Positions 1 through 32,007 of a DNA stretch of 32,007 nucleotides are shown one piece after another. This DNA comes from Fructobacillus durionis. Lineage in GTDB: Bacteria > Bacillota > Bacilli > Lactobacillales > Lactobacillaceae. The position numbers and the translations under genes were made by a program. Each line of letters starts with the position of its first letter. Positions within the stretch are counted from its first letter, which is position 1. Below the pieces are notes generated by a model. That model did not search any database and had not been told where the DNA came from. It saw only the letters and a list, made by a program, of their open reading frames with translations. Location of the stretch: the NCBI RefSeq assembly GCF_900112405.1, contig NZ_FOLI01000008.1:1-32007 (forward strand), in the 5' to 3' direction.

Positions 1-22
1 CCAGGATCAAACTCTCATGTTA
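1..22 (-). rRNA. 16S rRNA, 5' tip only
   Basis: Read on the minus strand, the first 15 bases are AGAGTTTGATCCTGG, the universal 27F region at the start of 16S rRNA. The mature 5' end is placed about 7 bases upstream by analogy with the E. coli numbering. The rest of the gene lies beyond the left edge. It is transcribed away from the origin. Confidence 0.93.
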
Positions 23-322
23 AAGTTTGAAGATTGCTCTTCGATTAAACTGACTATTTGTTATCTATCCGATAACGCCTATCCGTTTATTGTTTGTTAC
101 GAATTGACTTCGCAAATTTGTTAGATTTAGCTGTCAAAGCTAAATCTCGTTACAGATTTGTTTGTTCAAAGTTTTGTTCAGTTTTCAATGTGCTAACCCG
201 ATTGGGCAACTCATTTATTGTAACAGATGTTAGCAACTTGTGCAACAACTATTTTGATGAGTTTTGCTGGTGATTATCAAGCAAAACTTGATAACCGCTT
301 GTCCCTCGCAAGGAACAATAAT
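23..322 (-). other. rRNA operon leader
   Basis: This is the transcribed leader between the promoter and 16S. On the minus strand at 190-171 it contains TTGAAAACTGAACAAA, which resembles the boxA-type antitermination sequence of Firmicutes rRNA leaders. Two clear hairpins lack U-tracts, so they are processing or structural elements and not terminators: one with arms 123-132 and 138-147, one with arms about 272-279 and 285-292. No open reading frame is credible here. Confidence 0.7.
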
Positions 323-323
323 T

Positions 324-382
324 AGTATACCGACATTGCACCGTTCGGTCAATGCTTTTTTTGTTTTTTTTATTGGAAATTT
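324..382 (-). promoter_or_regulatory. Strong rRNA promoter with UP-like A-tract
   Basis: On the minus strand a -35 TTGACC (352-347) and a -10 TATACT (329-324) are separated by exactly 17 bases. Upstream of the -35, 354-382 is almost pure A on the transcribed strand, like an UP element. This is the classic layout of a growth-regulated rRNA promoter. A second, weaker TTGACG-containing candidate near 497 is not convincing. Confidence 0.88.
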
Positions 383-505
383 CGATTATTTATCTCCCTA
401 CGAAAGTTATTAGACAAATCAGTCTATTTTATTTAATATTTTGTTGAATTTGTTTAATTAATTGATTATTTTAAATTAAACAAGGCCTTTTTCGTCAATA
501 TTTCG

Positions 506-511
506 TATAAT
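506..511 (+). promoter_or_regulatory. Probable promoter (-10) of the LytTR gene
   Basis: A perfect TATAAT lies 38 bases before the start codon of the LytTR gene. No good -35 is visible at 16-18 bases upstream. The AT-rich stretch 380-505 separates this promoter from the divergent rRNA promoter. Confidence 0.55.
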
Positions 512-548
512 AGTTGTAGAATCAGTCATCTAGTAAAAGGAGACGAGT

Positions 549-1295
549 ATGCCTTGCTACATCTTGACCGACAACTTAAAGAGCCAACGTCTTATTAAGA
601 AGGTTCTGCTTGATTCAATCTTTTTTGAAAGCCCATCTGCCTTACTACATGCTTTAGGAAGAACCCGCCAAGGACAGGTGATTATTCTGGACTCCTGTAT
701 TCGAGGATTTGAACTGGCTGGTATTCAAACCGCTCAACTAATTCGCCAAAGAGATACAGACGCACAGATTATTATGATCTCTGATAACGCCCAGATGGCC
801 ATGCGCTGTTTTGAAGCGCATGTCGGTTTACTGGACTTCATCATCAAACGTGATTTTAATTCAGCTTTCTTTGATCGACTTTTGCGTGCCGTTGCAACAG
901 CTAAATTGAACATTCACCACATTTATGAACTTCGACCCGTTTCCATTCGTTTACCTGATGGCCGAACGAGCCGCTTATTCGATTTAACGCGCATCATCTA
1001 TATTACAACGGAAAGCGGGAGCCACCATTTAATTGTTCACGAGGCCGATCATCAATTCCGAATCCGCTCTTCTATGAAAGAAGTTGAGACTTTACACGAA
1101 CACTTCCAACGGGTTCACACATCATTCATTGTGAATACAAGCTACTTGAATGCCTACTATCCAAATGAGCACTACCTAACGCTTGTTAACGGACAACGCA
1201 TTCCTGTTTCTAGAAACTATGCCGGTCACTTACGGGATGTCTTGCGTTGGTCACCCAAAAAGCCAGAACAGCCTCAGTTAATTCATAACAAATAA
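549..1295 (+). CDS. LytTR-family response regulator, no adjacent kinase
   Basis: The 248-residue protein has an N-terminal receiver-like domain (about 3-125) and a C-terminal LytTR DNA-binding domain (about 130-237), the architecture of AgrA/ComE-type regulators. The likely phospho-acceptor is Asp48 in IILDS, and the conserved Lys sits in FIIKRD near residue 100. The N-terminal acidic pair usual in receivers is reduced to a single Asp8 (YILTDN), so phosphorylation may be weak. No histidine kinase or peptide pheromone gene is nearby. The start is supported by AAAAGGAG seven bases upstream of ATG. A strong terminator follows immediately. Family assignment is firm; the target genes are unknown. 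Confidence 0.85.
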   Translation: MPCYILTDNLKSQRLIKKVLLDSIFFESPSALLHALGRTRQGQVIILDSCIRGFELAGIQTAQLIRQRDTDAQIIMISDNAQMAMRCFEAHVGLLDFIIKRDFNSAFFDRLLRAVATAKLNIHHIYELRPVSIRLPDGRTSRLFDLTRIIYITTESGSHHLIVHEADHQFRIRSSMKEVETLHEHFQRVHTSFIVNTSYLNAYYPNEHYLTLVNGQRIPVSRNYAGHLRDVLRWSPKKPEQPQLIHNK

Positions 1296-1327
1296 AAAGT
1301 CGTCGGGACAATGTCCCGACGACTTTT
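1295..1327. terminator. Bidirectional terminator between LytTR gene and gyrA
   Basis: Arms GTCGTCGGGAC (1299-1309) and GTCCCGACGAC (1313-1323) form a perfect 11-bp stem, flanked by AAAA and TTTT that extend it. It can end transcripts from both converging genes. Confidence 0.92.
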
Positions 1328-1341
1328 CAATTTAATACTAA

Positions 1342-3834
1342 TTAGTCTTCCGTTGTTTCAGAAGGGGTTTCACTTTCGTTTTCCTCTTCATTCACTTCTT
1401 CAACTGGTTCCAACTTTGTAAAGGTGGCAACCTTTGATCCATCTTCAAGGCGAATCAAACGAACACCCTGTGTGGCACGGCCAGTTTGTGATACATCGGC
1501 AATACCGAAACGAATCATCACACCGAGGTTGGTTGTGACCATGATGTCTTCATCACCGTCAACAGTGACCATTCCAGCAAGTGGACCGTTCTTTTCCGTG
1601 ATTGTAGCGGTCTTGATTCCCTTACCACCACGGCCCTTAACAGGGTACTCTTCGGCAGGTGTCTGCTTTCCATAACCCTTTTCAGTAATGACAAGGACGT
1701 TATGATCGGCTGCAAGAATATCCGCTCCGACGACTTCATCGCCTTCACGAAGGTTAATTCCACGCACACCGGCAGCGGCACGTCCCATGAGACGAACAGC
1801 ATCTTCAGCAAAGGTCACTGAGTAACCGTTATGAGTTGCAATAATGATGTTTTGCTCACCATTGGTCTGCAAGACCTTCAAGATTTCATCGTCTTCACGA
1901 AGAGTGAGGGCTTTCAATCCTGACGTACGGATATTGGCAAAGTCTTGCACCTTGGTACGCTTAACAACACCCTTACGAGTTACAAAGAAGAGGTTGTCCT
2001 GACTTTCACCAGGGTTACCATGAACCGTTAGAAGGCTCTGGATGGCTTCGTCTTGGTCAAAGTTCAAGAGATTAATGACAGGGATTCCCTTAGCCGAACG
2101 GCCGTATTCAGGAATCTCGTAACCCTTCATACGATAAACCTTTCCCTTATTCGTAAAGAAGAAAAGGGAATCGTGAGTTGAAAGGTTGGCCAATTGCGCA
2201 ACGAAGTCTTCGTCATTCAAGTTCATACCTTGAACACCACGGCCACCGCGGTTCTGTGCCTTAAATTCAGAGGCAGCAACACGCTTGATGTAGCCGTTGT
2301 TTGTCAAAGTGACAATGACGTCTTCTTGTTCAATCAAGTCTTCATCTTCGATGCTTGTCACATCACCAACCTGCAATTCGGTACGACGTGGGTCGCCGAA
2401 GCGGTTTTGGATTTCGAGCAATTCATCGTAGATGACTTGATCAATTCGTTCTTGGTGAGCCAAGATATCCTTCAAATCAGCAATCAAAGCCACAAGCTTT
2501 TGATACTCATCCTCAATCTTGTCTCGTTCCAAACCGGTCAAACGAACCAAACGCATGTCCAAGATGGCCTGTGACTGCTTGTCTGAGAGGTCATAGCCGT
2601 CAATCAAACGGCCCTTGGCTTCGTCTGACGTCTTTGATGAACGAATGATATGGATAATTTCATCAATGTGGTCTAAGGCAATTCGCAATCCTTCGAGGAT
2701 GTGCGCACGTGCTTCAGCCTTCTTCAAATCGAATTCAGTACGACGACGAACAACTGAACGCTGGTGTTCGAGGTAGGCTTCCAAGATTTCCTTCAGAGAA
2801 AGGGTCTTTGGGGCACCATGATCGATGGCCAACATGTTAAATGAAAAACCAGTCTGCAAAAGGGTTTGCTTGTAAAGGTTGTTCAAAATAACAGATGCTG
2901 AGGCATCACGACGAACATCAATTGACACTCGCAATCCTTCACGGTCAGACTCATCGCGGATGGCAGTAATGCCATCAATCTTCTTATCACGAACCAATTC
3001 AGAAATTCGTTCGATCAAACGGGCCTTGTTAACCGCGTAGGGCAGTTCGGTCACGATGATTTGCTCGCGACCAGTCTTCGTTTGTTCGATATCGACTTTG
3101 GCACGGAGGGTAATGGTTCCGCGGCCCGTTTCATAGGCCTTACGGATTCCAGCCTTTCCCATGACAATTCCACCAGTAGGGAAGTCAGGTCCAGGCAAGG
3201 CTTCCATCAAGTCAGCCGTTGTTGCGTCTGGATTTCCCATCAAGATGTGGAGGGCTGAAATAACTTCACCCAGGTTATGGGTAGGGATGTTGGTTGTCAT
3301 TCCAACGGCGATACCGGTTGCCCCGTTCACCAAAAGATTTGGAATACGGGCAGGGAGAACGTCTGGTTCGCGTTCTTCGCCATCGTAGTTGGGTACGAAG
3401 TCAACCGTGTCCTTATTCAAGTCACGAACCATTTCCATGGCAACTTTAGACAAACGTGCTTCGGTATAACGCATGGCGGCAGCTGAATCACCGTCGACAG
3501 AACCGAAGTTTCCGTGTCCATCAACCAACATGTAGCGATATGAAAAGTCCTGGGCCATACGAACCATTGATTCGTAGATGGCTGAATCACCGTGTGGGTG
3601 ATACTTACCCATAACGTCACCGACGATACGAGCAGACTTCTTGTGGGGCTTATCTGGTGTGTTTCCCTGTTCAATCATCGAATACAAAATTCGACGGTGG
3701 ACAGGCTTCATTCCATCGCGGACGTCCGGCAAGGCACGGGCAACGATAACAGACATCGCATACGAAAGGAAGGATGTCTTCATCTGCTCCGCTAGATGGG
3801 TATTTTTAATACGACTATCTTGTTCTTCTGGCAT
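1342..3834 (-). CDS. gyrA: DNA gyrase subunit A
   Basis: An 830-residue type II topoisomerase subunit that cuts and rejoins DNA in the A2B2 gyrase introducing negative supercoils. The catalytic tyrosine is Tyr123 in [11 protein letters not shown]. The quinolone-resistance region reads PHGDSAIYE with Ser84 and Glu88, a susceptible-type pattern. The GyrA box [10 protein letters not shown] opens the C-terminal beta-pinwheel, which shows repeated blades such as GRGGKGIKT. The tail is a run of Glu/Ser/Thr residues. The start is backed by GGAG seven bases upstream, and the gene begins 25 bases after gyrB, so the two are co-transcribed. Full length and intact. Confidence 0.98.
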
Positions 3835-3859
3835 TTCTTACTCCGAATCAAGCAGCAGC

Positions 3860-5860
3860 TTAAATATCTAGGTCTTGGACGTAGACCGCGTTATCCTCGA
3901 TAAACTGACGACGTGGTGGCACATCGCCACCCATCAGCATGTCAATAACGGCATCCGCCTCTTCAGCATCATGTGGGTCAACACGCAACAAACGGCGGTT
4001 TTGTGGATCCATGGTTGTATCGGCCAACTGGTCGTAATCCATTTCTCCAAGACCCTTATAACGCTGAACCTTTGGCTTAGCATTTGATGGCAACTGCGCA
4101 AGGTACTCTGTCAATTCTTCATCAGAATCCAAGTAGGTTAAGTGCTTGGAATTACCAAGTGCCACACCATACAAAGGTGGCTGAGCAATGTAGATGTATC
4201 CGGCATCGATCATTGGGCGCATGTAACGGTAGAACAGCGTCAACAACAATGTTCGAATATGGGCACCATCGACATCGGCATCGGTCATGATGATGATCTT
4301 GTGGTAGTGGGCCTTTGAAACGTCAAAGTCCTTACCAAATCCAGCACCAAGGGCAGTGAAGAGGGAACGAATTTCTTCGTTTGCCAAAACACGGTCCAAT
4401 GAGGCCTTCCCAACGTTCAAAATCTTTCCACGAATTGGCAAGATGGCCTGCGTCAAACGGTTACGTCCCTGCTTAGCAGAACCACCGGCTGAGTCACCCT
4501 CGACAATGAACAATTCAGAAATCTCAGGTTCCTTTGACGTGTTGTCCGCCAACTTACCTGGAAGGTTTGAAATTTCGAGTCCAGACTGCTTACGTGTCAT
4601 TTCACGGGCGCGCTTAGCAGACAAACGAGCCTTTTGGGCTAGGGCACCCTTGGCAACGATTTGCTTGGCAACTGCTGGGTTTTCCATCATGAAACGGGAG
4701 AATGTATCCGAGAACATGCGGTCAACGGCCTGACGAGCATCTGAATTCCCAAGCTTGGTCTTTGTCTGACCTTCGAACTGTGGGTCCGGGTGCTTGATGG
4801 ATACGATGGCAGTCATTCCTTCACGGACGTCTTCACCCGTCAAAGAATCATCGTTTTCCTTCAAAATCTTCTGCTTACGAGCGTAATCGTTAATCACACG
4901 GGTCAAAGCAGTCTTGAACCCAGTTTCGTGGGTTCCACCTTCATAGGTGTTGATGTTGTTTGTAAAAGTCTTGAGGTTTTCTTTGACTTCAGTTGTGTAC
5001 TGCAAGGCAACTTCAACGACGATGTCGTTTTCTTCACCTTCAACATAAACTGGCTCGTCAAAGAGTACTTGCTTGCCTTCGTCCAAGTAGGAAACGTATT
5101 CCTTGATTCCTCCTTCGAAGTGGAAGGATTCAGAAACAGGTTCATCCGGACGCTTGTCCGTAATAGAAATGCGGAGTCCCTTATTCAAAAAGGCTAATTC
5201 ACGAACACGTGAAAGAAGTGTTTGGTAGTTGTAAACCGTTGTTTCCTGGAAAATATCAGGATCTGGCTTGAAGTGAACGATGGTTCCACGTTCGATTGGA
5301 AGTGGACCAGACTTCTTAGTCATTGGCGTCTTCACACGGCCCGTTTGGAAATCCATGTAGTAGAGCTGTCCGTCACGTACAACCTGCACATCAAGTGAGG
5401 TTGAAAGAGCGTTAACAACCGAGGCTCCAACACCGTGAAGACCTCCAGAAACCTTATATCCGCCACCGCCGAACTTTCCACCGGCGTGCAAAATGGTGAA
5501 GACCGTTTCCAAGGCGGGCTTTCCGGTCTTTGATTGGATATCAACCGGAATACCACGACCGTCATCGGTCACCGTAATGGAGTTATCCTTTTCAATCGTC
5601 ACCGTAATGTGGCTAGCAAAGCCAGCTAGGGCTTCATCGATTCCGTTATCGACAATTTCCCAGACCAAGTGGTGCAAACCTTGGGCAGTCGTTGTTCCAA
5701 TGTACATACCAGGACGCTTACGGACGGCTTCCAAGCCTTCCAAAACCTGAATCTGATCGGCGTTATAGTCATCAGCATCGGTCTGCATCTTGCTGGCATT
5801 TTCGATATCTTCAGCAGAAACTGAGACTGTTTCGATTTCGTTCTTTTCTTCTTCAGCCAT
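3860..5860 (-). CDS. gyrB: DNA gyrase subunit B
   Basis: A 666-residue ATPase subunit of gyrase. The GHKL ATP site shows [11 protein letters not shown] (catalytic Glu68, Asn72), DDGRGIPVD near 100 and the lid [14 protein letters not shown]. The TOPRIM domain shows EGDSAGGSA and [12 protein letters not shown], and the C-terminal YKGLGEMD joins GyrA. An acidic N-terminal extension of about 30 residues precedes the usual start of homology. Met25 is an alternative start, but GAGGAG lies six bases before Met1 and favours the longer form. It starts 17 bases after recF ends and is followed closely by gyrA. Confidence 0.98.
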
Positions 5861-5877
5861 GATTCTCCTCTTGCCTC

Positions 5878-6999
5878 CTACTTCGTCTCGACCTGAATCG
5901 TTCCGTCCTTGACCAAAAAGACTTTCGGTTCTTTGATCAACGACCGAGCGACCTCAGAAAGAGAGGGGGCGGTAATAAAGGTTTGTACCTTGTTTTCAAT
6001 GCTCATTAAGAGGTGGGTCTGCCGTGAAGCATCCAACTCTGATAAAACATCATCTAATAATAGGACCGGATATTCGCCAGTTTCCTGGTGCATCAAGTCA
6101 ATTTCTCCCAACTTAAGGGCCAGAGCAGCGGTTCGCTGTTGACCTTGAGACCCAAAGTTCGAAACATCAACGCCATTGACCTCAATGGTAAAGTCGTCCC
6201 GGTGGGGGCCAACCAAGGTTGTTCCCTGTTTCTTTTCCCGGTCAGACTGCTTCGAAAAAGCAGCTTGCAGGGCTCCTAAGAGTTCCTCTTCCGTTGAGAC
6301 TTGCTGCAAATCCACTGCTGTTTTATAGTGGAGCGTCAGCTCTTCTGTCTGATTAGCCACTTCACGGTGAATCCGAGCCGCTGCCTTTTCCAACTCTTTT
6401 AAAAAGCGTTGCTTCAACAGAATCAACTTGACTGATAGTTCAATCAATTGGTCCGTTAAAACTGATAAAAAGACAGCATCTTTTTTCCCACCAAAGGACC
6501 AGGCCTTTAAGTAGGCATTACGGTCTTTTAAAACACGCTTGTACTGGGAAGACAGTTGTAAATAAGTCCGGTTCATTTGACCAAATTCAATGTCGATAAA
6601 TCGCCGTCTGATGGCTGGTGGTCCTTTAACAAGGTCCAAATCCTCAGGGGCAAATAAAATGACATTCAATTGACCAATGTAAGTTGACAGGCGGCTCTGA
6701 TCTAAATGATTCACTCGGGCCTGTTTTCCTTTGTTGGACCAGGAAAGGGAAAGGGGCGTCTTACCAAATCGGTTTTCAATAATACCCGATATTCTGGCCT
6801 GGCTCTGGCCCCACTGAATTAAATCTTTATCGATTTTTGTTCGATGGGAACGGGCCAGGGCCAAAGCGTAGATACTTTCCAGCAGGTTTGTTTTTCCCTG
6901 GGCGTTTTGTCCAAGAAAAATATTGACTCCTGGTTGAAAAGTCAGCTTCGCATCGTCGTAATTACGAAAGTGACTGAGCGATAATTCGGTTAGCTCCAC
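5878..6999 (-). CDS. recF: DNA replication and repair protein RecF
   Basis: A 373-residue SMC-like ATPase that loads RecA at single-strand gaps. The Walker A motif is GQNAQGKT (30-37), the ABC signature is FGSQGQQR, and Walker B is [11 protein letters not shown]. Translation starts at a GTG inside the last codons of yaaA, with a 10-base overlap, so it probably depends on translational coupling; the only ribosome site is a weak GGGA. The N-terminus [14 protein letters not shown] matches the family start, so the GTG is the right choice. The dnaN-yaaA-recF-gyrB order is the standard one. Confidence 0.97.
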
Positions 7000-7328
7000 G
7001 AAGAAGGTCCCGTTGGCTTATTCTTTGCAACTCTCTTTGAGCCCTTGTCTTGCGACGCTTGGAAACGGGCTAGAATAGCCGCCTTCTCTTCGCGTTCATT
7101 TGCTTCAACATCAGACTCGCTGTCAATTTCAAAGACTTGACCAGCAGTTTCGACAGTGTAGCCAGGGTATAACTTTTTTCCCCGGCGGTTTTCTTCTTCA
7201 CCGTTTACTAAAACTTCCTGCTCTGCTAAATAGGCTTTTGCCATTCCGCCAGTGCGGATTAGGTCAGCGATTTTTAGCAATTGCTGAAGAGTGATGTAAT
7301 CGGTTGTAATTGCCACGCGCTCAGCCAT
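6990..7328 (-). CDS. yaaA: S4-domain RNA-binding protein YaaA
   Basis: A 112-residue protein. Residues 10-70 form an S4 RNA-binding domain ([18 protein letters not shown], then [18 protein letters not shown]). Standard YaaA proteins are about 70-75 residues; here a charged tail of about 40 residues follows ([13 protein letters not shown], then KRVAKNKP). The gene has its own promoter (TATAAT at 7370-7365), and its end overlaps recF. The function of YaaA is not established; ribosome or RNA binding is assumed from the domain. Confidence 0.88.
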
Positions 7329-7364
7329 AAATATCCCCTAATTTTTTATCAGACTTACCCCATT

Positions 7365-7373
7365 ATTATACCA
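7365..7373 (-). promoter_or_regulatory. Extended -10 promoter for yaaA-recF-gyrBA
   Basis: On the minus strand the sequence TGGTATAAT occurs 37 bases before the yaaA start. The TGn extension can compensate for the poor -35. Because dnaN ends in a terminator just upstream, this is probably the main promoter for yaaA, recF and the gyrase genes. Confidence 0.75.
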
Positions 7374-7477
7374 TATTTATCTTTATTTGCCCCTAAGAGC
7401 CTTTTTTAGCCGATTTTACTAAAAGTAGTCTCTTTGTATGAAAAAGGGAACAAAGTCGCTTTTCGCTTTTATAATAA

Positions 7478-7503
7478 AAAAAAGACCCCACGAGGTCTTT
7501 TTT
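7478..7503 (-). terminator. Terminator after dnaN
   Basis: The stem pairs AAAAAAGACC (7478-7487) with GGTCTTTTTT (7494-7503) around a six-base loop. T-runs on both strands would allow bidirectional use. It lies 10 bases after the dnaN stop codon. Confidence 0.85.
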
Positions 7504-7513
7504 ATTTTTTAAC

Positions 7514-8647
7514 TTAGAAGGTACGAACAGGTGTAACCAACTGTAGTTGCTTATTATCTGTTTCACCTTCAGGAATAATGATAAATGGCCGAAGGTTTGT
7601 CGTGAACTTCAATTCAACCGTCTTACCTTGCAAGACACGGAGAGCGTCTCGTACGTAATCGGGGTTGAATGAAATTTCAAGATCATCGCCAGTAATCTTA
7701 TTGGCTGCCAAAGCTTCCTTCACTTGACCAACTTCTTGTGAATTACCAGATAGCTCTGCCTGTTGATCCTTGATTGTCAGCAAAACAACGTTATTACGTG
7801 ATTCGTGTGACAAAAGGGAAGCACGATCAATGGCACCTGACAAGACACCAGCATCGATTTCGAGTTCAGTGTTGGCTTCTGAAGGAATCAAACGGTCTGT
7901 TTCAGGATAGTTTCCTTCTAGCAAACGGGAGTAGAAGGTCGTGTTTCCGAAGATAAAGACGGCTTGGTTAGCTGAAAGCTTTACCTCAACAACGTTTTGT
8001 CCTTCTAACAGTGATTGCAGTTCATTAAAGGCCTTAGCTGGAATGATAACGGATGCGTCATCAACTGTTTCTGAGCCAACCAAGGTAATAATACGTTGTG
8101 ACAAACGGTGTGAATCTGTTGTAACAGCCTTAATTTGGTTACCAGAAAGAGAAAGGTGAATTCCAGTAAGGATTGGACGACTCTCTTGGGTGGAGGCTGA
8201 AATCTTAGTTTGTGCAATCAATTCGATTAATTGAGCAGCAGAAATCTTCAAAGACTTGGTCTCTGATAATTCAGGCAACTTTGGATATGCAGAGCTTGGT
8301 TGACCATTAATCTTAAATGAAGCAGAACCGGAGGTAATTAATGCCTGTAATCCTTCAATTGATAAAGTCATGTCCTTAGCAGGCAAGTGCTTCACAATGT
8401 TAATAAAGAATGTAGCAGGTAGCGTAATACCACCAGTTGATTCAATAACCAATTCATTTGCAGTATCTTCTGCTGTCAAAGTCATTTGAATGGAAATATC
8501 AGCATTAGATCCAGTTAGAACTAATTGATCTTCTTGTAAATCCAACTTCATGTTAGTCAAAATTGGAATTGTTGTTTTAGATGAAATTGCTCGAGCAACG
8601 TCATTCAAAGCTTTAATAAATGCTTGACGATTAATCGTAAATTTCAT
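7514..8647 (-). CDS. dnaN: DNA polymerase III beta sliding clamp
   Basis: A 377-residue beta clamp made of three repeated clamp folds. It begins MKFTINRQAFIKALNDVARAI and ends in TPVRTF, the typical clamp C-terminus. It encircles DNA and tethers Pol III and repair factors. The start is fixed by a perfect AAAGGAGG. An earlier ATG just after that site is out of frame. The gene lies downstream of dnaA across the origin unwinding region and ends at its own terminator. Full length. Confidence 0.98.
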   Translation of the reverse strand: MKFTINRQAFIKALNDVARAISSKTTIPILTNMKLDLQEDQLVLTGSNADISIQMTLTAEDTANELVIESTGGITLPATFFINIVKHLPAKDMTLSIEGLQALITSGSASFKINGQPSSAYPKLPELSETKSLKISAAQLIELIAQTKISASTQESRPILTGIHLSLSGNQIKAVTTDSHRLSQRIITLVGSETVDDASVIIPAKAFNELQSLLEGQNVVEVKLSANQAVFIFGNTTFYSRLLEGNYPETDRLIPSEANTELEIDAGVLSGAIDRASLLSHESRNNVVLLTIKDQQAELSGNSQEVGQVKEALAANKITGDDLEISFNPDYVRDALRVLQGKTVELKFTTNLRPFIIIPEGETDNKQLQLVTPVRTF

Positions 8648-8674
8648 AGCACATGGCCTCCTTTGTGGCAGGTG

Positions 8675-8826
8675 CGATTATTAAATAAATATAGTAATAA
8701 ATAAATAGTAATAGTAATAAGGGCTGTGGGTTCGGGGGATTAGCTAACGAACCCCAGAACCATCAGTTTTTGCCTGTGGATAACTCTGCCGAAAGCGACG
8801 GCGTAAAAATGGAAGTTATCCACAGG
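8675..8826. other. oriC unwinding region between dnaA and dnaN
   Basis: Next to the dnaA stop lies a perfect 13-bp inverted repeat, CCTGTGGATAACT (8773-8785) and AGTTATCCACAGG (8814-8826). Each arm contains a perfect DnaA box (8775-8783 and 8816-8824). A GC-rich segment follows (8721-8758) with hairpin arms GGGTTCG and CGAACCC. The AT-rich stretch 8676-8720 comes next. Read 3' to 5' from 8720, it gives AAT-AAT-GAT-AAT-GAT-AAA, six consecutive matches to the DnaA-trio consensus 3'-[G/A]A[T/A]-5'. The order box pair, GC-rich, trios matches the basal unwinding system described in Bacillus subtilis. Confidence 0.88.
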
Positions 8827-8829
8827 TTC

Positions 8830-10206
8830 TTATTGACCATTTCGAATGGCTTCGGCTAAATCTTGGACCATTGCTTTCATTTGACCTTCTTTTTCAACTT
8901 GCTCTTCAATTTTCGTGAAGGCGTGTGAAATCGATGAATGGTCTCGATCTCCGAAGGCTTGTCCAATTTGAGGAAGGGACATGTCTGTCATTGTACGAGT
9001 CAAGTAGATAGCAACGTGTCTTGCCATGACAATGTCTGACTGACGACGACTGGACTTCATGTCTTCCACCGTCTGCATGTAATAGTCGGCGACAACCTTT
9101 TGAATCCGATCAACCGTGATGACGGACTTCTTATTGGCATTGATTTCTTCCAAAATTGTTTTGGCAGTTTCAATGGTTGCCGGTTTATTCATATAGCGAA
9201 TCTTCGCTTCAAACTTATGGAAGGCGCCTTCTAGCGTTCGGACGTTGTCGTCCACGGATTCTCCAATTAACTGTAAGACATCGTTTGGAATATCCAAATC
9301 ATTTTGATCCTGGAGGTTACGCAGGATGGCAACACGGGTTTGTACGTCGGGCTTCTGAATGTCTGATGTAATTCCCTGTTCGAAACGAGATTTTAAGCGG
9401 TCTTGCAAATCGGGGATATCATTTGGGTAACGGTCTGACGTCATCACGATTTGCTTATTAGCCTTCGTTAAGGCGTTAAAGGTGTTAAAGAACTCTTCTT
9501 GCACCTGTGGCTTACCGGCCCAGAACTGAATATCATCGACAAGTAACATGTCCAGCGAACGGTAGGTCTTCTTAAAGAGTGCCGTGGCATTCGTATCGCC
9601 ACCCTTACGGAGGGAGTTAGTGAAGTCATTTAGGAAATCCTCGGCCGTAGCGTATTTGATACGGGCATTGGGATTATCCTGTGCGTATTGATTACCAATG
9701 GCTTGCATTAGGTGGGTCTTACCTAGTCCAACACCTCCATATATAAGGTAGGGGTTGTAGACTTTACCGGGACCTTCAGCGACTGCTTGTGCAATGGCAC
9801 GGGCATTTTCGTTACCAGAACCAACAACGAACTTTTCGAAGGTGTAGTCAGGGTTTAAACCGGCATCCTGTGAAAAGGGAATGTGTTGTTCTGATTCAGA
9901 AGTTAGTCCTGTGGTAACGGGACTGGCAGCACTTGCAAGGCTTTCGGTTTTTTGAAATTCTGGACGAATAAATTTACCAGTTTCATTATTGGCATACTCG
10001 ACGAATTTCATTGAAATTTCGGTATTCCATTGGTTAATGATTTTATCGGCAAAAGTCTCGGGTACCTTAAAAATGAAGCGGTTGTTTTCAATACCAACAG
10101 GGGTTAAGGGGTCAACGAAAGTGTCGAATGAGATGGCACCAAGGTCTTGGTACAGTGCGAAACTCACCTTATCCCATAATTCAGTTGATGATAGGGTATC
10201 TGACAT
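8830..10206 (-). CDS. dnaA: Chromosomal replication initiator DnaA
   Basis: A 458-residue AAA+ initiator that binds DnaA boxes and opens oriC. Domain I is at 1-80, then a linker. Walker A is GGVGLGKT (157-164) and Walker B is LLVDD (221-225). The C-terminal DNA-binding domain carries the signature MARHVAIYLTR and GDRDHSSISHA. The frame can be extended to a TTG at 10218, but GGAG lies about seven bases before the ATG at 10206, so MSDTLSS is the likelier N-terminus. DnaA boxes flank the gene on both sides, one of them beside the predicted promoter, which suggests autoregulation. Confidence 0.97.
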   Translation of the reverse strand: MSDTLSSTELWDKVSFALYQDLGAISFDTFVDPLTPVGIENNRFIFKVPETFADKIINQWNTEISMKFVEYANNETGKFIRPEFQKTESLASAASPVTTGLTSESEQHIPFSQDAGLNPDYTFEKFVVGSGNENARAIAQAVAEGPGKVYNPYLIYGGVGLGKTHLMQAIGNQYAQDNPNARIKYATAEDFLNDFTNSLRKGGDTNATALFKKTYRSLDMLLVDDIQFWAGKPQVQEEFFNTFNALTKANKQIVMTSDRYPNDIPDLQDRLKSRFEQGITSDIQKPDVQTRVAILRNLQDQNDLDIPNDVLQLIGESVDDNVRTLEGAFHKFEAKIRYMNKPATIETAKTILEEINANKKSVITVDRIQKVVADYYMQTVEDMKSSRRQSDIVMARHVAIYLTRTMTDMSLPQIGQAFGDRDHSSISHAFTKIEEQVEKEGQMKAMVQDLAEAIRNGQ

Positions 10207-10255
10207 CAAAATCTCCAATTAAAAATGATGATAAAAAGGGATGAATACTAAAAAT

Positions 10256-10261
10256 AGTATA
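10256..10261 (-). promoter_or_regulatory. Candidate -10 of the dnaA promoter
   Basis: TATACT occurs on the minus strand 50 bases before the dnaA ATG. No good -35 is seen at 17 bases. A perfect DnaA box (10286-10294) starts 25 bases upstream of the -10, placed where bound DnaA would interfere with RNA polymerase. Confidence 0.45.
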
Positions 10262-10285
10262 GCAAAAAAAAAGAGGAGAGGATAG

Positions 10286-10576
10286 TTATCCACAGAAAGA
10301 TCAAAAGGAATGGAAAAATCCCCAAGAGTGGGAAAGAAAAAAGGGTCTTGTGGAAACAAATGGGAACAAAAATTCGCTTTATCCACAAAAACAAGGGTTT
10401 ATCCACAGTCAGAATGTTGATAACATCGTCTTTATATTCTTTATCAACGTTTTCCACAGATAGCAACTAACAACCTGTGGAAAAGTGGATAACTTGTGTA
10501 AAAGGTTGGTAAAACCGTTTCTTTTTATCGACTTACGCAAGGGCTTTGGATTTCTTGTTTAAAAGAATGTGGATAA
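10286..10576. other. DnaA-box cluster upstream of dnaA
   Basis: Perfect 9-mers TTATCCACA or its complement occur at 10286-10294, 10379-10387, 10399-10407 and 10568-10576. One- or two-mismatch boxes occur at 10415-10423, 10450-10458, 10476-10484 and 10484-10492. Together with the pair after dnaA this forms a bipartite origin split by dnaA, as in B. subtilis. The stretch 10207-10711 otherwise holds only promoters and AT-rich DNA. Confidence 0.88.
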
Positions 10577-10624
10577 GTTTTTTCCTTTATATATAAAAAT
10601 ATTGCGTATCCTCCCTTGCTTTGC

Positions 10625-10653
10625 TTGTCAGGCCGGCTTATCCGTGGTATGAT
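10625..10653 (+). promoter_or_regulatory. Promoter of rpmH-rnpA-yidC
   Basis: A -35 TTGTCA (10625-10630), a 17-base spacer and a -10 TATGAT (10648-10653) with a TGG extension. It lies 58 bases before rpmH and fires away from the origin, next to the last DnaA box. Confidence 0.85.
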
Positions 10654-10711
10654 TAATCCCGAATTGCAAAGAATTTTGCAGACAAATTAGTTTAAATGGA
10701 GGAAAATCCTA

Positions 10712-10846
10712 ATGAAGCGTACATTCCAACCAAAGAAGCGTCATCGCGCACGCGTACACGGTTTCCGTAAGCGTATGTTAACGAGCAACGGTCGTAAGGT
10801 TTTGGCTCGCCGCCGCGCGAAGGGCCGCAAGGTATTATCTGCCTAA
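10712..10846 (+). CDS. rpmH: 50S ribosomal protein L34
   Basis: A 44-residue, very basic protein beginning [18 protein letters not shown] and ending in GRKVLSA, the standard full-length L34 of the large ribosomal subunit. GGAGG precedes the ATG by nine bases. It is the first gene of the conserved rpmH-rnpA-yidC unit. Confidence 0.98.
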
Positions 10847-10848
10847 AC

Positions 10849-10880
10849 AGGTCGCTGCTTGCAGTGGCCTTTTTATTTTC
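10849..10880 (+). terminator. Terminator or attenuator between rpmH and rnpA
   Basis: AGGTCGCTG (10849-10857) pairs with CAGTGGCCT (10862-10870) over 9 bp with two G-U pairs and a four-base loop, followed by TTTTTATTTT. It probably lowers rnpA expression relative to L34, as the gene order lacks another obvious promoter. Confidence 0.75.
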
Positions 10881-10929
10881 AATGATTCATGCAGGTTTCC
10901 TGCGTACATAACAATTTAGGTGGATACTT

Positions 10930-11289
10930 ATGCGTAAGTCATTTCGTATTAAAAAGCCTGAGGAATTCCAGCGAGTCTTCGATCACCACCATTCAGTGGC
11001 GAACAAGTACTTCGTGGTTTACCGATTGCAGAAAAAAGATCAAAAGCACTTTCGATTAGGACTTTCCGTTGGAAAGAAAATTGGAAAGGCCCATGATCGA
11101 GTTCATGTTAAAAGAAGAATTCGACAATCAATGCTGGAATTAAAGCCAGTACTCGATCAGAGAAGCGATATACTTGTTATAGCGCGACCAGCAGTCGCTG
11201 GAGCCTCTCAGGCTTTTATCAAACAGCAGTTAGTCCATGTACTGGGCTTAGCAAAACTACTAAAGGATGAGCAAGATGACAAAGATTAA
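10930..11289 (+). CDS. rnpA: Ribonuclease P protein component
   Basis: A 119-residue basic protein that assists the RNase P RNA in cutting tRNA 5' leaders. It shows the family start MRKSFRIKKPEEFQRVF, the FRLGLSVGKKIG strand, the basic RVHVKRRIR segment equivalent to the RNR motif, and DILVIARPAV. AGGTGG precedes the ATG. Its 3' end overlaps the yidC start. Confidence 0.96.
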   Translation: MRKSFRIKKPEEFQRVFDHHHSVANKYFVVYRLQKKDQKHFRLGLSVGKKIGKAHDRVHVKRRIRQSMLELKPVLDQRSDILVIARPAVAGASQAFIKQQLVHVLGLAKLLKDEQDDKD

Positions 11290-12115
11290 TAAGTGGGTAA
11301 AGACAGTTGGCTTCCTTCCGCTATTTTTAGCGGCCTTGGCCCTAGTCGGTATTATTGCAGCGGACCATTCATACACTGGCTATGTTGCTGGTTCAGGAAT
11401 CTGGGGTAGTTTTGTTGCCTTCTTTATCCGCTCAATTTTAGGTGTTTCTTCTTGGTTCTCTTCATCTTATGGATTAGGGATTGTTGTTTTCACGGTTTTG
11501 GTCCGTTTCTTCATCTTACCTTTGATGGTTTATCAAATTGATTCAATGAAGAAAATGCAGGTTTTGCAGCCACAGCTAAAGGTCCTTCAAGAAAAGTATG
11601 CTGGCCGTGATACAGAAACTCGTACGTTGTTAGCACAGGAACAACAAGCACTTTATAAGGAACATGGAGTTTCACCATTTGCTTCTATGTTGCCATTGCT
11701 CGTGCAGATGCCAGTGTTGATTGCCCTTTATCAAGGTATTCATAACTCTCCTGTTCTCCGTTCAGGTTCTTTCCTTTGGTTAAACCTTGGGAATCAAGAT
11801 CCTTACTTTGTTTTGCCAGTGCTAGCTGCCCTGTTTACCTTCGGTTCTTCTTGGCTTTCAACACAAGCTAACCCTCAGCAAAATACAATGACGAAGATTC
11901 TACCATTTATCTTCCCATTCATTATTTTCTTCACTTCTTTGGCCGTTCCAGCCGCCGTTTCATTGTACTGGGTTGTTGGAAACCTCTTCCAAATGATTCA
12001 GACTTTCTTCTTGCAAAACCCATTTAAGTTGAAGCAAGAACGAGAAGAAGCACGTGCTAAGGAGAAGGCAAAGGCCCGCAAGATGCGTAAGGCTAAGCGT
12101 TCTAAGAAGCGATAA
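11276..12115 (+). CDS. yidC: Membrane protein insertase YidC/OxaA
   Basis: A 279-residue insertase of the YidC/Oxa1/SpoIIIJ family. An N-terminal hydrophobic segment is followed by about five membrane helices, with a conserved Arg in the first (TVLVRFFILPLM) that forms the hydrophilic groove. The tail is very basic (KARKMRKAKRSKKR), suited to ribosome contact. An in-frame ATG also exists at 11267, but it abuts AAAGGA; the ATG at 11276 has proper spacing. No cysteine follows the N-terminal segment, so the lipobox of the Bacillus homologues is missing. It overlaps rnpA. The usual partner jag is not downstream. Confidence 0.95.
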   Translation: MTKINKWVKTVGFLPLFLAALALVGIIAADHSYTGYVAGSGIWGSFVAFFIRSILGVSSWFSSSYGLGIVVFTVLVRFFILPLMVYQIDSMKKMQVLQPQLKVLQEKYAGRDTETRTLLAQEQQALYKEHGVSPFASMLPLLVQMPVLIALYQGIHNSPVLRSGSFLWLNLGNQDPYFVLPVLAALFTFGSSWLSTQANPQQNTMTKILPFIFPFIIFFTSLAVPAAVSLYWVVGNLFQMIQTFFLQNPFKLKQEREEARAKEKAKARKMRKAKRSKKR

Positions 12116-12154
12116 GGAAAGCTTGTACTTGATGTTTTAAAAAGGTGGTACACC

Positions 12155-13078
12155 ATGATTGAAATGTTAAAACAAAACGCAAACTTTCACTGGTACCATG
12201 TCACGAACATGTCAGAGGATGATCGAACTGAACTTCTTTCGAAGCATGGGTTGACCGAGCAAATGCTTGGTTATGCAAATGATCGAAACGAGTCTGTTCG
12301 AATGGAGTTTGATCCAGAGGCTGATGAAGCTTTAATTATTTTGGATGTGATTTCTGCTGAACCTGAGCCTGTTTTGACCCGTCCCATTGGAATTGTTTTG
12401 GTTCATGGTGATTTATTTACCTTTGCACATCGACCAACTGACTATATAAAGAAGGAATTCACGGCAGGTAAAATTGACGGGCATTTACCCGATGATGACC
12501 ACTTATCGGTTTTTGAATTCCTAGTTACTGGCATTTACCCATTAATGACGATGTATGGTGAGGAAATCACTGAGATTAATCGCCAACGACGCGCTATTCA
12601 GGCACAGTTTGGGAACCGTAAGCAGTTAACTAAGCAAACGAATGATTTGCTACACCTGCAGATTCAAATGATTTACCTACAGAACTCATTAGCTAATAAC
12701 TTGATTATGTTGGATCAGATTCGTCGCTCTTACAAGAGCCACGTGTCAGAAGATGACTTAGATTTAATCGATGCTGTTCGTGTTGAGGTTGAACAAGCAC
12801 GAGATATGGCTGGTTTAGCCATGGAAGTGATTAACGCAGTAACTAAGGCTACTGGTACACTTGGTAATCGTGATTTGAACTGGACGATGAAAGTGCTAAC
12901 TGTCTATTCGATTGTCTTTACCATACCAACGGTTGTTTCTGGTTTTTATGGCGAAAACGTCGAATATCTTCCATTTGCAAACCACCAATCAGGATGGTGG
13001 GTAACCATTCTTATAATGATTGGCTTAATGGTGGCGGCAACTTATGTTTTCCATCGTTACGGTTTCTTAAAGAAATAA
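12155..13078 (+). CDS. CorA-family divalent metal transporter, variant signature
   Basis: A 307-residue protein with the CorA plan: a cytoplasmic alpha/beta domain, long helices (about 120-240) and two C-terminal membrane segments separated by the signature loop. That loop reads FYGENVEYLPFANHQSGWW, so the normally invariant Gly-Met-Asn is Gly266-Glu267-Asn268. CorA pentamers import Mg2+ (or Co2+/Ni2+), while the ZntB branch moves Zn2+; this change makes the substrate uncertain. AAAGGTGG precedes the ATG. The gene follows yidC by 39 bases without a terminator, so it is probably read through from it, and it ends at a strong terminator. Confidence 0.88.
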   Translation: MIEMLKQNANFHWYHVTNMSEDDRTELLSKHGLTEQMLGYANDRNESVRMEFDPEADEALIILDVISAEPEPVLTRPIGIVLVHGDLFTFAHRPTDYIKKEFTAGKIDGHLPDDDHLSVFEFLVTGIYPLMTMYGEEITEINRQRRAIQAQFGNRKQLTKQTNDLLHLQIQMIYLQNSLANNLIMLDQIRRSYKSHVSEDDLDLIDAVRVEVEQARDMAGLAMEVINAVTKATGTLGNRDLNWTMKVLTVYSIVFTIPTVVSGFYGENVEYLPFANHQSGWWVTILIMIGLMVAATYVFHRYGFLKK

Positions 13079-13102
13079 AAAACGGCATACGCCGTTTTTT
13101 TT
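13079..13102 (+). terminator. Terminator after the corA-like gene
   Basis: AAAACGGC (13079-13086) pairs with GCCGTTTT (13091-13098) around a four-base loop, followed by more T. It ends the rpmH-to-corA transcript. Confidence 0.9.
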
Positions 13103-13148
13103 ATGCTCATAAGTGACTACTAGCCTTTTTTATAGCTATAAACTGACG

Positions 13149-13154
13149 TATAAT
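13149..13154 (+). promoter_or_regulatory. Promoter -10 of the MscL-like operon
   Basis: A perfect TATAAT lies 32 bases before the start codon. The -35 position is only T-rich (13126-13131). Confidence 0.6.
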
Positions 13155-13185
13155 AGATAGGAACATAGATATTACTGGAGGCGAC

Positions 13186-13704
13186 ATGTTATTCAAACCT
13201 CGGGAAAAGAAAGAATTTATTTACCAAAAAAATCGGCTGATTCAAAAGTCTTCTGAAGGTATGATATCTTTCCGCCGATTTCTTTTTGCTCCGAACCTGC
13301 TGACCTTTGTTATTTCAGTTGTTGTTGGTAATGCGTTTGGATCAACTGTAAAAGAATTGGTAACAACTCTTTTTCATTTCTTTTACGCAATTTGGCGTTG
13401 GTTAGTTGGAAAAGGGCATCCGGTTAGTTTTGATTCGACATGGGATGCATTATCTAATTTCTTAACCTCTGCTTTAACTTTATTAGCAATTGCTTTAGCA
13501 GTCTTTTATTTCATTCAATTTATTAACAATTGGTTAATTGGCTCGGAAGAAGAGAAGTGGGGATACGATGAGCCCCATCAAGATTCATTAAACGAGCAGG
13601 CTTTGATTAAGAAGAACAATGCACTAATGAAAGAGAACATTGCTTTGCAAAAAGAGATCATTCAATTACTCAAGGATAGTTCGAAAGAGGGAAACCAAAA
13701 ATGA
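13186..13704 (+). CDS. MscL-like large-conductance mechanosensitive channel
   Basis: A 172-residue membrane protein. Residues about 28-56 match the pore helix of MscL: FRRFLFAPNLLTF, then SVVVGNAFGSTVKELV, with the glycine/alanine pattern that lines the gate. A second membrane helix (about 96-118, ALTLLAIALAVFYFIQFIN) follows a short outer loop. Typical MscL is about 130 residues; here there is a basic 25-residue N-terminal extension and a longer C-terminal coiled coil (KKNNALMKENIALQKEIIQ). It would release solutes under osmotic downshock. The stop codon overlaps the start of a 55-codon membrane gene. Confidence 0.78.
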   Translation: MLFKPREKKEFIYQKNRLIQKSSEGMISFRRFLFAPNLLTFVISVVVGNAFGSTVKELVTTLFHFFYAIWRWLVGKGHPVSFDSTWDALSNFLTSALTLLAIALAVFYFIQFINNWLIGSEEEKWGYDEPHQDSLNEQALIKKNNALMKENIALQKEIIQLLKDSSKEGNQK

Positions 13705-13868
13705 AAGTAACTACTGTTTACACGGCAATTATTGCCTTGATTTTGTTGTTTATATCCGTTGTGGCATGGGTGTTCAAATCAGTTGATTTGGCATTGGTAA
13801 CATCTAATCTTGCAACGATCATGTTGTTGGTTGTTTACTTGTGGGATAACCGCAAGGGGAATGATTAA
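13701..13868 (+). CDS. Small two-helix membrane protein coupled to the MscL-like gene
   Basis: A 55-codon frame beginning MKVTTVYTAIIALILLF. Its ATG overlaps the TGA of the MscL-like gene (ATGA), the signature of translational coupling, and GAGGG lies about eight bases upstream. Two hydrophobic segments (about 5-25 and 30-47) are joined by a short linker, and the end is charged (WDNRKGND). A terminator follows 29 bases after the stop. I do not recognise a family. Its position suggests a partner or modulator of the channel; that is inference. Confidence 0.72.
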   Translation: MKVTTVYTAIIALILLFISVVAWVFKSVDLALVTSNLATIMLLVVYLWDNRKGND

Positions 13869-13897
13869 GAAGTGTTTAAGATACTGTGTATTTTGTT

Positions 13898-13924
13898 AAG
13901 CTAAGTTTTCTTCTTAGCTTTTTC
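13898..13924 (+). terminator. Terminator after the small membrane protein gene
   Basis: AAGCTAAG (13898-13905) pairs with CTTAGCTT (13913-13920) around a seven-base loop, followed by TTTCTTT. Confidence 0.85.
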
Positions 13925-13932
13925 TTTATCAT

Positions 13933-13948
13933 TGTTTCACGTGGAACA
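13933..13948 (+). other. parS site 1
   Basis: TGTTTCACGTGGAACA is the exact reverse complement of TGTTCCACGTGAAACA, the best-known Bacillus parS. It is a 16-bp centromere site for ParB/Spo0J in chromosome segregation. It lies about 3.4 kb right of the upstream DnaA-box cluster. Confidence 0.93.
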
Positions 13949-13959
13949 TTTACAAAACC

Positions 13960-13975
13960 TGTTTCACGTGAAACA
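13960..13975 (+). other. parS site 2
   Basis: TGTTTCACGTGAAACA is a perfect 16-bp palindrome matching the parS consensus. It begins 11 bases after site 1 and ends one base before the Shine-Dalgarno of the downstream esterase gene. Confidence 0.93.
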
Positions 13976-13989
13976 TAAGGAGGCTTCAA

Positions 13990-14883
13990 ATGCTATTTAA
14001 AGACTTAAATATAAACTTTGAACCAGTTACAGTGCCAGAATCGGTCAGGAAAGTAGTTAAAGACCAGGCCTATGGAAAAAAAGAGTGGGAACAATACGAT
14101 CTCTATCTTCCTAAAAATAAAACGGAAAAGATTCCGCTCTTGCTAGATTTACAAGGCGGAGGACTAGTGAGAGGTAAAAAATCAACTAATAAGCTAGACC
14201 CAAACTTAAGGTTAACAACCGAAGGGTTTGCAATTGCTTCAATGAACTATGAATTGATATCGGAAGAAAACTATGCCTTCCCTAATCAGATAGCAGAAGT
14301 AAGGGCTGTGTTAATTCAGCTTAAAAAAAGAGCAGATGAATGGGGACTGGATACCGATTCTTTTTACCTAGCTGGAGAATCCTCCGGTGCACAGTTAGCA
14401 ATGTTAACTGCAGCTTCAGTAACAGCGGGCGTTAAGATTGGCCGTGTTCCTCATTTGGATGATAAGCTGACGGATATGCCAACAATTCAAAAGGTTATTG
14501 CCTCTTATGGGCCTTACGAATTCGATCAATTTGCTGAGCAGTTTGATGAATTAAAAGTAAGCCCAAAATACCCAGAATCCGGGAATCCAATTTCATTTGA
14601 AGGATTAGCCATTGCTGATCATCAAGTGAACGAAAACCCAATTGCGATTTCCCAGGGAAATCCTGCCAATTATTTTACAAGTAAGATGCCAGAAATTTTT
14701 GCAATGGCTGGTTCGGCTGATCAGGTAGTACCCGAATTACAAAGTAAAGAAATGGTTAAGCGCTTTAATAAAATGGTTGGTAAAGAAGCGAAGACTTATT
14801 GGAAAGTGGGAGCACACCACGGAATCCAAGATTTTGATAATGATGAAGTGTATCAGATGAAAGTTGATTTTTTGAAGCCATAA
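13990..14883 (+). CDS. Alpha/beta-hydrolase esterase of the HSL type
   Basis: A 297-residue serine hydrolase. The nucleophile elbow is GESSG with Ser131, the acid is the Asp in AGSADQVVP, and the base is a His in VGAHHGIQDF. The oxyanion loop, usually HGGG, reads QGGG (LDLQGGGLVRG). These are features of hormone-sensitive-lipase-like esterases acting on short acyl esters. No signal peptide is seen, so it is cytoplasmic. AAGGAGG is six bases before the ATG. Its codons look richer in A/T and in AGG/ATA than those of neighbouring genes, which may reflect acquisition or low expression. The natural substrate is unknown. Confidence 0.82.
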   Translation: MLFKDLNINFEPVTVPESVRKVVKDQAYGKKEWEQYDLYLPKNKTEKIPLLLDLQGGGLVRGKKSTNKLDPNLRLTTEGFAIASMNYELISEENYAFPNQIAEVRAVLIQLKKRADEWGLDTDSFYLAGESSGAQLAMLTAASVTAGVKIGRVPHLDDKLTDMPTIQKVIASYGPYEFDQFAEQFDELKVSPKYPESGNPISFEGLAIADHQVNENPIAISQGNPANYFTSKMPEIFAMAGSADQVVPELQSKEMVKRFNKMVGKEAKTYWKVGAHHGIQDFDNDEVYQMKVDFLKP

Positions 14884-14884
14884 T

Positions 14885-14920
14885 AAAAAAGGGCAGATGT
14901 GAAAACATCGGTCCTTTTTT
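14885..14920. terminator. Convergent terminator
   Basis: An imperfect hairpin whose arms start AAAAAAGG and end CCTTTTTT, with an inner GATGT/ACATC stem around GAAA. It separates the esterase gene from the convergent FAD-protein gene and has T-runs on both strands. Confidence 0.82.
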
Positions 14921-16796
14921 ATTTGAATAATTCATGTAGATGAGGGTGTTTAGTAAGCAAAGCCGCAACCAATTCTTTTGATTCCTTAAAAATCAGAGTA
15001 TTAACATACGGCCTTGGAATAACGGTGTTGAACCAACGTTCACCTTCAAGCGGAATACCAGAGATAAACAATCCAAAAACATTTTGATTGCGTTTATCAA
15101 TCGCCATGAAGTTCTTGGGGTTAATCTTAATGGTGTGAGCCAATAGAGAACTAGAATGCCCATTTGGAATCTCATTATTGGATTGAATCAGTCCTTGTTT
15201 GGCCAAAGAACGAATGAGCGGTGATTTAGCGATTCGGAAATCAATGGTTGAGAGGCGGGCTTCAATCAAGCAAGTTCCCTCATAGTGATCGCCGAAGTTA
15301 TCAGTTGCCGTAAAGCGTTGATCGTTATGACCGGTCTTGTAGCCGGGACCGGCAATGGTAATAATACCTGCTTGAATCAGCGCGAGTAATTGACGCATAC
15401 GAATAATGGGAGGCCCAGCTGAGAGTTGATTGTCAAAGTAACGGAAGGCCGTCAGCATTTTTGCGTAGCCGTCATCGGTGAAGTAACCGTCATTGTATAG
15501 TGTACGAACAATATCTCGTAAGTCACGAAGCAAATCATAGGAACCGGTTAATGGTGACCAATCGTTTCCTAATTGGGCAGAAATAATATCGTTTTCTAGA
15601 TGATTTTCTAGGTTTTGGCGATAGTTTTCGTGGGTCCACTTTAGAGCAGGAAAAATCTTATCATCCCAATTGATATCCGTTTCAATGTTCAAATCAAAAA
15701 CCTTATTTAATAGAGGCCAATGCTTTGGGTTTTGAATGAAATGAATAATATTTGTCTTACTGGAGTCAAAGGGTAGGTCTGTTTGCTGAATTTGATTGAA
15801 AAGAAACTTGTAGGTTAATTCCTGCTTTAGGATTGTCATGAAGGTATCGAAAGGCAGGGTTCTGTCGTTTTCTAATGCCACTTCCTTCAAATGGGGGAGT
15901 GTAAAGAAACGAGGTTGATAAAGTTGTGATGCTTCCTTTTGGTTAACACCCTTTGAACGAGGAGGGAGCCCGTTGAAGGAACCAGCCACAATTTTTGGTT
16001 CACGTCCTGATGGGCGATAGGTGAGGGAGCCATCACGATTTGTAATGAAAGTGCCACCTTTACCCGCAGTGAGTGATAGCAACACATCGAAGAAGGAAAG
16101 GCCAAGCCCTTCGATTAGGACAGAATCGTCTCCCTTGATTTTGGTGAAGTCGTTTTCAGCCGGATGAGAAGCAGGAAAGTAGACCAGTCCCTTATTTTTA
16201 GCAAAGTCCATTAGGTCGGATTGCTTTTCATTTAATTGATTATCGATATGGCCAGGTGCAAGAACAACACGATCGTATCGAGCGGTGCGACCATCGGCAG
16301 TCTTGAGTTTGAACCGGCGAGTGCCCTTGTGTAAATCAACCACTTCCTTTTGATGGAAGGCAATGGAAACGTTCTTTGGGCAGGCAGCCTGTAATTCTTC
16401 AAAGTACCAGGCTGCGTAAACCCCAAATAATCCTCGAGAAGAGAATGTATTTGCAGAAATTAAGGAAAGAACCTCATCACGGTATGCTGAAGGATATTCA
16501 GGATGGTCAGAAAGATAGTCAAAGGCCACCGTTTGCGCCCATGTTAGTAAATTAGGACGGGCGATAGGAACTTCATGATCAAGTAACTCATAGTCGTCAA
16601 AAAGGGTAACCTGATTGGCGTATGTGTTCATTAAAAAGGTGTGATTGTTCTTTAAGAAGGGATCCCAAACGCGACCACCAATAGTACTGGGGTCAAAAAG
16701 GTCAATAACAACCTCTATTTTGGGGTCAATAGTAAATAATAGCCGGCCCAAAATAGCTAAGTTACGTGGACCAGCTCCAATTAATGCAATTCTCAT
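14919..16796 (-). CDS. FAD/NAD(P)-binding protein (NAD_binding_9 type)
   Basis: A 625-residue protein opening with a Rossmann fold, MRIALIGAGPRNLAILGRL, the diagnostic start of the FAD-NAD(P)-binding family related to PF13454. Later motifs RVVLAPGH and LIEGLGLSFFDVLLSL fit nucleotide binding. No membrane segment or signal peptide is seen, so it is cytoplasmic. The reading frame extends to a TTG at 16823, but AGGAG spaced nine bases from the ATG at 16796 and the Rossmann start favour that codon. The reaction is unknown. The gene is transcribed against the replication direction, has a good promoter at 16943-16915, and a terminator-like hairpin in its leader. Confidence 0.85.
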   Translation of the reverse strand: MRIALIGAGPRNLAILGRLLFTIDPKIEVVIDLFDPSTIGGRVWDPFLKNNHTFLMNTYANQVTLFDDYELLDHEVPIARPNLLTWAQTVAFDYLSDHPEYPSAYRDEVLSLISANTFSSRGLFGVYAAWYFEELQAACPKNVSIAFHQKEVVDLHKGTRRFKLKTADGRTARYDRVVLAPGHIDNQLNEKQSDLMDFAKNKGLVYFPASHPAENDFTKIKGDDSVLIEGLGLSFFDVLLSLTAGKGGTFITNRDGSLTYRPSGREPKIVAGSFNGLPPRSKGVNQKEASQLYQPRFFTLPHLKEVALENDRTLPFDTFMTILKQELTYKFLFNQIQQTDLPFDSSKTNIIHFIQNPKHWPLLNKVFDLNIETDINWDDKIFPALKWTHENYRQNLENHLENDIISAQLGNDWSPLTGSYDLLRDLRDIVRTLYNDGYFTDDGYAKMLTAFRYFDNQLSAGPPIIRMRQLLALIQAGIITIAGPGYKTGHNDQRFTATDNFGDHYEGTCLIEARLSTIDFRIAKSPLIRSLAKQGLIQSNNEIPNGHSSSLLAHTIKINPKNFMAIDKRNQNVFGLFISGIPLEGERWFNTVIPRPYVNTLIFKESKELVAALLTKHPHLHELFK

Positions 16797-16824
16797 CGGT
16801 GCCATACTCCTATTGAAATTCAAT

Positions 16825-16849
16825 AAAAAAGCTAACAGAGCGCGTTAGC
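16825..16849 (-). terminator. Terminator-like hairpin in the leader of the FAD-protein gene
   Basis: On the minus strand GCTAAC (16849-16844) pairs with GTTAGC (16836-16831), followed by six T residues. It sits between the promoter and the start codon, 28 bases before the ATG. A second hairpin lies upstream (16884-16861, AAAATCAAC with GTTGGTTTT). This suggests transcription attenuation. The stem is short, so strength is uncertain. Confidence 0.6.
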
Positions 16850-16914
16850 AGGGCAAACCGAAAACCAACAAAACTGTTGATTTTGCGATATACAGTGTTA
16901 AATCTTACCCTTTA

Positions 16915-16943
16915 ATTGTAAGTGAATAAGGTAATTATGTCAA
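16915..16943 (-). promoter_or_regulatory. Promoter of the FAD-protein gene
   Basis: On the minus strand a perfect -35 TTGACA (16943-16938), a 17-base spacer and a -10 TACAAT (16920-16915). It gives a leader of about 110 bases. Confidence 0.83.
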
Positions 16944-16996
16944 AAATAACAGAATATACCAATTTGTAACAAAAGACTGCATAGCCTTACTATTAC

Positions 16997-17005
16997 TGGT
17001 ATAAT
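16997..17005 (+). promoter_or_regulatory. Extended -10 promoter of tyrS
   Basis: TGGTATAAT ends at 17005, about 15 bases before the T-box RNA begins. The -35 is weak, and the TGn extension compensates. Confidence 0.78.
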
Positions 17006-17012
17006 AGAGATA

Positions 17013-17212
17013 TCATTTGTTGCAGAGCGAAGAAGCACTGGTAGTCAGAAAGCCAACGGTTGCTGTGAGTTGGTCTAACTTCTTCAGGTACACAACAAAA
17101 CACAATGACGTAAAATGCCGCGTTAAGGCAGTTTAAGTGACCTCGAAGAGGTAATTTAGGTGGTACCGCGGTTCAGTCGCCCTAATCAGAAGAGATTAGG
17201 GCGACTTTTTTA
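17013..17212 (+). ncRNA. Tyrosine T-box riboswitch
   Basis: This leader binds uncharged tRNA-Tyr and lets tyrS be transcribed when tyrosine is scarce. The specifier codon TAC (Tyr) lies at 17089-17091 in the Stem I region after GGTCTAACTTCTTCAGG. The T-box bulge AGGTGGTACCGCG occupies about 17158-17170. The terminator pairs GTCGCCCTAATC (17176-17187) with GATTAGGGCGAC (17194-17205), then seven T. The right aminoacyl-tRNA synthetase follows, confirming the specifier. Confidence 0.95.
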
Positions 17213-17249
17213 TATCATTAAAAAGAAAATATCAATATAGGAGCTTGTA

Positions 17250-18497
17250 ATGAATTTTATTGAAGATTTGAAGTGGCGTGGAGCTTTGAACCAAGTAACG
17301 GACGAAGAGGGTTTGTTGAAGGCCATGGAAGAAGGCCAGATTGGCGCCTACGTAGGAACTGATCCAACAGCTGATTCTTTGCACTTAGGACACTTGATTC
17401 CTTTCATGGTCCTGAAGCGTTTTCAAAACGCTGGCGGAAAGGCCGTTATCATTGTTGGTGGCGCAACGGGTTCAATTGGAGATCCACGCCCAACAACGGA
17501 ACGTCAATTGCTTTCCGAAGAGCAATTGAAGGAAAACGAAAAGGGTATCGCCGCTCAAGTTACGAAGCTGTTCGGGCAAAATGGTACAAAAATTGTCAAC
17601 AACGCTGATTGGTTGAACATTATGACCTTGCCAGCCTTTTTGCGTGACTATGGTAAGCTCTTTTCAATTAACGTGATGTTGAAGAAGGACGTTGTGGCTT
17701 CCCGCTTGGAAACGGGGATTTCTTATACGGAGTTCACTTACCAAATTTTGCAGGCCATCGACTTCTTGCACCTTTGGCAGGAAGAAAACGTTCGCTTGCA
17801 AATTGGTGGGTCTGACCAGTGGGGGAACATCACCTCTGGCGTTGATTTGATTCACACGATTGAAGGGCCGGAAGCACCGGCCTTTGGTTTGACGATTCCA
17901 TTGATGACGGATTCAACTGGTAAGAAGTTTGGTAAGTCCGAAGGGAACGCCATCTGGTTGAACGCCGAAAAGACATCGCCATACACTTTCTACCAGTTCT
18001 GGTTTAACCAACAGGATGCCGATATTGAAAAGTACTTGAAGTACTTTACCTTCTTAGAACCTGAAGAAATTGAAAAGATTGTGGCTGAATCGGCTGAAAA
18101 CCCTGGTGCACGATACGGACAAAAGCGTTTGGCAGAAGAAGTGACAGCCTTTGTTCACGGGCAAACTGCTGTTGATGAAGCCGAAGCTTTGTCAAAGGCC
18201 TTGTTCTCAGGGGACGTGGCTGAATTAAGCGTACAACAGATTAAGGATGTCTTCTCTGGTGTGCCAGCCTTTGATACGACTAAGGAAAAGCAAAACATTG
18301 TCGACTTCCTTGTGGATGCTGGTATTGAAAAGTCAAAGCGCCAGGCTCGCGAAGACGTAACAAACGGTGCCATTCGCATTAACGGCGAAAAGGTGTTCGA
18401 TGTTGATGCTGAAGTTGATCCAAATGCTGCTTATGATGGGCAGTTTGTTCTTGTCCGTCGTGGTAAGAAGAAGTACTTCTTAGGAACAGTGAAGTAA
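17250..18497 (+). CDS. tyrS: Tyrosyl-tRNA synthetase
   Basis: A 415-residue class I synthetase charging tRNA-Tyr. The HIGH motif is HLGH (45-48) and the KMSKS motif is KFGKS (226-230). The GGSDQWGN motif binds the tyrosyl-adenylate. The C-terminus holds an S4 domain (QAREDVTNGAIRINGEKV) for tRNA binding. AGGAG precedes the ATG by seven bases. It is controlled by the T-box just upstream. No clear terminator directly follows; the first good one is at 18701-18724. Confidence 0.98.
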   Translation: MNFIEDLKWRGALNQVTDEEGLLKAMEEGQIGAYVGTDPTADSLHLGHLIPFMVLKRFQNAGGKAVIIVGGATGSIGDPRPTTERQLLSEEQLKENEKGIAAQVTKLFGQNGTKIVNNADWLNIMTLPAFLRDYGKLFSINVMLKKDVVASRLETGISYTEFTYQILQAIDFLHLWQEENVRLQIGGSDQWGNITSGVDLIHTIEGPEAPAFGLTIPLMTDSTGKKFGKSEGNAIWLNAEKTSPYTFYQFWFNQQDADIEKYLKYFTFLEPEEIEKIVAESAENPGARYGQKRLAEEVTAFVHGQTAVDEAEALSKALFSGDVAELSVQQIKDVFSGVPAFDTTKEKQNIVDFLVDAGIEKSKRQAREDVTNGAIRINGEKVFDVDAEVDPNAAYDGQFVLVRRGKKKYFLGTVK

Positions 18498-18590
18498 AAT
18501 TAAGACTGGTAAATCAACCTTTTTGAACCTTTTTAAAAAAGTTATTCTACTTTAACCTTAGTTTAATCTCATCGGCCCATAATAATAGAC

Positions 18591-18724
18591 ATGATATAGC
18601 AATATATCAAAGGGTCAGGTACCTAGTTCATTATAAATACTTCTCTCTAAACCTAATTTATACCTTCTCTCCCGTTCTAGGTATCTGATCATTTTGAATT
18701 ACTCCCCGAAAGGGGAGTTTTTTT
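18591..18724 (+). ncRNA. Candidate structured small RNA or tyrS 3' UTR
   Basis: No open frame lies between tyrS and the next gene, but the DNA is highly structured. GATATA (18593-18598) and TATATC pair around a GCAA tetraloop. TCAGGTACCTAG (18615-18626) pairs with CTAGGTATCTGA (18677-18688), one G-U. Inside, TATAAAT (18632-18638) pairs with ATTTATA (18656-18662). A strong terminator ACTCCCC-GAAA-GGGGAGT plus T-run ends at 18724. The unpaired parts carry two C/U-rich motifs, CTTCTCTC and CCTTCTCTCCC, complementary to Shine-Dalgarno-like sequences. No convincing promoter is seen, so it may be processed from the tyrS mRNA. Confidence 0.5.
18701..18724 (+). terminator. Terminator downstream of tyrS
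   Basis: A perfect 7-bp stem, ACTCCCC (18701-18707) with GGGGAGT (18712-18718), closed by a GAAA tetraloop and followed by a T-run to 18724. Confidence 0.93.
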
Positions 18725-18772
18725 ATGGATTTATTAAAGATTGTGGACTTTAATGGTTGGTCCTGCCTGCTT

Positions 18773-18781
18773 TGTTATAAT
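18773..18781 (+). promoter_or_regulatory. Extended -10 promoter of the ABC exporter
   Basis: TGTTATAAT ends at 18781, preceded by a poor -35. The leader of about 65 bases contains TGAAAGGGAC twice (18781-18790 and 18821-18830) and GTCCTTC between them, which could pair with either copy. Confidence 0.65.
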
Positions 18782-18852
18782 GAAAGGGACTCAAATAAGT
18801 TTAAGTCCTTCAATGTATATTGAAAGGGACGTTTACAAAGGAGACACCGCAT

Positions 18853-19767
18853 ATGTCATTATTAGAACTGCGTCACGTGTCAAAGAAATTTGGCTCATAC
18901 CAAGCCTTAGATGACGTATCATTTTCAGTAGAACCTGGTCGTATTGTTGGTTTGATTGGTCCAAACGGGGCCGGAAAGTCCACTGCAATGCGTGCCATGA
19001 CTGGTTTGATGCGTTTTGATTCAGGGGACATCATTTTTGACGGACAACCTGTTAAGTTCTCAAAGACAAAGGCTTTGTCTAAGATGGGAAACTTGATTGA
19101 GTACCCATCAATTTATCCAAACTTTACCGCTTTAGACCACATGAAGTACTATGCGATGGATTCAGATGACCCTGAAGACATTCAAGAACTCATGAAGTTG
19201 ACCGGTATTGATGGTCCGAACTTTGGTAAGCGGAAGGCCAAGCACTTTTCACTTGGTATGAAGCAGCGCCTTGGTATTGCCATCGCCTTGATTCGTAAGC
19301 CTAAGTTGGTTATTTTGGACGAACCAATGAACGGATTGGATCCACAATCTGTTCGCGAAATTCGTTCACTCATTCAAGAACTAGCTCAGAAGGGCATTTC
19401 TTTTTTGATTTCTTCCCACCTTTTGGATGAATTGCAACGTCTTGCTGACGATGTGGTTATCATTAACAAGGGTAAGATTATTCGTCGGGCGACGATGAAA
19501 GACTTCCTTTCAGAAGATAAGGCAGAGGTTAAGGTTAAGACTTCTGATAACCAGGCCATGTTGAAGGTAGCGGAAGAGGCCGGTTGGAACGCTAAGCTTG
19601 GTGACAATGATCAAGTGTTGATTACGGTTGAAGAAGGCGTTAACGCCCAGGCCGTATTGGCAAAGGCTACAGAAGCTAAGTTGGATGTTTTAGATATCCA
19701 AACGGGAACCGCTAACTTGGAAGAACACCTCTTAGAAGTGCTGTCCGAAAAGGGCACCCGTGCCTAA
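18853..19767 (+). CDS. ABC transporter ATP-binding protein (BcrA-like exporter)
   Basis: A 304-residue ATPase. Walker A is GPNGAGKST, the signature is SLGMKQRLGIA, Walker B is LVILDEPMNGLDP, and the H-loop is SSHLLDE. The last 85 residues form an accessory domain typical of bacitracin/lantibiotic-resistance and Na+-export type ATPases. The frame reaches back to a TTG at 18820, but AAAGGAG lies nine bases before the ATG at 18853. The partner permease follows 21 bases downstream. The exported substrate cannot be told from sequence; peptide antibiotic resistance is a reasonable guess. Confidence 0.9.
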   Translation: MSLLELRHVSKKFGSYQALDDVSFSVEPGRIVGLIGPNGAGKSTAMRAMTGLMRFDSGDIIFDGQPVKFSKTKALSKMGNLIEYPSIYPNFTALDHMKYYAMDSDDPEDIQELMKLTGIDGPNFGKRKAKHFSLGMKQRLGIAIALIRKPKLVILDEPMNGLDPQSVREIRSLIQELAQKGISFLISSHLLDELQRLADDVVIINKGKIIRRATMKDFLSEDKAEVKVKTSDNQAMLKVAEEAGWNAKLGDNDQVLITVEEGVNAQAVLAKATEAKLDVLDIQTGTANLEEHLLEVLSEKGTRA

Positions 19768-19788
19768 GACTTTGTTAAAGGAGAGATT

Positions 19789-20553
19789 ATGATTACCTTA
19801 TTAAAACAAGAATGGATGAAGGCAGTAAAGCAAAATCGCTTTTATGTCTGGGCCATTATTTCCTTCCTATTACCAGTTATAACGTTAATCTGGTTTATCC
19901 CAGCCGAGTCACAAACCCTTGGTTATGCTGCACTTGGTGGGGCTGGAATCGTTGTAGCGATTGCTGCGTCAGTTCTTTCTGCTTTGACCTTTACACAGGA
20001 ATTTAACTTTGGAACGATTCGCCCATTGCTTTCTCGTCAGTACTCACGGCTCCAAATCTTTATCTCTAAGATAGTAATGATTGTGATCGAATACGTGATT
20101 GTATTGGCTTCAGCTGTTTTGGGAACGCTGGCAGGACGCTTGATTTTCCAAATGATGAATGGCACGACCGGGACGGAAATTGACTGGCAGCCATTCCTCT
20201 TCCACCAGGTGATGGATGTTGTGATGACCCTGTTCTTCTTCGCCATCGTTATCTTGGTTTCAAACCTCGTGAAGTCATCAGCCGCCGCTGTTTCATTGGG
20301 AATTGTTTTGTCAATTGCCACTTCAATCATTGCGGCGATTACGACTTCCTTGGTGCAATTCTGGGAGCCATTGAAGTGGAACCCATTGACTGTTGAATCT
20401 TTCTTATCACAGTTTGATGGCACTTCAGCCGTCAACTTTGGCCTACACATGTACTTTGGTGCAGATGTTTGGGTCATCTGGGTTGTCTACGTAGGATACT
20501 TGGTATTGCTATACCTTTTGACCTTCTTGATTTTCCAACGTCGTTCAGTTTAA
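19789..20553 (+). CDS. ABC-2 type permease, partner of the preceding ATPase
   Basis: A 254-residue protein with about six membrane helices, starting near residue 19 (FYVWAIISFLLPVITLIWF) and ending in YLVLLYLLTFLIFQRRSV. It shows the ABC-2 permease pattern, with TFTQEFNFGTIRPLLSRQ between the second and third helices, the cytoplasmic coupling segment seen in NatB/BcrB-like permeases. AAAGGAG precedes the ATG. It forms a two-gene operon with the ATPase and ends at a strong terminator. Confidence 0.87.
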   Translation: MITLLKQEWMKAVKQNRFYVWAIISFLLPVITLIWFIPAESQTLGYAALGGAGIVVAIAASVLSALTFTQEFNFGTIRPLLSRQYSRLQIFISKIVMIVIEYVIVLASAVLGTLAGRLIFQMMNGTTGTEIDWQPFLFHQVMDVVMTLFFFAIVILVSNLVKSSAAAVSLGIVLSIATSIIAAITTSLVQFWEPLKWNPLTVESFLSQFDGTSAVNFGLHMYFGADVWVIWVVYVGYLVLLYLLTFLIFQRRSV

Positions 20554-20560
20554 ATAAATT

Positions 20561-20590
20561 AAAAAGACAGGCTAACGCCTGTCTTTTTTG
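20561..20590 (+). terminator. Terminator after the ABC exporter
   Basis: AAAAAGACAGGC (20561-20572) pairs perfectly with GCCTGTCTTTTT (20577-20588) around TAAC. Confidence 0.94.
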
Positions 20591-20655
20591 ATTAATGAAT
20601 CATTTTCTTCGTTTTAGTGCTGCTTTTTTTGCTACAATGAGCAAAGGAGTTAGCA

Positions 20656-20958
20656 ATGTCACGAAACAAAAGCGTTTTTAATGATAAACAACGGATTCTG
20701 CGTTTATACTCAATTTTGATCTCAAAGCAAGCCATGTCGGTGGACCAGATTGAAGACCTCTTTTTTGTTGGTCAAAAAACCGTGCAGCGTGACATTGCAG
20801 CGATTCGTGAGTTCCTTGCCGACCTGCAGCAGGGGGAAGAGATTAAATCCGAGGTTGTTTACGACCGTAAGATGAAGAAGTATAAGATTACCGAACGAGA
20901 CCATCTCTTTGAGGTCTTTGATAAAATCAATTCAGAAGAAAATCCCTTTTACTTCTAA
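20656..20958 (+). CDS. Short HTH regulator resembling a WYL-type N-terminal domain
   Basis: A 100-residue protein. Residues 10-55 (KQRILRLYSILISKQAMSVD, then VGQKTVQRDIAAIREFL) match the helix-turn-helix and following helix of DeoR/WYL-type regulators, which use this domain before a WYL sensor. Here the protein ends about 40 residues after the HTH, so no sensor domain is present. The start has AAAGGAG six bases upstream, and TACAAT at 20633-20638 is a likely -10. It is flanked by terminators and is its own unit. No frameshifted remnant of a WYL domain is visible downstream, so the short form appears natural. Confidence 0.72.
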   Translation: MSRNKSVFNDKQRILRLYSILISKQAMSVDQIEDLFFVGQKTVQRDIAAIREFLADLQQGEEIKSEVVYDRKMKKYKITERDHLFEVFDKINSEENPFYF

Positions 20959-20998
20959 AAAAAGTCGCACCGTTTCATGTGAAACGGTCCGACTTTTT
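20957..20998. terminator. Convergent terminator between HTH gene and trpZ
   Basis: A long hairpin: AAAAAGTCG and CGACTTTTT flank the inner arms ACCGTTTCA and TGAAACGGT, with one mismatch between the two parts. T-runs lie on both strands. The inner arms resemble but do not match parS. Confidence 0.92.
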
Positions 20999-21003
20999 AG
21001 TTA

Positions 21004-21759
21004 TTAGTGGACAAAGTAGTTGAGTAGATCGGCTTCTGTTAAGGCATCCTTTTCCTGATCTTTAACGTCTAGAACAATTTGTCCAGAGTTTAAGACAATC
21101 AGGCGGTTACCGTATCGAAGGGCATCCTTCAGGTTGTGCGTAATCATTAGAGCGGTTAGGTGATTATCCTTGACCTGGTGGTTTGTTGCCGCCATCAACT
21201 GATCCGACGTCTTTGGATCCAGTGCGGCTGTGTGCTCGTCTAAGAGCAGCAAGCCTGGCTTGACCTGTGTTGCCATTAGGAAGGAAAGGGCTTGGCGCTG
21301 CCCTCCTGAAAGGGAACCAGTCGCTGTCTGCAGTCGGTCTTCGAGGTTGTTCCCCATTGTCTTTGTTAATTCGTAGTAATGTTCAAGCTTTTCAGACGTG
21401 AGCTTACGGTTCTTCAAAGTCCGACGAGATCCACGCTTTTCAGCAAGCAGCAGGTTTTCGGCAACGGTCATACGGGGAGCGGTTCCAAGCTTGGGATCTT
21501 GAAAGACGCGAGCAAGAAAGGACGTCCGCTTGACAGCAGGTACTTGGGTAATGTCTTCGCCGTCATGACTAACAGAGCCAGAAGTAAGGGGAAGGTCACC
21601 GGAGATGACATTGAAGAGAGTCGACTTACCGGCCCCGTTGGTACCAAGAACGGTGATGAAATCCTCTGGGTAAATGTCCAAATTCATCTTATTCAAAATG
21701 GTCGTACCGTTTGGAACAGTAACGGTCGCATCTTTTAGTGAGATTACAGGTTTAGTCAT
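21004..21759 (-). CDS. trpZ: ABC importer ATP-binding protein (TrpZ-like)
   Basis: A 251-residue ATPase. Walker A is GTNGAGKST, the signature is LSGGQRQAL, Walker B is LLLLDEHTAALDP, and the switch His is in MITHNLKDALRYG. The frame reaches a TTG at 21792, but GGGAGG eight bases before the ATG at 21759 fixes the start. The start overlaps the end of the permease gene by eight bases, so they are coupled. With the two upstream genes it forms the TrpX/ABC_sub_bind type importer. The tryptophan assignment rests on the leader peptide of the operon. Confidence 0.87.
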   Translation of the reverse strand: MTKPVISLKDATVTVPNGTTILNKMNLDIYPEDFITVLGTNGAGKSTLFNVISGDLPLTSGSVSHDGEDITQVPAVKRTSFLARVFQDPKLGTAPRMTVAENLLLAEKRGSRRTLKNRKLTSEKLEHYYELTKTMGNNLEDRLQTATGSLSGGQRQALSFLMATQVKPGLLLLDEHTAALDPKTSDQLMAATNHQVKDNHLTALMITHNLKDALRYGNRLIVLNSGQIVLDVKDQEKDALTEADLLNYFVH

Positions 21760-22651
21760 TTGCTTTACCTCCCATGTGTAGGACTTTTTCAAGCTTCAAG
21801 AACTTACGAGCTTGAGGAATCATCATGGCGATGGCCAAAATGAGTGATGAAATTAAGTTCAAATCGTTTGTTGAGAATCCAAGCTGTAGAACCGCGAGGA
21901 GAACGAGTCGGTAGATGATTGAGCCAATGACGACAGCAACCAAACGTTGGTTTAGTGACAAATCACCGAAGGCTACTTCTCCAATGATGATGGAAGCCAA
22001 GGCGATAACGATGATACCGATACCCATGTTGATGTCAGCAAAACCGTTGTTTTGAGCAATAACAGCACCACCGAAGGCAATCAACGCGTTTGATACCATC
22101 AGACCCATAATGGTCATACGATCTGTCTTAATACCGAAGGCAGCGGCCATGACTTTGTTATCACCAGTGGCGATAAAAGCCTGACCGAGTTCGGTTTGTA
22201 GGAACCAGATGAGGAAACCCAGGATAATGGCAATGACAATTAACCCAAGGACAACGCCGTCAAAGTATTTTGGCAAATCATTTAAGAATGAAAGGGAGAA
22301 GATGGTTTTTTGATCTAACAGAGAAATGTTAGCTGAACCCATAATGCGTAAGTTGATTGATAGGCAGGCGGTCATAACCAGGATTCCAGCTAATAGGATT
22401 GGAATCTTACCCTTCGTGTAGAGCAAACCGGTGATGAGACCGGCTGCAGCCCCAACGATAAGGGAAGTAGCAGTGGCTAAGAAAGGGTTCACGCCGTGGG
22501 CAATCATGGCAACGGCCGTCGAAGCACCAAGGGGGAAGGAACCTTCAACCGTCATATCCGCAAAGTTCAAGATACGGAAGGTTAGGTAGAGAGCGACCCC
22601 TAGGATGGCCCAGAGAATGCCCTGTGAAATGGAAGAAACGATAATGGACAT
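21752..22651 (-). CDS. trpY: ABC importer permease (TrpY-like)
   Basis: A 299-residue protein with about eight to nine hydrophobic helices. It has the branched-chain-type permease fold used by TrpXYZ importers, with GVALYLTFRILNFADMTVEG at the start and a coupling region around GDNKVMAAAFGIKTDRM. It translocates the substrate delivered by the binding protein. Its ATG shares a base with the stop of the binding-protein gene (TAATG), and AAGGAGG lies just inside that gene. The C-terminus is basic (RKFLKLEKVLHMGGK). Confidence 0.87.
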   Translation of the reverse strand: MSIIVSSISQGILWAILGVALYLTFRILNFADMTVEGSFPLGASTAVAMIAHGVNPFLATATSLIVGAAAGLITGLLYTKGKIPILLAGILVMTACLSINLRIMGSANISLLDQKTIFSLSFLNDLPKYFDGVVLGLIVIAIILGFLIWFLQTELGQAFIATGDNKVMAAAFGIKTDRMTIMGLMVSNALIAFGGAVIAQNNGFADINMGIGIIVIALASIIIGEVAFGDLSLNQRLVAVVIGSIIYRLVLLAVLQLGFSTNDLNLISSLILAIAMMIPQARKFLKLEKVLHMGGKAND

Positions 22652-23649
22652 TAGTAGGCCTCCTTGCTAGCTTTAGCGTCTGAAACAATCTTTTCTGGTA
22701 GTGTAATACCAAGGTCTGAAGCGGTTTGAAGGTTAACAGCGTAATTTCCCTTTGAAACGGATTGAACGGCCATTGTTGAAGCCTTCTCGCCCTTTAGAAC
22801 CTTGGCAGCCATTTGACCAGCTTGGTAACCAACCTGGTACTGTGATTGTGAGTAAGTGACCAGTCCACCGTCAGCAACCATTGTGTCGTTCGATGGAATA
22901 ACTGGTACGTTCTTTGCCTTGGCAGCGGATACCAAAGTCTTCATGGCCGTCGCCACCGAGTTATCCTGTGGCGCGTAGATAGCATCGACTTTACCGGCCA
23001 TGGTTGTCGCAACCTGCAGCATATCATTAGTAGAAGAAATGGTATAAGACTTGACCGTGTAACCGGACTTTTGAAGTGTCTTCTTCATCTGCTTAGCGTT
23101 ATAAGTGCCACCTGAATCGGAAGTCGTTGAGATGATTCCGATTGTTTTGGCCTTTGGCAAAACTTCCTTAAAGACGGCAGCTTGCTTTTCATAAGGAGAA
23201 TCCCCGGCAACACCGGTGACGTTCTTACCTGGCTTATCAAGCGAGTTGACCAGTTTAGCACCAACTGGGTTGGTAATACCAGCTAAGACAACAGGGGACT
23301 TACCATTGGCAGCCTGTGCAAGTGAGAGGGCTGCTGGTGTGGCAATTCCGACGGTTAGGTCGGTATCCTTGTTGGCAAAATCCTGAGCCATGGTCTTTAA
23401 GTTGGCTTGGTTGGCTTGCGCGTTTTGATAAGAAATTTTGACGTTCTTACCATCCGTGTAGCCACCGTCCTTCAAACCAGCAACCACACCCTGATGAATT
23501 TGATCCAAAGCAGGGTGGGTAACTAACTGAAGAATTCCAACCGTTGGAATCTTGTGGTTTTTCTTCGTTGTTGATTGCCCTTCGGTGAAGAAGGCGACAA
23601 CAAGAAAGGCTAAAATCAGTGATGTAACCGTTAATAGACGTTTATTCAT
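22651..23649 (-). CDS. trpX: ABC importer substrate-binding protein (TrpX-like)
   Basis: A 332-residue extracytoplasmic binding protein of the ABC_sub_bind (PF04392) family. An N-terminal hydrophobic segment (about 5-22) serves as signal or anchor. The mature part shows TVGILQLVTHPALDQIHQGV, TPAALSLAQA, LAGITNPVGAKLV and IISTTSDSGG. No lipobox cysteine is present, so it is probably anchored by the uncleaved helix instead of by lipid. GGGAGAG precedes the ATG by four bases. The family imports aromatic amino acids, and the upstream leader peptide with two Trp codons points to tryptophan. Confidence 0.87.
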   Translation of the reverse strand: MNKRLLTVTSLILAFLVVAFFTEGQSTTKKNHKIPTVGILQLVTHPALDQIHQGVVAGLKDGGYTDGKNVKISYQNAQANQANLKTMAQDFANKDTDLTVGIATPAALSLAQAANGKSPVVLAGITNPVGAKLVNSLDKPGKNVTGVAGDSPYEKQAAVFKEVLPKAKTIGIISTTSDSGGTYNAKQMKKTLQKSGYTVKSYTISSTNDMLQVATTMAGKVDAIYAPQDNSVATAMKTLVSAAKAKNVPVIPSNDTMVADGGLVTYSQSQYQVGYQAGQMAAKVLKGEKASTMAVQSVSKGNYAVNLQTASDLGITLPEKIVSDAKASKEAY

Positions 23650-23694
23650 CTTACTCTCCCAAATAAAATACTTAACCCAAATCAGTTTTTTTGC

Positions 23695-23738
23695 ATGAAA
23701 AAAGCCTGTTCGGGTAATGTGATGTACCCAAACAGACT
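23695..23738 (-). terminator. Attenuator terminator of the trpXYZ leader
   Basis: On the minus strand AGTCTGTTTGGGTA (23738-23725) pairs with TACCCGAACAGGCT (23716-23703) over 14 bp with two G-U pairs, followed by a T-run. It lies 72 bases after the leader-peptide stop and 54 bases before trpX. Confidence 0.92.
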
Positions 23739-23810
23739 TTTATACAGTAAAAAGAGACCGGTTGGGACAAACTGTGTCACAGCCTGTCCGTATTCCGTCA
23801 AGCTGTTTTC
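23739..23810 (-). ncRNA. Antiterminator region of the trpXYZ leader
   Basis: On the minus strand GGACAGGCT (23789-23781) can pair with AGTCTGTTT of the terminator's 5' arm (23738-23730) over 9 bp including G-U pairs. The same segment can instead pair with CACAGTTTGTCC (23776-23765) to its 3' side. A CCAACCGG segment just downstream can pair with CCGGTAGG at the leader-peptide stop, or its CCCAA with TTGGG of the terminator arm. The mutually exclusive pairings are seen; the switching order is inferred. Confidence 0.62.
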
Positions 23811-23858
23811 CTACCGGCGCCACCATTGGCGATTCAATTGTGATGAGAATGCAGTCAT
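23811..23858 (-). CDS. Trp leader peptide MTAFSSQLNRQWWRR
   Basis: A 15-codon frame with consecutive Trp codons (TGG TGG, 23825-23820) two codons before the end. AGGAG lies seven bases upstream of the ATG, a proper ribosome site. It sits inside the trpXYZ leader between the promoter and an intrinsic terminator. This is the design of a translated attenuator: ribosomes that pause at Trp codons change the RNA fold downstream. The peptide itself is not expected to have a function. Confidence 0.87.
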   Translation of the reverse strand: MTAFSSQLNRQWWRR

Positions 23859-23891
23859 TTGATTGCTCCTAAAGTATTAAAAGTTGTCTTA

Positions 23892-23920
23892 AGCATACAA
23901 GAGACTGTCTTGCCTGTCAA
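23892..23920 (-). promoter_or_regulatory. Promoter of trpXYZ
   Basis: On the minus strand a perfect -35 TTGACA (23920-23915), a 17-base spacer and a -10 TATGCT (23897-23892). Transcription would start near 23885 and give a leader of about 235 bases before trpX. Confidence 0.87.
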
Positions 23921-23957
23921 GAAACAATTAGAAAAAGGTCGATTTTTCTAAGAAAAG

Positions 23958-24560
23958 TCAGTTAAAATGCATAAAACGGACGTCATCGTCATGGTAGGTT
24001 TTAGCGTTTGCAGGCCCTTCAATGGAACCAAAAGGCATTTGTCCCCGGAGTGTCCAGTTACTTGGTAGGTCGAATGCCTTTTGAACGGCCTGATCAATGA
24101 GCGGGTTGTAGTGCTGCAAAGATGCCCCTAATCCAAGGTTACTTAGCGTTAGCCAAACGGCATAGAGAGAAATACCAATTGCTTCTTCAGCCCAGTCATC
24201 AAAGTGGTCGGCATAAGTTGGTGCTTGTTCTTTCAAGCCATCAACAATGCTTTCATCCGTAAAGTAGAGAACGGTCCCAACCCCAGCAGCAAAGGAGTTG
24301 TTCACCTTGGCTTCGGTTGTAGCAAAGGCCTCGTCAGAAGCTGACACTTTTTTGAGCTCGTCCAAGGTCATCTGCCAAAGCTTTTCGTGGGCTTGGCCGG
24401 TCAAAAGAACAGCACGAACAGATTGTGAATTAAAGGCGGAAGGGGTTTCTCGTATGGCTCCCTTAATAATAGAAAACAGTTCATCGGAATCCTGTTCTAC
24501 ATTCTTCCCCAGGTTGTAAATCGAGCGTCGCTCTTCTTGAATCTTAGCAAAGTCAGTCAT
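23958..24560 (-). CDS. Nitroreductase family protein (Frm2/Hbn1-like)
   Basis: A 200-residue FMN-dependent oxidoreductase. The start RRSIYNLGKNV and the segment ETPSAFNSQSVRAVLL are typical of the fatty-acid repression/MhqN-like branch, and a later AIGISLYAVWLTLSNLGLGASLQHYNP-type helix (residues about 125-152) completes the FMN pocket. It reduces nitro compounds or quinones with NAD(P)H. GAGGAG precedes the ATG by eight bases. It is divergent from an Rrf2 regulator, which may control it. No clear terminator is seen in the short gap before the trp promoter. Confidence 0.87.
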   Translation of the reverse strand: MTDFAKIQEERRSIYNLGKNVEQDSDELFSIIKGAIRETPSAFNSQSVRAVLLTGQAHEKLWQMTLDELKKVSASDEAFATTEAKVNNSFAAGVGTVLYFTDESIVDGLKEQAPTYADHFDDWAEEAIGISLYAVWLTLSNLGLGASLQHYNPLIDQAVQKAFDLPSNWTLRGQMPFGSIEGPANAKTYHDDDVRFMHFN

Positions 24561-24607
24561 GTGGCTTCTCCTCTGTTGTGGTGTATTTAATAAAAGTACA
24601 AGTGGTA

Positions 24608-24616
24608 TGTTATACT
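24608..24616 (+). promoter_or_regulatory. Promoter -10 of the rrf2-crcB operon
   Basis: TATACT at 24611-24616 is preceded by TGT, an extended -10, 34 bases before the start codon. The partial dyad GTAT-GTT-ATAC around it could be an operator for the Rrf2 protein acting on both divergent genes. Confidence 0.5.
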
Positions 24617-24649
24617 ATCTAAGATAAAAAAACAAGGAATATTTATGAC

Positions 24650-25114
24650 ATGAAGCCATCTCTAAAATTGACTAATGCGATTCATATTTTGATTTATATT
24701 GCCCGTGCCGATAAGCAGTCTTCTTATTCATCAAAGGACATTGCCAATTCGGTTAACACGAACCCTTCTCGGATTCGGGCCCTGATGTCGGACCTCCAAA
24801 ACGCTGACATTATTAAGCGGGAAGGGGATCACTTTTCTCGCCCTATCCTGGCGAAGCCAGCCACGGAGATCACAATGGCTGATGTACTAAAAGCCGTTGA
24901 TCCAAGTTCGGTTACCTTCCCATTGGACAATAAGGTGAACGAGGAATGTCCCATTGCTCAGCAGGTTAATCCAGTCTTAGCTGGCTACTACGAGCTCTTT
25001 GATGAATCGTTGATTCAAAAGATGAAGACCGTGACTTTTGAAGATATATTAAAAGATGTCAATGAACGGGCGGGAGAACCTCTCTGTCAGGTTAATGGAA
25101 TAGAGAATGCTTGA
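24650..25114 (+). CDS. Rrf2-family transcriptional regulator
   Basis: A 154-residue protein with an N-terminal winged helix (LTNAIHILIYIARADKQ, then SSKDIANSVNTNPSRIRALMSDLQNADII) and the Rrf2 dimer helix (TMADVLKAVDPS). IscR/NsrR-type members bind an Fe-S cluster with three cysteines. Here only one lies in that region (EECPIAQQV), so a cluster is unlikely and redox sensing through a single thiol is possible. It is divergent from the nitroreductase gene, and its stop overlaps the first crcB by eight bases. The ATG follows AAGGA at a rather long distance. Confidence 0.87.
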   Translation: MKPSLKLTNAIHILIYIARADKQSSYSSKDIANSVNTNPSRIRALMSDLQNADIIKREGDHFSRPILAKPATEITMADVLKAVDPSSVTFPLDNKVNEECPIAQQVNPVLAGYYELFDESLIQKMKTVTFEDILKDVNERAGEPLCQVNGIENA

Positions 25115-25535
25115 GGAAAAACCACAAATTATCACATTGGTTGTCTTTTTAGGGGGAGCCATTGGCGGACTAGCACGCTATGGATTGAGTCTAGTACCTG
25201 TAATGGGAACCTGGCCATTGATGACCATCTTCATTAACTGTTTGGGAACGGCAATCTTGGCAGCTCTCGGTACATATATGAAAGGTTTGAACGAAAAGCC
25301 GGCCTACGTCCAAGACTTTGTTGGAACTGGGCTGTGCGGTGGTTTCACAACCTTTGGCGCTTTGATTTTGGAAAGCTACCAGTACTTGTGGTCTGGACAA
25401 CTTGTTAACTTATTCCTACTCATTGCGGCTTCCATCATCTTTGCTTTACTATCCCTTAAGGTTGGCTTTTGGATTGGAAAAGTCTTCGTTCAGCGTCGAA
25501 TCAACGGGGAACAGGTGGCTAACAATGGTAAATAA
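25107..25535 (+). CDS. crcB: Fluoride channel subunit CrcB/Fluc, first copy
   Basis: A 142-residue protein with four membrane helices. It shows GGAIGGLARYGLS, the pore Asn in INCLGTAILA, and GGFTTFGALILES with the conserved Phe residues of the fluoride path. Fluc channels export F- as dual-topology dimers. The ATG lies within the rrf2 gene, so translation is coupled. No fluoride riboswitch is seen upstream. A second crcB overlaps its end, and paired copies usually form heterodimers. Confidence 0.93.
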   Translation: MLEEKPQIITLVVFLGGAIGGLARYGLSLVPVMGTWPLMTIFINCLGTAILAALGTYMKGLNEKPAYVQDFVGTGLCGGFTTFGALILESYQYLWSGQLVNLFLLIAASIIFALLSLKVGFWIGKVFVQRRINGEQVANNGK

Positions 25536-25872
25536 ATTACTCTTAGTCATACTAGGAACCGGAGTTGGTGCTGTTTTACGCTACTGGTTGATGACCATGT
25601 GGACGAATCGTGGGTCTTTTTTGACTGGTGTCTGGTTGGTCAATTTAATTGGGTCCTTTACACTGGGGGCTCTCTTTGAATTAAAGCTGAATCAGCCCTT
25701 GGTTCTCCTCGTAGAGACAGGGATTCTTGGTGGCTTGACGACTTTTTCATCAATGATGACAGAGGGTGCAGCCGCAACTAGTAATAAACGGGAAGCAGCT
25801 TATTTAACAGTGCAAATGTTAACGGGCTTCATTGCCTTTATCATTGGTTATAGCTTATTTAGCATGAGCTAA
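25525..25872 (+). CDS. crcB: Fluoride channel subunit CrcB/Fluc, second copy
   Basis: A 115-residue protein with GTGVGAVLRYWLM, the pore Asn in VNLIGSFTLGAL, and GGLTTFSSMMTEG. The frame stays open back to 25402, but the upstream part is out-of-frame crcB sequence; AGGTGG (25513-25518) six bases before the ATG at 25525 marks the true start. It overlaps the first copy by 11 bases. The two copies differ clearly, consistent with two opposite-facing subunits. Confidence 0.93.
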   Translation: MVNKLLLVILGTGVGAVLRYWLMTMWTNRGSFLTGVWLVNLIGSFTLGALFELKLNQPLVLLVETGILGGLTTFSSMMTEGAAATSNKREAAYLTVQMLTGFIAFIIGYSLFSMS

Positions 25873-25884
25873 AACCGTCTTTTA

Positions 25885-25893
25885 TGGTATAGT
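25885..25893 (+). promoter_or_regulatory. Extended -10 promoter of degV
   Basis: TGGTATAGT ends at 25893, 27 bases before the degV start codon. No clear -35 is seen. Confidence 0.65.
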
Positions 25894-25919
25894 GTTTTAG
25901 TATTATTAGGAGAGAAATC

Positions 25920-26804
25920 ATGGCAAAAATTGCGGTTATTGTTGATTCTTCAGCAGCCCTTCCACAAAGTATTCGAAACTCATTCTCAATCACTGAAGTG
26001 TCTATCCCAATTCTTTTTGGGGAAGAGACTTTCTTGGGTGGAAAGGATATCACATCAGTTGCCCAACTCGTGGACATGATGTCTAAGAAGAAGGAACTAC
26101 CAACCACATCACAGCCATCACCTGCACAGTGGGAAAAGGCATTGAACGAAGCCCGCGATGCTGGTTATGATCAGGCAATCATTGTGACCCTTTCATCTGG
26201 AATCTCTGGTGCCTTCCAAACGGCATCACTGGTAGCCTCAGACTACGAGGGATTGGACCGTGTTGAAGTGGTCGATTCAAAGTTGGTTAACATGGCACAG
26301 GCTGCCCAAGCTTTGTTAGCAGCCAAGCTTGCTAAAGAAGGCGCCGACATGGACGAAATCTTGGCCCAGTTGGCGGATTTCCGTACCCACTTGGGTGTTC
26401 GCTTTGTCGTAAACGATATCTCCCACTTGAAGCGTACTGGCCGTTTGTCACGAGGACAGGCCTTGGTTGGTGGTCTACTTAACATTAAGCCACTCTTGGA
26501 CTTTGACATTGCTGGCGATGGTAAAATTGCGGCAGTCGGTAAGGTCCGTAAGATGTCAGGTGCTAAGGACGAAATTCAAAAGGCCTTTGACGAGTATCTC
26601 TCAAAGGTCGATTTCCCAGTTCGTGCCTACATTATCGATGCCAATAACAAAAAGCTTGGTGACAAGTGGCTCAAGGACTTCTCTGCCAAGTATCCTGCCG
26701 TGACTTTTGAACGGGCCGAAATGGATCCAGTTATCGTTGTGCACACCGGTGACGGAGCAATGGCGGTTATCTGGTCGCGCGATTACGAATCTTACCAAAA
26801 GTAA
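25920..26804 (+). CDS. DegV family fatty-acid-binding protein
   Basis: A 294-residue DegV/FakB-type protein. It begins MAKIAVIVDSSAALP, where the Asp-Ser pair binds the carboxylate. Later come IIVTLSSGISGAFQTA, VVDSKLVNMAQA, and NDISHLKRTGRLSRGQALVGGLLNIKP, the hallmark of the family. FakB proteins present bound fatty acids to the kinase FakA for phosphorylation. No FakA gene is in the window. AGGAGAG precedes the ATG, and a strong terminator follows, so it is a single-gene unit. Confidence 0.93.
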   Translation: MAKIAVIVDSSAALPQSIRNSFSITEVSIPILFGEETFLGGKDITSVAQLVDMMSKKKELPTTSQPSPAQWEKALNEARDAGYDQAIIVTLSSGISGAFQTASLVASDYEGLDRVEVVDSKLVNMAQAAQALLAAKLAKEGADMDEILAQLADFRTHLGVRFVVNDISHLKRTGRLSRGQALVGGLLNIKPLLDFDIAGDGKIAAVGKVRKMSGAKDEIQKAFDEYLSKVDFPVRAYIIDANNKKLGDKWLKDFSAKYPAVTFERAEMDPVIVVHTGDGAMAVIWSRDYESYQK

Positions 26805-26821
26805 TGAAGCATATATAAAGT

Positions 26822-26849
26822 AAAACCAGTTCATCGAACTGGTTTTTTT
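26822..26849 (+). terminator. Terminator after degV
   Basis: AAAACCAGTTC (26822-26832) pairs with GAACTGGTTTT around a three-base loop, followed by T. Confidence 0.93.
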
Positions 26850-26997
26850 GTAAAGTTTAAAGAGAATGGGTTGGCTAGTGGGCTAATTTGAATTGTTATG
26901 ATGACTGACCTAAAGCGATTCTTTTCGCTTTGCTAAATTGGAACAACTAGTATAGACTGATAGAACAGTAATTTCCCTTTTTACATAAGGAGACAAT

Positions 26998-27639
26998 ATG
27001 AAAAAAAGGACAAAGGCTTACCAAATTGTCTATGAAGTATTGAATGCTAGTACCCATGGCCTAGGATTCATTCTAGCGATTATTGCCTCAATTTGTTTAC
27101 TAGTTAAAGTGTCTAAGGAGTCCCCAAGCGCCATTGAGTTAGCGGCCGTTATCGTGTACGTTTCATCGATTTCGCTCTTCTTACTTGCTTCGACGCTCTT
27201 TCACTCCCTGGTCTTTACCAAAGCGGCGAAAATCTTCCAGTTCATGGACCATGCCGGTATCTACCTGGTGATTTTGGGCTCTTATACTCCCTATACCTGG
27301 CTGGTATTGAAGTGGCCGGTTGGCTGGGCAATCTGGACGGCCATTTTATTGATGACCATTGCTGGTTTAATCTACGATATCTTCTTCGTTGGTCGTTGGC
27401 CATGGGTTGCCGTGACAATTTACCTAGTGATGGGTTGGCTCATTATCTTAGTGATGCCAATCATCTGGTCCTTACTGAGCCCAGCAGCCTTCTGGCTTTT
27501 GCTGGCTGGTGGGGTAACCTACTCGCTTGGTACAATCTTCTATTTGCTACCCCAGATTCCGATGGGGCATGTCTACTGGCACCTCTTTGTTATGCTCGGT
27601 GCTGGACTCATGTACTTCTCAATTTATCAAACTATCTAA
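26998..27639 (+). CDS. Hemolysin III/PAQR-type membrane protein
   Basis: A 213-residue protein with seven predicted membrane helices. The PAQR metal-site residues are present: the Ser/His pair in STLFHSL, the Asp-His in FMDHAGIYL, and the double His in PMGHVYWHLF near the end. These bind Zn2+ in related receptors and suggest a membrane hydrolase-like role; bacterial members (YqfA/TrhA) affect membrane energy and lipid state. AAGGAG precedes the ATG. A carbonic anhydrase gene follows 33 bases later. A 7-bp hairpin without T-run lies upstream at 26912-26931. The real function is not established. Confidence 0.9.
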   Translation: MKKRTKAYQIVYEVLNASTHGLGFILAIIASICLLVKVSKESPSAIELAAVIVYVSSISLFLLASTLFHSLVFTKAAKIFQFMDHAGIYLVILGSYTPYTWLVLKWPVGWAIWTAILLMTIAGLIYDIFFVGRWPWVAVTIYLVMGWLIILVMPIIWSLLSPAAFWLLLAGGVTYSLGTIFYLLPQIPMGHVYWHLFVMLGAGLMYFSIYQTI

Positions 27640-27672
27640 AGTCGCTTGTCGACCAGAAAGTAAAAAACATTC

Positions 27673-28311
27673 ATGGAAAAATTAAATTACCACTATCAGG
27701 ACGCCTGGCGCCACACGACCACGGCCACCTGTCAATCACCAATTGATGTAGTGGCTGCAGATTTAGCTGAGGGTTCTCCTTTGAGAATCGATTGGTCAAA
27801 GCTGCAGACCAGCGCCGTGCGCAAGGACGAACAGGTCATTGGCGACCAGTTCTTCTGTGACGGCCAAGTAATGATTAACGATGTGACTTATGATTTGGTT
27901 CGTTTTCACATCCATGATGGGTATGAACACCTCTGGAATGGCCAGGGGGGCCCAGCGGAGCTCCATCTTGTTTTCACCCGACCTGAAGGTGGGACCTTTG
28001 TTCTGGCTGTCTTTTTGACTCTAGATGAGCAGGCGGAGACACTCTTTCGCCCCATCTTAAAAGAAGAGAAAAAGCAGGTAAACCTGCAGAATTTCTTACC
28101 TGCCGTGGTGACGGAAGCGGTTACCTACGTTGGGACACTAACGACACCTCCTTTGAAAAAGGACGTGCACTGGTTGTTGTTGAAGGAAACGCTGGGGATA
28201 AACACCGAGGACTTGGTGACTTTTACCCAGGCCTATCCAGATAATCACCGGGACGTGCAACCAGTGCAGGAGCGGGAGGTGCTTTGGCACCAAGTTGAGT
28301 CAATGTCTTGA
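27673..28311 (+). CDS. Alpha-class carbonic anhydrase, apparently cytoplasmic
   Basis: A 212-residue enzyme interconverting CO2 and bicarbonate. The zinc ligands are His79 and His81 in RFHIHDGYEHLWNG and His98 in AELHLVF. QSPIDV near the N-terminus and YVGTLTTPPL, with the Thr that orients the zinc hydroxide, complete the family pattern. Bacterial alpha-type enzymes usually carry a signal peptide; here the protein begins MEKLNYHYQDAWRH, so it appears intracellular. The ribosome site is weak. It is probably co-transcribed with the hemolysin III-like gene. Confidence 0.9.
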   Translation: MEKLNYHYQDAWRHTTTATCQSPIDVVAADLAEGSPLRIDWSKLQTSAVRKDEQVIGDQFFCDGQVMINDVTYDLVRFHIHDGYEHLWNGQGGPAELHLVFTRPEGGTFVLAVFLTLDEQAETLFRPILKEEKKQVNLQNFLPAVVTEAVTYVGTLTTPPLKKDVHWLLLKETLGINTEDLVTFTQAYPDNHRDVQPVQEREVLWHQVESMS

Positions 28312-28337
28312 CGATTTTTGCTTAACAAGCGTACAGT
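28308..28337 (+). promoter_or_regulatory. Promoter of the DHA2 transporter gene
   Basis: TTGACG (28308-28313), an 18-base spacer and TACAGT (28332-28337), overlapping the carbonic anhydrase stop codon. It would give a leader of about 60 bases that contains a terminator-like hairpin. Confidence 0.6.
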
Positions 28338-28347
28338 TAATTTAGTT

Positions 28348-28381
28348 AAAAAACAGGACAACAGCAGTTGGCCCTGTTTTT
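28348..28381 (+). terminator. Terminator just before the DHA2 transporter
   Basis: AAAAAACAGG and CCTGTTTTT form the outer stem; CAAC and GTTG (28359-28362, 28367-28370) extend it. The T-run ends about 10 bases before the Shine-Dalgarno AAGGGAG. It ends the carbonic anhydrase transcript and also lies inside the leader if the 28308 promoter is used. Confidence 0.8.
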
Positions 28382-28400
28382 ATTTGCAAGGGAGTTATAT

Positions 28401-29768
28401 ATGAATGAAAAAGCTTTAAAACGGGCTGCACTAGTTGTTGCTGCCGCCTTGTTTATGCAAATGTTGGACTCGACCATTGTCACAACGGCTTTGCCACAAA
28501 TTGCTAGTGATCTCTCGGTCAACCAGTCGACCGCGTCTCTCTTAGTTTCGGTCTACATGCTTTTTGCCGCTGTCTTTATTCCGCTTTCGGGCTGGATGGC
28601 AAAGAAGATGAACCGGAAAACGCTCTTTTTATTGGCGGTTTTGATTTTTACCCTTTCTTCCGTAGCGGTTGGCCTGGTCAATAACCTGGCCTACATCTTA
28701 GTTATGCGTGCGCTTCAAGGAATTGCAGGGGCTATGATGATTCCGGTTGGAAAACTGATTATCTTGGAAAACGTAGCTTCGAAAAACTTGCTACAGATTC
28801 TTTCCTATTTAATTTGGCCAGCGCTGATTGCGCCAGCCATTGCACCCTTATTAGGGGGTTACATTATTTCGGCCCTTTCCTGGCACTGGATTTTCTTCTT
28901 GAACCTACCAATTGGCCTGGGAATTTTGATTGCTGGTTACTTCTTGATTCACGATGAAAATGAAACTGAAAATGCGCCTTTCGACATGGTTGGATTCATT
29001 TTGGTCGCACTGGCCGCTGGTTTGATTTTGATTGCCGCCGAGACACTGTCGCATGGTTTGAAGAGTCTAGCCTTAGGGGCAACCTTACTTGTATTGGGGT
29101 TTATCCTTTCAATCTTGTCCTTTAAGCATTTGCAGCGGGTGGATCAGCCACTCTTTGCCTTAGACGCTCTGAAAACTAAAACTTTCCGCATCTATACAAC
29201 CGGTGGATCAATCTTTTGGATTACGATTGGGGCTTTGCCATATTTGTTGACCCTATTGTTGCAGGTCCCATTCCACTGGTCCGCTGTTGAAGCCGGTACC
29301 TATGTCATCTTTATCTTCCTGGGTAACTTGGCAATTAAGCCATTTACCACGGCTATTATTAAGCGAACTGGTTATAAGTACGCCTTGGTCATTGCCTTGG
29401 GATTAGCAACCATGTCGACCTTTTTGATGGCGGCTTTCGAAATGAATACGGTCAAAGCTTGGATTGCCTTCGTTGCCTTTGTATCCGGTGTCGGACGTTC
29501 GCTTGCCTTAACTGCCTATAATTCACTGGCCTTTTCCGACTTAACAAAGAAGGAAAAGAACGCGGCTAACACACTGCAGTCAGTTATGCAGATGTTGTCC
29601 CAGGCCTTTGGCGTTGGCTTTGCAGCCACTTTGGTAGCCCTTTTTGCTCAAGCATTTACCAGCAGCTTAGCCTACCAGATGACACTCTTTATCTTTGGTT
29701 TGATTTCACTTTATCCACTGTTTGAAGTGCTGACGCTTCCTAAAAACGCTGGTGAAAGCACGTTATAA
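28401..29768 (+). CDS. MFS drug/H+ antiporter, DHA2 family
   Basis: A 455-residue transporter with about 14 membrane helices. The DHA2 marker LDSTIVTTALPQIA lies in helix 1. Motif A is GWMAKKMNRKTLF, and the antiporter motif C segment is WPALIAPAIAPLLGGYI. EmrB/QacA-like members pump drugs or toxic compounds out with protons. An upstream in-frame TTG at 28368 is rejected: AAGGGAG six bases before the ATG at 28401 sets the start. The substrate cannot be inferred. A terminator hairpin precedes the gene and another follows. Confidence 0.9.
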   Translation: MNEKALKRAALVVAAALFMQMLDSTIVTTALPQIASDLSVNQSTASLLVSVYMLFAAVFIPLSGWMAKKMNRKTLFLLAVLIFTLSSVAVGLVNNLAYILVMRALQGIAGAMMIPVGKLIILENVASKNLLQILSYLIWPALIAPAIAPLLGGYIISALSWHWIFFLNLPIGLGILIAGYFLIHDENETENAPFDMVGFILVALAAGLILIAAETLSHGLKSLALGATLLVLGFILSILSFKHLQRVDQPLFALDALKTKTFRIYTTGGSIFWITIGALPYLLTLLLQVPFHWSAVEAGTYVIFIFLGNLAIKPFTTAIIKRTGYKYALVIALGLATMSTFLMAAFEMNTVKAWIAFVAFVSGVGRSLALTAYNSLAFSDLTKKEKNAANTLQSVMQMLSQAFGVGFAATLVALFAQAFTSSLAYQMTLFIFGLISLYPLFEVLTLPKNAGESTL

Positions 29769-29776
29769 AAGTCTTT

Positions 29777-29801
29777 AAAGACCGCTTTGCGGTCTTTTTT
29801 A
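29777..29801 (+). terminator. Terminator after the DHA2 transporter
   Basis: AAAGACCGC (29777-29785) pairs with GCGGTCTTT (29789-29797) around TTT, followed by T residues. Confidence 0.92.
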
Positions 29802-29865
29802 TTGCAAAAAGATGAGAAGTTGGGGATAATGGCGGTAAGAATTAGCACGTTAAAAGGAGGCCTTC

Positions 29866-31755
29866 ATGACAAAAACACGATACCAAGATGACTTTTACCA
29901 AGCGGTGAACGGTGAATGGATCGACCAGGCGAAGATTCCGGCTGACCGACCAGTAACTGGGGGATTTTACGACCTAGTTGAAGGGATTGAAAAGGAAGAA
30001 CGGCGTGTGTTGGCTGCCATCGAGGCAGGGAACGAGAAAACGCCTGCTGCCTTGCAGGAGTTCGTCAAAATGCACCAGTTGACCAAGGACTGGGACAAGC
30101 GTGCGGCAACGGAAAAGGCTGAAATAAAGAAGTTCTTGCAGCCTTTGTTGGATTTGCAATCCTGGCAGGATTTGCAAAAGCGCGAAGCGGAGCTGGTTAA
30201 GGAGAGCTATACGACTGTTTTGGAAGCAACCATCAGTCCTGACTCGAAGAATACCAGCCGAAACGAACTCTGGTTAGCCAGTCCTGATTTGATTTTGCCT
30301 GATACGACTTCTTATGACAATCAGGAACAAAAGGAAACTCTTTTGTCGACCTGGTCGAAGATGGTAAAGGAACTTTTGGAACACTTGGATTTGGCAGAAG
30401 AGGGGGCTGAATGGGTTGATCAGGCACTAGCCTTTGACCAACTCTTAGCAGACCGTGAATCATCATCAGAAGAACTATCCGATTCATGGAAGAACTACCA
30501 CCCAATGACGGTCGAAGAGGCCAATGCCAAGGTGCCGGCGGTGACTTTGGCAAAGACCTTGGAAGGCTTAGTTGGACAAGTGCCGGATAAGGTCATTGTT
30601 TACGACGGCCCATTCTTTGAGAAGGCAAAGGAAGTTTATACAGAAGAAAACTTTGCCATCGTGAAGGGCTGGATGATCATCCAAAACCTCTTGGAGATTG
30701 CTGGACTCCTAGGAAACGATACTCGCGTCATGGCTGGTCAGTACGGACGTGCCTTATCAGGTACGAAGGAAGCGGTTCAGCCTGCTAAGTCTGCCTTCCG
30801 CCAGGCTAGGGCCTTCTTCTCCCAAGTTGTTGGAAAATGGTATGGCGAAAACTACTTCGGTCCAAAGGCTAAGGCCGATGTTGAAAAGATGGTCCAGGAG
30901 CTGATTAAGGTCTATGAGGGGCGTTTCGACCAGATTGACTGGTTGTCAGACGAAACCCGTGCCAAGGCCAAGGTGAAGTTGGCTGCCCTTGCCGTGAAGG
31001 TTGGCTACCCAGAAAAGCTACCAGCTTATTTGGAAGAACGAAAAGTGGATGCTAAGGCATCGCTTGTTGATAATGTACAACGTTTCTCAAAGGAAGCCGT
31101 TGCCGAACACTTTGCCAAGTGGGGTAAGCAACCGGATAAGTCCCGTTGGGGAATGTCAGCCGATACGGTGAATGCCTATTACTCACCGGACTTTAACCAA
31201 ATCGTTTTCCCAGCTGCCATCTTGCAGGCGCCATTCTACGATCTAAAGCAGACGGCTAGCCAAAACTTCGGTGGAATTGGAACGGTCATCGCTCATGAGA
31301 TTACCCACGCCTTCGATACGAACGGTGCGCGTTATGACGAAAAGGGTAATCTAAAGGAATGGTGGACTAAGGAAGACTTTGCCCACTTTGAAGAAAAGAC
31401 GGAGGCGGTTGTGCAGGCTTTCGATGGTCTCGATTCCGCCGGTGCCAAAGTCAACGGGCACTTAACGGTTTCGGAAAACGTAGCAGATTTGGGTGGTGTT
31501 TCAGCGGCCCTTGCTGCCACAAAGGCTAGCGGGGATGCTGACGTGAAAGCCTTCTTTGAAAACTTTGCTACGCTTTGGCGTCAAAAGGCGGAGCCAAAGT
31601 ACTTGGCTTTGTTAGCAACCATCGATGTTCACGCACCCGCTAAGTTACGTACCAACGTGACGGTTAAGAACTTTGATGACTTTGAAAGGGCCTTCGATGT
31701 GCAAGAGGGGGATGGTATGTACCTTGCTCCAGAAAAGCGCATCCAAATTTGGTAA
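29866..31755 (+). CDS. pepO: M13-family endopeptidase PepO
   Basis: A 629-residue zinc metallopeptidase of the neprilysin family that cuts oligopeptides in the cytoplasm of lactic acid bacteria. The zinc motif is HEITH (His477, Glu478, His481) and the third ligand is Glu537 in ENVADLGG. NAYYSPDFNQIVFPAAILQ forms the substrate strand. No signal peptide or membrane anchor is present, as usual for PepO. AAAAGGAGG precedes the ATG. No terminator is seen before the tRNA promoter 18 bases downstream. Confidence 0.96.
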   Translation: MTKTRYQDDFYQAVNGEWIDQAKIPADRPVTGGFYDLVEGIEKEERRVLAAIEAGNEKTPAALQEFVKMHQLTKDWDKRAATEKAEIKKFLQPLLDLQSWQDLQKREAELVKESYTTVLEATISPDSKNTSRNELWLASPDLILPDTTSYDNQEQKETLLSTWSKMVKELLEHLDLAEEGAEWVDQALAFDQLLADRESSSEELSDSWKNYHPMTVEEANAKVPAVTLAKTLEGLVGQVPDKVIVYDGPFFEKAKEVYTEENFAIVKGWMIIQNLLEIAGLLGNDTRVMAGQYGRALSGTKEAVQPAKSAFRQARAFFSQVVGKWYGENYFGPKAKADVEKMVQELIKVYEGRFDQIDWLSDETRAKAKVKLAALAVKVGYPEKLPAYLEERKVDAKASLVDNVQRFSKEAVAEHFAKWGKQPDKSRWGMSADTVNAYYSPDFNQIVFPAAILQAPFYDLKQTASQNFGGIGTVIAHEITHAFDTNGARYDEKGNLKEWWTKEDFAHFEEKTEAVVQAFDGLDSAGAKVNGHLTVSENVADLGGVSAALAATKASGDADVKAFFENFATLWRQKAEPKYLALLATIDVHAPAKLRTNVTVKNFDDFERAFDVQEGDGMYLAPEKRIQIW

Positions 31756-31773
31756 AAAAATTTAGTAAAAACC

Positions 31774-31802
31774 TTGTCAGACAACTTCATTCTTGTTAAT
31801 AT
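31774..31802 (+). promoter_or_regulatory. Promoter of the tRNA cluster
   Basis: TTGTCA (31774-31779), a 17-base spacer and TAATAT (31797-31802), 20 bases before tRNA-Tyr. Confidence 0.78.
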
Positions 31803-31822
31803 AGAGAAGTTGTTTAAGACAT

Positions 31823-31905
31823 GGGAGTGTAGCGAAGTCTGGCTAAACGCGACGGACTGTAACTCCGTTCCTTCGGGTTCGTAGGTTCGAATCCTACCGC
31901 TCCCA
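31823..31905 (+). tRNA. tRNA-Tyr (anticodon GTA)
   Basis: Acceptor arms GGGAGTG (31823-31829) and CGCTCCC (31898-31904) pair, with discriminator A at 31905. The anticodon loop CTGTAAC gives GTA at 31859-31861. A long variable arm follows, as in bacterial tRNA-Tyr. The T arm reads GTAGGTTCGAATCCTAC. CCA is not encoded. Confidence 0.97.
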
Positions 31906-31934
31906 TTGCCTCGCTTCAGGCAAATTTGAAGCAT

Positions 31935-32006
31935 TGCCCCTTGGCCAAGTGGTAAGGCAGAGGTTTTTGGTACCTCCATGCGCTGGTTCGATCCCAGCAG
32001 GGGCAA
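31935..32006 (+). tRNA. tRNA-Gln (anticodon TTG)
   Basis: Acceptor arms TGCCCCT (31935-31941) and AGGGGCA (31999-32005) pair, with discriminator A at 32006. The loop TTTTGGT gives anticodon TTG at 31967-31969. The T arm is GCTGGTTCGATCCCAGC. It follows tRNA-Tyr by 29 bases; more tRNAs may continue past the right edge. Confidence 0.96.
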
Positions 32007-32007
32007 T

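Follow-up and report, generated by a model that had tools for sequence, protein, structure and literature searches.

The window, that is, the whole 32,007-nucleotide stretch of Fructobacillus durionis DNA analysed here, carries on its minus strand the genes of a TrpXYZ-type importer, preceded by a leader region whose parts are collected in Table 1. Among named records, the substrate-binding protein (SBP) of this importer is nearest to those of Fructobacillus sp. CRL 2054 (98% identity) and F. fructosus (90%). A promoter, an AGGAG, an open reading frame (ORF) with tandem TGG codons and a terminator before trpX had been proposed in an earlier, sequence-only reading of this DNA, and all of them are indeed found. 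The terminator itself is real, but not the 14 bp given for it: its arms, AAGTCTGTTTGGGTA and TACCCGAACAGGCTT, form 15 pairs including two G-U, and 17 pairs in the predicted fold. A simple terminator scan of the window leader misses it. When the leader is folded and compared with 200 dinucleotide shuffles, it reaches a z of -5.46, and no shuffle is equally stable. Sequence resembling the promoter is present in the Fructobacillus leaders of relatives; sites of this quality number 8 in the 6.5 kb scanned as against 9.1 in shuffles, so that the promoter site on its own is no proof.

Table 1. Parts of the leader and the importer genes behind it, in window coordinates
Feature	Coordinates	Strand	Evidence
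Promoter, -35 TTGACA (23920-23915) and -10 TATGCT (23897-23892), spacer 17	23892..23920	minus	10/12 matches
Shine-Dalgarno (SD) AGGAG of leader ORF	23866..23870	minus	
Leader ORF MTAFSSQLNRQWWRR, ATG 23858 to TAG 23811	23811..23858	minus	tail NRQWWRR kept in genus
Regulatory codons TGG TGG	23820..23825	minus	Trp in last ten codons at 30/30 RF04312 loci picked without using the ORF
Strand a (P1 5'), GCCGGT, within last codons	23813..23818	minus	counterpart covaries with P1' in relatives
Strand b, ACAGCTTG, partner 23786-23779	23799..23806	minus	folds
Strand c, GGACAGGCTGT, common to b:c and c:d	23779..23789	minus	folds
Hairpin c:d (P3), P1 of the published trpB motif RF04312	23765..23789	minus	constrained fold; covariation in relatives; RF04312 alignments
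Strand d, antiterminator strand TGTCCCAACCGGTCTCTTTT, partner 23741-23723	23750..23769	minus	folds
P1' ACCGGT, part of strand d	23762-23757	minus	
Intrinsic terminator stem, arm e 23739-23725 and arm f 23716-23702	23702..23739	minus	folds
Terminator T-run, six T	23698..23703	minus	
trpX, tryptophan ABC importer substrate-binding protein	22651..23649	minus	NF041285, 406.2 bits, cut-off 390
trpY-like permease (BPD_transp_2)	21752..22651	minus	
trpZ-like ATPase (ABC_tran)	21004..21792	minus	

The second TGG ends 13 nt ahead of strand b, which lies just beyond a ribosome at the Trp codons and is partly covered by a ribosome at the stop codon. A small hairpin is also seen around the Trp codons (23818-23831, CGCCA..TGGCG); it appears to be kept in relatives, with TTGGC-AAA-GCCGG as the Lactobacillus-type counterpart recognised by eye.

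Conservation of the leader among relatives

A TrpX match is present in 54 of 60 related genomes, and 30 trpX loci of these relatives were read, 13 of them from the same genus. In all 13 the leader ORF, its frame and its tail NRQWWRR* are kept, so that the ORF is no product of chance, and in other genera the ends RQWWRQ* (L013) and AWWRR* (L015, L016) occur. Most other relatives carry one Trp in the corresponding position, for example LNNRWQSR*, and a single Trp codon is found in 77 of 152 filtered leaders, a set in which the enrichment of Trp is circular, as the leaders were picked by Trp, and was therefore left unused. Note that all such counts of leaders and of conservation are inflated by the relatedness of the loci. 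Two of the 30, L018 and L030, showed no leader at first; L018 later gave a match at 43.5 bits to the covariance model R1 described below, and MSGIQLNGRWQSR* lies further upstream in the same genome (L136), while at L030 neither a leader nor a T-box nor RF04312 was found. The Trp codons are not lost where the hairpin stays, be it in the genus or in 30 loci of the catalogued family RF04312 from seven families of the order, whose leaders all retain Trp codons at their end. The attenuator with Trp codons that had been proposed in front of a Trp importer is thus supported, both by this conservation and by the folds given below.

Would the peptide, rather than its codons, be the sensor? In 115 leaders, the pattern [LVI]-N-x-x-W in front of the regulatory codons is common with synonymous change, L, V or I being written in many codons and Asn as AAT in 73 and AAC in 11 cases (the invariance of the first Trp is circular in this set and is not counted). 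Such conservation is not required by codon stalling alone and, together with the many leaders that have a single Trp, it would suit a TnaC-like arrest, in which tryptophan or the ribosome is sensed by the nascent peptide itself and the supply of codons counts for little. We consider this improbable. Namely, the Gln after the Trp is CAA in 92 of 92 leaders, under a search pattern that permitted CAG, and the Ser after that Gln is AGC in 77 of 77, a constraint that points to RNA; what is more, Trp is exchanged for Tyr/Phe in a sister class, and for an importer one expects induction when tryptophan is lacking, not when it is in excess.

A second SD-led mini-ORF with Trp stands right before the trpX start in 17 of 176 distinct trpX upstreams. 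Fourteen of the 17 are of two recurrent types, ..[KRQ]RW.. and ..DW[ED]W.. (mini-ORF loci include L026, L116, L119, L120, L121, L131, L144 and L241, and also L223, L224, L228, L229, L230 and L233), and MKKRWRLIL or MKKRWRLSL precedes two trpX genes that have a T-box (L158, L166). These mini-ORFs are possibly an extra, translational layer of control.

Mutually exclusive helices

An alignment of 21 leaders that begins at the Trp codon and runs through P1' supports two helices, P1, in which the last codons pair with a downstream strand, and P3 (c:d). In this alignment 86.0% of the cells are paired, 15 of the 20 pairs changed on both sides, the covariation score was reached by none of 500 shuffles, and slid registers were 30-41% paired. 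With 92 distinct rows fitted to the model, pairing stands at 89.7% and double changes at 16 of 20 pairs; the covariation score was again reached in 0 of 500 shuffles, and the count of double changes in 10 of 500. Strands b and d compete for c, just as d and the 3' arm of the terminator compete for e; in other words, mutually exclusive helices are present near the end of the ORF, together with a terminator. The d:e pairing scores 11.30 with a leader's own terminator, 10.28 (sd 0.16) with terminators swapped among leaders and 9.72 with shuffled ones, so that the gain of own over swapped terminators is only modest; in the pairing and folding analyses the terminator, which was chosen automatically, is the wrong one for some rows, e.g. 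L017 and L029. One detail of the sequence-only reading did not hold. Namely, GGACAGGCT had been taken for a copy of the terminator arm, and as such it is not conserved: only 3 of the 13 genus leaders have it, the other 10 having GGACAAGCT. What is conserved is that this segment pairs with one of its two neighbours, the preceding or the following strand.

Folding with a ribosome in place

To mimic a ribosome on the window leader, a stretch of ribosome size was kept from pairing while the RNA up to the terminator loop was folded; this calculation describes equilibrium and not co-transcriptional folding. When the A site is placed at the first or the second TGG, b:c forms with 8 pairs, ACAGCTTG with CAGGCTGT, and d:e forms as TGT/ACA, CCCAA/TTGGG, CGG/CTG and CTTTT/AAAAG, the CCCAA at 23766-23762 pairing with the terminator-arm TTGGG at 23731-23727. 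With the A site at the stop codon, an 11-pair c:d hairpin (23789-23765) is obtained instead. The switch inferred earlier, from a ribosome at TGG to antitermination, is reproduced by this constrained fold. What had been absent from that earlier model is that, without a ribosome, the window leader up to the terminator loop is likewise predicted to be antiterminated, with b:c and d:e; when the whole terminator is included, P1 and b:c are predicted beside it. Expressed as a probability, the calculated hold of upstream RNA on arm e of the window leader is 0.78 for the ribosome at Trp, 0.75 for no ribosome and 0.39 for the ribosome at the stop codon.

Extending the same calculation to other leaders, 22 of 182 candidates were dropped before folding, as P1 or the terminator was not found in a strict search; among these are real elements (L023, L024, L175, L176, L178) as well as false ones in coding DNA. 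Of the remaining 160, 158 were folded, 150 of the Trp class and 8 of the Tyr/Phe class. Over the 158, the mean hold on arm e is 0.48 without a ribosome and 0.43 with one at the stop codon, and it peaks at 0.59-0.60 when the A site lies on the first regulatory codon or on one of the two that follow; masks placed six codons upstream and eight downstream, at 0.55 and 0.54, come close to this, and one placed three codons upstream gives 0.43, equal to the stop value. For the 150 Trp-class leaders the corresponding means are 0.58 at the first Trp, 0.43 at the stop codon and 0.48 without a ribosome, and of these leaders 84 have a value at Trp more than 0.05 above that at stop, 20 have a lower one and 46 show a tie. 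Sorted by codon arrangement, the 52 W-x-x-W leaders show a plateau of 0.68-0.73 over both Trp codons; the 77 with a single Trp reach 0.53-0.55 there and a higher value, 0.60, four codons upstream; and the 21 WW leaders have 0.50-0.55 at Trp and their maximum, 0.59, two codons past the stop.

The trpB motif as the probable downstream half of the element

RF04312, the trpB motif (SRC-39-1, 2024), was published as a strong riboswitch candidate with unknown ligand and more than 900 members in Firmicutes and Fusobacteria, its commonest target being an uncharacterised ABC transporter similar to amino-acid transporters; its authors placed an antiterminator in the right shoulder of its P1 and left a classic attenuator possible (PMC11109978, in part). 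Alignments with relatives identify its P1 with the c:d hairpin and its P2 with the terminator, and a P1 right shoulder that pairs with the terminator is a feature that the window element has as well, in strand d. The difference is that the RF04312 model starts after the stop codon of the leader and thus contains neither the ORF nor strands a and b, nor a ribosome. The window leader itself gives no RF04312 match even at E 10 (the gathering cut-off is 59 bits), and 18 more trpX-type loci likewise yield none at the gathering threshold. Relatives from other families are recognised by the model, and across Lactobacillales it matches 211 of 395 genomes, 59 of them over the cut-off.

We read 30 RF04312 loci above the cut-off (L170, L174-L202), picked without using the ORF. 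In every one of them a Trp-containing ORF led by an SD ends 9-27 nt upstream, with ATG as its start in 29 cases and GTG in L193; the same test at random anchors in these loci succeeds in 42 of 9732 cases, and the 30 loci are related and hence not independent. Downstream, trpX lies within 500 nt in 25, and trpB follows in three (L180, L187, L191). At L174 (= L071) a reverse-transcriptase-like ORF comes first and then a trpX-like gene; by eye, the ORF resembles a group II intron reverse transcriptase, and the trpX-like gene is in two frames. At L177 there is no gene behind the leader. In 19 further RF04312 loci, mostly below the cut-off and including one repeat, there are 17 Trp leaders, one Tyr/Phe leader and L219, a below-cut-off locus with W-Q-S-W in frame, no ATG, GTG or TTG start with an SD and, by eye, ATT as the only possible start. 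Hits lacking a leader were treated as chance, namely L171, L172 (at other places of the window's genome) and, like them at 38-42 bits, L173, and also L248, L253 and L257 at 32-42 bits.

Two loci deserve a separate description. At L177 (1330-1760, minus strand) the Trp leader and terminator are kept and a convergent ORF follows, aldehyde dehydrogenase-like by eye; at L213 they are likewise kept and no gene was found behind them. L180, the sister locus of L177, has trpB. The elements at L177 and L213 are candidates for relicts or stand-alone RNAs.

If the published description of RF04312 were taken at face value, the c:d hairpin and the terminator would sense an amino acid directly and the ORF would be incidental. 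In keeping with this, the family can be defined by its two hairpins without any ORF. That said, the Trp-codon ORF ahead of all 30 above-cut-off loci, the conserved P1 inside the end of that ORF, with strand b directly behind it, and the existence of a class that shares the layout but has Tyr/Phe codons in matching register and different targets argue against such a metabolite-binding riboswitch, and we regard it as extremely unlikely. Rather, the device is wider than Fructobacillus, its downstream half having already been catalogued as RF04312 with the leader unrecognised; RF04312 is probably the downstream half of a Trp-codon attenuator, and the leader would then explain the catalogued RNA.

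Distribution and targets

The model R1, a covariance model of P1 and P3 that spans the Trp codons to P1', matches 306 of 397 Lactobacillaceae genomes and 89 of 295 genomes drawn across the order, some of which are shared with the Lactobacillaceae set. Near the element, trpX was found at 47 of 50 and 64 of 66 loci read, which are best-scoring hits, second copies and hand-picked families and not a random sample. Elsewhere the element stands before an oligopeptide-type binding protein (L080 and L085, with PF00496 for L080, and L208, assigned from its N-terminus alone), which suggests peptide uptake as a source of tryptophan, or before trpB, where L209 joins the three loci named above (PF00291 for L180 and L187). 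L074 has the element without trpX. An R1 match of 25.1 bits at L122, beside an ORF of cell-division type by eye, is probably false. Among 14 trpX-type upstreams from genomes without an R1 match, RF04312 is found in seven, four of them over the cut-off, and a T-box in two f4 genomes; neither was found at L030, L156, L159, L163, L168 and L169, which are trpX-type upstreams too.

A sister class with Tyr/Phe codons

Where the Trp class has W-Q-S-W, a sister class usually has Y-F-S-Y-F. Weaker RF04312 hits in two-copy genomes have leaders such as QLNHFYFSYFRYCL* before a TrpX paralogue, and loci of Enterococcus and Streptococcus have MNSKLNHVNTFYFSYFR and MSQNCQLKTAKHSYYYSYFR, the latter without a standard SD. 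Those Enterococcus and Streptococcus loci match, below cut-off, the family RF02863 (Enterococcus sRNA 2410), which has matches in 157 of 295 order genomes, 71 of them over the cut-off. At all 30 RF02863 loci that we read, L285 included, there is an ORF preceded by an SD and terminating in a Tyr/Phe cluster, together with a matching P1; the same test at random anchors gives 0 of 9875, in a comparison where the RF02863 model includes the last codons. Among 34 distinct leaders selected for this Tyr/Phe pattern, 32 have Tyr and 2 have Phe opposite the first Trp codon of the other class, and all 34 have Tyr, as TAT or TAC, opposite the second; the pattern used for selection required AGC, so that the constancy of AGC among them is circular. 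Their P1 is mostly CTTTAGCTA with TGGCTAAAG or TGGCTAGAG. When 29 of the 34 are folded, the hold on arm e is greatest on the aromatic codons, 0.70-0.72, as against 0.54 at the stop codon and 0.50 without a ribosome. R1, whose input was confined to leaders of the Trp class, does not find this class, with one chance match in 40 loci.

The targets differ between the two classes. RF02863 precedes a TrpX paralogue in 23 of 30 loci, with the SBP within 400 nt, and an aroE-like ORF in 7; the aroE-like assignment was confirmed by Pfam in both cases tested, and the next ORF is a DAHP synthase in the one tested. Trp leaders are followed by TrpX proteins above the curated cut-off of 390, with 406-476 for four SBPs, and six SBPs behind Tyr/Phe leaders score 302-339 with the same model. 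In a tree of 51 SBP rows, a branch with 100/100 support separates the 39 of the Trp class from the rest, which comprises eight Tyr/Phe-class rows and four more, namely L036, two of L035 and the upstream neighbour in L245. The codons of the leader thus fit the targets, with Trp before trpX and trpB and Tyr/Phe before aroE.

The RNA after which RF02863 is named, sRNA_2410 of E. faecium, is 195 nt long and is known from RNA-seq, qPCR and a Northern blot with two transcripts (PMC5593968, in part); judging by name and length, RF02863 was presumably built from it. One could therefore argue that the element is a separate sRNA or a trans-acting leader, its distance to trpX being accidental, and the loci where no gene follows (L177, L213) or trpX is missing (L074) would agree with this. 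An importer gene nonetheless stands close behind most elements of both families, as counted above, and a terminated leader is just the product expected from an attenuator. We hold a separate sRNA to be very unlikely: sRNA_2410 would simply be the terminated leader of an attenuator, which its two transcripts fit.

How are the two classes related? The layout, the QLN...S register, the RF04312 scores and the paralogous targets point to common descent, which we infer from these sequence features and do not take as proved; the sub-threshold RF04312 scores of the Tyr/Phe class, 32-47 bits, overlap those of chance hits, which also reach 32-42. We favour, guardedly, the reading that RF04312 and RF02863 belong to a single attenuator family as its two branches; gene duplication would have carried this family through Lactobacillales, and an exchange of codons at two fixed positions (W-Q-S-W to Y-F-S-Y) would have re-aimed it from Trp to Tyr/Phe, with the RNA machine unchanged.

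Discussion

We put the probability that the window element is a ribosome-mediated transcription attenuator reading charged tRNA-Trp at roughly nine in ten. It would work as follows. RNA polymerase would transcribe a leader whose ORF ends in Trp codons, and this ORF would be translated. When Trp-tRNA is short, a ribosome would wait at TGG, cover strand a and leave strand b free; b:c would then pair, d would be released, d:e would form and transcription would enter trpXYZ. When Trp-tRNA is plentiful, the ribosome would reach the stop codon and cover part of b, upon which c:d and e:f would form and transcription would stop. In addition, the conserved P1, formed by a and the end of d, could keep d closed in the absence of a nearby ribosome. 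Translation, stalling, the order of folding, induction by lack of tryptophan and the sign and size of the response are, in this account, predictions drawn from the arrangement of codons and helices.

The mechanism is a variant of known attenuation. The trp attenuator of E. coli has tandem Trp codons in a short leader, a terminator and an antiterminator, and takes the position of the ribosome as its signal. The window element resembles it in its tandem Trp codons, in its terminator and antiterminator, and in the proposed use of ribosome position; no match of the window leader to any Trp-leader family was found in the Rfam scans. It differs in that it controls import, whereas the E. coli attenuator controls biosynthesis, and in that Lactobacillales leaders often have a single Trp codon. 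What is more, its chain of pairings (b:c, c:d, d:e, e:f) is one alternation longer, and consequently a stalled ribosome would permit the first hairpin rather than prevent it.

In S. suis the same trpXYZ operon, likewise induced by lack of tryptophan, is controlled by a T-box, which reads the tRNA through RNA contacts and without translation (PMC9382623, in part). Could the window leader be such a T-box too, with uncharged tRNA-Trp as its signal, like the one at trpX in streptococci? T-boxes do stand before trpX in the two f4 genomes (L158, L166), and in the window's own genome a T-box match (L292 3218-3484, 81 bits, cut-off 93) lies directly before a run of seven same-strand ORFs that includes TrpB- and TrpC-type genes. 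At the window leader, on the other hand, the Rfam scan is empty, with no RF00230 match even at E 10; this candidate was rejected, and we give it next to no credence. As for the attenuator, R1 has no match at the seven-ORF trp run, and one genome thus seems, as far as these matches go, to use both devices, a T-box before its trp operon and an attenuator on import. The earlier claim that two RNA strategies for aromatic amino acids coexist in the window itself holds as well, with the qualification that the tyrS T-box match (17011-17187) is sub-threshold, at 64.7 bits against an Rfam cut-off of 93 (E 4.7e-12).

Among openly licensed PubMed Central papers, we found none that describes the leader ORF, RF04312 or RF02863 as a translated attenuator, and the assignment of an attenuator to this orphan riboswitch candidate appears to be new within the literature searched. 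It offers a mechanism for RF04312 and for an RNA catalogued as an sRNA, and implies that a search for the ligand of the trpB motif may be misdirected. The same importer operon would be under a T-box in some Lactobacillales and under a translated attenuator in others. The element, being compact and re-codable, could serve as a test bed for how ribosome position acts on transcription termination in Gram-positive bacteria. Finally, leader codons provide a cheap and testable forecast of the cargo of TrpX-family importers, and if the reading of RF04312 and RF02863 as two branches of one family is true, they would predict the substrates of TrpX-like importers that are as yet unassigned.
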